Source of the DNA: Nitrospiraceae bacterium
Lineage (GTDB): Bacteria; Nitrospirota; Thermodesulfovibrionia; Thermodesulfovibrionales; UBA1546
Direction: 5' to 3'
DNA length: 64,000 nucleotides
Assembly: GCA_021373015.1 (NCBI GenBank)
Contig: JAJFTJ010000007.1
Location: forward strand, 107,135-171,134
The position numbers and the translations under genes were made by a program. The stretch's first letter is position 1. Each line of letters opens with the position of its first letter. Below the pieces are notes generated by a model that saw nothing but the letters and a program-made list of their open reading frames with translations, did no database searches and was not told the origin of the DNA. This document shows, in pieces, positions 1 through 64,000 of the stretch.

Positions 1-1
1 T

Positions 2-67
2 GATGGAAAAGTGCCAAGCCAGGAAATATTGGCTAAGGCGATGGAGATGTTTAAGGGAAAGGGTTAG
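2..67 (+). CDS. C-terminal end of an unidentified gene (partial)
   Basis: An open frame enters from the left edge and stops at TAG 65-67, giving 21 residues that end in AMEMFKGKG. A hairpin that could be a terminator follows within 20 bases, which supports this as the true end of a coding gene. The fragment is too short to assign a family. An overlapping frame also stays open at the edge, so the choice of frame is not certain. Confidence 0.35.
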   Translation, partial: DGKVPSQEILAKAMEMFKGKG

Positions 68-81
68 GCTGATAGTATTTT

Positions 82-132
82 AGGTGTGGCTTTAATCTTT
101 ACTCAAAATATTTGATTGGAGCCACCTTTTTC
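82..132 (+). terminator. Probable Rho-independent terminator
   Basis: GTGGCT at 86-91 pairs with AGCCAC at 120-125, and outer AG/CT bases extend the stem imperfectly. A T-rich run (CTTTTTC) follows directly. The loop is long (about 28 bases), so the structure is weaker than a classical terminator. Its place between a stop codon and the next ribosome binding site fits. Confidence 0.45.
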
Positions 133-158
133 AACTTTTACAGAGGAATAAATATATA

Positions 159-1007
159 GTGTTTAGCTTAATTCCCGAAGCAATAAAAAAAATATCAGCA
201 GGATTTTTATCCTGCTTTATTTTTTTCATAAACCGCAAGAAATATAAATCTAAAGACATCCAAAAATGTTTGAGTAAATACGAAAAATATTTCGCAGACT
301 ATGGATACAAGTTATCAATAAGAGACAATTTTATTTATAGTATCGAAGGCAATAACTTGAAAATATGCGGTAATTCCGAAAATGTTTTTTGGACAGCTCA
401 GGATGTTATTTGTAAAAATGTTTATGATTTTAATTCTAATGAAGATTTTATTATGATCGACATTGGTTTAAATGTTGGAATGGCCGCATTGTCTATGTCG
501 AGAAAGAAAAATATTATTAAGGTTTACGGTTATGAGCCTTTTTCTCCCACATTCGAGCAGGCTGTAAAAAATTTAAAAGCAAATCCTCATTTATCAGATA
601 AGCTTCAAATATTTAATTTTGGATTAGGAAGTGAAGATGAAATCTTAGATCTAAATTACAATTCAGAATTTTCTGGCTCAATGAGCAGCATAAAGAATAG
701 ATTCCCGGATTCCATGCAAGTTGAAAGAATAGAAATCAAGAAGGCCTCCAGCATTATTTCTCAAATAATTGATAATCACAAAGAGAAGATATTCTTAAAA
801 ATCGACTGTGAAGGAGCAGAAGAAAATATTTTGGAAGATTTGGACAACGAAAATTTACTGGAGAAAATTAATATAATCTGCATGGAATGGCATTTTAAAG
901 AACCTGAGAACTTGATCGGAATTCTAAAAAACAATGACTTTGTTGTCTTTTCCGAAGAAACAATGAAAGATGAGCTTGGATTTATAAGAGCAGTAAATAT
1001 AAAGTGA
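159..1007 (+). CDS. FkbM-family SAM-dependent methyltransferase
   Basis: The 282-residue protein is probably an O-methyltransferase of the FkbM (Methyltransf_21) family. Members methylate sugars or other small-molecule hydroxyls; the substrate here is unknown. The SAM-binding motif I is MIDIGLNVG at about residues 99-107, followed by the acidic YGYEP at 124-128. The family hallmark KIDCEGAE lies near residue 215. A hydrophobic stretch at residues 12-25 may bind the membrane. The start is GTG at 159 with AGAGGA about 11 bases upstream. The gene stands alone between a terminator and the convergent bioW, so context gives no substrate. Family assignment is firm; the substrate is not. Confidence 0.8.
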   Translation: MFSLIPEAIKKISAGFLSCFIFFINRKKYKSKDIQKCLSKYEKYFADYGYKLSIRDNFIYSIEGNNLKICGNSENVFWTAQDVICKNVYDFNSNEDFIMIDIGLNVGMAALSMSRKKNIIKVYGYEPFSPTFEQAVKNLKANPHLSDKLQIFNFGLGSEDEILDLNYNSEFSGSMSSIKNRFPDSMQVERIEIKKASSIISQIIDNHKEKIFLKIDCEGAEENILEDLDNENLLEKINIICMEWHFKEPENLIGILKNNDFVVFSEETMKDELGFIRAVNIK

Positions 1008-1037
1008 ACTAATAAAAAATAGATATGCCGAATTCAT

Positions 1038-1775
1038 TTAATGAATATATTTTACTACTATTGGCTGTTCTTCGAGAAAGGTAATGATTTTATCAGAGGC
1101 AGTTTTTTCTTTTATGAAAAATATTCTTCCTCCATGCATCTGACCTTTTTTCTTTATATTCGGGATTCTCAAATATCCAATTTCTTTTGATGCAATGTAG
1201 CCTGTTGTGTAATCAGGGTCATCAGAGATACAGACCTCAGCAATAATTTCCCTGCACGAATTAACTTTCGAGGCTAACGTCAACGCTTCTTTTACAGTTG
1301 TAGTGTTTATTTTTGACTTAGTCAATAGTTTAGAGAGTTTTTTATCAGCAGATTTTTCAATGCCGAATCTAGAAACTCTGACACCGCGTATTTTATCAGG
1401 CTCTGTGCATTTTCCTGATTTCATTTTTACAATTGCAGCACCGCGCATTGTTTTTTTTGCTCTCAGAATCTTCAACCCTGTGTTTATTGCCTTTTTTGAT
1501 ATGCCAAGATCATCAAGATTTTTGATTATTAATTTTTCTGCCTTTTCAGGAGATTTACATCTCAAAGTAGTTACTTCAAGTAATGAGGCTGTCTTTGGTT
1601 TTTGTTTGAGTTCTTCTATTGTTACTGTTATTCTGTCAGGTTTTCCACGGGGATGTTTTAAAGCTCGTCTAATGTATGCGCTGCATATTTTCTGAAGGTC
1701 TGATTTGCTGTATATTCCTTCAGCACCTGAGATGTGAACATCTTTTTTAGAAGCCCTCATTCTTATGCTCCACAT
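1038..1775 (-). CDS. bioW: 6-carboxyhexanoate--CoA ligase (pimeloyl-CoA synthetase)
   Basis: BioW activates pimelate with ATP and CoA to pimeloyl-CoA, the acyl donor of the first ring-building step in biotin synthesis. The N-terminus carries the family signature SIRMRAS...HISGAEG, and the C-terminal part has HGGRIFFI. I place the start at ATG 1775 because AAGGA sits 7 bases upstream and known BioW proteins begin with M-x-SIRMRAS. An in-frame GTG at 1838 would add 21 residues and overlap bioB, but it has no good ribosome binding site. The predicted protein is 245 residues, within the usual 230-260. The gene follows bioB in the same direction. BioF, BioA and BioD are not beside it. Confidence 0.88.
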   Translation of the reverse strand: MWSIRMRASKKDVHISGAEGIYSKSDLQKICSAYIRRALKHPRGKPDRITVTIEELKQKPKTASLLEVTTLRCKSPEKAEKLIIKNLDDLGISKKAINTGLKILRAKKTMRGAAIVKMKSGKCTEPDKIRGVRVSRFGIEKSADKKLSKLLTKSKINTTTVKEALTLASKVNSCREIIAEVCISDDPDYTTGYIASKEIGYLRIPNIKKKGQMHGGRIFFIKEKTASDKIITFLEEQPIVVKYIH

Positions 1776-1821
1776 AATTTTGTCCTTGTAAAATTTGAAT
1801 TCCCTGTCTCCTGTCATAAAT

Positions 1822-2781
1822 TTAGATTTTAAGTCCACAATCTTTAATAAGCCTTAGATCATCAGAATAATTTCTGCCTGTTGTTGTGAGATAATTTCCT
1901 GTCATCAAAGAATCGGCTCCTGCTGTAAATACCATTGAATGTATTTTACCCAATACTTGCAGCCTTCCTCCGCATATCCTTATCTGTTTTTGAGGGAGTA
2001 TAAATCTGTAAAGACTTATAATCTTCAGCGCATCAATCGAGCTCATTATTGCTTGATTCTCAAGCAGCGTACCTTTTATAGGTATTAAAAAATTGACTGG
2101 AACAGAATCCACTCCAAGTTCTCTCAGGGCAATGGCCATATCAATTCTGTCTTCCCATGTCTCTCCCATCCCGAATATTCCTCCAGAGCAGACAGAGAGT
2201 CCTGCTGATTGCGCTGCCTCAATTGTTCTTAATTTATCGCTGTAAGAATGTGTGCTGCATATCTCAGGAAAAAATCTTTCAGATGTTTCCAGATTGTGAT
2301 GATAACGTTCGAGCCCGTTATCTTTCAAAAAACACAGTTCATCTTTATCAAGAAGTCCGAGCGATGCGCATGGCAGAATTCCAGTGTCTCTTATGTTTTT
2401 TATTGCCGCTGCGATTTCTCTGAGTTCTTTTCTGTTTGCTTTTTTCCCGCTTGTGACAATGCTGAATCTTTTTACTCCGCTGTCTTTAGCTTCCTTTGCC
2501 TTTCCCAAGATAGCAGATGCAGTCATCAATGGATAGACAGGTATGTCCGATTTGTTTTTTGATGACTGGGCGCAGTATATACAATCCTCAGAACAAGCAC
2601 CTGATTTTGCATTCACTATTGCGCAGAGTTCGACATTATCTCCATGATATTTTTTGCGAAGCTTGTCTGCATGAGAAAACAATTTGAATATGTCATGACT
2701 TTCGATCCTGGCAATCAAGACTGCTTCGTCTCTGGATATTTGTTTGCCATCAAGAACCTTATTTGCTAAGTTTTCATGCAC
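1822..2781 (-). CDS. bioB: Biotin synthase (radical SAM)
   Basis: BioB inserts sulfur into dethiobiotin, the last step of biotin synthesis, using two iron-sulfur clusters and SAM. The radical SAM cluster motif is CSEDCIYC (CxxxCxxC) near residue 61. Further family motifs include HHNLETSERFFPEICSTHSY and the C-terminal GGRLQVLG and AGADSLMTGNYLTT segments. The 319-residue length is normal. The start is GTG at 2781, with GGA about 9 bases upstream. bioW follows after a 46-base gap, or overlaps if its longer start is used, so the two are cotranscribed. Confidence 0.95.
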   Translation of the reverse strand: MHENLANKVLDGKQISRDEAVLIARIESHDIFKLFSHADKLRKKYHGDNVELCAIVNAKSGACSEDCIYCAQSSKNKSDIPVYPLMTASAILGKAKEAKDSGVKRFSIVTSGKKANRKELREIAAAIKNIRDTGILPCASLGLLDKDELCFLKDNGLERYHHNLETSERFFPEICSTHSYSDKLRTIEAAQSAGLSVCSGGIFGMGETWEDRIDMAIALRELGVDSVPVNFLIPIKGTLLENQAIMSSIDALKIISLYRFILPQKQIRICGGRLQVLGKIHSMVFTAGADSLMTGNYLTTTGRNYSDDLRLIKDCGLKI

Positions 2782-2844
2782 AGAATATTTTCCAGAAATG
2801 AATGCGTATTGTCAACTTAATCGCAACATAAGGTTTACATATAA

Positions 2845-2871
2845 TAGACAAGATTTTATTAGTGTTATAAT
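2845..2871 (+). promoter_or_regulatory. Candidate sigma-70-type promoter for the YqeY gene
   Basis: A perfect TATAAT lies at 2866-2871, and TAGACA at 2845-2850 is the nearest -35-like hexamer. The spacer is only 15 bases, slightly short. It sits 40 bases before the YqeY start codon in the divergent bioB/yqeY gap. No experiment supports it. Confidence 0.4.
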
Positions 2872-2911
2872 ATGAATCGGATTACTAGATTAAAAGCAGG
2901 GAGAGAAAATA

Positions 2912-3376
2912 ATGGATATTTTCAAGAAGATTGATGAAGACCTTATTGCAAGCATGAAGAGCAAAGAAGAGGGGAGCGATCTTAACAGAACCACACTCAG
3001 AATGATAAAGTCAGCAATTAAGAACGCAGAAATCGCAAAGCGCGGTAAAGGCGAACTTACAGAGGAAGACATTGTAAGCGTTCTTTCCACTATGGTCAAA
3101 CAGCGGAAAGAATCAGCTGAACAATATACCAATGCGAGCAGAAAAGATCTTGCGGATAAAGAGAACAAGGAAATAAGCATTATTCAGGCATATCTGCCTA
3201 GACAACTTTCAATAGATGAACTCGATGAGATTATAAAGTCCGCGATAAAAAATGCCGGTGTTACAGGAGCGAAGGAAATGGGGAAGCTGATGAAGGAGCT
3301 AATGCCAAAGGTCAAGGGCAAGGCTGACGGAAAACTTGTCAGCGAGAGAGTGAAAGAGATTTTGGAGAAGCTATAA
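2912..3376 (+). CDS. GatB/YqeY domain protein
   Basis: This 154-residue protein matches the stand-alone YqeY family, related to the tail domain of the GatB subunit of tRNA amidotransferase. Family features are the N-terminal helical region with LRMIKSAIKNAEIAK and the middle motif IIQAYLPRQLS. The C-terminal part is GAKEMGKLMKELMPKVKGKADGK. The cellular role of free YqeY proteins is not settled; tRNA binding is presumed from GatB. A purine-rich ribosome binding site (GGGAGA) precedes the ATG. It is convergent with livF after a 17-base gap and stands alone. Confidence 0.9.
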   Translation: MDIFKKIDEDLIASMKSKEEGSDLNRTTLRMIKSAIKNAEIAKRGKGELTEEDIVSVLSTMVKQRKESAEQYTNASRKDLADKENKEISIIQAYLPRQLSIDELDEIIKSAIKNAGVTGAKEMGKLMKELMPKVKGKADGKLVSERVKEILEKL

Positions 3377-3393
3377 ACAAGAGATAGATAATT

Positions 3394-4101
3394 TTATTCT
3401 CCCAGATATGCTTTTTTGACTTTTTCATTGTTCAGGAGTTCTTTCCCTTTGCCTTCAAAGATGATTCTCCCGTTTTCAATCACATAACCTCTGTTTGAAA
3501 GATTGAGAGCAGCATGTGCATTCTGTTCAACAAGCAAGACAGTTATTCCTTCATCATTAATTTCTTTTATTGCCTTGAATATTCTGGCGACCATTATTGG
3601 AGCAAGTCCTAGCGAAGGTTCATCAAGAATGAGAAGTTTTGGGTCTGACATTAATGCTCTCGATATAGCAAGCATCTGCTGCTCTCCTCCGCTTAATGTG
3701 CCGCCCATCTGTTTTTTGCGCTCTTTAAGAACAGGGAATAATTCAAATGTATTCTCAAGTTTGTCTTTAAGTTCTAAAGCCTTCAGGTTTTTTGAATATG
3801 CGCCAATCTCAAGATTTTCCTTAACAGTGAGTTTGGGGAATATTCTTCTTCCTTCCGGGACATGGCTTATTCCCATCTGAACAATCTCATGCGGCTGTTT
3901 TTTGGAGATTAATTCTTTTTTAAAAAATATTTCTCCGCTTGATGATTTAATCACTCCAGAGACAGTCATGAGAGTGGTTGATTTGCCTGCACCGTTGCTT
4001 CCTATGAGACATACTATTTCTCCGCTGTCGACCTTAAGCGATATGCCTTTGAGAGCTTCGACAGGACCATAATGTGTCTTTATGTTTTTTAATTCAAGCA
4101 T
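3394..4101 (-). CDS. livF: Branched-chain amino acid ABC transporter, ATPase LivF
   Basis: This is one of the two cytoplasmic ATPases that power uptake through LivH/LivM. It shows Walker A GSNGAGKST, the ABC signature LSGGEQQ and Walker B LLILDEPSLGLAP. The GRRIFPKLTVKENL segment is typical of LivF. I set the start at ATG 4101, where the reading frame overlaps the livG stop (ATGCTTGA) and GGGAG lies 4 bases upstream. An upstream in-frame start at 4116 is possible but would deepen the overlap. It is the last gene of the livHMGF operon. Confidence 0.92.
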   Translation of the reverse strand: MLELKNIKTHYGPVEALKGISLKVDSGEIVCLIGSNGAGKSTTLMTVSGVIKSSSGEIFFKKELISKKQPHEIVQMGISHVPEGRRIFPKLTVKENLEIGAYSKNLKALELKDKLENTFELFPVLKERKKQMGGTLSGGEQQMLAISRALMSDPKLLILDEPSLGLAPIMVARIFKAIKEINDEGITVLLVEQNAHAALNLSNRGYVIENGRIIFEGKGKELLNNEKVKKAYLGE

Positions 4102-4861
4102 TAAACTCCCTGCCAAGATATGCTTCTATCACCATTGGATTTGTTCTTATTTCCAAGGGGGTTCCTTCAGCGATTTTCACGCCATGATCAAGCACAACAA
4201 TATTATCTGAAATTCCCATTACAACCTTCATGTCATGTTCAATAAGAATAATTGTCTTGCCAAGTTTTTGAAGTTTTTTTATCAGAGTCATCATCTCTGA
4301 GGTTTCTTGAGGATTCATTCCTGCTGTGGGTTCGTCGAGAAGTATTAGTCTTGGTTCTGTTGCAAGTGTCCTTGCTATCTCAAGTCTTTTCTGACTGCCA
4401 TAAGAAAGATTTGATGCAAGTGTGTATGCAACATCTTCAAGTCCGACAAGTTCGAGGTACTCGATAGATTTTTGGTGAACTATTTTATCTTCTTCGATGA
4501 ATTTTCTATTTCTCAATATAGAATCAATTAGATTGGTTTTTGTTCTGCAGTGATGAGATACCATTACATTTTCAAGAACGCTCATTTCTCTGAAAAGTCT
4601 TATGTTCTGGAATGTTCTAGCCATCCCAAGTTTTACTATATTATTAGCCTTAAGTCGTGTTATGTCTTGCTCCAGAAAATATATATTCCCTCTTGTAGGT
4701 CTTATTAAACCAGTAAGACAATTAAAGAGCGTTGTCTTTCCTGCGCCGTTAGGCCCGATTATGCTCAGAATGCTGTTTTCCTGAACCCTGAATTTTACCT
4801 CTTCAACAGCTTTTATGCCGCCGAAATGTTTTGTCATATCTCTAACTTCAAGTAGAAACAA
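4094..4861 (-). CDS. livG: Branched-chain amino acid ABC transporter, ATPase LivG
   Basis: This is the second ATPase of the liv transporter. Walker A is GPNGAGKTT, the signature is the LivG-type LSYGSQKRLEIA, and Walker B is ILLDEPTAGMNP. The longest frame begins at ATG 4873, but that ATG is part of ATGGAGGTAAGATTG. The GGAGG with 5-base spacing instead points to TTG 4861 as the start, giving 255 residues that begin M-F-L-L-E-V-R. The start overlaps the end of livM by 14 bases, so translation is probably coupled. The function call is firm; the start is inferred. Confidence 0.9.
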   Translation of the reverse strand: MFLLEVRDMTKHFGGIKAVEEVKFRVQENSILSIIGPNGAGKTTLFNCLTGLIRPTRGNIYFLEQDITRLKANNIVKLGMARTFQNIRLFREMSVLENVMVSHHCRTKTNLIDSILRNRKFIEEDKIVHQKSIEYLELVGLEDVAYTLASNLSYGSQKRLEIARTLATEPRLILLDEPTAGMNPQETSEMMTLIKKLQKLGKTIILIEHDMKVVMGISDNIVVLDHGVKIAEGTPLEIRTNPMVIEAYLGREFNA

Positions 4862-6005
4862 TCTTACCTCCATGATGAGAACTGCTGGGCCTGAAAATTC
4901 CCTGAGGCCTGAAAATCATGAGCAATACAAGTCCGCTTCCAAGCGCAAGCATTCTGTACAACTGAACTTCCCTGAGCATTTCAGGCAGGATAACTAGTAT
5001 CGCTGCTCCTAATATTACGCCTCTAAGGCTTCCTAGCCCGCCTAGTATTACCATTGAAAGAATTAATACAGATTCCATGAACGTGAAACTCTCAGGCGAC
5101 ACAAAACGCATTTTAGCTGAAAATAATACGCCTGCAATTCCTGCCCAGAAAGAACCGAATGCAAATGCATAAAGTTTATATGATGTCGGATTAATACCCA
5201 ATGATATTGATGCAATTTCATCTTCTCTTATCGCAACCCATGCTCTCCCGATTCGCGATGTATAGACTCTCTTTATTATGAAGACTGATAAGAGTACAAA
5301 AATAAAAATAAGATAGTAATAATGGCTGAGCTTATTAATCGTCATACCGAAAATATAAGGTCCTGCAATATCTCCGATTCCGTTCGGACCTTTTGTAACT
5401 GAATCCCAGTTGTTGAGAACAAGTCTTACTATTTCGCCGAATCCAAGTGTCACTATCGCAAGATAATCGCCGCGGAGCCGTAAAGCCGGTATGGCAAGTA
5501 TGAATCCTGATATGGTCGTTATAAAAACAGCTATCGGCAGTGCAGACCAGAATCCAAGCCCGAAGATTGAATTCAACAGCGCATATGAATATGCGCCTAT
5601 TGCATAGAATGCCACAAATCCTAGATTAAGAAGTCCTGCGAAACCGACAACGACATTCAGACCCTGCGCTAGTATTATATAAATGCCGGTCAGGACGGCC
5701 ACATCCAGAAAATAGTCTTTTGCAAAAAAAGGAACAGAAAGGATAAAAATAATCAGTAGAATTTTGCCTGAGAAGATGTTTTTTTTACTTTTTATGAACT
5801 GAAGCTTTTTGTTGAGCAGAAGTATTTTAGTTTGGATTTTTTCTATAGATGTTTTTGTATGCTGAGAAATAAGTTTGATAAAAAACAATGATGCGAGAAC
5901 CACGGCAAAAAGTATTGCTGCAGCTTCTATCCCCTTGAAAGGCAAAAACAGAAGTCCTGTCCAGAATGCGATTAATAATATTTTAAAATTAAACTTTTTC
6001 TTCAT
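4848..6005 (-). CDS. livM: Branched-chain amino acid ABC transporter, permease LivM
   Basis: LivM forms the membrane channel together with LivH. The 385-residue protein has two or more extra N-terminal hydrophobic segments (to about residue 100) and a Lys-rich linker. The core then shows the family motifs GLLNLGFVAFYAIGAY, PALRLRGDYLAIVTLGFGEI and GGLGSLRG. The start is placed at ATG 6005, which has GGAG 6 bases upstream; an in-frame ATG at 6017 is less likely. It overlaps livH by 17 bases. Confidence 0.92.
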   Translation of the reverse strand: MKKKFNFKILLIAFWTGLLFLPFKGIEAAAILFAVVLASLFFIKLISQHTKTSIEKIQTKILLLNKKLQFIKSKKNIFSGKILLIIFILSVPFFAKDYFLDVAVLTGIYIILAQGLNVVVGFAGLLNLGFVAFYAIGAYSYALLNSIFGLGFWSALPIAVFITTISGFILAIPALRLRGDYLAIVTLGFGEIVRLVLNNWDSVTKGPNGIGDIAGPYIFGMTINKLSHYYYLIFIFVLLSVFIIKRVYTSRIGRAWVAIREDEIASISLGINPTSYKLYAFAFGSFWAGIAGVLFSAKMRFVSPESFTFMESVLILSMVILGGLGSLRGVILGAAILVILPEMLREVQLYRMLALGSGLVLLMIFRPQGIFRPSSSHHGGKIVST

Positions 6006-6891
6006 GCGAAGCTCCAAATAGACCGGATGGTTTAATAAGAAGTATTATTATAAGAAGAATAAATGCATAGGCATCTTTGTATTCTGAAGAGATATAGCCT
6101 GCGCTGAGACTCTCTACTAGGCCAAGTATAATTCCTCCAAGCATTGCGCCAGGGATACTGCCGATGCCGCCAAGAACTGCCGCAGTAAATGCCTTGATGC
6201 CGGCGATGTATCCTATAGAATAATTTACAAGTCCGTAATACATTGCTACCATGAATCCCGCAACGGCAGCGAGTCCTGAGCCTATTATGAATGTGATGGA
6301 TATAACAGTGTCTAAATTAATCCCCACGAGTGATGCCATTGTCTTGTCCTGTGATACTGCTCTCATTGCCTTGCCAATCCTTGTTTTTTTGATTAACAGA
6401 TGCAGTAAAAACATCAAGACTGCTGATATGACGATAATTAAAAGCTGCGTGTAGGTAACTTTTGTGTTGAGAATATCAATTCCTGTTTTTTCGAAAAAAT
6501 GAGGAAATACCTTGTCAGTTGCTCCTTGTGTGAGCATGACATAATTCTGGAGAAAGATCGAAACTCCTATTGCGCTTATTAATGGGCTTAAGCGAGGCGC
6601 CTGCCTCAAAGGTCTGTATGCAATTTTTTCTATTGCATAGCCGTATCCAGAGCAGAACACGATTGAGAGAATAAGTGAAAGTACTAATGCAAGAGGAAGA
6701 TTGTATGCTATTAACCCCAGTGCGGTGAAGAAAGCAAGAAATATAATACCCAGATATGCGCCAAGCATGTATATTTCACCATGGGCAAAATTAATCAGTT
6801 CAAGTATCCCGTAAACCATGGTGTACCCCAGTGCAATAAGCGCATATACTCCGCCTAATGTAAGTCCGTTAATTAACTGCTGGGTGAGCAC
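5989..6891 (-). CDS. livH: Branched-chain amino acid ABC transporter, permease LivH
   Basis: LivH is the partner permease of LivM. Its N-terminus (LINGLTLGGVYALIALG, then NFAHGEIYMLGAY) is diagnostic of the family, and it has about eight hydrophobic segments. The 300-residue length is normal. The start is GTG at 6891 without a clear Shine-Dalgarno sequence. This is the first gene of the operon. The periplasmic binding protein (LivJ/LivK) that normally precedes or follows these genes is absent: the next gene upstream is the divergent metK, only 100 bases away. Confidence 0.92.
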   Translation of the reverse strand: MLTQQLINGLTLGGVYALIALGYTMVYGILELINFAHGEIYMLGAYLGIIFLAFFTALGLIAYNLPLALVLSLILSIVFCSGYGYAIEKIAYRPLRQAPRLSPLISAIGVSIFLQNYVMLTQGATDKVFPHFFEKTGIDILNTKVTYTQLLIIVISAVLMFLLHLLIKKTRIGKAMRAVSQDKTMASLVGINLDTVISITFIIGSGLAAVAGFMVAMYYGLVNYSIGYIAGIKAFTAAVLGGIGSIPGAMLGGIILGLVESLSAGYISSEYKDAYAFILLIIILLIKPSGLFGASHEEKV

Positions 6892-6991
6892 AAAAAATTT
6901 TAACAGAAATTGATGTGCAAAATCTTCTTCTATTTTGGAAGAGAATCTTTTAAACTATACGTTCAAGTAAATTCAAAGGCAGGAGGTACGA

Positions 6992-8143
6992 ATGGCAAAG
7001 GGTAATTTTTTCTTTACTTCAGAATCAGTAACAGAAGGACATCCTGATAAGATAGCTGATCAGATATCAGATGCTATTCTGGATGCGATAATATCAAGAG
7101 ATCCTAAATCAAGGGTTGCTTGTGAGACAATAGTTACAACAGGTCTTGCATTTGTAGCGGGAGAAATAACAACAAGCTGTTATGTCGAGATACCTTCAAT
7201 TGTCCGCGAGACAATAAAGGACATCGGATATACACGCGCAAAATACGGATTTGATTATGAGACCTGCGCTGTAATCACTTCTATCCACGAACAATCTTCA
7301 GATATAGCAATGGGCGTTGATATAGGAGGCGCAGGAGACCAGGGGTTGATGTTTGGATATGCCTGCAATGAAACTCCAGAACTTATGCCGATGCCTATTA
7401 TGCTTGCGCATAAGCTTTCAATGAGACTTTCAGAGGCAAGAAAAAAAGACATCCTGGGCTATCTGAGGCCTGACGGTAAATCTCAGGTAACAATCGAATA
7501 TAAAAACGGAGTGCCTCACAGGATTGACAGCATCGTAATATCTTCTCAGCACAGCCCTGACATAACTCTGAAAGAGATGAAAGAGGATATTATCGAAAAG
7601 GTCATAAAGCCGATTGTGCCTAAAGAAATTCTTGACGAGGAAAATGTTAAATATCACATAAATCCTACTGGCCGCTTTGTTGTGGGCGGTCCGATGGGCG
7701 ATACAGGCCTGACAGGAAGAAAAATAATAGTCGACAGCTATGGCGGAGTTGGAAGTCATGGAGGAGGCTGTTTCTCTGGAAAGGATCCAACAAAGGTTGA
7801 CCGCTCAGGCGCATATATGGCCAGATACATTGCAAAAAATATTGTTGCAGCAGGAATTGCCGACAAGGTTCAGGTTCAACTTGCATATGCTATAGGTATC
7901 CCGGAACCTGTTTCCATACTTGCTGATACTTTTGGAACAGGAAAGATTGAGCATGATAAGATAGTCAAGATTATCAGAAACAATTTCAATCTTACGCCAA
8001 AGGGGATGATAGATACGCTTAATCTCAGAAGACCAATATTCAGAAAGACTGCTGCATACGGTCATTTTGGAAGAAATGACGCTGATTTTACATGGGAGAA
8101 TACAGACATAGCATCAGTTCTTAAAAAAGAAGCAAAGTTGTAG
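6992..8143 (+). CDS. metK: S-adenosylmethionine synthase
   Basis: MetK makes SAM from methionine and ATP. The 383-residue protein has the signatures [12 protein letters not shown] near the N-terminus, the hexapeptide GAGDQG, and [13 protein letters not shown] followed by DSYGG near residue 250. AGGAGGT lies 4 bases before the ATG. It begins a forward run with ahcY and cimA; ahcY recycles the S-adenosylhomocysteine produced by SAM-dependent methylation. I found no SAM riboswitch in the 100-base leader. Confidence 0.97.
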
Positions 8144-8214
8144 AAATAAACAGCGCATAGTTTTACTAATGACTGTTCGCTGGATAATATTCACAAATAA
8201 AATTCGGAGGCTGA

Positions 8215-9474
<1,260 letters not shown>

Positions 9475-9485
9475 TTATTTTGAAA

Positions 9486-11051
9486 ATGCTCCAGAGAATT
9501 GAAATATATGACACAACATTGAGGGATGGTGCCCAGGCAGAAGACATTTCGTTTTCTGTGGATGACAAGCTGGCTATTACATCAAAGCTTAATGATCTTG
9601 GCATTCACTATATCGAGGGAGGCTGGCCGGGCTCTAATCCTAGAGATGCCGAGTATTTTAAGAGAGTAAAAAAACTTAAGTTAAAAAATTCAACAATAGC
9701 TGCTTTTGGAAGCACACACAGTCCGAAACATAGCGCAAGAGATGATGCAAATCTGAAGTCCCTGATTGCAGCCGAGACATCAACAATCACTATTTTTGGA
9801 AAGACATGGGATTTTCATGTTAAGGAATCACTAAGAATATCATTAAAGGAAAACCTTGAAATAATACATGGCTCAGTTTCGTATCTGAAAAAATACACTG
9901 GCAAGGTATTTTTTGACGCAGAGCATTTTTTTGACGGTTACAAGTCAAACCCTGAGTTTGCAATTGCCTGTATTAGCGCTGCAAGTGATGCCGGATCAGA
10001 CTGTCTTGTTCTTTGCGATACAAACGGCGGGACAATGCCCGATGAGATAGAAGCTATAACAAAGAAAGTCATAGAGAAGATTAAATCTCCGGTAGGAATT
10101 CATGTGCATAATGATTCTGAATGTGCTGTTGGGAATTCGATTATTGCTGTAAGGGCAGGGGCAGCACAAGTTCAGGGAACAATAAACGGACTTGGGGAAA
10201 GATGCGGGAATGCAAATCTCTGCTCGATTATTCCTAATCTCAAGCTCAAACTTGGAATCAAATGCATAAGCGATAAACAGCTCAGGAAACTCAGGGATGT
10301 ATCAAGATTTGTCAACGAGATAGGAAATCTCAGACATTTTAAGAGACAGCCTTTTGTCGGAGACAGCGCTTTTGCACATAAGGCTGGGATTCATGTGAGC
10401 GCTGTTATGAAAAATCCTGAGACTTATGAACATGTAAAACCTGAACTTATAGGAAACTCGCACAGAGTCTTGATATCAGACCTTGCAGGAAAGAGCAATA
10501 TAATTAGAAAGGCAAAAGAATTTCATATAAAAATAGAGCCGGATTCACCGAAGCTTCAGGTAATACTAAATAACTTGAAGGATCTGGAGTATCAGGGATT
10601 TCAGTTTGAAGGCGCAGAGGCATCTTTCGAGCTGATTTTGAAAAAAGCATTCGGTCTTCACAAAAAATTCTTCGAACTTATAGGATTCAGAGTGATAGTA
10701 GAGAAAAGAAAAGAGGGCGAAGATCCTCTAACCGAAGCTACTATTATGCTGAAAGTCGGAGGTAAGATAGAGCATACTGCTTCTACAGGAGACGGACCGG
10801 TTAATGCTCTTGATAATGCATTAAGAAAAGCCCTTGAAAAATTCTATCCCAAGCTTAAAGAAATAAAACTTGACGACTATAAGGTCAGGGTTCTGACAGC
10901 AGGCAAGGGAACATCTGCCAAGGTAAGGGTTTTGGCAGAATCAGGCGACGGCAGGAAGAAATGGTGGACTGTAGGAGTATCAGAAAATATAATTGAAGCA
11001 TCATGGCAGGCTCTTGTTGATAGTATAGAATATAAACTGTTAAAAGAATAA
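9486..11051 (+). CDS. cimA: (R)-citramalate synthase
   Basis: CimA condenses pyruvate with acetyl-CoA to citramalate, opening the threonine-independent route to isoleucine. The N-terminal HMGL/TIM-barrel domain has DTTLRDGAQ and the metal-binding [13 protein letters not shown], then GERCGNANL. The C-terminal region from about residue 390 is a LeuA-type allosteric domain. I prefer ATG 9486, which begins [15 protein letters not shown] as in relatives; in-frame codons back to 9456 overlap the ahcY stop. No strong ribosome binding site is visible at 9486. A 2-isopropylmalate synthase call is less likely given the length and domain arrangement. Confidence 0.92.
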
Positions 11052-11172
11052 CTAGCTGTAATATCAGAAGAGTTTTCATGTTTTCTCTCGTGTTTTCTCA
11101 TTGGAAAACATAAACAATCAAAATTATTTTTTAATTTACATTAATTTATAAATCTTTTTTTTCTTAAAAATC

Positions 11173-11202
11173 TTGACTATGAACTGTTATTTCTGTTAGG
11201 GT
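11173..11202 (+). promoter_or_regulatory. Possible promoter before the DksA-type gene
   Basis: TTGACT at 11173-11178 is a good -35 hexamer, but the element 17 bases downstream (TTAGGG) is a poor -10. It lies in the 181-base gap between cimA and the DksA-type gene. That gap is otherwise an AT-rich stretch with a weak GTTTTC/GAAAAC hairpin near 11091-11109. Confidence 0.25.
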
Positions 11203-11232
11203 TAAAAGTTACAAAATTCCAGAGGAGCTATT

Positions 11233-11817
11233 ATGTTAAAAAAGAATATGAAAAAGACTTCAAAGAGCGTGAAGAAACCTAAAACTGTTAAAACAGCAAG
11301 AAAACAGCAAACTAAAAAAAAGATAGAAAAGAAAAAAATAGCAGCAAAAAAAACTACATCAAAGAAGGCTGGAGTAAAGAAAACAGTTCTAAAAAAAATA
11401 GCAGCATTTGCAGAACAGACAGCGCTTCCTGCTCCAAAAATCAGGAAACCGCTTACTGAGAGAGATAAAAGACTTTTTGAGATAAGAAAAAAACTTGTTG
11501 AACAAAAAGAGATTATACTGAATGAGGCGGAGGCTGCCTTGAATGAACTTCCAGGGCAGACGATATTCCCTGATATGGGTGATCAGGCTTCTGCAGAGAT
11601 AGACAGAAATTTCATGCTGAGACTAAGAGGCAGGGAACAAAAACTGCTTAAAAAAATAGAGGAAGCAATCGAGAGAATAAACAACGGTACATTCGGTATT
11701 TGCGAGAACTGCGGTGTGGACATAGATATCAAAAGACTCGAGGCAAGACCTGTAACAAATATGTGCATTGACTGCAAGACCCAGCAGGAAGAAGAGGAAA
11801 AACTGAAAGAGAGTTAA
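11233..11817 (+). CDS. DksA/TraR-family zinc-finger regulator with a lysine-rich N-terminal tail
   Basis: The C-terminal two-thirds is a DksA-type RNA polymerase-binding protein. It has the coiled-coil tip motif DMGDQA (DxxDxA, residues 114-119) and a C4 zinc finger with Cys 157, 160, 178 and 181 (CENC...CIDC). DksA proteins act with ppGpp in the polymerase secondary channel. Residues 1-60 are an added tail rich in KK, KT and AKK repeats, resembling histone-H1-like bacterial proteins and likely to bind nucleic acid. AGAGGAG precedes the ATG. The gene ends tail to tail with dppC, sharing 4 bases. Confidence 0.88.
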   Translation: MLKKNMKKTSKSVKKPKTVKTARKQQTKKKIEKKKIAAKKTTSKKAGVKKTVLKKIAAFAEQTALPAPKIRKPLTERDKRLFEIRKKLVEQKEIILNEAEAALNELPGQTIFPDMGDQASAEIDRNFMLRLRGREQKLLKKIEEAIERINNGTFGICENCGVDIDIKRLEARPVTNMCIDCKTQQEEEEKLKES

Positions 11818-12614
11818 TTCACTCTCAATCCGTACTTATCTCTCAAAGCATCGCCTACAATATTAAAACAAAGAGATGTTAGCGCTATGGCCAATCCGGG
11901 GAAGAGTACCATCCAAGGTTCTGATGAAATGTATGCTCTATTCATGCTGACCATTGATCCCCATGTTGCCATTGGTGGCTGTGCTCCTAATCCCAGAAAA
12001 CTTAAAGATGCCTCTGTCAGTACATAACCTCCAAGTTTAATCCCTGCCATAACAAATGCAATGGGAATGCACTGGGGCATGAGATGTACAAAAAGTATTC
12101 TAGATCTACTGCATCCGATTGATTTTGCAGCTTCGATATATGCTGCATCTTTTAATGTCAGAACATATCCGCGAATCAATCTTGCAAACGATGCCCAGCC
12201 CACAAAGGATATTGCGATCATGACTGTATAAATTCCAGGAATGAATATTATTGAAACTCCTATCGCAAGAAGCAGGGACGGGAAGGAGAGAATAAGATCA
12301 GCGAATGCCATTATTATGGTGTCAATTTTCCCTCCAAAGTATCCTGCGCAAAGTCCCGTAAACAGGCCGATGCTCATTGAAATTAATGCAGCAATTAATG
12401 CAATGCTTATTGATATTCTTCCTCCATAGATCACTCTCGAGAAAATGTCTCTGCCTTTGTTATCTGTTCCGAACAGATGTTTTGTGCTCGGCGATTCTTT
12501 TATGCTGTCAAGGTCGATTTTTTCAGGATCATATGCAGAAATAAAGGGTGAAAAAATCGAAACAGATAATATAACAATAAGCATTAAGGCGGATATCTTA
12601 CCTGTCAGGTGCAT
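11814..12614 (-). CDS. dppC: Peptide/nickel-type ABC transporter permease (DppC-like)
   Basis: This 266-residue inner-membrane permease belongs to the DppC/OppC family. It has the periplasmic segment HLFGTDNKGRDIFSRVIYG and about six membrane helices. The EAA loop EAAKSIGCSRSRILFVHLMP contacts the ATPase. The C-terminal SLSFLGLGAQPPMATWG is a family hallmark. It overlaps dppB by 17 bases. No ATPase (DppD/F) genes follow in this window; the binding protein is encoded separately at 38315. The solute could be peptide, nickel or another small molecule. Confidence 0.88.
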   Translation of the reverse strand: MHLTGKISALMLIVILSVSIFSPFISAYDPEKIDLDSIKESPSTKHLFGTDNKGRDIFSRVIYGGRISISIALIAALISMSIGLFTGLCAGYFGGKIDTIIMAFADLILSFPSLLLAIGVSIIFIPGIYTVMIAISFVGWASFARLIRGYVLTLKDAAYIEAAKSIGCSRSRILFVHLMPQCIPIAFVMAGIKLGGYVLTEASLSFLGLGAQPPMATWGSMVSMNRAYISSEPWMVLFPGLAIALTSLCFNIVGDALRDKYGLRVN

Positions 12615-13530
12615 AAAGTCTTATCCTCGGGTCAATATAGTGGTATATGACGTCTACTATAATATTTATTGCGACAAAGACTGTTGTACCTGTGATTATG
12701 CACCCCATTATCACTGGATAGTCTCTTTTTGTTATCCCATCCATTATAAATCTTCCAATACCGTCCCAGCCGAAGATCGTCTCAGTCAGAACTGCCCCAT
12801 TCAAATAGCTTCCAAAATCCAGTCCGATTACCGTGACAAGAGGAATCAGTGCGTTTTTGAATATATGAGTGCTGTTAATCCTGAATTCACTTAATCCTTT
12901 TGCTCGTGCGGTATTTACAAAAGGCATATCGCTTATCTCTATGACAGATGTTCTTGTCACTCTTGCCAGAGTTGCAATTGCAGGAAGCGCTAATGTGAGC
13001 GCAGGCATGAAAAGAAATCTTATATCTCCTGTGCCTGAAGGCGGAAAGAGTTTAAACTTGAGGCTGAATATCAGCATTATAATCAATCCACTCCAGAATA
13101 CCGGAAGGCTGAGTCCTGCTATAGAAAGTGATGATATTATTCTGTCAGTTGCTGTATTTTTTTTGTATGCTGCTATAAATCCCAGCGTGATGCCTATTGG
13201 AATTGCTATGAACATTGCGGCTAATGCAAGTTTAATGGTATTGGGAAATTTCAGGAGTATATCATCAAGTACTTTTCTGTTTGTGAAATAGGATCTTCCC
13301 ATTTCACCTGTTGCAAGTAGCTTTATATAACCTAAATACTGGCTCATTACATCTTTGTCAGCGCCAAGTTCTTTGCGTATTTTTTCTATAACTTCTTTTT
13401 GCGCTCTTTCACCGACAATGTTCTGCGCAGGATCCCCGGGAAGGGCTTTTGTAAGCGAAAATGTTATAAGCGTAATGCCAAACAAAAGTAAAATCAGGAT
13501 AAGAAAACGTTTTAAAAGATAGAGTTTAAT
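12598..13530 (-). CDS. dppB: Peptide/nickel-type ABC transporter permease (DppB-like), apparent ATT start
   Basis: This permease partners DppC. It shows LTKALPGDPAQ near the N-terminus, an EAA loop (NTARAKGLSEFRINSTHIFKNA) and the C-terminal ETIFGWDGIGR. The first standard start is TTG 13485, which would cut into the first membrane helix and has no ribosome binding site. The frame stays open upstream to a TAA at 13552-13554, and translates to a typical N-terminus, KLYLLKRFLILILLLLFGIT. The only initiator-like codon with a ribosome binding site is ATT 13528-13530, with GGAG 8 bases upstream. I therefore annotate 310 residues from ATT. Function is firm; the start is inferred. Confidence 0.8.
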   Translation of the reverse strand: MKLYLLKRFLILILLLFGITLITFSLTKALPGDPAQNIVGERAQKEVIEKIRKELGADKDVMSQYLGYIKLLATGEMGRSYFTNRKVLDDILLKFPNTIKLALAAMFIAIPIGITLGFIAAYKKNTATDRIISSLSIAGLSLPVFWSGLIIMLIFSLKFKLFPPSGTGDIRFLFMPALTLALPAIATLARVTRTSVIEISDMPFVNTARAKGLSEFRINSTHIFKNALIPLVTVIGLDFGSYLNGAVLTETIFGWDGIGRFIMDGITKRDYPVIMGCIITGTTVFVAINIIVDVIYHYIDPRIRLYAPDR

Positions 13531-13598
13531 TGTGATTTCTCCAGTGTCTGCTTAGTTTTAGAAAATGTAATTTTCTGACAAGTCTTATACATAATAAA

Positions 13599-14792
13599 TC
13601 AGCAAGTTGTCTCCAGCAATTTTATGGCCTGTTTTTTTGTTTTAAGCTTACCCTCAAACTGCATTTTTTTCAATTTTCGTATAAATTCTCCAAGTTCTAA
13701 CCCTTCTTTTAATCTTGTAAGTTTCATTATTTCGTGCGTGTTTAAAAGACCCTTATGTAAAATATGATTAAATCGTTCCAGTTCTGCAATAAAACCAAGC
13801 TTGTTGCTAAGAATAACAAAGTCCAAGGCAGAAAATTTTAACTTTAAAAAAGTTTCAAACATGTTTTTTTTGCTGAAAAGATTTTTATTTCCTGATTGCC
13901 ACTGAAGTTTATGAACATTTTTCATGCGCTCTTGTATCTGTCTGCTCAAGGAAAGTCTGTTCCTGCTAAGGGTTGAGCCATATAGAATGAGTTCGAGTCT
14001 CATAAGTCCTTTCAGACTGAGTTCCTGAGAAAAGGTTTCATCAAGAGCATTTTTGTATTTTATTGGTATTTTTTTAAAGGATGATTCAAGTTTTAAAAAA
14101 GAGGAGATATTTTTTGAAAGTTTTTTATCCTCTATTGAAATGAAATGTTTCAGCAATCTGTCCTGATACGCAAGCTTAAGCGCTTGAAAATAATTTTTTG
14201 AATCCAGAAGTTTAAAAAATTCTGAAGTTATTCTTTCAGAAGCAGAATTTTTTATCAAACCGCATAGTTTTTTAACAATACTGCGTGTATTGCTGTCTAT
14301 GATCCATCCTAGTTCAGCAGCAAACCTGTATGTTCTTAAAAGCCTGAGAGGATCCTTTCTGAAATTATCAATTGATATTGCCTTGATTCTTTTATTTTTG
14401 ATGTCATTTATGCCGCCGAACAGATCAATAAGTCCGGTTTGTGAAGACCATGCAAGTGCATTCATGGTGAAATCTCTTTCAGCAAGATTATCTTCAAGCA
14501 TTGATTTCAGCTCTGTAAAATCCAGTGTGCTGCCATCTTTAAAAATAATCCTGAACAGCTGCTCTTTTTTAAGCTCGACAAGTGAAGCTTTTTCATGGTC
14601 GAGATTCAGTTTTTTATAAACAATTTCTGCAAATTTCTTAATATCCCCTCGGACAATATAGTCTATATCTCTTCCTTTTTTACCAGCAAATATATTTCTC
14701 AAATAACCGCCGACAATATAAACTTCTTTTCTCAAAGAAAAGATTTTAGCGTTAGTTCTGTTAATAAGAATTCTTCTTTCCAGATTGATCAT
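13599..14792 (-). CDS. cca: CCA-adding enzyme / tRNA nucleotidyltransferase (class II, poly(A) polymerase family)
   Basis: The enzyme adds or repairs the CCA end of tRNAs. The nucleotidyltransferase head carries GGYLRN and GRDIDY (the DxD metal site) in the first 45 residues. LAERDFTMNALAW follows, then the neck motif DPLRLLRTYRFAAEL. The C-terminal half is a poorly conserved helical body. Poly(A) polymerase or a split A- or CC-adding enzyme cannot be ruled out from sequence. The local tRNA-Leu gene lacks an encoded CCA, so such an enzyme is needed. It is a single gene on the minus strand. Confidence 0.85.
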   Translation of the reverse strand: MINLERRILINRTNAKIFSLRKEVYIVGGYLRNIFAGKKGRDIDYIVRGDIKKFAEIVYKKLNLDHEKASLVELKKEQLFRIIFKDGSTLDFTELKSMLEDNLAERDFTMNALAWSSQTGLIDLFGGINDIKNKRIKAISIDNFRKDPLRLLRTYRFAAELGWIIDSNTRSIVKKLCGLIKNSASERITSEFFKLLDSKNYFQALKLAYQDRLLKHFISIEDKKLSKNISSFLKLESSFKKIPIKYKNALDETFSQELSLKGLMRLELILYGSTLSRNRLSLSRQIQERMKNVHKLQWQSGNKNLFSKKNMFETFLKLKFSALDFVILSNKLGFIAELERFNHILHKGLLNTHEIMKLTRLKEGLELGEFIRKLKKMQFEGKLKTKKQAIKLLETTC

Positions 14793-14904
14793 GCTTATAT
14801 TTTATCCATAATCAGACTTTAAATAATACAAAAACATTAAATATTTAGTTTTTTCGGTCGATATATATTATGAGATATATCAGATATCTTCTCCAGAAAA
14901 ATAT

Positions 14905-15732
14905 ATGTATATCAACAGAGCAGACAATTATATTTCCTTTGAGCAATCCCTGTTAGTAATAGATAACTGTGAAAGAACCAGAGAAAATCTTTTTTCTGTG
15001 TTCAGAGGCAGAATAAAGATATTTATTGCCCGCACCGGTTCCGAGGGGCTCGATATGCTTTCCGAGAATACAGGGGTAGTCCTGTTGAATTACATTCTTC
15101 CTGATATGGAAGGAAGTAATGTTTTGAGGGAAATAAAAATACGCTATCCGTCTATACCGGTAATTGTTATGACAAGTTATGGAAGCGAGGAAATATGCCA
15201 AAAGGTTTTTAGACTAAGGGCAATTGATTATATAAAAAAGCCATTAAATATAGATGAGATTAGAGATAAAGTAGATATTCTTCTGAAAATCAGGGATAAC
15301 AAATCTGGGAACAGAGAGCCATTGTTTTTTGAATTATCAAGCGACAGCAAGTGGTGCACAGCAAATCAAATGTCATTCGAAGTGCAAACAAAAATAATCA
15401 AAATAAAAAAATATCTAGACGAAAACTATATGGTTAATATTGACATGCAGAAAATATTGAAGCAGGCCTGCATGAACAAGACCTATTTCTGTAATTTTTT
15501 TAAAATAGCTACAGGACAGACTTTTAAAAATTATTTGATTAATAAAAGGCTTGAAATTGCAAAAAAGCTTTTGAAAAACAGGAAGCTTTCGGTAAGCGAT
15601 ATAGCTTACAAAATAGGTTACACGCCGAAATATTTTTCAGAATCCTTCAAGAAAACAGTTGGGATCTCTCCCCGGAAATTCAAAAAACTAAAAATTGACA
15701 AATTCGGGAATAAATTTGACTACTACAGGTAG
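14905..15732 (+). CDS. AraC-type regulator with a degenerate receiver domain
   Basis: Residues 14-125 form a CheY-like receiver and residues 155-270 an AraC/XylS helix-turn-helix pair (YFCNFFKIATGQTF, then SVSDIAYKIGYTPKYFS). The position normally holding the phosphorylated Asp is Asn 62 (LLNYILPD), and the usual acidic pair is D20-N21. Thr 90 and the KKP lysines remain. The domain therefore probably cannot be phosphorylated in the normal way. No kinase gene is adjacent. It lies 101 bases before the unknown operon at 15834-18101 in the same direction and may regulate it; that link is only positional. Confidence 0.85.
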   Translation: MYINRADNYISFEQSLLVIDNCERTRENLFSVFRGRIKIFIARTGSEGLDMLSENTGVVLLNYILPDMEGSNVLREIKIRYPSIPVIVMTSYGSEEICQKVFRLRAIDYIKKPLNIDEIRDKVDILLKIRDNKSGNREPLFFELSSDSKWCTANQMSFEVQTKIIKIKKYLDENYMVNIDMQKILKQACMNKTYFCNFFKIATGQTFKNYLINKRLEIAKKLLKNRKLSVSDIAYKIGYTPKYFSESFKKTVGISPRKFKKLKIDKFGNKFDYYR

Positions 15733-15833
15733 TCTTTCTCTCTCCTTAGTGATATTTTTTTACACTAGCAGAGGTTAGTTCATACAGCTCTCAGAAATTA
15801 AGTTAATAGAAAATAAACCTTGCGAGGTGCTAC

Positions 15834-16199
15834 ATGAAAAAGGTGAAGAGTAAGGGGAAATACAAAATCGCTGCAATCAAAACAACAGCCGCAAGTAGAA
15901 AAGTTTGTGCGGATCATCAGGATTTGTTGAAGATAGCAGTCCTTGCGAAAAATTCGATTAAAGAGGAGCCAAAACTAGGCATGCTTTTTATGGTAAACCC
16001 AGTTCTTGCAATAAAGGAGATGGGTGTTGAGTTAACTGACTCAATGACAAAGCATGTAAAAAAAGCTATTAGGACAGCGAAATTAACTGAAGGGAATAAG
16101 GCGCTTTTCAAAAAGGTAAAAAATGGAAAATTTAAGATTCCATGGGTAGATAAAGTAACTTTCAGAAAAAATAAGATCGCTGATGAGATCGGGAGGTGA
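15834..16199 (+). CDS. Small protein of unknown function, first gene of an unknown operon
   Basis: This 121-residue basic protein is not one I recognise. It has no signal peptide. The N-terminus is Lys-rich (KKVKSKGKYK). The middle contains MLFMVNPVLAIKEMGVELTD, which loosely recalls the P-x-x-AL-x-x-x-G-hEL pattern of Nif11/nitrile-hydratase-type leader peptides. No peptide-modifying enzyme is nearby, so I do not call it a leader. The ribosome binding site is AGGTG. Its stop lies inside the strong GGGAGGTGA ribosome binding site of the next gene, so the two are coupled. Confidence 0.7.
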   Translation: MKKVKSKGKYKIAAIKTTAASRKVCADHQDLLKIAVLAKNSIKEEPKLGMLFMVNPVLAIKEMGVELTDSMTKHVKKAIRTAKLTEGNKALFKKVKNGKFKIPWVDKVTFRKNKIADEIGR

Positions 16200-16202
16200 A
16201 AA

Positions 16203-17603
16203 ATGCCTAATGCATTAACTTCGGATTTTGAACTTGCTGCGCAGATTTCAGAAAACGTAGTCAGCAGAATTTTAGAAGGAGCTTATTTGCATGAAAGCAT
16301 ACCTCACAAAATTACCCGCAATTTTAATCAGTCCGGAACAGGAGGGAATGCTGATATCGATCTCTTTATGCCTTACATGAACTTTGACGTTATTTCAAGC
16401 GACCCTAATCCTATAGAAATAATATTTCCTATTAAAGCAAGGCTGAATATCACAAATCCTGCATGGGGAGAATTTAATGTAGAGGGGGATTTATCGGTTA
16501 TTACCTCTGTCGAAAAAATCAGGTCTTTTGATTCTTCGATAGGAGCTGATGTTGATGTTGTTGTGGTAAATTTCACTGACCTTTCTGATGAAGACTATAC
16601 CATTCACATAGTGGATGATATTGAGCACAAGGAAATAATAGAACTGATTATAAAGGAAATGATACGCCAGACTTTGCAGAATGAAACTCAGAAAATAGCT
16701 CTCTCGCCCGGAGTAACGCATGGCACAAACAGCGTCCAGTTCTTCGAGATGAAAATTGTCAATGATAGAACTCCTGCCGACCTTGATTATATGGCTCTTT
16801 TGATGAATTTCAGCAATACTCATACAACACCTGGCACAATAAATCCTTTTATCAGGCCGAACAAAGATTTTGCATTGGCTATCTCAAGAGAACTTGTTCA
16901 GACTAAATTTAATGATGCGATTACAGCGAAATTCGGCAGCCTTCCGGCAAGAATGCCGAGTGATAGCTCGATAGTGCTTCGTTCTTTGAATATGTCGCTT
17001 GAGAATGGGCATATACATGTGAGCGGAAGTTTAACTAAAGAGATTGACTGTTGGCCTGACGCAGATGTGGATTTCTCAGGTGATATTACTTTGAGTGTCG
17101 GGTCAGGGGGACAATTAGTTGCAAGTTCTCATAATGTCGATGTTGATCTTCCTTGGTGGGCGGATTTTTTAGGCGCAATTATTCCTATTATCGGATGGAT
17201 TGCTCTTGCTGTGATTTATGACGTTGTTGAGGACATGGCAGGAGACCTTTTGGCAGGAGAGATCACAGGTGCTTTTTCAGATCTCTCGCTCTTTCCTTCC
17301 ACCATACCACAGGTAGGAGGAATGGTCGAAGAAGCTCCGTCTTTCAGCACACGTAATGATGATGTTGAAATAAGACAGGAAGGATTGATTATCCACGGCT
17401 CAGTATTTCTGGATGAAGACGTCAGTGTCACAAGTTATCCCCTTGTCGGGAACAAACGCACATGTGAATTGCATTATGCAAACTGCTACTGGGTAACACA
17501 GATGTTTGACCACAATAAAAAAGGATTTGGCAGGAGAGAAGATGCCATCAGCATGGGATACAACGGCTGCTGGTATTGCATGAGAGATTATGATACAGGG
17601 TAA
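16203..17603 (+). CDS. Unknown protein, possible TULIP/P47-like lipid-binding fold, with a Cys/His C-terminal motif
   Basis: The 466-residue protein has no signal peptide and is dominated by alternating beta-type sequence. An amphipathic-hydrophobic stretch (WWADFLGAIIPIIGWIALAV) lies near residue 325. The layout loosely recalls tubular lipid-binding (TULIP, P47/OrfX-type) proteins; this is a weak fold guess. The last 46 residues are distinct: Cys 421, His 424 and Cys 428, then GYNGCWYC with Cys 456 and 459. They look like a small zinc site, reminiscent of Ada-type metal-binding tails. GGGAGGTGAAAA precedes the ATG. It sits 3 bases after the small basic gene and 39 before an exported protein. 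Confidence 0.7.
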   Translation: MPNALTSDFELAAQISENVVSRILEGAYLHESIPHKITRNFNQSGTGGNADIDLFMPYMNFDVISSDPNPIEIIFPIKARLNITNPAWGEFNVEGDLSVITSVEKIRSFDSSIGADVDVVVVNFTDLSDEDYTIHIVDDIEHKEIIELIIKEMIRQTLQNETQKIALSPGVTHGTNSVQFFEMKIVNDRTPADLDYMALLMNFSNTHTTPGTINPFIRPNKDFALAISRELVQTKFNDAITAKFGSLPARMPSDSSIVLRSLNMSLENGHIHVSGSLTKEIDCWPDADVDFSGDITLSVGSGGQLVASSHNVDVDLPWWADFLGAIIPIIGWIALAVIYDVVEDMAGDLLAGEITGAFSDLSLFPSTIPQVGGMVEEAPSFSTRNDDVEIRQEGLIIHGSVFLDEDVSVTSYPLVGNKRTCELHYANCYWVTQMFDHNKKGFGRREDAISMGYNGCWYCMRDYDTG

Positions 17604-17642
17604 TCATATTAAAAAATACTTTAATTCAACAAAGGAGGAAAA

Positions 17643-18101
17643 ATGGTAAAAAAAACATTTCCTTATCTGCTGTTGTCATTGCTTTTTATGCTGCCTTTTT
17701 TAATGGGCGGTATTTGTGACGGAGGCGGCAATGGAGGAGGAACCACGCCTACAGTGGCAGCAGTGAATTTAAGCGTAAAGTGGCCTTCTGGATTTTCCAA
17801 TGTTAATTGTACATCACGCTTAATCTGGAATTTTACTCCGGGCACGCTTACGGGCACAAGCGGCACTTCAACCCCTTTTGCTGTTGACCATAATTACAGC
17901 AGTACTTCAGATTCATATGGAGTATGTTATTTTTCTGATCTGATCACAAACATGAAAGTGGGTACATGGACAATAGCGGTTACTGATGGAGCTTGGGTAA
18001 CAAGCTGTGTACAGACGTTAGCAGCTGGAACTAATAATCTGAAATTTACAATAGGAAGGGCTGGATGCACAACAGGGTTAAATCCTTATCCCGGTGGCTG
18101 A
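17643..18101 (+). CDS. Exported Cys-containing protein of unknown function
   Basis: This 152-residue protein begins with a clear signal sequence (KK then a hydrophobic run to about residue 23). The region MGGIC at 21-25 resembles a lipobox but has Ile at -1, so lipoprotein status is doubtful. A Gly-rich linker (GGGNGGG) follows. The rest is a probable beta-sandwich rich in Ser/Thr with four further Cys residues that could form disulfides. I do not recognise the family. AGGAGGAAAA gives a strong ribosome binding site. It is the last gene of the operon, closed by the terminator at 18129. Confidence 0.72.
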   Translation: MVKKTFPYLLLSLLFMLPFLMGGICDGGGNGGGTTPTVAAVNLSVKWPSGFSNVNCTSRLIWNFTPGTLTGTSGTSTPFAVDHNYSSTSDSYGVCYFSDLITNMKVGTWTIAVTDGAWVTSCVQTLAAGTNNLKFTIGRAGCTTGLNPYPGG

Positions 18102-18128
18102 TATAATTTTGAGAAATGATTAATTTTT

Positions 18129-18155
18129 AAGGGGCAGTTCAAACTGCCCCTTTTT
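18129..18155 (+). terminator. Rho-independent terminator
   Basis: GGGGCAGTT at 18131-18139 pairs perfectly with AACTGCCCC at 18142-18150 across a two-base centre, and TTTTT follows. A-rich bases upstream could make it work weakly on the other strand. It closes the operon 15834-18101. Confidence 0.92.
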
Positions 18156-18166
18156 ATAACTATAAA

Positions 18167-18931
18167 ATGATTCAATATACTCCACAGCCAGTAATATCCT
18201 TCAACGATTTTTCTGTTCATATGCACAGCCTTATGCTGTCTTTGGCAATGATTTCAGTTTATGCAATAACCTTATTGAGAATAAAAAGAAATAAACTCGA
18301 TTTTCATTTTTTCACATGTCTTTCTGTATGGGTTTTAGCAGGGGCTTTCATCGGCGCAAGATTGCTTTCTGTTATTTCTCAATATGGTTATTATAAAGAC
18401 CATTTATTTGAGGTGATCTCTTTACAGAAAGGCGGCAGATCGATCGGAGGCATCTTAGGAGGATTGGCTGCAGCGACTCTATATTCAAATATAAAAAAAC
18501 AGAACATATGGAAATATGCAGACCAGGCAGCTCCGGGTATTTTAATTGGAATTTTTATTGCGAGAATCGGGTGTTTTTTGAATTGGGATGATGTTGGTCT
18601 GCCATGCAATCTAGCATGGTGTATCTCAGTAAATAATGAACCGTCAAGACATCCATATCAATTATATGAATCAGTGACAGGTTTGTTTTTATCATTGTTT
18701 CTTTTTAAGCTTGAACAAAGAAAGTTTTTTGACGGAGGAGTTTTTTTAATGTTCTGTGTTTTTTATTTTCCAGCCAGATTTTTATTGGAATTCTTGCGCG
18801 ATTCAAAAAGATATTTCCTTGATTTAACATTTTCACAAATAACAATAGGATTCCTTTTTATTGTGGTCAGCGGATTTTTTACTTTTAAAAAAATTAGAAT
18901 ATTGTCTTTTTTTCATTCAAGGAAAACTTAA
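18167..18931 (+). CDS. Lgt-like prolipoprotein diacylglyceryl transferase family protein (divergent)
   Basis: Lgt moves a diacylglyceryl group onto the lipobox Cys of prolipoproteins at the inner membrane. This 254-residue polytopic protein keeps the signature ARIGCFLNWDDVGLP (residues 132-146), HPYQLYE and the C-terminal RFLLEFLRD, so two Arg positions important in E. coli Lgt are retained. The usual SFHGG segment is GGRSIGG here (residues 89-95) and lacks the conserved His, and the usual G-N-F of the signature is G-C-F. It may be a paralogue with altered substrate or activity, while the housekeeping Lgt is encoded elsewhere. It follows the terminator by 11 bases. Confidence 0.72.
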   Translation: MIQYTPQPVISFNDFSVHMHSLMLSLAMISVYAITLLRIKRNKLDFHFFTCLSVWVLAGAFIGARLLSVISQYGYYKDHLFEVISLQKGGRSIGGILGGLAAATLYSNIKKQNIWKYADQAAPGILIGIFIARIGCFLNWDDVGLPCNLAWCISVNNEPSRHPYQLYESVTGLFLSLFLFKLEQRKFFDGGVFLMFCVFYFPARFLLEFLRDSKRYFLDLTFSQITIGFLFIVVSGFFTFKKIRILSFFHSRKT

Positions 18932-19051
18932 TGAGATCAATCAACATTTTTCCTGTCAAAATCCGCTAACTCATTGACACTATTAAATTTTTCCTGATAT
19001 ACTTTATTCAACTATCCCTAGAATGGAGGCAGAGCTCGCTCTGATGTTCTT

Positions 19052-20299
19052 ATGGTTCAAGGGAAAAAAGAGAGGCTGACGAAAAATATGCTTGCTCTTA
19101 TCCTTGCCGGAGGCAAAGGAGAGAGACTGCATCCCCTCACAATTCACAGGGCAAAACCTGCTGTTCCTTTTGGGGGGAAATACAGAATCATTGATTTTAC
19201 ATTAAGCAACTGCGTCAATTCAAACATCAGGAAAATAGCAGTATTAACACAGTATAAATCGCTTTCCCTGAACAAGCATCTTGCACTAGGATGGGAAAAA
19301 CTTTTTAATCCTGAACTGGACGAATTTATCATCTCAGTGCCTCCTCAAAAGCGTGTTGATGAAAGATGGTATGAAGGCACAGCAGATGCTGTTTATCAAA
19401 ATATTTATCTTATTGAGAAGGAAAAGCCTGCTTATCTGTTGATACTTTCAGGAGATCATATTTACAAGATGGATTATTTTGAGATGTTTGACTGGCATCT
19501 TTCCAATGACGCGGTTGGCACGATTGCTGCGATAGAGATTGACAGAAAAAAAGCATCCTCTTACGGAGTAATCGAAATAGATAAACATTCTAGAATAATT
19601 GGATTTGAGGAAAAACCTAAAGACCCCAAACCCATGCCTGGGGATAAAAATCAGTCACTTATATCTATGGGAGTTTATCTTTTTAATACAAAGGAAATGC
19701 TGGCAGGTCTCAAAAGCGATTCGCTTCGTTCAACAGTGCACGATTTTGGCAGGAATATAATCCCCGATATGATTTCTACCGGCAAACTGTATGCCTATAA
19801 TTTCAGGGATGCTAATAAAAAAAAGGCAAAATATTGGAGGGATGTTGGCGCAGTTGATGAATACTGGGAAGCAAACATGGATATAGCTAATGTCGATCCA
19901 CTGTTCAATTTATATGATAGAGACTGGCCGATAAGAACTTATCAGCCGCAGGCTCCGCCTGCAAAGTTTGTTTTTGCTCAGGAGTATAAGGGTGGAAGAC
20001 TCGGAATAGCGCTGGATTCAATTATATGCAGCGGCTGTATAATAAGCGGAGGAAGGGTGCAAAACTCTGTGCTTTCACCTAATGTAAGGATTAATAGCTG
20101 GGCTGATGTAAAGGAATCAGTTCTTATGGAGAATGTTGAGATAGGCAGAAATTGCAGGATAAAAAGGGCTATAATTGACAAGGATGTGTGTGTGCCTGAA
20201 GGAACTGTAATTGGATATGATATTGAAGCTGATAAGAAAAAATTTCATGTCAGCCCGAAAGGAATAGTGGTTATCCCAAAAGGTGTAGAGATAAAATGA
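19052..20299 (+). CDS. glgC: Glucose-1-phosphate adenylyltransferase
   Basis: GlgC makes ADP-glucose for glycogen synthesis and is usually the control point of the pathway. The N-terminal nucleotidyltransferase region has LILAGGKGERLHPLT, AKPAVPFGGKYRIIDF and SNCVNSNI; later come GTADAVYQN and SGDHIYKMDY. The C-terminal third has the left-handed beta-helix hexapeptides seen in the family. The 415-residue length is normal. An internal ATG at 19088 (MLALILAGG) is an alternative start. The last four bases (ATGA) overlap the DUF4388 gene, tying it to the chemosensory operon. Confidence 0.94.
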   Translation: MVQGKKERLTKNMLALILAGGKGERLHPLTIHRAKPAVPFGGKYRIIDFTLSNCVNSNIRKIAVLTQYKSLSLNKHLALGWEKLFNPELDEFIISVPPQKRVDERWYEGTADAVYQNIYLIEKEKPAYLLILSGDHIYKMDYFEMFDWHLSNDAVGTIAAIEIDRKKASSYGVIEIDKHSRIIGFEEKPKDPKPMPGDKNQSLISMGVYLFNTKEMLAGLKSDSLRSTVHDFGRNIIPDMISTGKLYAYNFRDANKKKAKYWRDVGAVDEYWEANMDIANVDPLFNLYDRDWPIRTYQPQAPPAKFVFAQEYKGGRLGIALDSIICSGCIISGGRVQNSVLSPNVRINSWADVKESVLMENVEIGRNCRIKRAIIDKDVCVPEGTVIGYDIEADKKKFHVSPKGIVVIPKGVEIK

Positions 20300-21432
20300 G
20301 TCTTGTAGGAAGGCTCGAAGATCTTGCTTTATCTGATATTTTTCAGATATTAAGTATTGGCAAGAAAACAGGAATGCTTCTTATTAACGGCACAGCAGGC
20401 AGTGCTGTTATTGTTTTTAAAAATGGACTTGTTGTAAAAGCAGAGGCCACTACACTTGACGGCACTCTCGGCCATGATTTAATGTACAGCGGACTTATTG
20501 ATGAGGAAGCCCTTAATAGATCTCTTGTTGTAAAAAAAAACCTGCCGGACAAATCTATTGCTGACATACTCGTCGAGCTTGGATCAGTAAGCAAGGATAT
20601 TCTTGAAAAAGCCGCCAAAAAGAGGATCGAGAGAGTAGTTTGCCAGCTTTTGCTCTGGGAAGACGGAGATTTCCAGTTTGAACTTGATGACCTTGACATA
20701 AAAGGCAAGATAGAGATTGAAGATTCAGGATGGGAAGTTGCCAAAGGAATGAGTCCTGAATATTTATTGATGGAAGGTGCAAGAACCCATGATGAATCTT
20801 CCAAACAAGACATATCATTCACAGAAGAAGAGATAACTGACGAGAAAAAGGAAGAGACGGAATGGGACGCTGACTGGGGGATGGAACAGCCTGTTCCTGA
20901 AAGGAAAGATATTTCAGCGCTTATGGCTCTTACACAGGAGCTTAGATTCCCGAATTCCAGTTCAGAGATAACACTCTTGATACTGAGATTTGCAAGCGAC
21001 ATGTTTCAAAGAGGAGTGCTTTTTATGTCCAGTCAGGATGAAATAATTGGTCTTGGTCAATTCGGACTCGATATAGACAAGGCAGATGAAAAAGTAAGGG
21101 CGCTTAGGCTTATTTTGGAAGCAAGTCCGCTTTTCTCAAAAGTTGTCAAAGATAGAAATGTTTATAAAGGCCATTTGGAAAAAGACAATATAACTGAGTT
21201 TGTAATGAAAGAATTCGGAGGCGGCTGGCCTGTTGAGGTGGTTATCTTTCCTGTAGTTGCCGAAGGGAAAACAGTTGCAGTCCTTTATTGTGACAATCTT
21301 CCTAAATCTGACGGTATAGGTAATACAGAAGGTCTTGAGATATTTGTTACTCAGGCAGGACTCGCACTGGAAAAATCACTCTTGCAGAGAAGATTACAGG
21401 ATATGCAGAAAAATAATGGCAATAAAGGGTAA
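20296..21432 (+). CDS. DUF4388 (PATAN-like) protein with a GAF-like C-terminus
   Basis: Residues 1-115 match the DUF4388 domain (GRLEDLALSDIFQILSIGKKTGMLLI, shown here in part), found in bacterial sensory and gliding-related proteins. It probably works as a protein-interaction module. An acidic linker (residues 165-205) leads to a region at 215-375 with GAF/roadblock-like character ending in a helix. It overlaps glgC by 4 bases and stands 86 bases ahead of the CheY/CheA genes. Such genes often accompany chemosensory arrays. Direct function is unknown. Confidence 0.78.
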   Translation: MSLVGRLEDLALSDIFQILSIGKKTGMLLINGTAGSAVIVFKNGLVVKAEATTLDGTLGHDLMYSGLIDEEALNRSLVVKKNLPDKSIADILVELGSVSKDILEKAAKKRIERVVCQLLLWEDGDFQFELDDLDIKGKIEIEDSGWEVAKGMSPEYLLMEGARTHDESSKQDISFTEEEITDEKKEETEWDADWGMEQPVPERKDISALMALTQELRFPNSSSEITLLILRFASDMFQRGVLFMSSQDEIIGLGQFGLDIDKADEKVRALRLILEASPLFSKVVKDRNVYKGHLEKDNITEFVMKEFGGGWPVEVVIFPVVAEGKTVAVLYCDNLPKSDGIGNTEGLEIFVTQAGLALEKSLLQRRLQDMQKNNGNKG

Positions 21433-21518
21433 AATTTGTAGGTTGAATAATAATTAATTATGGTTTTTACATATTATTTGATAGAATTTAAATACAAACT
21501 GTATCGAAAGAGGTATAT

Positions 21519-21887
21519 GTGAAATCTATACTTATAGTAGAAGATTCAGCAACAACCAGGTCATTGATAAAAGCTGTGATAGAAGAGCTTGGTGATTTTA
21601 ATATTGTCGAGGCTCCTACTGGATTCGATGCAATAAAACTTCTTCCTTTGCAAAAATTCGATCTTATATTAACTGACATAAACATGCCTGATATTAACGG
21701 TCTTGAGCTCATTAATTTTATTAAAGGAAATGAAAGATACAGTCATATTCCTTTAGTAATAGTCACAACTGAACGAAGTGATGAAGACAGGAAAAGAGGA
21801 ATAGCGCTTGGCGCAAGCGCTTATATAACAAAGCCGTTTAAGGCAGCTGAGCTTCATGAAATTGTAAGAAAAACGTTAAATGTATGA
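21519..21887 (+). CDS. CheY-like response regulator
   Basis: A single receiver domain of 122 residues. It has the acidic pair E8-D9, phosphoacceptor Asp 53 (LTDINMPD), a conserved TT at about 82-83 and the TKPF lysine near 105. All catalytic positions are present, so it should accept phosphate from the adjacent CheA. The start is GTG at 21519 after AGAGGT. It overlaps cheA by 4 bases. A second, very similar CheY closes the operon at 32732. Which of the two serves as output is unknown. Confidence 0.93.
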   Translation: MKSILIVEDSATTRSLIKAVIEELGDFNIVEAPTGFDAIKLLPLQKFDLILTDINMPDINGLELINFIKGNERYSHIPLVIVTTERSDEDRKRGIALGASAYITKPFKAAELHEIVRKTLNV

Positions 21888-23851
21888 GTTCAACAAAGAA
21901 CGATTTCATAGCAGAGGCAGAAGACCTACTAGAAGAGGCCGGAAGGCTGATACTCGAGATACAGGATACATATCAAACAGGCCTCAATCCTGATAATGTA
22001 AACGGATTATTCCGAGCAATACATACACTCAAAGGTATATCGGGTGTTTTTGGTCAGCAGTCAATTTCAGAACTAAGCCACAGTTTCGAATCACTTCTGG
22101 ATGATATCAGACTTGGCAAGATCGAAATCTCTGAAGAAGCCGTAAGATTTCTCTTCAGCAATATGGATATTCTCAGATCTCTTATCAGCGGACTTACCGA
22201 AGGCAAACAGCAGGATGTTTCAGGTCATATAAAAAGCATCGAGGTTTTTAAAAATTCGCAAAAGGGGACAACAAAAGGACCTGAACTCAAGGGGCTTATT
22301 GATGAATCACTTTTAATGGTTCTTTCAGAATATGAAGAAGCAAGGCTTAAGGTGAATCTGCAGGAAGGCAAAGGTATTTATATTGCAAAGGCAATCTTTG
22401 TTATAGACGGTTTTGATAAAGAGTTGGAGCTGATTACTCAAAAAATAAAATCAAAAGGAGAGTTGGTATCAACTCTTCCGACTTCATCGGATATTCCGCC
22501 TGATTCCATAGGTTTTAATCTTATGTTTGGCAGCGCTTATACTGTTGAAAAACTGAAGGAAGAAATAAATGTTGATATTGATGTCCTTATCCCTTCAAAA
22601 AAAGCTCTTGAACCAATTTCTGCCATTCAAAAGCCTCAGGAAACCGTGCTTAAAAGTGCAACTACAACAGTGAGAGTTGACATAGAAAAACTGGATAGAA
22701 TTCTCAATACGATTGGAGAGCTTACGCTTGCTAAAGGAGCGATTAAAAGGATTAACGACGAATTAACTAACTTGTATGGACGCACACGTGTAGTCAATGA
22801 TGTTTTCAAGATTTACCAGACGCTTGAGAAAAGGCTGGCAGAGCTGCAGTCCCAGGTGCTTGAGATAAGGATGGTCACAATAGGACAGATATTCTCGAGA
22901 CTTTCTCAGGTAATCAGAAAATACTCAAGAGAGATTAACAAAAAAATAGAACTTGTCATGTATGGTGAAGATACCGAGATTGACAAATATATTGCTGAAG
23001 AAGTCGTTGATCCTCTTATGCACATTGTTAAGAATTCGATTGATCATGGCATAGAGCCCGAAACTGAGAGGATAAAAAAAGGCAAGAGAGATGTAGGCAC
23101 GATTATTTTAAAGGCATCACAGCGCGGTAATCATGTTGTTATTGAAGTTAAGGATGACGGCGGAGGCATTGATGTTGAGAGAGTAAAGAACAAGGCAATA
23201 GCACTAGGACTTATAAACAAAGACGACCAGCTTGATGAAAACAGTATTATCGATATTATATTTACTCCTGGGTTCAGCACAAAAGATACAGCAACTGAGA
23301 TTTCCGGCCGTGGTGTCGGGATGGATGTCGTAAGAAATAAGCTTACCGCTATCGGAGGATATGCAGAGATAGAAACAGAAAAAGACAAGGGAACAGTTAT
23401 TATTCTTACTATTCCTATTACTCTTGCAATCGTAAAGTCATTGCTCATAAGAGTTGGCGAAATGAAATATGCCATTCCTCTAACCTCGATTGTAGAGACT
23501 GTCTCTATTTCAAGGAATGAACTTCAGACAGTAGAGGGGAAGGAAGTCTATAACCTCAGAGGTGAAATGCTTCCGATTACTAATATTGCAAGGATGTTCA
23601 ATATCAAGGAGAGCGATTCAGATAAAGTATTCATTGTTGTGATAGAGGTGGGCAATAGAAAATACGGTTTGATAGTTGATGAACTTTTCGGACAGCATGA
23701 GATAGTAATAAAATCACTTGGAGGATATTTTGAGGGCCATAGGGGATTTGCAGGTGCAGCAGAGATTGGCAAACATGAAGTTGTGCTGGTAATAGATGTC
23801 GATGCACTTATAGCAGCATCGGTAATCAAACAAAAGACGAAATCTTCATAA
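21884..23851 (+). CDS. cheA: Chemotaxis-type histidine kinase CheA
   Basis: CheA phosphorylates itself and passes phosphate to CheY and CheB. The 655-residue protein starts with an HPt domain whose phosphorylated His is His 47 (AIHTLKG). A dimerisation region comes at about 265-330 (VDIEKLDRILNTIGEL). The ATPase domain has HIVKNSIDHGIE (N box), DDGGGID and GRGVGMDVV. The C-terminal CheW-like domain covers about 510-645. A recognisable P2 CheY-binding domain seems reduced. It lies between CheY and an ExeA-like ATPase. Confidence 0.96.
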   Translation: MSSTKNDFIAEAEDLLEEAGRLILEIQDTYQTGLNPDNVNGLFRAIHTLKGISGVFGQQSISELSHSFESLLDDIRLGKIEISEEAVRFLFSNMDILRSLISGLTEGKQQDVSGHIKSIEVFKNSQKGTTKGPELKGLIDESLLMVLSEYEEARLKVNLQEGKGIYIAKAIFVIDGFDKELELITQKIKSKGELVSTLPTSSDIPPDSIGFNLMFGSAYTVEKLKEEINVDIDVLIPSKKALEPISAIQKPQETVLKSATTTVRVDIEKLDRILNTIGELTLAKGAIKRINDELTNLYGRTRVVNDVFKIYQTLEKRLAELQSQVLEIRMVTIGQIFSRLSQVIRKYSREINKKIELVMYGEDTEIDKYIAEEVVDPLMHIVKNSIDHGIEPETERIKKGKRDVGTIILKASQRGNHVVIEVKDDGGGIDVERVKNKAIALGLINKDDQLDENSIIDIIFTPGFSTKDTATEISGRGVGMDVVRNKLTAIGGYAEIETEKDKGTVIILTIPITLAIVKSLLIRVGEMKYAIPLTSIVETVSISRNELQTVEGKEVYNLRGEMLPITNIARMFNIKESDSDKVFIVVIEVGNRKYGLIVDELFGQHEIVIKSLGGYFEGHRGFAGAAEIGKHEVVLVIDVDALIAASVIKQKTKSS

Positions 23852-23882
23852 CAAACTATTAAGAAAAAGGCGGTATCTGAAG

Positions 23883-24695
23883 ATGTATGAGCAGTTTTAT
23901 GGTTTAAAGATCAAGCCATTTACAAAGACACCAGATCCGCGCTTTTTGTATTTAAGCAGGAAACATGAAGAAGCTCTTGCAAGACTCCAGTATGCCGTTG
24001 AGGAAAAAGAGTTTGTACTGCTTACAGGAGATATTGGATGCGGGAAAACTACACTTACGCGTGCGCTCATCGATTCATTGGATGAAAAGCACAAAGTTGT
24101 GCTTGTTATAAACCCTAGGCTTACGCCGTCGCAGTTTATCAGAACAGTAGCAAAACGTTTTGAAATTGATATTACATCAAATTCTAAAGATGATATGCTT
24201 GATTCCATCTATTCAAAAGTTTATGGGTATTATAAGGATGGAATTGTCCCTGTAATAATTATTGATGAGGCTCAGCTCATTCCAAGCAAAGAGACATTTG
24301 AAGAGATAAGACTTTTAACAAATTTTCAGCTTGATGATACAAATCTTCTCAGCCTTATACTTGTTGGGCAGACTGATTTAAATAAGAGACTTAGTCATAG
24401 ATCATATCTTCCGCTGAAGCAGAGAATTGGTCTTTTTTACCATTTAAGTCCTATCGATAAAGATGAACTAAAAGGTTATATAGAATACAGATTGAAGATC
24501 GGAGGCAGGGAAGACGCTCTTTTTACAAATGAGGCATTGGAAGCTCTTTATTTATATTCTTCGGGTGTCCCCAGGGTAATAAACAGTCTGGCAACATCAG
24601 CAATGCTATGCGGGCTTGACCGTGAAAGTTCTATTATAGAAGACAATATAATCAGGGAGGCAGCACAGGAGCTGGGATTAAATGGATATAGCTAA
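23883..24695 (+). CDS. ExeA/GspA-type AAA ATPase
   Basis: The 270-residue ATPase has the ExeA family N-terminus YGLKIKPFTKTPDP, Walker A GDIGCGKTT (49-57), Walker B VIIIDEAQ and the sensor-region LILVGQ. ExeA proteins remodel peptidoglycan to let type II secretion or pilus assemblies pass. This one lacks a C-terminal peptidoglycan-binding domain and a membrane anchor, so it is cytoplasmic. It overlaps the following cheW by 14 bases. An ATPase of this kind inside a che operon is unusual; its task there, perhaps placing or remodelling an array or pilus machine, is inference. Confidence 0.85.
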   Translation: MYEQFYGLKIKPFTKTPDPRFLYLSRKHEEALARLQYAVEEKEFVLLTGDIGCGKTTLTRALIDSLDEKHKVVLVINPRLTPSQFIRTVAKRFEIDITSNSKDDMLDSIYSKVYGYYKDGIVPVIIIDEAQLIPSKETFEEIRLLTNFQLDDTNLLSLILVGQTDLNKRLSHRSYLPLKQRIGLFYHLSPIDKDELKGYIEYRLKIGGREDALFTNEALEALYLYSSGVPRVINSLATSAMLCGLDRESSIIEDNIIREAAQELGLNGYS

Positions 24696-25368
24696 GATCA
24701 GAAAAAAACTTAAAGAATCCAAGAAAGATACAAACAAGGTATCTGAGCCTGAAAAACAGCAAGAGATATCAAAAGAGATTTCTGCACCCATAAAAACGGA
24801 ATCAACCGATGATCATGTATTCTCTCAAGAAACAGTGTCTGTACAAGCTTTTTCTTCTGATATAAAAGAAAAAAAAGCATCTGCTGAAAATAAAAATATA
24901 AAGTCTGTTGAAATAGAGGAGAATGAGGAGGCAATTGTCGAACTTCTGACATTCGATCTCTCCAAGGAAGAGTTTGCATTCAGGGTTTCTGATGTTGAAG
25001 AAATACTGCGTTCCCAGAGAATTACGCATGTTCCAAAAGTTCCTGCTTTTATAATTGGTATAACATCACTAAGAGGAAAGATGATCCCTGTTGTTGAGCT
25101 CAGAAAAAGATTATCCATAGAAGGCAATAATTCTGTCAGCAGAAAAAAGATTTTGATACTTAAAGGCGGGAAGGGCCATTTTGGCGTTCTTATTGATAAA
25201 GTGAAGAATGTTATAAGAATTCGGCCTTCTGAAATTGACGAGCCGCCGCCGCACCTCTCAGAAGATGAGCAGATGTTCATTGAGGGAGTTGTACTTAATC
25301 AGGGCAGATTCATATCAATAATACGTATGTCAGAAATAATTGACGGATTAAAAAATCTTATAAAATAA
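24682..25368 (+). CDS. cheW: CheW-domain coupling protein with an N-terminal extension
   Basis: Residues 88-225 form a CheW domain (LLTFDLSKEEFAFRVSDVEEIL, quoted in part; later RGKMIPVVELRKRL and GVLIDKVKNVIRI) that couples receptors to CheA. The first 85 residues are charged, Lys/Glu-rich and probably disordered, an extension absent from the second CheW at 27507. It overlaps the ATPase gene upstream. Two CheWs in one operon suggest distinct scaffolding roles. Confidence 0.92.
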   Translation: MDIAKIRKKLKESKKDTNKVSEPEKQQEISKEISAPIKTESTDDHVFSQETVSVQAFSSDIKEKKASAENKNIKSVEIEENEEAIVELLTFDLSKEEFAFRVSDVEEILRSQRITHVPKVPAFIIGITSLRGKMIPVVELRKRLSIEGNNSVSRKKILILKGGKGHFGVLIDKVKNVIRIRPSEIDEPPPHLSEDEQMFIEGVVLNQGRFISIIRMSEIIDGLKNLIK

Positions 25369-25389
25369 AAATATCAGGCAGGAGGATTT

Positions 25390-27489
25390 ATGAGAGAAAA
25401 GCTTGAACTAAAAATAATTGTGACAGTGCTTGTAATGGGTCTCATAAGTACTTTTTTGGCAGGCCTGATGACCATATATATTGAAAGGAAGAATCTTTTT
25501 GACATTGTTCAACTGAGCACGGAAACCACTGCTGACATTATCGCTAAAAATGTTCAGCGTACAATGCTTGAGGCACGGCCCGATATTACAAAGACCCTGA
25601 TAAATGATATGAGGGAACTAAGCAGCGTAGAAGATATTGGCGTGGTTAATGCAGAGGGCAGAGAGGCTTTTAACAAAAATGCTCCGAAGACAGAGGCTGA
25701 AGTAATGAAAAAGATACTAACTACGAAATCAACCGAAAGGATAAAAGGAGCAAAGACCTTTGTTTTATTCAAACCTCTTGAAAACACGCCTTCTTGCAGA
25801 GTCTGCCATCCAAAAGATGCTGAAGTAATAGGAGCTGTTAAAATATCTCTTTCCATAGAAAAAGAATACAAAACAGCTGTTAAATCGATGTTGGTTGTGA
25901 TAGGAGCTACAATTTTTGGCGTTGGAGCATTTATTCTCGTTTTATGGTATATGCTCAGGCGTATGGTTATAAACCCTGTAAAGCAGATTGAATCTGCTGC
26001 TTTGAGGCTTGCCGAGGGTGATCTTGAATTTTTAGCTGATATAAAAAGCACAGACGAGATGGCCAGACTTAATACTTCGGTTAAGGCCTCTATAAATATT
26101 CTTGAAAAGATAATGCTGAAGGTCAGGGAAATATCAGGAAGAATTTCTCATCTTGCAATAGATGTTGAAAAAGATTCCAATAGAATGGTTAACGCCACAA
26201 AACTTGAATCAGAGGCAGTATCAGAGATTTCGAGCGCAGTTGAACAGCTTAATTCTTCAATCTCAGGAATAACGGCCAACACAGAAAGTCTGGCTGTGTC
26301 TGCTGAAGAGACTGCTGCCGCAATGGATCAGATAGCAACCAGTATTGGCGAGGTAACAAGCAGCACACGGGATCTTTTCTCTTCAGTTGCTGAGACGACT
26401 GCTTCCATTGAAGAACTTTCATCAACAATAAAAGAGGTCGCAGACAGTTCTGATAATCTTTCGTCAGCAACAGACGAGACTCTTTCTGCTATCAGCGAGA
26501 TAACAAGTTCAGTAAAAGAGGTTGAGAAAAACTCAAAAGAATCTGCAAAACTTTCACAGAAGGTTATGAATGATGCCTCTACTTTAGGCATGGGATCAAT
26601 AGAAAAGACTATTGACGGGATGAAGAATATAAAGGCCTCAGTTGAAAACACTAACGGTTTTATAACAAAACTGGGGAACAGGTCAGAAGAGATAGGCAAG
26701 ATTCTTAATGTAATAGATGAGATTACGGATCAGACAACACTGCTTGCATTGAATGCTGCGATCCTTGCAGCTCAGGCTGGTGAGCACGGGAAGGGCTTTT
26801 CTGTTGTTGCTGACGAAATCAAGGATCTTGCTGAAAGAACTGCGCTTTCAACACAGGAGATAGGCGTACTCATACAGAATGTTCAGGATGAGGTTAAAGG
26901 CGCTGTTAATGCAATGGGTGAGGGACTTAAATCAGTTAATGATGGGATTTTGCTCTCGAAAGAGGCTTATGACTCATTGAGCAAGATACTTGAAAGCTCC
27001 AAAAAATCTTATGATATGACATTTTCAATTGAACGCGCAACAGGAGAGCAGGCACAGTCAATAAAGCTTGTATCAGAGACAATGGAGCGCACAAGAAATA
27101 TGACAAGCATGATTGCCAGAGCAACATCAGAACAGGCTAAAGGTATAAATCTGATTATGGCAGCGGCAGAAAAGATGAGAGACATTGCACAGCAGGTAAA
27201 GAACGCAACAGAGGAGCAGGCTGTTAACAGCAAACATATCTCTCAGTCTATTGAACTAGTGTCAGACAAAAGTCAGCAGATATCAAAGGCAATACATGAA
27301 CAGAAGATTGGTTCAAATAGAATATGGTCTTCTGTTGAGAAGATAAAAGACATGCCGCAAGCAAACCGCGAGCTTGCCTTAAATGTCAATAATCTGTTAA
27401 AAGGACTTCTCAAGGATATAGAACTTATTGACGTTGAGATTAAAAAGTTCAAATTCTCAGGAGAAAAAGATAATTCTCGAAAAGGTTAA
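25390..27489 (+). CDS. Methyl-accepting chemotaxis protein with a periplasmic CxxCH heme motif
   Basis: This 699-residue receptor has membrane helix 1 at about 8-30, a periplasmic domain at 31-165 and helix 2 at about 166-187. A HAMP domain follows, then a long coiled-coil signalling domain with the hairpin tip [20 protein letters not shown] near 450. The periplasmic domain holds CRVCH at 136-140, the covalent c-type heme motif. Heme-containing MCP sensor domains are known in Geobacter (GSU0582, GSU0935) and Desulfovibrio (DcrA). The System II heme-attachment genes are also in this window. The ligand, perhaps redox state or a gas, is inference. AGGAGG precedes the ATG. Confidence 0.93.
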
Positions 27490-27506
27490 TGCGTAAAAAG
27501 GATTAA

Positions 27507-27989
27507 ATGAATAAATTTGCAGTCTTCAAAATAGGAGACGAGGATTTTGGAATAATTATAACCAGTGTCGTCGAGATACTGAAGCTCCAAAAGATTTACT
27601 CACTGCCGCAATTGCCAGCGTTTCTTGCAGGGGTCATAAACCTAAGAGGAGAGGTTATTCCTGTGCTTGATCTCAGAGTGCGATTTGACATAAGCGCTTC
27701 AAATAAAAAAGAACGTATAGTGATAATTAATTTTGAGCAGGAAAAATTAGGACTAATTGTAGATGAAATGGAGGAAATTGTCACGATAGCAGATGAGGAT
27801 ATCAGCGTTCCACCTGTCATATTTAAAGGGCTCAGGACAGAATATCTTACTGGTCTTGGCAAAAAAGACGAGCAGGTAATAATAATTCTTAATCTCGATA
27901 ATCTCCTGACATCAGAAGAAAAAATAAGTTTAAAAGAATCCACTGAACTTATAGGGGAAAATAATGCAGGATTTAACGAAGCTTCTTGA
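27507..27989 (+). CDS. cheW: CheW coupling protein
   Basis: A compact 160-residue CheW without extension. It has FKIGDEDFGIIITSVVEIL (part), LAGVINLRGEVIPVLDLR and LGLIVDEMEEIVTI in order. It links receptors to CheA. It lies 17 bases after the MCP gene and overlaps the HEAT-repeat gene by 26 bases. Confidence 0.94.
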   Translation: MNKFAVFKIGDEDFGIIITSVVEILKLQKIYSLPQLPAFLAGVINLRGEVIPVLDLRVRFDISASNKKERIVIINFEQEKLGLIVDEMEEIVTIADEDISVPPVIFKGLRTEYLTGLGKKDEQVIIILNLDNLLTSEEKISLKESTELIGENNAGFNEAS

Positions 27990-29940
27990 AAGCAAAGATG
28001 TTGAAGTAAGGCTTGATGCAGTTAAGAGTCTAAGGAGCAATCCTTCAAACGAAATGCTCAGTCTCCTGCTTAAGGCAATGGACGATACCAGCTGGAGAGT
28101 ACGAAAGAGCGCATCAGAAGCGCTCCTTGAAGGATATTCTCTTGAAGAATACATAGACGGCCTAATAAGTCTTCTTCATGTCGAGGATAATGCTGGCGCC
28201 AGAAATACTACAATAGAGTCTCTTATAAAAATCGGCAAAAAATCAATCCCATACCTGATAAAGGCATTTGATACAACAAACCATGATGCAAGAAAATTCA
28301 TAATTGACGTGCTGGGTGAATTCAGGGACAGTGAGTGCCTGCCTGTGATGTTAAAGGCGCTAAAAGATGAGGACGAAAATGTAAGGGCTTCTGCAATAGA
28401 ACATCTGGGCAGGATTGGGGAACCTGCAGTTGTCGATGCTCTTATTGAGATACTCAAGAGCGCTGATTTATGGACTGCATATCCTGCTGCTGATGCGTTA
28501 GGAAGGATTGGAGATAAAAAAGCTATCCCCGTACTATTACACACTCTTTCAATAAAGACCCTGAGAGAACCGGTGCTTAAGGCGCTTGGCAGATTCTCAG
28601 AGCCTGAAACCCTTAAATATATAGTGCCTTTGCTTGAGGATTCATCTAAGACTATTCAAGAAGAGGCATTGAAAGCAATAAAGAACATTTATCACAATGG
28701 GGTAAAAGAAGAGATTATCTCAAGTGCAATAAGAGAATGTTTTGGAGCGCGTGGCATTGACCTGCTTATATCATACGCCAGAAACGACAAACAAGAGGTA
28801 AGGGTTCCTGCTATATTTTTGCTTGGGATAATGAAAGATGAAACAGCGCTTTCTCCATTGCTTGAATTATCTCAGAATGACGAGCTGTTAGACGATGTTA
28901 AAAGGGCTTTTATTTTTATTGGCAGGGTCAACCCCAAAGCAATACTAGGGTTATTTCAAAAGGCGAATCCTTATCAGAAACGTTTTATATGTGAGGTTGC
29001 ATCTGAGATCGCATCGCCTATTTTTTACGATCTCCTTGAGAAACTTTTATCTGATGAAGACGGACATGTAAGAGCAATAGCTATAACCGGCCTGTCAAGA
29101 ATAGGAGATATAAAGGCGGTAAACTCAATAAAGAAACTTCTTTCTGACAGTTATGACGATGTTCAGGAAGCTGCTGTAAATGCGCTTGCTGTGCTTAAAA
29201 AAGGTTTTAAAACAGATGAATTTATAAACGCGATTAGTGACAGAAATCCTGTAATAAGAAAAAATGCCGCACTTGTTCTTGGCAAGATAGGTGCAACGGG
29301 CGCTGTCCAGAATCTGGGGTTTGCATTAAAAGATGATAATGTCAATGTAAGAAAGGCTGTTATAAAGGCTCTCTCAGCAATAAAGACGGATGAATCTGTC
29401 AAATTCCTGATGCTTGGATTAACAGATGAGATTCCTGATATAAGAGCTTCTGCCGCACTTAGTCTGGGAAGTGTTAAAAGCACGAACGTGTCAGATGCAC
29501 TGATTCTATTGCTTGCTGATTCTGATGACATAGTTAGAGTTGCTGCAATTAAGGCTCTCGGCGAATTAAAAGAAAGAAATGCTGTTAAGAGCCTTGTCAA
29601 AATCTTATCAGACAAGAATGGTTTTATTGTGACAACTGCAATTGAGTCATTGAGCAGTATAGGAGATATGGATGCAAGAGAAGCGCTGCTTAAAATGATT
29701 TCTTCTCCTGACAAGGAGATAAGAAGAACTTCGATAAGGGCGCTTAAGGTATTTGAGAGTATTGAGGATATTCTTATTCCATACATCAAAGATGATGATT
29801 GGGCCACAAGAGCAGCTGTTATAGATGTGCTTGGCAGGAAGATGACAAAAAACATCAGAAAAGAATTTGAAAAGCTGCTTGATAATGAAGAAGACACTGT
29901 TGTCAGAAGGGCTTTAGAGGATAAGCTTAATGTTCGATAA
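27964..29940 (+). CDS. HEAT-repeat (PBS lyase-type) scaffold protein
   Basis: The 658-residue protein is built almost entirely of about 20 helical repeats of roughly 31 residues, of the kind VRASAIEHLGRIGEPAVVDAL. It has no signal peptide or membrane segment and no catalytic motif. HEAT solenoids are protein-binding scaffolds. It overlaps cheW by 26 bases and cheR by 11, so it is made together with the chemosensory proteins and likely binds one of them. The partner is not predictable from sequence. Confidence 0.9.
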   Translation: MQDLTKLLESKDVEVRLDAVKSLRSNPSNEMLSLLLKAMDDTSWRVRKSASEALLEGYSLEEYIDGLISLLHVEDNAGARNTTIESLIKIGKKSIPYLIKAFDTTNHDARKFIIDVLGEFRDSECLPVMLKALKDEDENVRASAIEHLGRIGEPAVVDALIEILKSADLWTAYPAADALGRIGDKKAIPVLLHTLSIKTLREPVLKALGRFSEPETLKYIVPLLEDSSKTIQEEALKAIKNIYHNGVKEEIISSAIRECFGARGIDLLISYARNDKQEVRVPAIFLLGIMKDETALSPLLELSQNDELLDDVKRAFIFIGRVNPKAILGLFQKANPYQKRFICEVASEIASPIFYDLLEKLLSDEDGHVRAIAITGLSRIGDIKAVNSIKKLLSDSYDDVQEAAVNALAVLKKGFKTDEFINAISDRNPVIRKNAALVLGKIGATGAVQNLGFALKDDNVNVRKAVIKALSAIKTDESVKFLMLGLTDEIPDIRASAALSLGSVKSTNVSDALILLLADSDDIVRVAAIKALGELKERNAVKSLVKILSDKNGFIVTTAIESLSSIGDMDAREALLKMISSPDKEIRRTSIRALKVFESIEDILIPYIKDDDWATRAAVIDVLGRKMTKNIRKEFEKLLDNEEDTVVRRALEDKLNVR

Positions 29941-30832
29941 AGAAGAGATATTTCAATTATCAGATGATGTTTTCAGACTCCTTAGAGATTTAATTAAGGA
30001 CTACTGCGGCCTATACTATGATGAAACTTCAAAATCACTCTTGGAAAGACGTCTTTCAAGGAGAGTGAGCAGCAATCATCTTAATGATTTCAGAGATTAT
30101 TATAGACTTTTGCTGTATGACAGGCGCAGAGATGAGGAATTCGCATATATAGTAGATATCCTTACTGTTAATGAGACCTATTTTTTCAGAGAAATCAGCC
30201 AGTTAAAGACTCTGACTGATGAAATTCTTCCTGAACTTAAGAATATAAATAAGAACACAAAAAAGATAAGGATATGGTCTGCTGGCTGCTCAACAGGCGA
30301 AGAGCCTTATTCAATAGCAATGATGCTGCTTGAACAAGGTCAATTCTATAGATGGAATATTGAAATAATAGGAAGCGATATAAACCAGAGAGTTCTCCAA
30401 AATGCAAGACGAGGGTTATACAGAAATAATTCTTTCAGAAGCACAGATGAATATTTTATTAAGAAATATTTTACACAGGAAGAGAATATGTTTAAAATAA
30501 AAGATAATGTTAAGCAATTTGTTGATTTTCACTGCCTTAATTTAATAGATTCTCTAAAAGCTAAGTTTATAGGAATTGTTGATGTTATATTGTGCAGAAA
30601 TGTATTGATATATTTTGACCACGAATCAAGAAAAAAAGTTATTAATAATTTTCATGAAAGTCTTAATGAAAATGGATATCTCATACTTGGACATGCGGAA
30701 TCTCTTATGAACATATCTACTGCCTTTACGCTAAAACACTTTAAGAATGATATGGTTTATCAGAAACCTTTAAAAGCAAAAGCGCCATTAGCGAATGGGA
30801 AAAATCCCGATATAGAATTAATAAAGAGATGA
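29930..30832 (+). CDS. cheR: Chemoreceptor glutamate methyltransferase CheR
   Basis: CheR methylates receptor glutamates using SAM, setting adaptation. The N-terminal helical domain is followed by the SAM site IWSAGCSTGEEPYSIAM at about 119-135 and the later DVILCRNVLIYFD motif. The 300-residue length is usual. It lies between the HEAT gene and cheB, overlapping the first by 11 bases. Its substrate is presumably the MCP at 25390. Confidence 0.95.
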   Translation: MFDKEEIFQLSDDVFRLLRDLIKDYCGLYYDETSKSLLERRLSRRVSSNHLNDFRDYYRLLLYDRRRDEEFAYIVDILTVNETYFFREISQLKTLTDEILPELKNINKNTKKIRIWSAGCSTGEEPYSIAMMLLEQGQFYRWNIEIIGSDINQRVLQNARRGLYRNNSFRSTDEYFIKKYFTQEENMFKIKDNVKQFVDFHCLNLIDSLKAKFIGIVDVILCRNVLIYFDHESRKKVINNFHESLNENGYLILGHAESLMNISTAFTLKHFKNDMVYQKPLKAKAPLANGKNPDIELIKR

Positions 30833-30846
30833 AAGGTTAACTAAAA

Positions 30847-31908
30847 ATGAATGATTCAAAAATAAAAGTTCTTGTTGTTGATGACTCAGCTTACAGCAGA
30901 CAAACAATAAGAAAAATACTCGAGAAAGATGATTCAATAGAAGTCGTCAGCGTAGCAGTAAATGGGGTTGATGCAATGGCAAAAACCCTTAAGCTTAAGC
31001 CTGATTTAATCACTCTGGATTTTGAAATGCCTGAGATGGATGGGTTTACTTTTCTGCGCTGGCTTATGAAAGAAAGACCTACTCCTGTTATAATGGTCAG
31101 CTCGTATTCCGATAACAAAACAGTTTTTAAGGCGCTTGAACTTGGAGCGGTAGATTTTATCGTAAAACCTGTCAAGAGCGCATCCGTAGAATTAAACAGG
31201 ATAGAAAAAGATCTGCTCAACAAGGTTCGAGGAGTAACCTCGTTAAGGATGGAAAAACTGAGCAAGAATCTTCAGCTTCTCCAACTGGAATCAGAGGTTA
31301 AATCAGAGGAGACAAGTGATATCGTTGAAACAAATATGAATATTGTTGCAATAGGCTCATCAACTGGAGGTCCCGCTGCTCTTCAGATAGTCCTCACCCG
31401 TCTTCCAAAAGATTTTCCTGCGGCAGTTTTAGTAAGCCAGCATATGCCAAAGGGTTTCACAGGTCCTTTGTCTGAAAGACTTAACCGGCTTTCAGAAGTA
31501 AAAATTAAAGAGGCAGAGGATAATGATCTAATAGAAAGAGGCAGGGTCTTCATATGTCCAGGCGGAATGCACATGACAATAAAAGAAAAAAGTAAGAAAT
31601 ATTATATTAGATTGAAAGATGCAGATGAAGACGACAGATATATACCTTCAGTGGATATTATGATGTCCTCAGTTGCAGAGAATTATGGGAATAAGGCTGC
31701 CGGAGTTATTCTTACAGGGATGGGAAGTGATGGGAAAAGAGGGATACTAGAAATTAAATCAAAAGGCGGCTATACTATAGCAGAATCAGAGGAAACAGCT
31801 GTTGTTTTTGGTATGCCGAATGAGGCTATAAAAACAGGTTTTGTAGATGATATTTTACCAATTCACGAAATATCTGGGAAACTAGCAGATATAGCAAAAA
31901 AAGAATAA
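30847..31908 (+). CDS. cheB: Chemoreceptor methylesterase CheB
   Basis: CheB removes methyl groups from receptors when phosphorylated by CheA. Residues 8-125 are a receiver with the DD pair (VVDDSAYSR) and phosphoacceptor Asp in LDFEMPEMDG. The C-terminal catalytic domain has the serine motif IGSSTGGPAAL, the histidine in VSQHMPKGFT and the aspartate in LTGMGSDGKRG. With CheR it makes a complete adaptation pair. It is 3 bases before the GAF gene. Confidence 0.96.
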   Translation: MNDSKIKVLVVDDSAYSRQTIRKILEKDDSIEVVSVAVNGVDAMAKTLKLKPDLITLDFEMPEMDGFTFLRWLMKERPTPVIMVSSYSDNKTVFKALELGAVDFIVKPVKSASVELNRIEKDLLNKVRGVTSLRMEKLSKNLQLLQLESEVKSEETSDIVETNMNIVAIGSSTGGPAALQIVLTRLPKDFPAAVLVSQHMPKGFTGPLSERLNRLSEVKIKEAEDNDLIERGRVFICPGGMHMTIKEKSKKYYIRLKDADEDDRYIPSVDIMMSSVAENYGNKAAGVILTGMGSDGKRGILEIKSKGGYTIAESEETAVVFGMPNEAIKTGFVDDILPIHEISGKLADIAKKE

Positions 31909-31911
31909 ATT

Positions 31912-32730
31912 ATGGAAGATAAAAATATAGCAAGAAAAGCAGAAGAATTTCTCCAGGCATTTAAAAAAGGAGAAGAATTTACTCAAGAGCTTTTAAAAGA
32001 GAATGAAAGATTGCGTTATAGCATAGCAAGACTCGAAGAGACACTTTCTAGATCAGGCGATGAATCGAGGGCAAAACTCTATGAGGAGCGCATAAAAGCT
32101 GCAGAAGAAGAGTTGAACTCTTTAAGAGAGCGATATAAACGGGTCGAAGAAGAAAATAAGGATTTTGCCGCAAAATATATAGAGGTGGAAGAAGAAAACA
32201 ACAATCTTGCTAATTTGTATGTCGCAAGTTATCAGCTTCATTCCACACTTGATTTCAGCGAAGTGCTTAAGATAGTCATGGAGATCACAATAAATCTGAT
32301 CGGCGCAGAGAAATTCACTGTTTTTCTCATGGAAGAAAAAACAAATGAACTTGTACCTGTTGGGGCAGAAGGATTATCTTTAGCAGATGTTCCAAAGATA
32401 AAAATTGGACAAGGAATAATAGGAAATGTTGCAAAAGAAGGAGAGAGTTACTTTGCAGAAGACATAAAGGGCGGGGGAAAAACATCATTGTCAAATCCTG
32501 TTGTCTGCATACCTTTGAAAATAAAAGAACATGTTATAGGAGTTATAAGCATATACTCTGTTCTTATGCAGAAGCAGTCATTTACAAATGTTGATTATGA
32601 ACTTTTTAATCTGCTTGCAGGACATGCTGCTACTGCGATATTCTCATCAAAATTATATACTCAGTCAGAAAGAAAACTGACAACAATACAGAGTTTTCTA
32701 GACCTTCTGAAAGAGAAACCGAGGAGGTAA
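31912..32730 (+). CDS. Coiled-coil/GAF-domain protein
   Basis: Residues 1-105 are a long charged coiled coil (heptad-like runs of E, R, L). Residues 115-255 form a GAF domain with ISIYS-type core strands and GQGIIGNVAKEGES. GAF domains bind small ligands or act as dimer modules. There is no kinase, cyclase or DNA-binding output, so it may act as a soluble sensor or adaptor for the chemosensory array. It is translated 1 base ahead of the last CheY. Confidence 0.85.
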   Translation: MEDKNIARKAEEFLQAFKKGEEFTQELLKENERLRYSIARLEETLSRSGDESRAKLYEERIKAAEEELNSLRERYKRVEEENKDFAAKYIEVEEENNNLANLYVASYQLHSTLDFSEVLKIVMEITINLIGAEKFTVFLMEEKTNELVPVGAEGLSLADVPKIKIGQGIIGNVAKEGESYFAEDIKGGGKTSLSNPVVCIPLKIKEHVIGVISIYSVLMQKQSFTNVDYELFNLLAGHAATAIFSSKLYTQSERKLTTIQSFLDLLKEKPRR

Positions 32731-32731
32731 G

Positions 32732-33109
32732 ATGCCAAATATTCTTGTCGTAGAAGACTCACCAACAATGAGACAGCTGATCAGTTTTGCTATGAAGAGG
32801 ATCCCAAACTCTAAGGTAATAGAGGCAACTGACGGTGTTGATGGATTGAAGAAACTATCTGCTGAAAAAATAGATCTTATACTTGCTGACATAAATATGC
32901 CTGTGATGGACGGGCTTAAACTTGTTAGCCTTGTAAAAGGAAATCCAAATTATAAAAATATACCTGTGATAATTATAACAACGGAAGGCGCAGAAGAAGA
33001 TAAAAAAAAGGCGCTGGCAATAGGCGCTAATGCATATCTTACAAAACCGATTCAGACTCAGGAATTAATAAAGATGGTTAGTAATTTTGTAACAACATCA
33101 GGTGCATGA
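32732..33109 (+). CDS. CheY-like response regulator
   Basis: A stand-alone receiver of 125 residues with E8-D9, phosphoacceptor Asp 53 (LADINMPVMDG), TT at about 83 and TKPI. It is closely similar to the first CheY of the operon at 21519. GAGGAGG precedes the ATG. It is the last gene of the chemosensory operon, before the antisense tRNA. Confidence 0.94.
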   Translation: MPNILVVEDSPTMRQLISFAMKRIPNSKVIEATDGVDGLKKLSAEKIDLILADINMPVMDGLKLVSLVKGNPNYKNIPVIIITTEGAEEDKKKALAIGANAYLTKPIQTQELIKMVSNFVTTSGA

Positions 33110-33124
33110 TTACCAGGGTTTTAA

Positions 33125-33208
33125 TGCCGGAGGCCGGACTTGAACCGGCACACCCTTGCGGACGAGGGATTTTAAGTCCCTTGCGTCTACCAATTCCGCC
33201 ACTCCGGC
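33125..33208 (-). tRNA. tRNA-Leu, anticodon UAA
   Basis: On the minus strand the acceptor GCCGGAG pairs with CTCCGGC. The anticodon stem AGGGA/TCCCT encloses the loop CTTAAAA, giving UAA (Leu). A long variable arm (class II) precedes the T arm GCCGG-TTCAAGT-CCGGC. The discriminator base is A. The 3' CCA is not encoded, since the next bases read TTA. It lies antisense between two forward genes. Confidence 0.96.
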
Positions 33209-33282
33209 AGGTCTATGATTTTAAATAATTTTTAGAATTTGGTCAAATGATTTAATAAATTTAACTGCGAGGGAACTAGACG

Positions 33283-33954
33283 ATGAAAAAAATAATCATG
33301 GCCAGAAACAGTAATCAGTCGATTGAACGTGAAAAAAGCATACTTAAAAGATCAAACCTGAAGATATTTCATGCAGGATCAGGACGCGAAACCTATGATA
33401 CCCATAAAAAAGAATTAGTTGATTTGATAATAGCTGATCTTGATCTTCCTGATATTAAAGGAGACAAGCTTTGCACTGCAATCCGTGACGACGACAAGCT
33501 TAAATACGTTTCCCTGATACTTGTGTGCGACAACAACAAGGAAGATGTTATCAGATGTATGAATTCTAAAGCTAATTCCTATCTCACAAAGCCTGTAGAA
33601 CCTCTGCAGTTTTTTGAAAAAATAGGACAGCTTTTAAATATTCCTGAACGCAGAGCTCATAGAATTCTGTTAAAAATAGATGTGGAAGGAAAACACAAAG
33701 ATTCGTCTTTTTTGTGTTCTTCAAAAAATCTGAGCACAGCAGGAATACTCTTTGAAACAGATAAGGAACTGAATGCCGGAGATGTGATAACATGTTCTTT
33801 TAAACTCCCCAATAATGAAAGAATAACAGCAGACGGAGAGATTGTGAGGGTTGCAAAAAGCGGCATAAGAAATTTCGACTATGGAGTAAAGTTTATATCA
33901 ATATCTCCGGAGCATACAGGTTTGATAGATTTTTTTGTTAAAACAGCAAAATAA
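33283..33954 (+). CDS. Degenerate receiver plus PilZ (c-di-GMP-binding) protein
   Basis: Residues 1-120 look like a receiver, with Asp 52 (IIADLDLPD) and TKPV kept. The acidic Mg-binding pair near residue 8 is replaced (IMARNSN), and the switch Thr is Cys (ILVCD). Normal phosphorylation is therefore doubtful. Residues 128-220 are a PilZ domain with RRAHR (RxxxR) and NLSTAG (NxSxxG), the c-di-GMP-binding motifs. Such proteins commonly tune motility or surface structures. It stands alone after the tRNA and near the chemosensory operon. Confidence 0.88.
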   Translation: MKKIIMARNSNQSIEREKSILKRSNLKIFHAGSGRETYDTHKKELVDLIIADLDLPDIKGDKLCTAIRDDDKLKYVSLILVCDNNKEDVIRCMNSKANSYLTKPVEPLQFFEKIGQLLNIPERRAHRILLKIDVEGKHKDSSFLCSSKNLSTAGILFETDKELNAGDVITCSFKLPNNERITADGEIVRVAKSGIRNFDYGVKFISISPEHTGLIDFFVKTAK

Positions 33955-34042
33955 AAATAATTTTTTGTTTATGTCTTGTCCTAAGGCAAATATTGACTTA
34001 CATTAAATTACTCGGATAAGATATCTAAATTCAGGGGGCAAA

Positions 34043-34495
34043 ATGATTGTGGCAATCGGCAGTGATCATGCTGGGATAGAATTAAAAAAACATATCATTT
34101 CACTTCTTCAAGAACTCAAGGTTCAATCTGTAGATCTAGGCACTGACACTCCCCAGTCTGTTGATTATCCTGATTATGGAGAAAAGGTTGCAAAAGAAGT
34201 TGTATCAGGCAGAGCAGAGAGAGGAATACTTATATGCGGGACAGGGGTTGGTATGTCCATTGTTGCAAACAAATTTGCCGGCATAAGGGCAGCACTTTGC
34301 AATGATCTATTTACTGCGCGTATGAGCAGACAGCATAACAATGCAAATATACTTGTGATTGGCGGAAGGATTGTAGGCATCGACCTTGCGAAAGAAATAG
34401 TAAGGATATGGATGAATACTGAATTTGAAGGCGGAAGACATGCAAGCCGCCTTGTAAAAATAAAAAATATAGAGGAAAAAAATATAAGAAAATGA
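34043..34495 (+). CDS. rpiB: Ribose-5-phosphate isomerase B
   Basis: RpiB interconverts ribose 5-phosphate and ribulose 5-phosphate. The N-terminus [13 protein letters not shown] is characteristic, with the catalytic Cys in [13 protein letters not shown] near residue 66 and [13 protein letters not shown] later. The 150-residue length is standard. It overlaps glyA by 4 bases in the common rpiB-glyA-nrdR arrangement. Confidence 0.95.
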
Positions 34496-35736
34496 ATCTA
34501 GAAAAACTCAAACTCTTTGATACTGATATTTATAAAGCGATCCAGAAAGAAACAGAAAGAGAAAAAGGGAAAATCCTTCTTATTGCATCGGAAAACTATG
34601 CAAGCCCTGCCGTTATGGAGGCTCAGGGATCTATTTTTACCAATAAGTATGCTGAAGGTTATCCTGACAAACGCTATTATGGCGGATGCGAATATGCTGA
34701 TATTGTCGAGAGACTTGCAATAGAGCGCGCAAAAGAACTGTTTGGAGCAGAACACATAAATGTCCAGCCGCATTCAGGCTCGCAGGCAAACATGGCGGTG
34801 TATTTTTCATTTCTAAAACCCGGGGATAAAATCATGGGAATGAATCTGAGTCATGGCGGTCATCTTTCACACGGCGCATCTGTGAATTTTTCAGGCAGCC
34901 TATATAAGAATATACAATACGGGGTTAATAAACAGGGATATATTAACTACGATGAAGTGAGAAATCTTGCATTAAATAATAAACCGAAGATGATTATTGT
35001 TGGTGCAAGCGCATATTCAAGAATAATTGATTTTAAAAAATTTGCTGATATTGCCAAGGAAGCTAATGCTTATCTTCTTGCAGACATTGCACATATTGCA
35101 GGACTTATAGCTGCCGGTGTTCATCCATCTCCTGTGCCTTATGCTGATTTTATTACAACAACAACACACAAGACCCTCAGAGGACCAAGGGGCGGACTGA
35201 TAATGTGTAAAGCAAAATATGCCAAGGCAATTGACAAGTCTATATTCCCAGGAATACAGGGAGGCCCATTGGTTCATGTTATTGCAGCAAAGGCAGTTGC
35301 CTTTAAAGAGGCTCTCAAACAAGAGTTTAAAAATTATCAGAATAATGTAGTTAAGAATGCAAAAAAATTGGCTGAAGAGCTTGTTAAAAGAGGGTTCAGG
35401 ATAATATCCGGCGGAACTGATAATCATCTCATGCTCGTTGATCTCACAAGTAAAAACATAACAGGAAAAGAAGCTGAGACAGCATTAGACATGGCGGGTA
35501 TCACTGTGAATAAAAACTCTATCCCATACGATGAGCGTCCACCTGCAGTAACCAGCGGTATCAGGCTGGGAACACCATGCGTTACTACAAGGGGGATGGC
35601 TGAGACAGAGATGACAGAGATTGCCAGACTGATAGACGAGGTTCTAAAACATAGAGAAGATAAATCAAAGCTCAAAGAATTCAAGCAGGTTGTGGAAAAC
35701 ATCTGTGTAAAATTCCCTCTCTATCAAAACTGTTAG
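34492..35736 (+). CDS. glyA: Serine hydroxymethyltransferase
   Basis: GlyA converts serine and tetrahydrofolate to glycine and methylene-tetrahydrofolate with PLP. It shows the early [30 protein letters not shown] and the PLP lysine in [14 protein letters not shown] (near residue 228). The 414-residue length is normal. It links to the one-carbon genes (gcvH, lpd) elsewhere in the window. Confidence 0.97.
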
Positions 35737-35773
35737 ATTGAAAAATTTACATCGTGATTCAGAGAAATAATTT

Positions 35774-36238
35774 ATGAAATGTCCCTTCTGCACGCATATC
35801 GAAGATAAGGTTATCGATTCAAGAACAAGCAAAGAAGGCGATGCTATCCGAAGAAGACGCGAATGCCTTAAGTGCGGAAAACGTTTCACCTCTTACGAAC
35901 GAGTCGAAGACATTATCCCTATGGTTGTAAAAAAAGACGGAAGGCGTGAATCATTCGACAGGCCGAAAGTTTTAAAAGGACTTGAAAAGGCAAGTGAGAA
36001 AAGACCTGTAAGCGTAGAGTCTCTGGAGAGCATAGTCGATTCCATAGAGAAAAAACTTATAGGCCTTGGAGTCAAAGAAATTCCAAGCACATGGATAGGC
36101 GAAGAAGTAATGTCTGCGCTTAAAGAGCTTGATAAGGTTGCATACGTAAGATTTGCTTCCGTTTACAGACAATTCAAAGATATTAATGAATTAATGAATG
36201 AAGTAAAAAACTTATTCGAATATAAACACAGCAAGTAG
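35774..36238 (+). CDS. nrdR: Transcriptional repressor NrdR
   Basis: NrdR represses ribonucleotide reductase genes according to ATP/dATP level. The N-terminal zinc ribbon has CPFC at 3-6 and CLKCGKRFTSYE. An ATP-cone domain spans about 47-137 (VVKKDGRRESFDR). The 154-residue length is standard. It is the last gene of the rpiB-glyA-nrdR set, 15 bases before the aldolase gene. Confidence 0.96.
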   Translation: MKCPFCTHIEDKVIDSRTSKEGDAIRRRRECLKCGKRFTSYERVEDIIPMVVKKDGRRESFDRPKVLKGLEKASEKRPVSVESLESIVDSIEKKLIGLGVKEIPSTWIGEEVMSALKELDKVAYVRFASVYRQFKDINELMNEVKNLFEYKHSK

Positions 36239-36253
36239 AAGGAGAGGCAGAAT

Positions 36254-37102
36254 ATGGATTGGGGACTGAAGAATCGTCTTTCAAGAATAATTAAGCAAGA
36301 TGGCAGAACTGTGATGCTTGCTGTTGATCACGGATATTTTCTTGGACCTACAACCGGTCTGGAAGATGCAGAAAGGACAATTAAACCTTTGCTGCCGTAC
36401 GCAGACGCACTGATGCCTACGAGAGGAATTGTAAGAGCCTGCGTCAATCCATCAACAGATACTCCTATAATTCTGCGTGTGTCAGGCGGAAACAGCATTC
36501 TGAATGAAGATCTTTCAAATGAAGGAATAACAGTTTCAATGGAAGATGCAGTGAGGCTTAATGTAGCTGCAGTTGCATTATCTATCTATATTGGTTCTGT
36601 AAATCAGAAAGAAACACTTTTGAATCTTACGAAACTTATTGATGAAGGCCAGCGCTATGGAATTCCTGTTTTAGCAGTCACTGCTGTTGGGAAGGAAATG
36701 GTGCGCGATGCGCGCTATCTTGCATTATCCTGCCGCATAGCAGCTGAACTTGGAGCACATATTGTTAAGACATATTACTGTGAAAATTTTGAAAAGGTTG
36801 TTAAAACCTGTCCTGTTCCATTGGTTATGGCAGGCGGGAAAAAACTCCCTGAGCTTGAAGCGCTCGAGCTAACATATAAGGCAGTAAGCGAAGGCGCTGC
36901 TGGCGTTGATATGGGAAGAAATATATTCCAGTCAGATGCTCCTGTTGCAATGATTCAGGCAGTAAGGGCAATTGTTCACGACAATGTAGCTCCTAAAAAG
37001 GCTTACGAACTTTATGAGAGTCTAAAAAAAAGTCTGAAGACAGATAAGAAACCAGAAAGCAAAGGCGTAACTGCAAGCAAAGAAGAATTAAGCAGGCATT
37101 AG
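36254..37102 (+). CDS. DhnA/LsrF-type class I aldolase family protein
   Basis: A 282-residue TIM-barrel enzyme of the DhnA/FbaB-LsrF family. LAVDHGYFLGP begins the barrel. The Schiff-base lysine is probably in HIVKTYYCENF (about residue 175), and the phosphate site is near VMAGGKK and GAAGVDMGRNIF. Members include archaeal-type fructose-bisphosphate aldolase, LsrF (autoinducer-2 catabolism) and ADH synthase. Sequence alone does not decide; no other lsr genes are present. It lies between nrdR and a zinc dehydrogenase. A housekeeping aldolase role is plausible alongside eno and pgi in the window. Confidence 0.8.
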   Translation: MDWGLKNRLSRIIKQDGRTVMLAVDHGYFLGPTTGLEDAERTIKPLLPYADALMPTRGIVRACVNPSTDTPIILRVSGGNSILNEDLSNEGITVSMEDAVRLNVAAVALSIYIGSVNQKETLLNLTKLIDEGQRYGIPVLAVTAVGKEMVRDARYLALSCRIAAELGAHIVKTYYCENFEKVVKTCPVPLVMAGGKKLPELEALELTYKAVSEGAAGVDMGRNIFQSDAPVAMIQAVRAIVHDNVAPKKAYELYESLKKSLKTDKKPESKGVTASKEELSRH

Positions 37103-37167
37103 TTTTCAAATCCTGCTTCAATGTATCATTAGTCTTTTAATCTGTATATATAGTTAAAGGTGTATTT

Positions 37168-38193
37168 ATGCGCGTGGCGATGTATTACAACAACAATGAT
37201 ATAAGAATTGAGGAGATGCCGGTTCCGAAGATCGGCTCCCGCGAACTGTTGGTGAAAGTCATGGCAAGCGGGATCTGCGGAAGCGATGTTATGGAATGGT
37301 ATCGCATAAAAAAAGCTCCAAAAGTTCTTGGACATGAGATTACAGGCGAGATTGTTGAAACAGGTCCAGAAGTTAAAAATTATAAGACAGGGGACAGAGT
37401 CTTTGTTTCTCATCATGTGCCGTGCAACACATGCAGATATTGTTTGAATGGTTATCATACTGCTTGCGAGACTCTGCACAAAACAAATTACGACCCGGGC
37501 GGCTTCGCAGAATATTTACGCGTTCCTGAGATAAATGTAAAGAGCGGTGTTTATATTCTTTCTGAAAATATTTCTTTTGAAGAAGGCACTTTTGCAGAGC
37601 CTCTGGCGTGCGTGATACGCGGACAGAGAGTCTCAAATATAAAACCCAAACAAAACATACTTGTAATTGGAAGCGGAATTTCAGGTTTGCTTCACATACA
37701 TCTTGCTCGAGTCTCAGGAGCTGGAAGAATCATAGCAACTGACATTAATAAATACAGACTTGATGCAGCGCTTAAATTCGGTGCAGATTCAGTTATTAAT
37801 GCAAACGATAATGTTCCTGAGCAGGTAAAAGAATTAAATCAAGGAAGGCCTGCTGACTGTGTGATAATATGCACTGGAGCAATGCCTGCAATCAAACAGG
37901 CAATGCAGAGTGTTGATAAGGGCGGCACGATTTTATTTTTCGCTGTTCCTAACCCCGGCAATGATGTAAACATCCCAATCACTGATTTCTGGCGGAATGA
38001 GATAAAAATAATGACCTCATACGGCGCAGGGCCTTCTGATCTTGAAGCTGCTGTTGAGATGATACATCAGAAAGAAATTCGTGTAAAAGATATGATCACC
38101 CACCGCCTGAATCTTTCTGAGACTGGATTGGGATTTAAGCTTGTTGCCGAGGGAAAAGAATCGATAAAGGTAATAATCGAACCATGGAGGTAA
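37168..38193 (+). CDS. Zinc-dependent medium-chain alcohol/polyol dehydrogenase
   Basis: A 341-residue MDR-family oxidoreductase. The catalytic zinc ligands sit in SGICGSD and GHEITGE. The structural zinc Cys cluster is PCNTCRYCLNGYHTAC near residues 91-106, and the NAD(P) site is VIGSGISGLLHIHLA. The substrate, an alcohol, sugar or polyol, is not predictable. A paralogue of exactly equal length is encoded at 60018. It is 65 bases downstream of the aldolase gene and may share its promoter. Confidence 0.85.
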   Translation: MRVAMYYNNNDIRIEEMPVPKIGSRELLVKVMASGICGSDVMEWYRIKKAPKVLGHEITGEIVETGPEVKNYKTGDRVFVSHHVPCNTCRYCLNGYHTACETLHKTNYDPGGFAEYLRVPEINVKSGVYILSENISFEEGTFAEPLACVIRGQRVSNIKPKQNILVIGSGISGLLHIHLARVSGAGRIIATDINKYRLDAALKFGADSVINANDNVPEQVKELNQGRPADCVIICTGAMPAIKQAMQSVDKGGTILFFAVPNPGNDVNIPITDFWRNEIKIMTSYGAGPSDLEAAVEMIHQKEIRVKDMITHRLNLSETGLGFKLVAEGKESIKVIIEPWR

Positions 38194-38314
38194 ATTGTAT
38201 AAATATGGCAGGCATCACTCAAAAATTTATTTAACTCGCTGGATATTAAATTATCTTAAATAAAGGTATCGAAAAATAAATTTTCTCGTAACATCTGCTA
38301 TATTTATGCAAAGA

Positions 38315-39883
38315 TTATTTATTTCCTATCTCTATATCTGTTCCTTTGTCCATGTTGTGGATCGGATACAGATAATAGTTTTTAACCCAGGGCTGGCGTA
38401 CAGTAAAATCAGTTTTATGCCAGAAAAAAACCCATGGCGCATCATTAACTATCATCTGTTCAGCCTTTTCATAATATGCATATCTCTGCTTGGCTGTTTT
38501 TGAGTGCTGCCCTGCTTCGATCAATGCGTCGACTTTTGGATTTTTATATCTGGCGCGGTTTCCTGCAGAACCTATATTTGCTGAATGAAAAAGAGGATAG
38601 AGAAAATTCTCAGGGTCAAAATAATCTGCCCACCAGCCAAGCCAGAACATATCAGCCTCGCCTTTATTTATTGCTTCCTTGTATGCGCTCCATTCAAGCT
38701 GCTTAATTTTCGCTTTTATCCCGACTTCCTTAAGATATGATTGTATGACCTCTGCCATATCAACTACTTCAGCATCTGGTGTGATATAGAAGCTGACTTC
38801 AATCCCTTCAGGATATCCTATGCTTCTTAATAATTTCTGAGCCTTTGAAGGATTGTATTCGTAACCTGTTGGAGTCTTCCATTTTCTCATTACCTCGGGC
38901 ACTGGGCCAGCGGCAAGTCTGCCGCGTTTTTCAAAAACAGTATTAAGTATTCTATCTACATCTATCGCGTAGTTTATCGCTTTACGCACTATGAGATTAT
39001 CGAATGGTTTTTTTGAGCAATTAAGCCCAATATAATAAGTATTGAGGGCCTGCATTGAAGCAATCAGACCTTGCCATTTACTATCTTTCTTAAAGCGAGA
39101 AAATGCTGAAGCAGGGATATTGATGATATCAAGATTCCCTGTCTCGAATTCAGTAATTGCTGTCAGGTCTTCGGGAATTATTTTGTAAATTATTCCTTTT
39201 GTTTTTGATTTACTGCCGAAATAGTCTTTTCTGGCCTCTAAAACAAGCTCTTGACTTTGCTGCCAGTGCTTCAATATAAATGGTCCGGTGCCGACTGGGT
39301 TAGTCGAAAAATCAGCGCCCATTTTTTTTACGGCATCTTTATGAACAACATATGCTCCTGTCATTGCAAGAAGGGATAAGAAAGGAGAAAAGGGCTTTTC
39401 TAATTCTATCTCGAGCGTATAATCATCAATGACTTTTATCCCAGATACGGATTTTGTTTTTCCTGCTGAGAAATCACGGCTGCCTTTTATCTTATCCAAT
39501 ATCCATATGTTTGGCGATATGCTTTCGGGGCTTAATATCCGTTCGAAAGAATATTTAAAATCTCCTGCAGTAACTTCTTTGTCATCTGAAAACCTCACTC
39601 CTCTTTTTAGAAAAAATTTATATTTTCGTCCGTCTTCTGATATTGTCCATCTTGAAGCAATATCAGAAATTATTGAAAAATCTCTGTTGAGCCTTACAAG
39701 GCCGTTGAATAATTTGGAAGATACTATGCCGCCTGTAACATCAGTTATCATCGCTGGATCGAGCGTAGAAGGATTAGAACTCAATCTGTAATACGCATAA
39801 TTGTCCAGCCTGTTTTCAGAAGAACAAGACAGAAACATGAAAATTGCGATAAAAGAAGATATTAGTATTGTTGATTTTCTGAT
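38315..39883 (-). CDS. dppA: Peptide ABC transporter substrate-binding lipoprotein (DppA/OppA-like), apparent ATC start
   Basis: A periplasmic solute-binding protein (SBP_bac_5 family) with FSDDKEVTAGDFKYSFERIL and NPVGTGPFILKHW. The later YNPSKAQKLLRSIGYPEG is also typical. The first ATG (39838) gives MFLSC, with no signal sequence. The frame is open upstream to a TGA at 39887-39889 and encodes RKSTILISSFIAIFMFLSC, a textbook lipoprotein signal with LSC lipobox. The only codon there with a ribosome binding site is ATC 39881-39883, with GGAGG 7 bases upstream. I annotate 522 residues from ATC. It overlaps yacG by 22 bases. It could serve the orphan DppB/DppC at 11814-13530. Confidence 0.82.
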   Translation of the reverse strand: MRKSTILISSFIAIFMFLSCSSENRLDNYAYYRLSSNPSTLDPAMITDVTGGIVSSKLFNGLVRLNRDFSIISDIASRWTISEDGRKYKFFLKRGVRFSDDKEVTAGDFKYSFERILSPESISPNIWILDKIKGSRDFSAGKTKSVSGIKVIDDYTLEIELEKPFSPFLSLLAMTGAYVVHKDAVKKMGADFSTNPVGTGPFILKHWQQSQELVLEARKDYFGSKSKTKGIIYKIIPEDLTAITEFETGNLDIINIPASAFSRFKKDSKWQGLIASMQALNTYYIGLNCSKKPFDNLIVRKAINYAIDVDRILNTVFEKRGRLAAGPVPEVMRKWKTPTGYEYNPSKAQKLLRSIGYPEGIEVSFYITPDAEVVDMAEVIQSYLKEVGIKAKIKQLEWSAYKEAINKGEADMFWLGWWADYFDPENFLYPLFHSANIGSAGNRARYKNPKVDALIEAGQHSKTAKQRYAYYEKAEQMIVNDAPWVFFWHKTDFTVRQPWVKNYYLYPIHNMDKGTDIEIGNK

Positions 39884-40050
39884 ATCTCATCCTCCTCGCT
39901 GTTTCCATCAATGTTTTCATCAGGAATCTTATAATCTTCCAGAACCCACTTGCCAAGATCTATCATCTTGCATTTTTCGCAGCAGAAAGGCCTCCATGGA
40001 TTTTCTTCCCATGTTGTCTGGTTTTTGCATATAGGACAGATAATTTTCAT
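39862..40050 (-). CDS. yacG: YacG-type zinc-finger protein (DNA gyrase inhibitor family)
   Basis: A 62-residue protein with four zinc-binding Cys in CPIC (residues 5-8) and CCEKC (23-27), plus MIDLGKWV. These are the YacG hallmarks. E. coli YacG binds GyrB and inhibits gyrase. The tail is very acidic (EEDEISENQ). Its last 22 bases overlap the start of the dppA-like gene, so translation may be coupled. Confidence 0.9.
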   Translation of the reverse strand: MKIICPICKNQTTWEENPWRPFCCEKCKMIDLGKWVLEDYKIPDENIDGNSEEDEISENQQY

Positions 40051-40184
40051 GTTATTTCCTTCAGAGTCTATATTCTATTTAAAACAGCCGGATTTGCAAG
40101 AAGTTTTTATACTTTTAAAAATGTTAGATTTTCTGCTAAAATTAGCACTTGTGATTATACAAAATTAATACATGGAGGAAAATA

Positions 40185-41336
40185 ATGAATTATTTTCTTA
40201 CTGAAGACCAGATAATGATAAGGGATCTTGCAAGACAGATTGCGGAAGAGAAGGTTGTCCCTGTCAGAAGAGAACTTGACGAGAAAGAACAATTCCCATG
40301 GGAGATAATGAAGGTGCTTGCACAGTCGGACCTTTTTGGCTTATTTATACCAGAAGAGTACGGAGGTTTAGGCAAGGCCAGCCTTGAGCTTTGTATTGCA
40401 GTTGAAGAGCTTTCAAAGGCATGCGTCGGCGTATCTACAACCTATGCAGCAAATGCTCTGGGCACATATCCTATTCTCCTTTTCGGCACTGATAGCCAGA
40501 AAAAGAAATACCTTCCTGATATAGCCGCAGGAAAGAGGCTTGTTGCATTCGGCCTTACTGAGGCAAATGCAGGAAGCGATGCGGCAGGCATTCAGACGAC
40601 TGCAAAACTCGAAGGCGACCACTATATTTTGAACGGCACCAAACAGTGGATAACAAACGGCGGAGAGGCAGAGATATATACAGTAATTGCAATTACTGAC
40701 AAGTCAAAAGGGGCGCGAGGCGCATCTGCTTTTATAGTGGAGAAAGGCACCCCCGGCTTTACATTCGGCAAAAAAGAAGAAAAGATGGGGATACGTGCAT
40801 CTGCAACATGCGAGCTTGTATTCGAAAACTGCAGGATTCCAAAAGAAAACCTTCTTTCCAAAGAAGGGATGGGATTCATAGTTGCGATGAAGACTCTGGA
40901 CAGTTCAAGGGTTGGAGTAGGCGCTCAGGGGCTTGGAGTTGCTCAGGGCGCACTGGATGAAGCCATTAAATTTGCCAGACAGAGAATTCAGTTCGGCAAG
41001 CCTATAATAACTTTTCAAGCAGTCCAGCACATGCTTGCTGATATGGCAACTGAGATAGAGGCAGCAAGATCTCTTATCTATTCAGTTGCAAGATATATTG
41101 ACAGCGGAGCAAAAGATTATACAAAGGTATCTGCCATGGCAAAAGTCTTTGCGACTGATGTAGGAATGAAAGTCACAACGAATGCTGTTCAGGTAATGGG
41201 CGGTTCAGGATATATGAAAGAATATCCAGTTGAAAAAATGATGAGAGACGCAAAGATACTCCAGATATACGAAGGCACAAACCAGATACAGAGGAATGTA
41301 ATAGGGCAGGAGCTTGTAAAAAAACAGCGGGAGTAG
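40185..41336 (+). CDS. Acyl-CoA dehydrogenase
   Basis: An FAD-dependent acyl-CoA dehydrogenase of 383 residues. It has FGLTEANAGSDAAG, the FAD region (QWITNGGEAEIY) and the C-terminal YEGTNQIQRNVIG, where the Glu is the likely catalytic base. It carries out the first step of fatty or branched-chain acyl-CoA oxidation; chain preference is unknown. ATGGAGG provides the ribosome binding site. No ETF or thiolase genes flank it. Confidence 0.93.
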   Translation: MNYFLTEDQIMIRDLARQIAEEKVVPVRRELDEKEQFPWEIMKVLAQSDLFGLFIPEEYGGLGKASLELCIAVEELSKACVGVSTTYAANALGTYPILLFGTDSQKKKYLPDIAAGKRLVAFGLTEANAGSDAAGIQTTAKLEGDHYILNGTKQWITNGGEAEIYTVIAITDKSKGARGASAFIVEKGTPGFTFGKKEEKMGIRASATCELVFENCRIPKENLLSKEGMGFIVAMKTLDSSRVGVGAQGLGVAQGALDEAIKFARQRIQFGKPIITFQAVQHMLADMATEIEAARSLIYSVARYIDSGAKDYTKVSAMAKVFATDVGMKVTTNAVQVMGGSGYMKEYPVEKMMRDAKILQIYEGTNQIQRNVIGQELVKKQRE

Positions 41337-41340
41337 TAGT

Positions 41341-41787
41341 TTAAGCGTTCTTTGTGTTTAGCAAAATAGTTACAGGGCCGTCATTTATTATATGAACCTG
41401 CATATATTCGCCAAAAGCGCCTGAAACAACTTTTATCCCAGTTTGTCTGAGTTTTTCCATAAAGTTAAAATACATTTTTTTTGCTTTCAAAGGAGCTTCA
41501 GCGCTATCAAATGACGGACGATTGCCTTTTCTGCAGTCGGCGGCAAGTGTAAATTGAGAAACAACAAGAGCTTCACCCTTTATATCTTGGATGGAAAGAT
41601 TCATCTTTCCTTCTGAATCTTCAAATATTCTTAGATTTGCCGTCCGCTTCACTAGGAAATCAAGCTCAGAATCCGTGTCATTTTTTTCGATCGCAAGGAA
41701 AATAAGCATGCCTTTATCAATCCTGCTTATCGTCCTTCCGTCAACCTCAACGCTTGCTTTTGAGACTCTCTGTATCAGCGCTTTCAT
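41341..41787 (-). CDS. dtd: D-aminoacyl-tRNA deacylase
   Basis: Dtd hydrolyses D-aminoacyl- and mischarged Gly-tRNAs, a quality-control step. The 148-residue protein has SQFTLAAD and the NDGPVT motif that form the active site, and begins MKALIQRVSKASVEV. It lies 3 bases after the GH57 gene as the last member of a long minus-strand operon. Confidence 0.95.
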   Translation of the reverse strand: MKALIQRVSKASVEVDGRTISRIDKGMLIFLAIEKNDTDSELDFLVKRTANLRIFEDSEGKMNLSIQDIKGEALVVSQFTLAADCRKGNRPSFDSAEAPLKAKKMYFNFMEKLRQTGIKVVSGAFGEYMQVHIINDGPVTILLNTKNA

Positions 41788-41790
41788 GTT

Positions 41791-43968
41791 TTAATACCAC
41801 ATCATGGCTTCGAAATCAGGGGTAGGAACTGTCAGACTTATATATCCCCTCCAAGGGCATCTTTCTATTTCTTCGCCATTTTTCATTATCGAGATATATA
41901 AATTAATCTCATCATTTTCTTTTGCGTTTATGTCTTTAAATTTTACTGCTATTTCCATTATATCCTGCACTGCGATATCAAATATATCTTTTATCTCTGA
42001 CCATGAACCATCTTTTTTCTCCAAGAGTTTCCCTTTGAATTTCCCGCCTTTTTTTTCTATATTAATTCTGAAATAAGAAGGTTTGGTTATGTTTATGGAA
42101 AAAATAGTGTCTGATAAAATGTCATCAAATGAAGCCTTTGGATCCAATCTTAGAAAAAGATTTTCTTGATTAAATCCATAATAGATGTGTGATATGAAGC
42201 TTTCTGACTTGTGCATGCTTCCGCCTGATTTGCCGACAGCAATGCTTGCGCTCTGATACCATTCGTAGTAACTGTTCACTATTCCGTCTATCTGAGGCGT
42301 GATAAATCCCCTTATAGTAATCTCAGGGGAGATGGTCCTGTCTTCTCTGAGTATTGGGATAAAAAGGTTAGGCGGAATTTCCGTGCCGATAATGTTATAT
42401 ACCTGCATCAGATTTTTTCTGAATAGCTCATCGAATTCTTCCTGTGTTTCTGTTGAGTGATCATCTCCATACCACCAGTTCCAGTCGCTTCCTTCAGCAA
42501 CATAGATTGATTTCCATGCATCATCCAGTGATTTATCCTTGTTGAGTTCTGAGAATGTCACTAGATCGCTTCTGGTGTCATTGAGATAATCCCATGCAAG
42601 ATTATCTTCCTCATGACCAATCCAGATACCGAAGTTTGCATTTATCCATGAGCCTGGATGAAGTCTGTTAAGGGTTTCTCCTGTGCCAGATTCTTTGATA
42701 TGCTCTGATACTGTGACTGTCTTTAGTCTTTCTTCTTTTGAAAGACGCTCGTAAAGATATTTCAAGAAATCATAACCGTCATTTTTATAGTATTCCCATG
42801 CATTCTCACCATCAAGTATTATCGAGACAAGATTAGGTCTGTTCTTAGGCAGAGATGCCTGTATGTTCAGGAGCTTGTTTATAAGGTCATCAGCAGCATT
42901 TTTGCTGTTCCAGCCTGAATAAACAAATCCTATCAGGTCAGACAGTTTATGATCTCTGAATATGAGTGATACGTCAGAATATCTGTATGTTTTATATAGT
43001 ATTGAAGGATCGATTATATCTCCTGAAGAATTTCTCAGATTCTTCCCAAGAGAGTTTTCAAGAACAGCTTCGTCGGTAGCTGTCCATTTTATACCCTCAG
43101 AAGACAGCATTTTCAAAACATCCTCACTCACTGATCCTTCAGAAGGCCAGATGCCTTGAGGTCTGTATCCAAATGTTTTTTCAAAATAATCAAGAGCATC
43201 GCGTATCTGTCTTTTTGCATCCTCAGGATGAGAAAATCTTTTTTGCGGAAGTCTGACGCCAGGCATTGCTATCTTTGATGAGTCAGTATCAAAAATAAGC
43301 GGAAGAATTGGGTGATAAAAAGGCGTGGTGGATAATTCTATTTGTCCGTTTGCATTAAGTTTTTTATATTCGGGTATAATTTTTTTTAAAATATCGAGTT
43401 GTTTTTCAATAAGCAGATTTTTTTCTTCTTCTGTATATAAGCTGCCTTTTCTAGTAAGTTCTATAAGCAGCTGATCTTTTTCCCTGAACATCGGGTCTAC
43501 CCAGCTAAGGTTGAAGAGCACTTGCAGGTCGAGAAAATCTTCATTAGAAAAATATTTTATAGTCCTTGCAAGTTCACTTTTTGTAAATCTCAATCCTCTT
43601 TTCAATAGTAAGGCGTAATATCTCTGAAAGGGTTTTATCATATTATCCCAATTTGCAAGGAAGAAGTTTTCGAGTATGAACATTTTATCCTGATCAGTGA
43701 GATCAGATGCTTTTTTTAGAGTAAGATTAAGATAGTCATCAGCAGCATTATTTTCAGTATAGTCGGCAAGCTGAGCAAGCAGGGAAGGTACAAGATTGAA
43801 TGTTTGTTTGATGCTGGGATATGATTCGAGAATCTGAACCATGTCCAGATAATCTTTTGTTCCATGGAGTCTGACCCATGGAAGCCTGTAAACACCAGTA
43901 AAAGGATCTTTATAAAAAGGCTGGTGCATGTGCCAAAGAAAAGCAATATGCAGTGGACTATCTGTCAT
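41791..43968 (-). CDS. Glycoside hydrolase family 57 protein
   Basis: A 725-residue cytoplasmic alpha-glucan-acting enzyme. The GH57 barrel shows region 1 HMHQPFY (13-19), region 3 GIWPSEGSVS with the likely nucleophile Glu, and region 4 IILDGENAWEYY with the acid/base Asp. The C-terminal 150 residues form a beta-rich domain. Amylase, 4-alpha-glucanotransferase or amylopullulanase activity are all possible in this family. With glgC and pgi in the window it suggests glycogen turnover. It overlaps ftsB by 11 bases. Confidence 0.9.
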   Translation of the reverse strand: MTDSPLHIAFLWHMHQPFYKDPFTGVYRLPWVRLHGTKDYLDMVQILESYPSIKQTFNLVPSLLAQLADYTENNAADDYLNLTLKKASDLTDQDKMFILENFFLANWDNMIKPFQRYYALLLKRGLRFTKSELARTIKYFSNEDFLDLQVLFNLSWVDPMFREKDQLLIELTRKGSLYTEEEKNLLIEKQLDILKKIIPEYKKLNANGQIELSTTPFYHPILPLIFDTDSSKIAMPGVRLPQKRFSHPEDAKRQIRDALDYFEKTFGYRPQGIWPSEGSVSEDVLKMLSSEGIKWTATDEAVLENSLGKNLRNSSGDIIDPSILYKTYRYSDVSLIFRDHKLSDLIGFVYSGWNSKNAADDLINKLLNIQASLPKNRPNLVSIILDGENAWEYYKNDGYDFLKYLYERLSKEERLKTVTVSEHIKESGTGETLNRLHPGSWINANFGIWIGHEEDNLAWDYLNDTRSDLVTFSELNKDKSLDDAWKSIYVAEGSDWNWWYGDDHSTETQEEFDELFRKNLMQVYNIIGTEIPPNLFIPILREDRTISPEITIRGFITPQIDGIVNSYYEWYQSASIAVGKSGGSMHKSESFISHIYYGFNQENLFLRLDPKASFDDILSDTIFSINITKPSYFRINIEKKGGKFKGKLLEKKDGSWSEIKDIFDIAVQDIMEIAVKFKDINAKENDEINLYISIMKNGEEIERCPWRGYISLTVPTPDFEAMMWY

Positions 43969-44281
43969 ACTGGAAAATATACTCGTCAGGTCTGGCTAAT
44001 CCAAACTCCTCTCGTGCATGTTTTTCAAGATAAAATGGATTTTCTTTTAAAGCTACGATCTGTTTTTTCATCTGCCCAGTATCTTTGTGCAGAGCTGCAA
44101 TCTCGTTTTCAAGGGAAGATTTTTTATTAATCAGCTGTTTGTATCTGATAAATCCTGAATCTCCGAAGAGCAGATTTATCATGAGATATATAAAGCTTAA
44201 CAGGAAAATAATTGATGTTATGAGCCTCTTTTTCCTTATCTCAGAGACAACCTGTTTCCTTAATAAGTTATTAGAGTTCAT
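43958..44281 (-). CDS. ftsB: FtsB/DivIC-type septum formation initiator
   Basis: A 107-residue bitopic membrane protein. It has a basic cytoplasmic N-terminus, one membrane helix at about 20-40, then a coiled coil ([20 protein letters not shown], then more) and the family C-terminal [14 protein letters not shown]. FtsB-like proteins join FtsL and FtsQ in the divisome. The eno-ftsB order is widely conserved. It overlaps eno by 4 bases. Confidence 0.9.
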
Positions 44282-45555
44282 CCCTTAAGATTATAAAACG
44301 TTTCAAGTCCTTTGTATATAGCGCTGTCAGCAAGTTCTTCTTCTATTCTCAGCAGACGGTTATATTTTGATACTCTCTCGCTTCTTGCAAGGGAGCCTGT
44401 TTTTATAAATCCTGCATTAACGGCAACTGCAAGGTCAGCTATTGTAGTGTCCTCTGTCTCGCCTGATCTGTGAGAAATGATTGCTGTGTACCCGGCTCTC
44501 TTAGCCATCTCGATTGCATCCAAGGTTTCTGTAAGAGTTCCAATCTGATTAAGTTTTATGAGAATAGAATTTGCTATTCCCTCTTCAATTCCTTTTTCCA
44601 AAATTTTTGTATTTGTTACAAAAATATCATCTCCGACAAGCTGGACTTTTTTGCCAAGTCTCTCAGTCATCATTTTCCAGCCCTTCCAGTCATTCTCTGC
44701 AAGTCCGTCTTCGATGGAAAGAATTGGATATTTGTTAGTCCATTTTTCATAATAGGAAACAATCTCTTCTGAAGAGATGTTCTTGCCGTCAAATTTATAA
44801 TTATTTTTAGAATAAAGCTCTGATGCTGCAACATCAAGCGCAATATAGACATCTTTCCCTGGCTTGTATCCTGCTTTCTCGATTGCCTGCATAACAAGTT
44901 CTATGGCTGCTTCATTTCCATTAAGATCAGGTGCAAATCCTCCCTCGTCGCCTACTGCAGTATTAAGTCCTTTGGATTTTAGAATAGTCTTAAGGTTATG
45001 GAATATCTCGACTCCTGCTCTTAATGCAGACGCAAAACTTTCTAATCCAAGAGGCATTATCATAAATTCCTGAATATCAAGATTATTGTCAGCGTGTGCG
45101 CCGCCGTTCAGTATGTTCATCATTGGTATCGGAAGTTGTTTTACATTACATCCGCCGATGTATCTGTATAAAGGCATTCCTGCTTCGTCAGCAGATGCCT
45201 TGCAGACAGCAAGCGAGGCTCCTAGTATTGCATTTGCGCCGAGTCTGCTTTTATTTTCTGTTCCGTCGAGTTCTATGAGAAGATTGTCTATATAAGTCTG
45301 ATCATATGAGTCAAGTCCTCTTATTGCCGGTCCAATCTCTTTTACAATATTTGTTACTGCGTTTAAAACTCCTTTTCCAAAAAATCTTTTGCCGCCGTCT
45401 CTTAATTCAAGCGCTTCTCTTTGCCCTGTTGATGCGCCGGAAGGCACTGCTGCCCTGCCGATTGCCCCGCTGTCAAGATATACCTCAGCCTCTATTGTAG
45501 GATTTCCTCTTGAATCAATTATTTCACGCGCATGTACATCTGTAATCTGTCCCAT
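44278..45555 (-). CDS. eno: Enolase
   Basis: Enolase converts 2-phosphoglycerate to phosphoenolpyruvate. Motifs include the N-terminal [26 protein letters not shown] with the catalytic Glu, [11 protein letters not shown] and [17 protein letters not shown]. The 425-residue length is normal. AGGAGG precedes the start. It leads into ftsB. Confidence 0.97.
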
Positions 45556-45587
45556 AAAATGCCTCCTGTATGAAAATGGTATTTATA

Positions 45588-46988
45588 TTATAAATTTTTT
45601 AGTGACTTTTTGAGAACATGGATTGCCTCATTATGAGCATCTTCTGAGGCCTCCATTAAGCCTTCTGATAAGGTCGGGTGAGCGTGTATTGTATTTGCAA
45701 TATCTTTGATCTTAAGCCGTGTTTTTATTGCAATCGCTCCTTCATGGATAAGATCGGAAGCATGAGGTCCGATAATATGCATGCCAAGAATCCTGTCATC
45801 TTTTTTATCTCCAATCACTTTTATAAATCCTGATATTTCTCCAATTGCATGTGCCTTGCCAAGATTCCTGAATTGGAAATAACCTTTTATTATGTCTATG
45901 CCTTTTTCCAATGCCTGATGCTCTCTTAGGCCGACGGATCCAATTTCAGGAGATGTGAATATTGCTGCAGGAACAGCATCGTAGTCCATCAATGCTTTTT
46001 CTCCTGATGCATTCAGCGAAGCAACAATTCCCTGTTTTGATGCAATATGCGCCAGAAGCATTTTCCCGGTAACATCTCCTATGGCATATATTCCGGCGGC
46101 ATTTGTTTCCATTTTTTCATTTACTAATATCTCGCCTTTTTCTCCGATCTGAATTCCTGCGTTTTCCAGTCCCATAAAGTCGCTGTTAAAAGTCCTTCCT
46201 ATAGATACTATTATTTTTTCAGTTATGATTTCTTTCCCGTCAGATAAAATTGCACGTACGCCGTTGTCTATTTTTTCAATCTGTTCAACCTTGGCATTTG
46301 TAAGAAGCGTGATCTTTTTCTTTTTCAGTTCTCTTTCAAGCTGTTCAGATATTTCAATATCCTCAAGAACTACAGCCCTTGACATCATCTCCACCATTGT
46401 TACTTCGCTGCCTAGTTCTTTGTAGATACAGGCAAATTCACAGCCCATGACCCCTGCACCAATTATAAGAACACTTTTGGGAATTGATGTGAGATTTAAT
46501 GCATCTGTGCTTGAGAAAATCTTCTGGCCGTCGAATTTCAACAAAGGTATTTCGGCAGGTCTTGAGCCTGTAGCAATAATAGTTTTTTCTGTTTTTATAT
46601 TTTCAATAGAACCATCTTTGCTTTTTATCTGAATTTCTTGAGGAGAGATAAATGAGGCTTGTCCTTCTTTAAATGTGATTCCCCAGCTTTTAAACAATGT
46701 TCTGATGCCTTTGGCCTGAACAGATATTATATTGTTTTTTCTCTGATTAATTTTCTGAGCGTTTGCGAGAATTTCACCTTTTACTTCTATTCCGAACTCA
46801 TCCAGTCTTTTTGCTTTTGCAAATGCTTCTGAAGACGCTATAAGCGCCTTTGCCGGAATACAGCCACAATTAAGGCATGTGCCTCCAACCTCGTCCTTCT
46901 CTATTACAGTGACCTGCGCTCCTCTCTGTGCAGCTTTGATTGCTGCTACATAGCCTCCTGGTCCTGAACCAAGGACGATCTGTTTCAT
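45588..46988 (-). CDS. lpdA: Dihydrolipoyl dehydrogenase
   Basis: The 466-residue flavoprotein reoxidises dihydrolipoyl groups with NAD. It has the FAD site GSGPGGYVAAI, the redox disulfide in GGTCLNCGCIPAK, the NAD site IGAGVMGCEFA and the C-terminal HAHPTLSEG with the active-site His. The next gene upstream is gcvH, whose stop abuts its start. It therefore probably serves the glycine cleavage system as L protein, and possibly other lipoyl complexes. GcvT and GcvP are not in the window. Confidence 0.95.
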   Translation of the reverse strand: MKQIVLGSGPGGYVAAIKAAQRGAQVTVIEKDEVGGTCLNCGCIPAKALIASSEAFAKAKRLDEFGIEVKGEILANAQKINQRKNNIISVQAKGIRTLFKSWGITFKEGQASFISPQEIQIKSKDGSIENIKTEKTIIATGSRPAEIPLLKFDGQKIFSSTDALNLTSIPKSVLIIGAGVMGCEFACIYKELGSEVTMVEMMSRAVVLEDIEISEQLERELKKKKITLLTNAKVEQIEKIDNGVRAILSDGKEIITEKIIVSIGRTFNSDFMGLENAGIQIGEKGEILVNEKMETNAAGIYAIGDVTGKMLLAHIASKQGIVASLNASGEKALMDYDAVPAAIFTSPEIGSVGLREHQALEKGIDIIKGYFQFRNLGKAHAIGEISGFIKVIGDKKDDRILGMHIIGPHASDLIHEGAIAIKTRLKIKDIANTIHAHPTLSEGLMEASEDAHNEAIHVLKKSLKNL

Positions 46989-47375
46989 TTACTTTGATTC
47001 TTCTTCAATATGCTTTTCATATTCTGAGGCATCAAGCAGGTCTTCCAGCTCTGATTCGTCTTCCATCTCGATTACCGCTATCCAGCCTTTTCCATATGGC
47101 TCTTCATTCATTATTTCAGGTGACTCTGAAAGATCGTCATTTACTGCAACGATATTCCCGCTTACAGGACTTATAACAGAAGAAGTTGCTTTTGTTGATT
47201 CGATCTCTGCTAACTCAGTATTAATGTCAATTGTCGTGTCTGTTTCCGGAAGGTCGATATAAACAATATCTCCAAGAGCGTCCTGAGCATAATCAGTAAT
47301 TCCTATTGTTGCTTTTTTCCCCGATACTTTAACCCACGTGTGTTCTTTGTGATATTTGAGATCCTCTGGAGTCAT
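46989..47375 (-). CDS. gcvH: Glycine cleavage system H protein
   Basis: GcvH carries the lipoyl arm that shuttles the aminomethyl group between the P, T and L proteins. The lipoylated Lys lies in EIESTKATSSV (Lys 63 from this start). I choose ATG 47375 because AGGAGGAG stands 4 bases upstream and the family begins MxPEDLKYxKEHTWV. An ATG at 47390 lies before that ribosome binding site. lpdA follows at once. I saw no glycine riboswitch in the short leader. Confidence 0.94.
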   Translation of the reverse strand: MTPEDLKYHKEHTWVKVSGKKATIGITDYAQDALGDIVYIDLPETDTTIDINTELAEIESTKATSSVISPVSGNIVAVNDDLSESPEIMNEEPYGKGWIAVIEMEDESELEDLLDASEYEKHIEEESK

Positions 47376-47461
47376 TTTCTCCTCCTGCATTTTTGGAATT
47401 TTAATGCTGTGATTTCATATCATACATTTTTTTTGCTGGTCAAGAAAACAATAAAAGTATT

Positions 47462-48574
47462 TTATAATTTTTTTTCATATATCCTGTATTTTTTATAAAG
47501 CCTGCCGCCTATCATCTCGACGAGCTGTTGTACAGGTTTATTATCTTCTAATATCCATGAGAACTCAACTCTTTTGTAATTTCCTGTTTTTATTCCCCTG
47601 AATCCTTCTCTGAAAAGGATGGCGTCCACTCCTCTGAACCTGTATTCTTCCTTAATGCCAAGAAGCAGCATCCTCAAGTCTTTTATTTTTCTCGAATAAT
47701 AAAGTGCTTTTACAATTGTGATTGGATTAAGCTTTCCTTTCATTTGTCTCAATACATAATTAAAATCAGGGAGCATGCCCATAAACCCGACAGGTCTTGA
47801 ATTATGTTCAGCGATCAATGTAAGTTCAGGGACAACTATATCTTTTAATCGTTTTCCGAGATGATCAAGCTCCTCGTCAGTCAAAGGTATGAATCCCCAG
47901 TTATTTTTCCATGCGGAATTATAAATATCCTTGAATGCTTCCATTTCGGCTTTAAAATTCTTTTTATTCACAGGCCTCACTGTAATTCTTCTTTTTTCTG
48001 CTATTGCAGCGACTCTGAGTATTTTTTCAGGAAGCTCGGATTCTACGTTATATATATAGCCATACAGGTCTTTTGATTTTAGCATTCCGCAATTTTCCAT
48101 CAGATTATTGTAATAAGGCATGTTATAAGATGTCATAAGCATTGGCGGTTCATCAAACCCATCTGTAAGAAATCCGCAGTACTCATTAGTCGAAAAATTC
48201 ATCGGTCCTCTGATTGTTTCCATCCCTTCATTTTTGAGTTCTTCAGATACCCTTTTTAGTAATGCGGATGATACTTCAGTGTCATTTAAGCATTCAAAGA
48301 AACCAAAGAACCCAGTTTTCTCATTGTGAAATTCTATGTGTCTTTGATTGAGTATTGATGCGATTCTGCCGGATACAACGTCATTTTTTTCTGCAATAAA
48401 GAATTTGACCTTAGCGTGGTTAAAGAAAGGATTTTTAGATGAGAAATCTTCTTTGATCTCTTTTATGAGAGATGATACATACAGTCTGTCTTTGGAATAC
48501 AGATGAAATGGAAGATTTATAAACTGATCAAGACTTTTCTCTGTATTAGCCTCTATAATTTTTACGGGATACAA
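47462..48574 (-). CDS. YghO/bCerS-like N-acyltransferase, candidate bacterial ceramide synthase
   Basis: A 370-residue GNAT-superfamily protein of the YghO type. The signature region reads IRGPMNFSTNEYCGFLTDGF, then PPMLMTSYNMPYYNNL and KSKDLYGYIY. The C-terminal half is a GNAT fold with VGFMGMLPDFNYVL. A protein of this type (bCerS, CCNA_01212 in Caulobacter) was shown to N-acylate the sphingoid base. It directly follows a serine palmitoyltransferase-like gene and a CerR-like reductase gene in one operon. Ceramide synthase function is therefore inferred from family plus context. Acyl-CoA versus acyl-ACP use is unknown. Confidence 0.75.
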   Translation of the reverse strand: MYPVKIIEANTEKSLDQFINLPFHLYSKDRLYVSSLIKEIKEDFSSKNPFFNHAKVKFFIAEKNDVVSGRIASILNQRHIEFHNEKTGFFGFFECLNDTEVSSALLKRVSEELKNEGMETIRGPMNFSTNEYCGFLTDGFDEPPMLMTSYNMPYYNNLMENCGMLKSKDLYGYIYNVESELPEKILRVAAIAEKRRITVRPVNKKNFKAEMEAFKDIYNSAWKNNWGFIPLTDEELDHLGKRLKDIVVPELTLIAEHNSRPVGFMGMLPDFNYVLRQMKGKLNPITIVKALYYSRKIKDLRMLLLGIKEEYRFRGVDAILFREGFRGIKTGNYKRVEFSWILEDNKPVQQLVEMIGGRLYKKYRIYEKKL

Positions 48575-48602
48575 GAGGGTATATTCTCTATAGAGATTTA
48601 AA

Positions 48603-49802
48603 CTACTTTATTAACCCCAGCGATTTCCCAACTTTTGCAAAAATATCAAGCACTAAGTCGAGGTGTTCATCAGTATGAGTAGCCATATAGCTTGTTCTTA
48701 TCAGTGCCTTGCCTGCAGGGACCGCAGGGTTCACTGCAACGTTTGCAAAAATCCCTTCTTCCTGAAGCATCATTGCCATTTTAAAGGCATTCTCATCTTC
48801 TCCTACAATCACAGGTATTATAGGAGTTTCGCTTGGACCTATTTCAAAGCCGAGATCCCTGAAACCTTTAAGCATTTTGTTTGTATTCTTCCATAGTTGT
48901 TCTCTGCGCTCAGGTTCATTCTCGATAATGTCAACAGCAGCGCTTACAGCAGCTATTGATGCAGGAGGAGGGCTTGCGCTGAACATTAAAGAGCGAGCAA
49001 AATGTTTTATATAATGTATTATATTTTCATCCCCTGCTATAAATCCACCGATTGATGCAAGAGATTTACTGTATGTGCCCATTATAAGGTCAACATCTTT
49101 TTCGAGTCCAAAGTGTTCTGCAGTACCGCGTCCGGTTTTTCCAAGGACTCCGATGCCGTGTGCATCATCAACCATCAGCCTTGCATTATATTTTTTTGCA
49201 AGTTCTACGATATCAGGAAGTTTTGCAATGTCACCTTCCATGCTGAACACGCCGTCAACCACTATGAGTTTTGTTCGATCTTCATTTTCTTTTAAGACAC
49301 GATCCAGATCAGTCATGTCATTATGTCTGAATTTTTTAACCTCGCCGTAAGAAAGCTTACAGCCGTCGATTATGCTTGCATGATCCATTTTATCGATTAT
49401 CACGAGGTCATTTTTACCAATAAGCGCAGACACAACTCCGAGATTAACCTGATATCCTGTTGAGAAAACAAGCGCTGCATCTTTTCTCATGAATTTCGCA
49501 AGTTTATTCTCAAGGTCTACGTGTATATCAAGGGTTCCATTTAGGAAGCGTGAACCTGCGCAGCCGGAACCATATTTTTTAACAGCTTGTATTGCGGATT
49601 CTTTTATCTTTGGATGGCTTGTAAGTCCGAGATAATTATTCGATCCTATCATGATCATTTTTTTGCCGTTAATGATCACGACTGGATCCTGTGCGCTCTC
49701 AATAACTCTGAAATAAGGATAGATGCCGAAAGATATTAGTTCTTTTGCCTTTGTGAATTTAAGACACTTTTCAAAGATGTCTGATGATTTTTTTACAGCC
49801 AT
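48603..49802 (-). CDS. spt: Serine palmitoyltransferase-like alpha-oxoamine synthase
   Basis: A PLP enzyme of the alpha-oxoamine synthase family. It has the [12 protein letters not shown] start region, the [13 protein letters not shown] segment favoured by serine palmitoyltransferases, stacking His in [11 protein letters not shown] and VDDAHG. The PLP lysine is in [12 protein letters not shown] (Lys 246 from this start). I use ATG 49802, with AGGA 7 bases upstream, overlapping the previous gene by 10 bases. Context with CerR- and bCerS-like genes favours ketosphinganine synthesis from serine and an acyl thioester. BioF or Kbl are alternatives; bioW/bioB are far away. Confidence 0.78.
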
Positions 49803-50761
49803 TGATGAATCCTGTACCAATCCGCTGTCCATTTAACACCTTCCTTTATTCTGACTTTTGGACTAAAGCCTAATTCGTTTTGTGCCTTTGACGAATTGCA
49901 TGTCCAGTAAGAGTATTGTAACTCTTTTATTTTATCAATGTTAATAATACTATCTTTGCTTATTTTTTGTCCAATATTTGCTATAAGGGGCATAATAAAT
50001 CTCGGTATCTTGAATTTTACAGGTTTTGTTTCTACAGCTGAAGATATTTCATTTACTATATCTTCGTTTGAATAGACTCTATTGTCTGAGAGATAATAAA
50101 CCTCGCCTGACTTGGAATCATTTTCAGCAGACAGCGCTATCCCTTTGGCAAGGTCTTCGACATAAATTAAAGAATAATAACAGCTCCCCCAGCAGAAAGA
50201 TATTCCCTTTTTTACAAGCTTGAAAAGCGTATACATGTCCCGGTCTCTCGGACCGTATACTGCGGGAGGTCTGATAATAATAACAGGCATTTGATCTTTA
50301 TATTTTAGGACTCTTTTTTCACCCTCAAGCTTACTCTTGCCGTAAGAAGAGACGGGTCTTGGTTCAAATGATTCATTGAGAGGTTTTCCGTCATGACTGG
50401 GGCCTGCTGCAGCAAGACTGCTAAGATAAACAAATTTTTTGATACTGGGATTTTTTTCTGCCACTGTCTCTATCAGATTTTCAGTGCCCTTTGCGTTTAT
50501 GTGAAAAAAATTTTTTGCATCAAAGGTTTTTGTAATGCCTGCAAGGTGGAACACATAGTCGAAGTCTGCGTCTGCTATTGAATCGAGAAGAGATTGCTTG
50601 TCTGAACAGTCGCCGTAAATAAGTTTTACATCAAGATCTTCAATCCAGCGGAGATTAGATGTTTTTCTTACAAGACAGGTTACTTGATGCCCTTGTTTTA
50701 ATAATTCCTCAACAAGGAAGCTGCCTATAAATCCAGTCGCGCCTGTAACAAGGGTTTTCAT
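49793..50761 (-). CDS. NAD(P)-dependent extended SDR, candidate ceramide reductase (CerR-like)
   Basis: A 322-residue extended short-chain dehydrogenase. The cofactor site is [17 protein letters not shown], with the catalytic [11 protein letters not shown] (YxxxK) near residue 140 and [14 protein letters not shown] later. In Caulobacter a protein of this family (CerR, CCNA_01222) reduces the oxo group of the sphingoid/ceramide intermediate. Position as first gene before the SPT- and bCerS-like genes supports that role here. Nucleotide-sugar epimerase is the main alternative by sequence. Confidence 0.72.
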
Positions 50762-50849
50762 AATTTAGAGTGGCTTATTCTGCGTGATATTCTCTCTAAG
50801 AGTAAAGTATATATCAGATATTTTTTGATGAAACAATAAAATAATCTCC

Positions 50850-51695
50850 TTAAAGGTTCATTGATTCTAGAAGTGCAATTCTTTTTTCCATAGGAGGATG
50901 CGTGCTGAAAAGTTTTAGAAGACCTCCGCCTGTTAGTGGATTGACTATAAACATATGAGAAGTTGCCGGATTTGCATCCATTGGTATCTGCTGGGATGCG
51001 AAATGAAGTCTTCTGAGCGCACTTGCCAACGACCTGGGGTTTCCTGCAAGGCGTGCGCCGCCTTCGTCAGCTGCATATTCTCTCGAGCGGGATATTGCCA
51101 TTTGAATAAGCAGGGCAGCAATAGGCCCCACAATCATCATTGCGATTGCTGCGACAGGACTGCTGCCGCCTTCTTCGTCGTTGCCTCTATGTCCGCCAAA
51201 TAATGCAGCCCACTGTGCCATCTGTGCAAGATAACTTATTGCAGCGGCAATAGTTGCAGCAATGGTGCTTATAAGAATATCTCTATGCTTTATGTGTGCA
51301 AGCTCATGAGCTATAACGCCGGTAAGTTCTTCGCTGCTCAGAATTCGCATTATACCGGTTGTTACGGCTACAGCAGCATGATTAGGATTTCTTCCAGTTG
51401 CGAATGCATTAGGCTGCTCTTGTTCCATAATATAAACCTTTGGCATTGGCATTTCTGCTTTTTGTGCGAGTCTTCTGACTATTCCGTAAAGTTCCGGTGC
51501 TTCTGATTCTGTTACTTGTTGTGCACCGTACATTTTAAGAACAATTTTATCACTGAACCAGTATGTAAATAAATTCATTAATACTGCAAAAATAAGAGCT
51601 ATTGTCATTCCCTGTTTTCCGCCCAGCGCTGCTCCGGCCCATACAAGTAACAGGCTTAAGAAAACAAGCAAGAATAATGTTTTTATACTATTCAT
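50850..51695 (-). CDS. htpX: HtpX-type membrane M48 metalloprotease
   Basis: HtpX degrades misfolded membrane proteins with a cytosol-facing zinc site. The 281-residue protein has two N-terminal membrane helices (about 5-25 and 30-48), the zinc motif HELAH at 130-134, further hydrophobic segments at 145-200 and the third ligand Glu in [11 protein letters not shown]. The [16 protein letters not shown] segment is typical. It is divergent from the LysR gene across 198 bases. Confidence 0.95.
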
Positions 51696-51893
51696 ATTTA
51701 CCTCCTACTGAGTAAACTCTCATGCGGCATTTATTATGCGGTATCTTTTTAATATTTTCAAATCATTATAGCTTATCAAGGATTTTGGTTGCAAGATTTA
51801 AAAAAGACATTTTTTTATTAAAATAATTGAAGCATTCTTAAATAATTTTTCCAATTTGTTACAATTACACAAAAGCACCAAAGGAGATTTTAA

Positions 51894-52778
51894 ATGGATA
51901 TACATCATTTAAAAATTTTTCTTTCTGTATATAAAAGTAAAAGTTTTTCAAAGGCTTCAGAACTGGTATCTCTCACCCAGCCTACAATAAGCGAACATAT
52001 AAAGAAATTAGAAACAGATCTTAACTGTAGATTATTTGACAGAATGGGGAAAACAATAATTCCTACCAAAGAAGCAGATATGCTCTACAATTTTGCAACA
52101 GAGATAGTTGAAAAAGCTGGCAATTTCAAAGATGCTTTAAAAAATTACAAAGGAAAAATTACAGGCGAACTTGCAGTGGGCGCAAGCTCTATTCCCGGCA
52201 CTTATATATTGCCCCGGGTAATAGGATTATTCAGAAAAAAATATCCTTCTGCCACTTTTCAAATATTCATATCTGATACAAAAGATGTTGTTACAAAGAT
52301 AATGAAACACGAACTGCTGTTAGGAGTTGTGGGATCAAAATTTATTAACAAGGAGATAAATTATATCCCATTTATGGATGATGAGCTGATTGTAATCGCA
52401 TCACCGCATTTTGGCATAAAAAAGAACATATCTCTCGGCGAATTGATAAAGTTTCCATTGATTATGCGGGAAGAAGGTTCCGGCACAAGAAGAGAATTTG
52501 AAAAGTTTCTGGATAGCAAGGGAATAAGTATTGACAGACTGAATATTACAGGGTTTTTCAATTCAACTGATGCTGTTAAACAGGCTGTTAAGGCCGGACT
52601 TGGTATTTCTGTTATTTCAAGAATAGCTGTTGCTGACGAACTGAAGACCAAACTTCTAAAGGAAGCAAAGCTGGATGATTTTAAAATAAAAAGAAATTTT
52701 TATTTGATTACACATAAGAAAAGGACTATTCCCAAAATCTATAATATATTTATGGATTATATCTCCAGACAAAAATAA
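51894..52778 (+). CDS. LysR-family transcriptional regulator
   Basis: A 294-residue regulator. The N-terminal winged helix-turn-helix is FSKASELVSLTQPTISEHIKKLE (given in part: LTQPTISEHIKKLE), and the co-inducer domain covers about 90-290. AAAGGAG precedes the ATG. The inducer and targets are unknown. LysR genes often control a divergent neighbour, which here would be htpX; the 198-base gap holds no operator I can define. A shared terminator separates it from ccsA. Confidence 0.9.
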   Translation: MDIHHLKIFLSVYKSKSFSKASELVSLTQPTISEHIKKLETDLNCRLFDRMGKTIIPTKEADMLYNFATEIVEKAGNFKDALKNYKGKITGELAVGASSIPGTYILPRVIGLFRKKYPSATFQIFISDTKDVVTKIMKHELLLGVVGSKFINKEINYIPFMDDELIVIASPHFGIKKNISLGELIKFPLIMREEGSGTRREFEKFLDSKGISIDRLNITGFFNSTDAVKQAVKAGLGISVISRIAVADELKTKLLKEAKLDDFKIKRNFYLITHKKRTIPKIYNIFMDYISRQK

Positions 52779-52812
52779 AAAATGGCAGACCGTTGAAACG
52801 GTCTGCCATTTT
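52779..52812. terminator. Bidirectional Rho-independent terminator
   Basis: AAAATGGCAGACCGTT at 52779-52794 pairs perfectly with AACGGTCTGCCATTTT at 52797-52812 around a GA centre. A-runs on one side and T-runs on the other let it end transcription both from the LysR gene and from the convergent ccsA gene. Confidence 0.93.
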
Positions 52813-52829
52813 AGATTCAGCTGATATTA

Positions 52830-54353
52830 TTATTCCATGCTGCCGTAAGAATGCAGTCCTGAAAGCAGGAGGTTAACGCCTAGATAAGTAAAGATGACAA
52901 TAGCAAAGCCAATTACTGCAACAACAGCAACTTTTTTTCCTTTCCATCCCCTTAGCAGCCTGCTGTGCAGGTAGAATGCATAGACAAACCATGTTATGAG
53001 CGACCATGTTTCCTTAGGATCCCATCCCCAGTATGTTCCCCATGCCTGATCTGCCCATATAGCTCCGAATATCAGGCCGCCTAGAGTAAAGACAGGGAAT
53101 CCTACTGAAATGCTCTTGTAGGTAATCTCATCCAGAAATTCATGAGAGATATTTACCTTTGAAATAATGTTTTTTAAGAATGATCCATATCGCCATATGC
53201 AATAGAGAAATACTATAAGTAGTGTATAGCTTATTACAACAATAACAGGTGAGGCATTCATCAATGTGGCTCTGAGTGTTATGCTGTTCCCGTGAGGGGG
53301 CGTCACTTCCATTACCTTGAAAACAATAAAATCCAGCCCCATTGCAAGAAGCAAAAAGGCGAATATGCCCATGCTTAATGTCCAGAACAGATAGTATTCT
53401 CTTTTCAGCGTCAGATATTTAATCATCACTATTCCCAGGAAAAGCAGCATGCCTACTACACCCATTGCGCTTCCTGTAAATGAAGCAGCTTTTGAAAGCG
53501 TCCCCATATGTCTTACCTGTGCTACCTCATCAGCCTTGATAACCTGTAGTTTAACAAGCTGGATAAGTATGAATATGGCAGCAATGCTTACTAGTGAAAG
53601 GCCTATAACGCTCAGAACTGCCTTTAGCTTTTTGTTTGAGGAGCTGCCATCTTTTTCGAATATGCGTTTTGTAATATCTATATTGAGCTTCAAATCAACG
53701 CCCAAGACTAAAGCAAAACTTATAATCCAGAGTCCGATTGTTTCAGGGCTTTGTGAAGTCAGGCCAAGAAGCAGCCCGAAGACTGTGAATAGTATCCAAA
53801 ATGTATTTTTTCTTTTTTGTGTCTCTGAAGTGGAGATGAGATACATAAGCCCTGTGCTGAAAGATAATGCAAATGCTGAATAGGCTATAAAGCTCATCAT
53901 AACGTGGGCCAGAAGCCAGTTGCTCTGAAGCGCCGGGACCAATGGCTGTATTTCTTTTGACATTCCTGAAAGGTCTATAAATGCAAGCGCCAGACCTGCA
54001 ACCGGAGTTATGAATGCGCCAAAAGAACGGTTCTTGTATTTGAATTCAATTACCAGATATCCAAGTATGAGACACCAGACAAAAAATATCAGGGACTCAT
54101 ACAGATTTCTTAAAGGCACGCTTCTGATAAGAGATATTATAAATGTACTGTCAGGCGTGAGTGCTGTCCACTGCGCATATGATTCTGCCCATCTGATAAG
54201 AAATGCAAATGTCTGAGAAACAAATCCAATAATTGTGAGTGTCGTTGCTGTTACTCCAACCTGCTGGTTTCTGGATGCAAGATAAGTTATGTAAACTATC
54301 ATTGCAAGAATATAAGATATTGTTGCTATTCCAAATAAGGCAGAGCTTCCCAT
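52830..54353 (-). CDS. ccsA: Cytochrome c biogenesis protein CcsA/CcsB (System II)
   Basis: CcsA with ResB forms the System II cytochrome c synthase that carries heme across the membrane and attaches it to CxxCH. The 507-residue polytopic protein ends with the heme-binding WWD-type motif [13 protein letters not shown] from residue 438, followed by more helices. Earlier helices include conserved His. It starts 1 base after resB ends. It is longer than the basic CcsA because of extra N-terminal membrane segments. Confidence 0.93.
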
Positions 54354-55928
54354 TTATTTTCCTCCTGCTGCTGATTTGCTTAAAAAATTAACTATCTTGT
54401 CAATCTTTCTTTCAAAGCCTTCCCTGTTTTTATTGGCAGTAAAAGCAAAAAAAACACGTGTGTTGTTTTTCTCTTCGACTAATTTTGCCCATAATCTTCT
54501 GTGGCTCGTGAAAAATGCGATATACAATCCTATCCCTATTAAAAAGCATCCGAAATACACTATAACAACACCAGGGTCTTTTCTTACCTGCAGCCCTGTT
54601 GCCTCAACTCCCCAGTAGTCAATGAACTCTATCACTTGCCCGTCAGGGAGTGTCCATGTCTCAGGATATCTTTTCACAAGCCATCCTGCATATTTGACTT
54701 TTCCTTTTTCAGAGAATTCTATGAATACAGCAGGATTTATCAAATTCTGAGCTGTTGCCACTGCCTTGCCCTGTTCGTCAAATGAGAGCGCAGGATTGAA
54801 ACTCAGCAATTTGCCTTCGATATTTGTGCCGGGGATTGTAAATTTTTCATTAAGACGGAGTTCCTTTTTCCCGGAGGCATGACCGTCTTTTGTTACTATG
54901 TTATAGATAAGTTTTGCCTCTGGATTTGAAAATGTTTCATAGCTGGCCTGATAGAAAGTAAATCCCTTATATGCTAAAGGGACATTAACCTCGATGTTTT
55001 TTGAAAATATATCTTTCCCTTTTTCCATTATAGTGAGCTCGCTGCTGTATTTCTTCGGCATAGCGGAATCTTTATAAAGATCTAACTGAAAATTATCACA
55101 TCTCAATGTGAATCCAAGCGGTTTGATGCCGTATTGTTTCATCTTTGCATTTAAGTCTTCTACAGATATACTGAGAGCTTTTGCTGTCTCTTCCAGATTG
55201 CCGTCTGATGTTGTCTGAAGTTTCTCAAGTATTTTGTCCATTTCAACTTCTTCTGTTTTTGACATCTGGTTATTCGTGGAAAATGCTATTGAGGTGGCTC
55301 TTCCTTCCGGAATTTTGACAAATCCCTTAAACCCGAACACCGTTCCAATTAATGAACCAAGAAGTATAAAAAGTATGCTGAAGTGTGTTATATAAACTCC
55401 GAGCCTTGTGTAATTTCCTTTCTCTGCATAGAGCTGATACCCGGAGGATTCTTTTGACTCTGACACATTGAATCCTGATTTTTTTATTGCAGAGGCAACT
55501 AAGTCCTTAACAGCATCAGGTTTTCCTTTAAGGGCTATTTCTTTTTTAGAGCCGGCGCTTTTAAACCGCTCTTCAGACATAGGCTTAACCTTGTCTTTGA
55601 CAAGTTTTAATATTGCAGGAAGTCTGTCTATGGAACATATAATCAGATTAGCTGCAAAAAGCATGAGCAGTCCTATAAACCAAGATGAATGATACATGTC
55701 CATAAATCCGAGCTTTTCTGACATGGTATATATCTGCGGAGCAAAGCTATCACCAAATAGTTTGCCGATCGTCTCAAGATTTTTTTCAGCCGAGGCATTT
55801 TGTTCGATTAATGTGCCGATTATAGATGTAATGGCAATCAAACCAAATAATATAACTGCGAACGTTATTGACGAAAAAAAACTCCATATTTTGTCGATTA
55901 TTGTCTGTGTTTTGTCTTTTTGTTCCAA
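54354..55928 (-). CDS. resB: ResB/Ccs1 cytochrome c biogenesis protein (System II)
   Basis: A 524-residue partner of CcsA. It has three N-terminal-half membrane helices (near 15-40, 68-90 and 185-210), with TSIIGTLIEQNA after the first and YTRLGVYITHFSILFILLGS at the third. A large periplasmic domain and a last helix near 460-485 complete the ResB layout. It precedes ccsA in the operon and probably serves the heme-motif MCP at 25390 as well as respiratory cytochromes. Confidence 0.92.
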   Translation of the reverse strand: MEQKDKTQTIIDKIWSFFSSITFAVILFGLIAITSIIGTLIEQNASAEKNLETIGKLFGDSFAPQIYTMSEKLGFMDMYHSSWFIGLLMLFAANLIICSIDRLPAILKLVKDKVKPMSEERFKSAGSKKEIALKGKPDAVKDLVASAIKKSGFNVSESKESSGYQLYAEKGNYTRLGVYITHFSILFILLGSLIGTVFGFKGFVKIPEGRATSIAFSTNNQMSKTEEVEMDKILEKLQTTSDGNLEETAKALSISVEDLNAKMKQYGIKPLGFTLRCDNFQLDLYKDSAMPKKYSSELTIMEKGKDIFSKNIEVNVPLAYKGFTFYQASYETFSNPEAKLIYNIVTKDGHASGKKELRLNEKFTIPGTNIEGKLLSFNPALSFDEQGKAVATAQNLINPAVFIEFSEKGKVKYAGWLVKRYPETWTLPDGQVIEFIDYWGVEATGLQVRKDPGVVIVYFGCFLIGIGLYIAFFTSHRRLWAKLVEEKNNTRVFFAFTANKNREGFERKIDKIVNFLSKSAAGGK

Positions 55929-56049
55929 TTTTATCTCCTGTGAATATCTGAGGTATGTTTTAAAGTCATATATTTTAATATTTCTTCTTAAAAAATGGTA
56001 CTATTTTATTGATTGTTTGGTTATCGAAACAGAGAAGCAAAAATTTCAC

Positions 56050-56397
56050 TTAATGAATAGATCTTATCCTGCCTGTTCTCTTGTCAACTATTACAACATC
56101 TATCAATGAGTTGTCCTTGCCCAAAATATCTACGATAAAAAACCATTTTCTTTCTCTTATTGTCCCAATCGTGGAATCTGAATCTGAAAAATATTCTTCT
56201 ACTATCAGCTTTGCCTGCTCTGGTGTATATACTGCTTGTTTTGCTCCGTACCAGTCTCCCTTATAACCAGGACAATAATCACCGTAAGGAGCTTTCTCGC
56301 GCCATTTATTTTTAGGAGACTGAGAAAAAGATTCATAAGGAGCGGCAAAGTCTATTGCCAGCATTAAAAAAATTATTAATATTATTATTTTCTTCAT
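56050..56397 (-). CDS. Small exported protein, PepSY-like
   Basis: A 115-residue protein with an N-terminal signal sequence (KKIIILIIFLMLAI) cleaved probably near residue 27. The mature part has YTPEQAKLIVEEYF and a closing VVIVDKRTGRIRSI. These resemble the helix and strand of PepSY-type domains. Role unknown. It lies upstream of resB on the same strand and may belong with exported metal-stress proteins next to it; that is only positional. Confidence 0.7.
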   Translation of the reverse strand: MKKIIILIIFLMLAIDFAAPYESFSQSPKNKWREKAPYGDYCPGYKGDWYGAKQAVYTPEQAKLIVEEYFSDSDSTIGTIRERKWFFIVDILGKDNSLIDVVIVDKRTGRIRSIH

Positions 56398-56485
56398 TTT
56401 ATTTATTTTATAACTTTCAGAGTCAATTTTGTTGTCTTATTTTTTCGCTGTTCATTTATCTGATTATCTTGCTGCTTTCAGGAGC

Positions 56486-56512
56486 GGGCCGGGAAGCAGA
56501 GCTTCCCAGCCC
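56486..56512. repeat. GC-rich hairpin
   Basis: GGGC-C-GGGAAGC at 56486-56497 pairs with GCTTCCC-A-GCCC at 56501-56512 around AGA, one mismatch in the stem. It follows the Spy/ZraP-like gene on the minus strand but has no T-run, so it is not a standard terminator. It may be a transcript-stabilising or REP-like element. Confidence 0.55.
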
Positions 56513-56528
56513 TGGAGGGAATAAGAAA

Positions 56529-56933
56529 TTACCATTTATTGAATGGTCCGCCGCCCATCATGCCTCGTCCACCTTTCATGCCGCCCATCATGCCGCGTCC
56601 CATTGCAGGGAATCCATTCTTTTGAGCTGCTGTTTGTATCTGTGTTCTGATATCAATCATTTCCTTCTGCAGATCAGCTATGCGCTTAAGATCAGGTGTT
56701 GGCTTGGTATATTCGTTCTGTATCTCGATTCTTTTAAGCCACATCTGTTCTCTCAGGCTGGCTGTTTCCTGCTGAAATTTCTTAGCTGCCTCAATATTTA
56801 TCGGTGTTGTTGTATTTGGTCCGCCTGTAAAACATGTTCCGCATCCACCACCCCATGGACCAAAGGCGTAAACAGCGCTTCCTGCAAATACAACTATTGC
56901 TGCAACTAAAACTATAAGTGCAATCTTTTTCAT
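56529..56933 (-). CDS. Spy/CpxP/ZraP-like periplasmic protein
   Basis: A 134-residue exported protein. The signal sequence ends near AVYA. The mature part has a helical region (KKFQQETASLREQMWLKRIE, then a second helix with LQKEMIDIRTQI) and a Met/Gly-rich tail (GRGMMGGMKGG). This is the layout of ZraP/Spy-type metal or envelope-stress chaperones. The start is ATG 56933, with GGAGGT 6 bases upstream; the in-frame ATG at 56951 precedes that site. Upstream on the same strand, past a 271-base gap, lies a two-component system that may control it. Confidence 0.8.
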   Translation of the reverse strand: MKKIALIVLVAAIVVFAGSAVYAFGPWGGGCGTCFTGGPNTTTPINIEAAKKFQQETASLREQMWLKRIEIQNEYTKPTPDLKRIADLQKEMIDIRTQIQTAAQKNGFPAMGRGMMGGMKGGRGMMGGGPFNKW

Positions 56934-57112
56934 ATGTTCACCTCCCTTCATCTTTGTTTTATTGTTTTACTGGTTACAGAATATCAATATATTGTGAAGG
57001 AACAGCGAATGAATTATGAAGAATTGTGAAGTTAGCTTATCATGCAGGATTATAGTATTTAAGAGGTTTTATTTTGCCGATATTCGTTTATCAAATAATC
57101 AAGAGGAAAAAG

Positions 57113-57149
57113 CCTCGGAGGTCGATTCGACCGAGAATGTCGATACGAC
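57113..57149. repeat. REP-like palindromic element
   Basis: CCTCGG at 57113 is followed by the palindrome GGTCGA-T-TCGACC (57120-57132) and a second GTCG-ATA-CGAC (57139-57149). It is a GC-rich island within a 271-base AT-rich gap (56934-57204), which otherwise holds a (TAC)4 run near 57187 and no gene I can support. This form is typical of small dispersed repeats, but I see only one copy in the window. Confidence 0.55.
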
Positions 57150-57204
57150 CCTACGAGAGCGAAAATATTGTACCTTTGCTCTTACTACTACTACTAGAAG
57201 ATAA

Positions 57205-58551
57205 TCAATCCGTGATGTAGAGTGTGAATGTTGAGCCTTTGTCGAAGATGCTTTTTGCCTCTATTCTCCAACTATGTGCTTCGACCAGTTCCTTTACAAT
57301 TGCGAGTCCAAGACCAAGCCCATCATCAGAAAGCCTGTAAAACCTTTCAAATATATAAGGCAAATGTTCTTCTTTTATGCCGCAGCCAGTGTCTTTTATT
57401 TCAAGAAAAGTCTCTGAATCCTGCGCGCCTGTTTTAATTAACACGCTTCCGCCTTTTTTGGTTGCCTTCAATGCATTGCTTAAAAGATTTATAACGATCT
57501 GGCTCAGCCTGTCAGGGTCGGCATTGATAATGAGTTTTTCATCGGATTCGAGTTTGATTGAAACGCCTTTGTCCAGAAAAGATTTATTGAATCTTTCGAT
57601 GATGTTTTTCAGGAAAGGTTTTATTTCTATCAATTGCTTTTTCAGAGTGAGAGAACTAATCTGTGCCTGAGTGAGCTCTTCTATCCCATCAAGAATGTTT
57701 TTAAGCCTGCCTGTTTCTTCATATAACGACTGTATCTGCTCTTTATTCATTGGCAGAAGTCCGTCAATTATTCCTTCGAGCTCCCCTCGCATTGCGCTAA
57801 GAGGCGTCCTAAGTTCATGCGCAGTATTTGAAATAAGCCTTCTCCTTAGTGACTCCTGCAGCTCAAGGCTTTTTGCCATTATATTAAATGATTCTGAAAG
57901 TTTCCCGATCTCATCATTGCCTGTGCTTTTTACCCTGCTTTTAAGATTACCTTCACTTATTTGCTTTGCTGCAGACGCAAGTTTTTTTATAGGTTTTGTT
58001 AACCTGCTTGAAAAAATGATGCTGAGTAATATGGCAACACCGCCTAGTGCCAGAAGTGAGACAAATAGAAATTTATTTGTTCTTTTAATAAAAATGTCTT
58101 CCTTTTTGTGTTTTAAAAATTTTACCTCTAACGTGCCGATTTCCTTCCCCTTGTGAAATAATTGATAAGGCTCAAAATTCTCAGATCTGTCAGCATTTTT
58201 AAAATCTGTTATTGCCATAATTTTTTGCTTCATCAGGGGAGTGACTGTATTCAGCGCTTTTTCTGTATCGATTACAACGGTATCGTTTGTGTCTTTAATT
58301 TTTATTTCAAGGCCTTGCATAAGAGCCAGAACAGTGTCTCTGATTATTAAGTCGTTATTCCATCGGAAATTCTTTTCATAGGAACCTTCTATGTCAATCA
58401 TGACCCTGTAAACTTTGTCTTCCATCTCGCCTTCTTGAAATTTTCTGAAATCTTTAATCATCAGTTCTCTGAGCATAAATGCAGATGAAAGTGCGATTAA
58501 TGAGACAAGCAGCAATAAAACAAGAAATTTTATCCATAAACTTTTAAACAT
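57205..58551 (-). CDS. Sensor histidine kinase
   Basis: A membrane kinase of 448 residues from ATG 58551, which overlaps the regulator stop by 8 bases (ATGTTTAA). Longer in-frame starts reach into the regulator gene and are unlikely. It has membrane helix 1 at about 6-27, a periplasmic domain of roughly 110 residues, helix 2 near 155-175 and HAMP. The phosphorylated His is in HELRTPLSAM; the N box is NLLSNALKATK and the G boxes are DTGCGI and GLGLGLAIV. It pairs with the OmpR-type regulator. Signal unknown; envelope or metal stress is suggested only by the nearby Spy-like gene. Confidence 0.93.
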   Translation of the reverse strand: MFKSLWIKFLVLLLLVSLIALSSAFMLRELMIKDFRKFQEGEMEDKVYRVMIDIEGSYEKNFRWNNDLIIRDTVLALMQGLEIKIKDTNDTVVIDTEKALNTVTPLMKQKIMAITDFKNADRSENFEPYQLFHKGKEIGTLEVKFLKHKKEDIFIKRTNKFLFVSLLALGGVAILLSIIFSSRLTKPIKKLASAAKQISEGNLKSRVKSTGNDEIGKLSESFNIMAKSLELQESLRRRLISNTAHELRTPLSAMRGELEGIIDGLLPMNKEQIQSLYEETGRLKNILDGIEELTQAQISSLTLKKQLIEIKPFLKNIIERFNKSFLDKGVSIKLESDEKLIINADPDRLSQIVINLLSNALKATKKGGSVLIKTGAQDSETFLEIKDTGCGIKEEHLPYIFERFYRLSDDGLGLGLAIVKELVEAHSWRIEAKSIFDKGSTFTLYITD

Positions 58552-59245
58552 CTTTTTTCCCTGCAAATCTGTAGCCCACGCCGTAGATTGTTTGTATGAG
58601 CGCAGGATTTTTGGGATCCTCTTCGATCTTCTGCCTGATATTTTTAATGTGAGCGTCAATGCTTCTTTCATATCCCTCAAACTGGTATCCAAGCGCTTTT
58701 TCAACCAGTTCGTCTCTTGTAAATACTTTGCTCGGATACGAAGCAATCGTGAAAAGAACTTTAAATTCTGTCGGAGTGAGATTCGATAGAGTGCCGTTCT
58801 TTTTTACTTCATAAGTCTGACCGTCTATTACAATATTTCCATTATTAAAACTAAGAGGCGCTGTTTCGTCAAAGTCTTTTTTCTGTGATCTTTTTAGAAG
58901 CGCTTTCACTCTATAAACCAGTTCTCTGGGTGAGAAAGGTTTTACAATATAGTCGTCTGCGCCGAGTGCGAATCCTGCGATCCTTTCTTCTTCTGAGGAT
59001 TTTGACGTAAGCATGATTATCGGGAAATCTCCTATCTCTTTTAACTCTTGACACACTTCCTCGCCGGTCATATCAGGAAGCATTAAATCCAGAATAACGA
59101 GCATAGGGATTTCTTTCAATGCGGCCTCGATCGCATCTTTGCCTTTTTCGAAATGGGCTGCTCTGAATCCTGCTTGTTCGATATATATTTTTACGACCTT
59201 TGCTATCTTTCTGTCGTCTTCTACGATGAGAATATTGCTAAGCAC
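58544..59245 (-). CDS. OmpR-family response regulator
   Basis: A 233-residue regulator. The receiver has ED10-D11, phosphoacceptor Asp 53 (ILDLMLPD), T and the KPF lysine. The C-terminal winged helix has LTPTEFKVLF and a recognition region ending in RQKIEEDPKNP...GVGYRF. The start is GTG 59245, overlapping the cupin stop by one base. It is followed by its kinase. Confidence 0.94.
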   Translation of the reverse strand: MLSNILIVEDDRKIAKVVKIYIEQAGFRAAHFEKGKDAIEAALKEIPMLVILDLMLPDMTGEEVCQELKEIGDFPIIMLTSKSSEEERIAGFALGADDYIVKPFSPRELVYRVKALLKRSQKKDFDETAPLSFNNGNIVIDGQTYEVKKNGTLSNLTPTEFKVLFTIASYPSKVFTRDELVEKALGYQFEGYERSIDAHIKNIRQKIEEDPKNPALIQTIYGVGYRFAGKKDV

Positions 59246-59724
59246 TATATTTTCTCCGCAGAAAGAATCTTTGGCCTGTCCCTTTTTGCGTTTACTATGC
59301 AGAAAAATCCAAAGGGGTTTTTATACGGATTTTTTAATTGATGGGGAGTGTCAGGTGAAATATATAAAACATCAAGGTTGTTTATTTCATAAATATTTTT
59401 TCCTACTAATGCTTTTCCTTTCCCTCTTACACATATCACAACGTGTTCGTGCCTATGCTTTTCAAAACTGCTTCTGCCCCCTGATGCGATCTCAAAATAT
59501 CTGAGGTGAAATTTTGCAGTTTCTTCATTATTGCCTATTAATGTCTGCCTTGCAATGTCTGCCCAGTCTTTGCCATGTTGCTTATATTTTTCTATCTTAA
59601 TTCCCTGCCATTTGAATTGGCCTTTGTGTTTGTATAAAGCGCTTTTGTTTTTTGAAGATATCGCCTTACTTGCTCTTGGCTTAATTCTCCAGTCGCAGGA
59701 AATTGGTGGCTTCTTCTTAATCAT
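59245..59724 (-). CDS. Cupin-domain protein
   Basis: A 159-residue protein with a cupin core at about 70-155. The metal-site motif EKHRHEHVVICVRGKG is followed by DVLYISPDTPHQL, giving three His and a Glu to bind a metal. The N-terminal 60 residues are basic. It could be an enzyme or a small-molecule-binding regulator; the substrate is unknown. It lies 6 bases after the UPF0175-like gene and overlaps the regulator by one base, so it is part of the same operon as the two-component system. Confidence 0.82.
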   Translation of the reverse strand: MIKKKPPISCDWRIKPRASKAISSKNKSALYKHKGQFKWQGIKIEKYKQHGKDWADIARQTLIGNNEETAKFHLRYFEIASGGRSSFEKHRHEHVVICVRGKGKALVGKNIYEINNLDVLYISPDTPHQLKNPYKNPFGFFCIVNAKRDRPKILSAEKI

Positions 59725-59730
59725 AAAATC

Positions 59731-59940
59731 TTAGGCACTTACAGCATCCTGCAAAACATCAGAGTGCCTTTGCATAAGGATACGAATCCCCTGTTTTTTC
59801 AGATAAAGGCGGGTACTGACAATATCCATGCCGAGAACTTCAGAAAGTTTGCCGAGGCTTATGAATCCTTCTTTATATGATTCAAGTGCAACTGTTTTTC
59901 TGTGCTTTAGAACAGTAAACATTATATTAGTTCTCTTCAT
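59731..59940 (-). CDS. UPF0175-like small protein (antitoxin-type helix-turn-helix)
   Basis: The core YKEGFISLGKLSEVLGMDIVSTRLYL (quoted here only as the motif YKEGFISLGKLSEVLGM) fits UPF0175 proteins, which are small DNA-binding or antitoxin-like factors. From ATG 59940 it has 69 residues. ATG 59922, with AAGAGAA nearby, is an alternative start; longer frames to 60024 are unlikely. No toxin gene is adjacent. An inverted repeat overlaps its start, suggesting self-control. It leads the cupin/regulator/kinase genes by 6 bases. Confidence 0.7.
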   Translation of the reverse strand: MKRTNIMFTVLKHRKTVALESYKEGFISLGKLSEVLGMDIVSTRLYLKKQGIRILMQRHSDVLQDAVSA

Positions 59941-59961
59941 ACAACAAATATATCGTTGTAT
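59939..59961. promoter_or_regulatory. Inverted repeat overlapping the UPF0175-like start, candidate operator
   Basis: ATACAAC at 59939-59945 pairs exactly with GTTGTAT at 59955-59961, separated by 9 bases, so the half-sites lie about one and a half helical turns apart. It covers the start codon at 59938-59940. The position would suit repression by the adjacent small helix-turn-helix protein. Confidence 0.4.
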
Positions 59962-60017
59962 CTTATGTAATGCTACCATTGGCTGATTACAGAGGTCAAG
60001 AAAGAGGAGGGTAGAAA

Positions 60018-61043
60018 TTACCAAAACACAACCACACTCTTCAGTGAGTCTTTTGCTTCTGCCGTCAGTCTGAAAGCTTCTGCTGTTTTTTCTATAGGAA
60101 ATCTGTGCGTTATAAGTTTATCAGCCTTTACTGCTCCCTGTTTTATTAATTTGAGCGCTTCTTTTGTGTCATCGGGCCCGCATGAGTAGCTTGTGATTAT
60201 ATTGATGTCCTTAAAATAAATCTCATTTGGATCAATGACTAGTTTTTCATCAGGCTTTGCAGGCGTGAAGAATATAACCTTTCCTCCAGGTGCAGCAGAT
60301 TCTATTCCCTGCGTCATTGCGCTAGCGCTGTTTGGCCCTACAATCACGATATCTGCCATGTCTCCATGAGTTAATTCTTTAAGAGCGTCCATCAGATTGT
60401 CTTTTGACACATCTATTGTTTCATCAGCGCCCAGTTCTTTTGCCTTATTAAGTCTGAACTGAATCATGTCAGCGCCAATTATTCTCATAGCACCGTATTT
60501 TCTTGCAACCATAATATTCAACATTCCCATGACTCCAAGCCCGATAACAAGCACTGTATCCCCGCGTCTAATATCTGCTCTTTTAATTGCTTTGACAACA
60601 CATGCAGTTGGTTCTATTAATGTTCCATCTTCAAAACTAAAGTTACGCGGAAGTTTCAAAGTGTCGTTCTCAAGGTTTATCTCAGGTATAAGAATATATT
60701 CAGCAAGCCCTCCGGGAATTATTTTTGTTTTTCTCCATGTCTCGCACTGAACATGATCCCCTCTTTTGCAGAATCTGCATTTCAAACAAGGCGCATGATG
60801 GTGAACAAAAACCCTGTCGCCGACTTTGAAGGATTTTACTTCTTTCCCAACTTCTACAATCTCTCCTGCAGGTTCATGCCCTAAAACCAGAGGCGCTTTT
60901 TTCTCTATATACCATGGCATCACATCGCCTGAGCATATTCCGCAAGCCCTTGTCTTAATGAGCGCATCTTTTTCTCCGATTAATGCGGCAGGCATATCTT
61001 CAATTCGAATGTCATTAAATGAATAAAGCTTTGCAACTTTCAT
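60018..61043 (-). CDS. Zinc-dependent medium-chain alcohol/polyol dehydrogenase
   Basis: A 341-residue MDR enzyme clearly related to the one at 37168. It has ACGICSGDVMPWY and GHEPAGE (catalytic zinc), PCLKCRFCKRGDHVQC (structural zinc) and VIGLGVMGMLNIMVA (cofactor site). The catalytic-site motif reads CSGD where most relatives have CGSD. Substrate unknown. It is divergent from hemL and lies 77 bases upstream of the UPF0175-like gene. Confidence 0.86.
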   Translation of the reverse strand: MKVAKLYSFNDIRIEDMPAALIGEKDALIKTRACGICSGDVMPWYIEKKAPLVLGHEPAGEIVEVGKEVKSFKVGDRVFVHHHAPCLKCRFCKRGDHVQCETWRKTKIIPGGLAEYILIPEINLENDTLKLPRNFSFEDGTLIEPTACVVKAIKRADIRRGDTVLVIGLGVMGMLNIMVARKYGAMRIIGADMIQFRLNKAKELGADETIDVSKDNLMDALKELTHGDMADIVIVGPNSASAMTQGIESAAPGGKVIFFTPAKPDEKLVIDPNEIYFKDINIITSYSCGPDDTKEALKLIKQGAVKADKLITHRFPIEKTAEAFRLTAEAKDSLKSVVVFW

Positions 61044-61090
61044 AATTTACCTCTCGTAACATTTTAACGAATCTATTATATATCAATTGT

Positions 61091-61120
61091 TTGACATAAA
61101 AAACTTTTTCGTGATAGACT
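61091..61120 (+). promoter_or_regulatory. Candidate hemL promoter
   Basis: A perfect TTGACA at 61091-61096 and TAGACT at 61115-61120 (4 of 6 to the consensus) are 18 bases apart. Transcription would begin close to 61127, almost at the ATG 61129, so the message could be nearly leaderless. No ribosome binding site precedes that ATG. Confidence 0.45.
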
Positions 61121-61128
61121 TTCTATCT

Positions 61129-62415
61129 ATGAAAACCTATAGAAAATCCCATAAACTTTTTGAGGCAGCAAAGAAAGTAATTCCCGGAGGCGTTAACAGC
61201 CCGGTCAGGGCATTTAAGGCTGTAGGAGGGAATCCCATATTTATTTCAAGGGCAAAAGGTTCAAGAATATATGATGTGGACGGAAATTCATATATTGATT
61301 ATGTTCTGTCTTGGGGCCCGCTAATTTTGGGACATGCGCATCCAAAGGTTGTTAAGGCATTAAAGAAGGCAGCTGAAAAAGGCACTAGTTATGGAGCGCC
61401 GACCCAGCTTGAGATCGAACTTGCAAATATGGTCGTCAAGGCATATCCATCGATGGATAAGGTGAGGATGGTTAATTCTGGAACTGAAGCAACAATGAGC
61501 GCAATAAGAGCTGCCAGAGGATTTACAAAAAGAGACGCGGTAATAAAATTCGAAGGATGCTATCATGGACATGCAGATGGTCTGCTTGTCAAGGCCGGCT
61601 CGGGCGCGGCAACATTCGGTCTTCCTGACAGCCCGGGCGTTCCAGAGTCATACGCAAAAAATACTATAACCCTGCCGTTTAATAATATCGAGTCAGTAAA
61701 GGCATCTATCGAAAAAAACTGGAAATCAATAGCATGCATGATAGTCGAACCTGTTGTGGGAAATATAGGATGTGTTCTTCCAAAGCCTGGATTTCTTGAT
61801 GCATTGAGAGAACTTACTGAGAAGCATGGAATAGTTCTGATATTTGACGAAGTGATGACAGGATTCAGAGTGTCTTATGGAGGTGCTCAGCAGTTTTATA
61901 AGATAAAACCTGATATGACATGTCTTGGAAAGGTTATAGGCGGAGGACTTCCTGTCGGAGCATACGGAGGGAAAAAAGAAATAATGTCCATGATTTCTCC
62001 TGAAGGCCCTGTTTATCAGGCGGGCACATTGTCCGGAAATCCCTTGGCGATGACTGCGGGTATCGAGACGTTAAAACTCATTTCTGCAAAAGTTGCATAT
62101 AAGAAATTAGAAATTCTTTCATCAGCATTGGAAGACGGACTTATAGATTCTGCGAAGAAAGCAGGCGTGAGCACAAAGTTTTACAGAGCAGGCTCGATGT
62201 TCTGCACATATTTTACAGATACTGATGTTGTTGACTACTCTACCGCAAAGACATCCGACACAGCAAAGTTCTCGAAATTCTTTTCAGGAATGCTGAAAAG
62301 AGGAGTAAATATCGCTCCTTCGCAGTTTGAAGCCGGTTTCATTTCTCTTGCGCATTCTGAGAGAGATATCGAAAAAACGGTCAGGGCGGCTTACGAGTCT
62401 TTTAAAGAATGTTAA
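61129..62415 (+). CDS. hemL: Glutamate-1-semialdehyde 2,1-aminomutase
   Basis: HemL makes 5-aminolevulinate from glutamate-1-semialdehyde, feeding heme synthesis. It has [12 protein letters not shown] at the start, [28 protein letters not shown] and the PLP lysine in [17 protein letters not shown] (about residue 265). From ATG 61129 it has 428 residues, the usual length. A TTG at 61087 would add 14 residues but overlaps the likely promoter. Heme made through it would be used by the cytochrome genes in the window. Confidence 0.95.
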
Positions 62416-62436
62416 AGAGAGAAGGATTTAATTTTT

Positions 62437-62592
62437 ATGGTAACAGAGGCAGAACATAATATCTCCGCTGATTTTCATTGTGTTTTGAAACTTTCTACCT
62501 TTGATATCTTGAAATTTATTGTTGGGCTATCGGCAGATGAACCCGTTCAAATAATATATCCTTCTTTTATTTCTAAAAAAGCCGATAGGTAA
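62437..62592 (+). CDS. Possible small protein (51 residues)
   Basis: An ATG at 62437 opens a 51-residue frame ending in SKKADR, with AAGGA 11 bases upstream. It lies in the otherwise empty gap between hemL and atpZ. No family is recognised. The region also holds an inverted repeat, CTATCGGC at 62527 and GCCGATAG at 62581, so it could instead be an untranslated leader. Confidence 0.35.
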   Translation: MVTEAEHNISADFHCVLKLSTFDILKFIVGLSADEPVQIIYPSFISKKADR

Positions 62593-62597
62593 AAAAT

Positions 62598-62837
62598 ATG
62601 TCTGATAAGCCATTGTTAAAAAATCTATATCAGGCAAGCGTAATAGGTATTAATCTTGTTCTTTCAACCTTTGTCGGGCTTGTAATAGGATATGGTCTTG
62701 ATAAATTCTTTAATACTTCGCCATGGCTTACAATCATATTTCTCCTGCTCGGAATTGTTGCGGGATTCAGAGAATTAATGCGCATGGCAAAAAAATCTTT
62801 AGAGGACGACGGCAAAGATGATAAAAAGAATATATAA
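62598..62837 (+). CDS. atpZ: AtpZ/AtpI-family membrane protein
   Basis: A 79-residue protein with two membrane helices (about 13-34 and 42-60), with GLVIGYGLDKFF between the first helix and SPWLT. This is the AtpZ pattern. AtpZ/AtpI assist assembly of the ATP synthase rotor ring. It overlaps the next gene by 20 bases. Confidence 0.88.
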   Translation: MSDKPLLKNLYQASVIGINLVLSTFVGLVIGYGLDKFFNTSPWLTIIFLLLGIVAGFRELMRMAKKSLEDDGKDDKKNI

Positions 62838-63171
62838 AAATACTCTCGTTATATTGCTTCCCGCTGCTTTAATTTCAGCCTTTATCGAATGGGAAAAACT
62901 TCCTCTTGGCATTATCGTAGGAGGTCTTCTTGCGCTGGCTAATCTGAAGGCAATTGTCTGGAGCGTCGAAGGGCTTATCGGCACAACTGACCGTGCTGCA
63001 GGAATGCTGGTTTTTTTCAGTTTTTTAAAATTACTCGTTATTTTTGCGATCATTATTTTTCTTTTATGGCTTGGGATTATTAATATTATAGGAATTTTTA
63101 TAGGATTCACTATAGTCTTTGTGCTTATATTAATAGAAGGACTCAGGTCAGTAAAGGGAAGGGCGCAATAA
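62818..63171 (+). CDS. AtpI-like ATP synthase subunit I family protein
   Basis: A 117-residue protein with about four membrane helices, matching the broad ATP synthase subunit I family. It follows atpZ and normally precedes atpB and atpE, but here pgi comes next. It may help assemble the F0 rotor encoded elsewhere. Confidence 0.75.
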   Translation: MIKRIYKNTLVILLPAALISAFIEWEKLPLGIIVGGLLALANLKAIVWSVEGLIGTTDRAAGMLVFFSFLKLLVIFAIIIFLLWLGIINIIGIFIGFTIVFVLILIEGLRSVKGRAQ

Positions 63172-63183
63172 AGGAGTATTCTT

Positions 63184-64000
63184 ATGCTTCAGCTTGATTT
63201 TACGAATATGATGCATGATGTTATCTCTGAAAACGGTTTATCCAAAAAACAGATAGACAACATAATCTCGAAAGTAAGAGATGTTGACAAGAAGATAAAG
63301 ACCAGAGGACTACCCGGCCTTGGTTTTATCGATCTCGTTGAACAAGACACATTAGAAATAAAAAAGACCGGTTCTCTAATTAAAAAAGATTTCGAAAATT
63401 TCATAATACTCGGTATTGGCGGATCTGCGCTAGGGCCAAAGGCAATCTTAGAAGCGCTCAGCCCATTTCATAATTTGGATAAAAAACCGAAAATTTTTAT
63501 ATACGACAATGTCGACCCAAGAACTATGGATAGGATTTTGTCGATTATTGATATAGGGAAAACATCTGTGAATGTGATAACGAAATCGGGCAGCACTGCA
63601 GAGACAATGGCATCTTTTATGATTCTATGGGACAGATTAAAAGGATCCTCAGAAAAATTCATAGCAACCACTGATCCTGAGAAGGGAAACCTGAGAAAAA
63701 TTGCGAATGAAAAAGGATTCAAGACATTTGCGATCCCGCATAATGTTGGCGGAAGATTTTCTGTGCTTAGCCCAGTTGGACTTTTGCTTGCGGAAGTTAT
63801 GGGGATTGATTCGAATGAATTTTTAAGAGGCGCAAAAGACATTTCTCAAAGATGCAAAAATGAAGACATATGGAAAAATCCTGCATATCTTTTTGGAACA
63901 CTTCTTTATCTTATGAAAACAGAAAAAAAGAGATTCATAAATGTGATGGTTCCTTATGCTGACGGGCTTAAGCCTATGGCTGAATGGTTCTGTCAGTTGT
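63184..64000 (+). CDS. pgi: Glucose-6-phosphate isomerase (partial, runs off the right edge)
   Basis: Pgi interconverts glucose 6-phosphate and fructose 6-phosphate. The visible 272 residues include ILGIGGSALGPKAI, VITKSGSTAETM with the sugar-phosphate site and NVGGRFSVLSPVG. GGAGT precedes ATG 63184. The C-terminal part is beyond the window. It connects glycolysis (eno) and glycogen genes (glgC, GH57) in this region. Confidence 0.95.
   Translation, partial: MLQLDFTNMMHDVISENGLSKKQIDNIISKVRDVDKKIKTRGLPGLGFIDLVEQDTLEIKKTGSLIKKDFENFIILGIGGSALGPKAILEALSPFHNLDKKPKIFIYDNVDPRTMDRILSIIDIGKTSVNVITKSGSTAETMASFMILWDRLKGSSEKFIATTDPEKGNLRKIANEKGFKTFAIPHNVGGRFSVLSPVGLLLAEVMGIDSNEFLRGAKDISQRCKNEDIWKNPAYLFGTLLYLMKTEKKRFINVMVPYADGLKPMAEWFCQL

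Follow-up and report, generated by a model that had tools for sequence, protein, structure and literature searches.

A three-gene cluster of a Nitrospiraceae bacterium, located within a 64,000-nucleotide stretch of DNA (hereafter the window), is best read as encoding a signal-less TULIP-type protein that would bind a hydrophobic ligand and carry a zinc docking module, together with a basic partner protein that is co-translated with it. The cluster lies in an accessory insertion between cca and glgC. We hold this reading as a whole with even confidence, and its parts with the different strengths given below.

Organization of the three genes

The first gene, orf1 (positions 15834 to 16199, + strand), encodes a strongly basic protein of 121 amino acids, and the second, orf2 (16203 to 17603, + strand), an acidic protein of 466 amino acids with a predicted TULIP-type core and a predicted Ada-type zinc tail. 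The third, orf3 (17643 to 18101, + strand), encodes 152 amino acids and is predicted to be exported from its hydrophobic N-terminus. Shine-Dalgarno sequences precede all three genes on the + strand, GAGGTG at 15824 to 15829 for orf1, GGGAGGTGA at 16191 to 16199 for orf2, and AAGGAGGA at 17632 to 17639 for orf3. The TGA stop codon of orf1 (16197 to 16199) lies inside the Shine-Dalgarno sequence of orf2, and orf1 and orf2 are therefore translationally coupled as described earlier. Just beyond the stretch from 15834 to 18101, an intrinsic terminator is found at 18129 to 18152 (+ strand), the stem of which is a perfect 10 bp helix with a folding energy of -17.3 kcal/mol (z -5.1) that none of 200 shuffled sequences equaled. 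A consensus terminator scanner did not call this hairpin, a miss that we ascribe to pairing of the stem with some of the T run. The ribosome binding sites, the coupling and the perfect terminator of the initial annotation were all confirmed in the sequence, and the strong ribosome sites, the tight co-directional spacing and the single terminator suggest that the three genes are on one transcript.

Neither orf1 nor orf3 gave a match above chance in Pfam, NCBIfam, PHROG or PADLOC, and neither had a relative in the PDB by sequence. The orf1 protein has no export signal, and its net charge (K+R minus D+E) is +19, compared with -37 for the orf2 protein. Relatives of orf1 were absent from viral contigs, and no homologue was found among 101 relatives, a result that counts against our reading in that it gives no sign of a conserved pairing of orf1 with orf2. 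Residues 51 to 87 of orf1 (NPVLAIKEMGVELTD) contain a weak motif resembling the NHLP clan. This region scored 13.4 bits (E 0.062) against the NHLP/Os1348 clan model NF038399, below its curated cut-off of 40 bits, and with a locally built NHLP profile 3 of the 3753 scored shuffles reached the orf1 score. An identity of orf1 as an NHLP-type leader protein is suggestive only and was not adopted.

The orf3 protein consists of a strongly hydrophobic N-terminus typical of export, a Gly-rich linker and a Cys-containing, beta-rich domain. No standard lipobox was seen, as Ile precedes Cys25. Its one clear relative, in the genome G207 (locus L115), also has the Gly-rich linker and the Cys-containing domain, and orf1 and orf2 are absent from its vicinity. 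Conversely, orf1 and orf3 are absent near the relatives of orf2 (loci L002 and L035), and a locus elsewhere with any two of the three genes was not found in everything searched. A lack of co-occurrence elsewhere had been named at the outset as a finding that would refute the initial interpretation, and this is what everything covered here showed. It could be supposed instead that the cluster is a chance gathering of three independent accessory genes at an insertion hot spot, without a joint function and with a functional coupling of orf1 to orf2 alone. The lack of co-occurrence and the uneven GC content of the genes (0.33 to 0.43) are in line with this supposition; however, the strong ribosome sites, tight co-directional spacing and single terminator suggest one transcript, and we regard such a gathering as unlikely.

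Insertion between cca and glgC

In the window, cca and glgC are separated by about 4.1 kb containing a receiver-AraC regulator, orf1 to orf3 and a paralogue of Lgt. In two genomes of the same family, cca and glgC are direct neighbors, about 140 bp (G004, locus L080) and 70 bp (G012, locus L084) apart, and the promoter side of glgC is conserved between the window, from about position 18963, and same-family genomes. This comparison identified the block from 14.9 to 18.9 kb as a small accessory insertion that separates the two housekeeping genes. Since a PIN gene or LexA-like genes occupy the cca-glgC interval in other relatives, the block is accessory cargo at a variable site. Flanking direct repeats were not seen around it, and it did not stand out as foreign when its composition was compared.

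The first gene of the block (14905 to 15732, + strand) encodes a regulator of 275 amino acids with a receiver domain (Pfam Response_reg, 3.5e-16) and an AraC-type helix-turn-helix domain (HTH_18, 1.3e-16). The upstream AraC-type protein of the initial annotation, proposed there as a possible regulator of the three genes, was thus correct in its DNA-binding domain, but this domain is fused to a receiver and the protein is not a plain AraC. By eye, comparison with the canonical receiver motif places Asn at the phosphoacceptor position (LLNYILPDMEG), and the protein is possibly a pseudo-receiver that may not be phosphorylated. The last gene of the block (18167 to 18931, + strand), which starts 15 bp past the terminator stem, encodes a second Lgt (prolipoprotein diacylglyceryl transferase) paralogue (Pfam LGT, 1.4e-44). 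It scored 99.7 bits against the TIGR00544 equivalog model, below the cut-off of 118.9 bits, shows 30% identity to the other Lgt copy in the genome and has an altered active-site region (ARIGCFLNWDD).

Beside cca in the relative G001, genes for a GmrSD-type endonuclease, a YhcG-type nuclease, a PD-(D/E)XK nuclease and a Pol-beta-type nucleotidyltransferase are located at 3951 to 10834 (- strand) of locus L078, suggesting a defence-rich neighborhood near cca in relatives.

Relatives and predicted fold of the orf2 core

The orf2 protein gave no match above chance in Pfam, NCBIfam, PHROG or PADLOC and no sequence match in the PDB; TULIP families in Pfam and the PDB were likewise unmatched by sequence. 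Weak matches of the three proteins, for example to Reovirus_M2, Pan3_PK and response regulators, were put down to chance. A single relative was found in 84,980 species genomes, a protein of 482 amino acids from Algoriphagus pacificus (P0005). A profile built from the two sequences retrieved a second relative (P0006, 485 amino acids, E 1.3e-33) among 395 genomes of the phylum of the window, in G167, a distant genome within this phylum, and no further relatives were present in 269 genomes of the class of G167 or in 230 of the class of the window. With so few relatives in the genome scans, the orf2 family is sparse and patchy in these samples. Relatives of the core were absent from viral contigs, and in phage and plasmid sequences only the tail was matched, in one plasmid protease. 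The motif D[VI]DLPW[WY]AD, with a hydrophobic stretch after it, is common to all three proteins. In orf2 the motif reads DVDLPWWADFL (residues 313 to 323), and the hydrophobic helix begins near residue 320. The orf2 protein has no signal peptide or hydrophobic N-terminus, and P0005 and P0006 are likewise signal-less.

A TULIP/P47-like fold had been guessed for orf2 from its sequence, and structure prediction with fold comparison supports this guess for residues 220 to 353, at low model confidence. The AlphaFold models of the full-length protein (from a two-sequence alignment, pLDDT 30) and of residues 210 to 407 (pLDDT 38, the half model) are both of very low confidence, and their details are not trustworthy. 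The predicted order of elements in the second half is a helix, four strands, a helix and two strands. With the half model, Foldseek listed Der p 7 first, followed by VirB8, SPLUNC1, juvenile hormone binding protein (JHBP) and OrfX3, VirB8 being the main non-TULIP exception at the top of the list. VIA-align placed the half model on residues 273 to 434 of OrfX3 (Z 8.1, 127 residues, 3.5 A), the other leaders being LBP, P47 (7.2) and BPI (7.2). Independently, with the full-length model, Foldseek gave SPLUNC1 at E 1.3e-3, and VIA-align gave BPIFA1 (Z 8.9), SPLUNC1 (8.7), OrfX3 (8.5) and BPI (8.3), all on residues 220 to 353; Z values of 7 to 8 are, as the alignment tool warns, often reached by unrelated folds. 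This TULIP-aligned region (16860 to 17261, + strand), defined by structural alignment of the models, includes DVDLPWWADFL and the hydrophobic helix.

Several unrelated TULIP families lead both lists, with OrfX3, P47, BPI and BPIFA1 among their members. This is good evidence for a TULIP domain in the second half of orf2, but it falls short of proof. On this view, the hydrophobic helix would correspond to the long helix of the TULIP fold and would not anchor the protein in a membrane. Against this reading stand the low pLDDT values, the absence of any Foldseek match at E < 0.001 for either model, and the helix-grip folds of Aha1 and StART, which come close behind (Z about 6 to 7.7). Absence of a family from these structure-search lists does not exclude that family. 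The lack of a TULIP sequence match also counts against it, as do the confinement of the fold matches to the second half, residues 1 to 200 being without fold evidence, and the profile comparison of the two halves by hhalign, in which no internal duplication was detected. A Foldseek search of viral structures with the orf2 model gave only mixed weak matches.

The predicted C-terminal zinc module and its exchange

The last 51 residues of orf2 (416 to 466; 17448 to 17600, + strand) are a separate module that is matched by profile independently of the core. The profile matched the C-terminus of a 766-amino acid protein of G047, two adjacent large proteins of G347 and many small Ada-type proteins, and the module is also present on an 804-amino acid C13 peptidase encoded by a plasmid of Methanomethylovorans hollandica (41% identity, E 9e-9). 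The Cys/His tail of the initial annotation is therefore a real module, separately conserved and found on other proteins; of its five proposed ligands, however, four are conserved. Alignment and profile predict H424, C428, C456 and C459 as zinc ligands, and these residues are kept in all five large tailed proteins, whereas Cys421 is not conserved. The conserved pattern is H-x3-C and GY[ND]GC-x-[FYW]-C-x3-Y.

By Pfam and NCBIfam, the tailed large proteins include C13 peptidases, one M28 peptidase and one protein weakly resembling M36/FTP with an HEYGH motif. The C13 match in Pfam is below the cut-off for the G047 protein and above it for the Methanomethylovorans protein, and both proteins retain the C13 peptidase His and Cys motifs. 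An N-terminal hydrophobic segment is absent in all four tailed peptidase-like proteins. The M28 and M36-like proteins, both signal-less and with the same Ada-type tail, are the adjacent pair in G347 (locus L022, 6008 to 10868, - strand). In locus L004, a small protein encoded upstream of the C13 peptidase (6720 to 7223, - strand) resembles the N-terminal domain of the peptidase (DLAPxxNWAHPC) and is a possible duplicated module of it. A 70-amino acid phage protein (GYNGCRYCNKEKDTD; locus L027, 7965 to 8177, + strand), which matches phrog_28292, is distantly related to the tail and stands alone, with a spacing of the first ligands that differs from that in orf2.

The tail is linked to Ada_Zn_binding (PF02805) indirectly, through Ada-type modules that match this family and to which the tail subgroup can be aligned. 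An ORF in locus L023 scored 28.7 bits against a cut-off of 23, P0004 scored 12.5 bits and fell below it, and orf2 alone gave no match to PF02805 in Pfam. Profile comparison of the subgroup with the Ada-type modules gave 99%, with an E-value that is biased because the Ada-type sequences had been chosen by a tail profile.

At the place of the orf2 tail, the C-termini of P0005 and P0006 match DUF3892 (E 0.0046 and 0.0011), although each match just misses the Pfam cut-off. The comparison shows a swap of the C-terminal module, by sequence similarity Ada-type in orf2 and DUF3892-like in its two relatives. It may be imagined, as a doubtful extension, that the GYNGC-type tail works as a common C-terminal tag for targeting or docking and brings signal-less C13, M28 and M36-like proteases and the TULIP protein, in bacteria and archaea, to one place or partner, with DUF3892 as the exchangeable alternative on TULIP proteins.

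Proposed function and alternatives

Taking these results together, orf2 most likely has at least one TULIP domain in its second half and acts without a signal peptide. Its groove, closed by the hydrophobic helix, would hold a lipid or another hydrophobic ligand. The Ada-type domain is probably loaded with zinc through its four conserved ligands and may serve in docking or targeting, as a module that can be exchanged. The basic orf1 protein, made in a tight ratio with acidic orf2 through translational coupling, probably binds orf2. The orf3 protein would be an exported product of the same transcript, and its link to orf2 is at most putative.

An alternative is that orf2 is an intracellular conflict effector, acting in anti-phage defence or dormancy, whose core hits membranes or lipids and whose swapped module responds to a signal from nucleic acid or the ribosome. 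DUF3892, carried by the orf2 relatives, is found fused to signal-less Min-Wnt effectors proposed for antiviral conflict (PMC12419801). The insertion site is variable, with PIN and LexA-like genes in relatives and GmrSD, YhcG nuclease and nucleotidyltransferase genes near it in G001, and the distant tail relative stands alone in a phage. On the other hand, PADLOC gave no match and the block contains no known defence gene, the tail is otherwise mostly found on proteases and on nuclease or secreted proteins, and the block's exported protein and lgt paralogue are ill-suited to a cytosolic suicide system. We consider this alternative improbable. Least probable of all is the joint action of the three proteins at the envelope that had been proposed at first, with orf2 delivering lipid to the membrane or removing it from there, and orf3 as a periplasmic partner possibly modified by the Lgt paralogue: the TULIP-type matches, the export of orf3 and the lgt paralogue directly behind the terminator fit it, but orf1 and orf2 are without export signals, orf3 has no standard lipobox and the orf2 relatives are without orf3.

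If the reading of orf2 as a signal-less TULIP-type protein with a docking module is right, a new, patchy and signal-less family joins the few bacterial TULIP proteins. The swapped zinc module would also tie this family to unrelated proteases with the same tail, which gives a lead on the role of the tail.

Comparison with known systems

The orf2 tail resembles Ada_Zn_binding in its H-x3-C and C-x2-C pairs and in the intervening N-K-x2-F and A-x4-GY pattern. The first ligand is Cys in E. coli Ada but His in orf2, and the tail subgroup differs further in its signature GYNGC-x-[FYW]-C-x3-Y-[ND]-T-G at the extreme C-terminus. The Min-Wnt/DUF3892 fusions of the Lipocone superfamily share with the orf2 relatives a signal-less core and a C-terminal DUF3892; unlike them, orf2 itself does not have DUF3892, and a Lipocone identity of the core is unsupported.

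The pseudo-dimeric TULIP proteins of the DUF4403/BPI type are similar in that BPI, BPIFA1 and LBP are among the best structural neighbors of the orf2 models, and the second half of orf2 is predicted to have the succession of helix, strands, helix and two strands described for bacterial TULIPs (PMC6791001). In contrast, DUF4403 proteins are exported or lipid-anchored and orf2 is neither; DUF4403 was not matched by sequence, and a second TULIP copy did not emerge from the comparison of the orf2 halves.

OrfX3/P47 (Clostridium_P47, PF06597) differs in that its profile was matched neither by orf2 (E up to 10) nor by P0005 and P0006 (E up to 1), that toxin and orfX genes are absent among the genes of the window, that the PDB sequence search with orf1 did not return OrfX1, and that orf2 has an Ada-type tail in place of lectin-type domains. 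Nevertheless, it is through its C-terminal TULIP domain that OrfX3 matches residues 220 to 353 of orf2, the proteins are similar in length and in the absence of a signal peptide from orf2, and a gene for a small protein lies beside the TULIP gene in both, OrfX1 by OrfX3 as orf1 by orf2. P47 also occurs with swapped extra C-terminal domains (PMC7020563).
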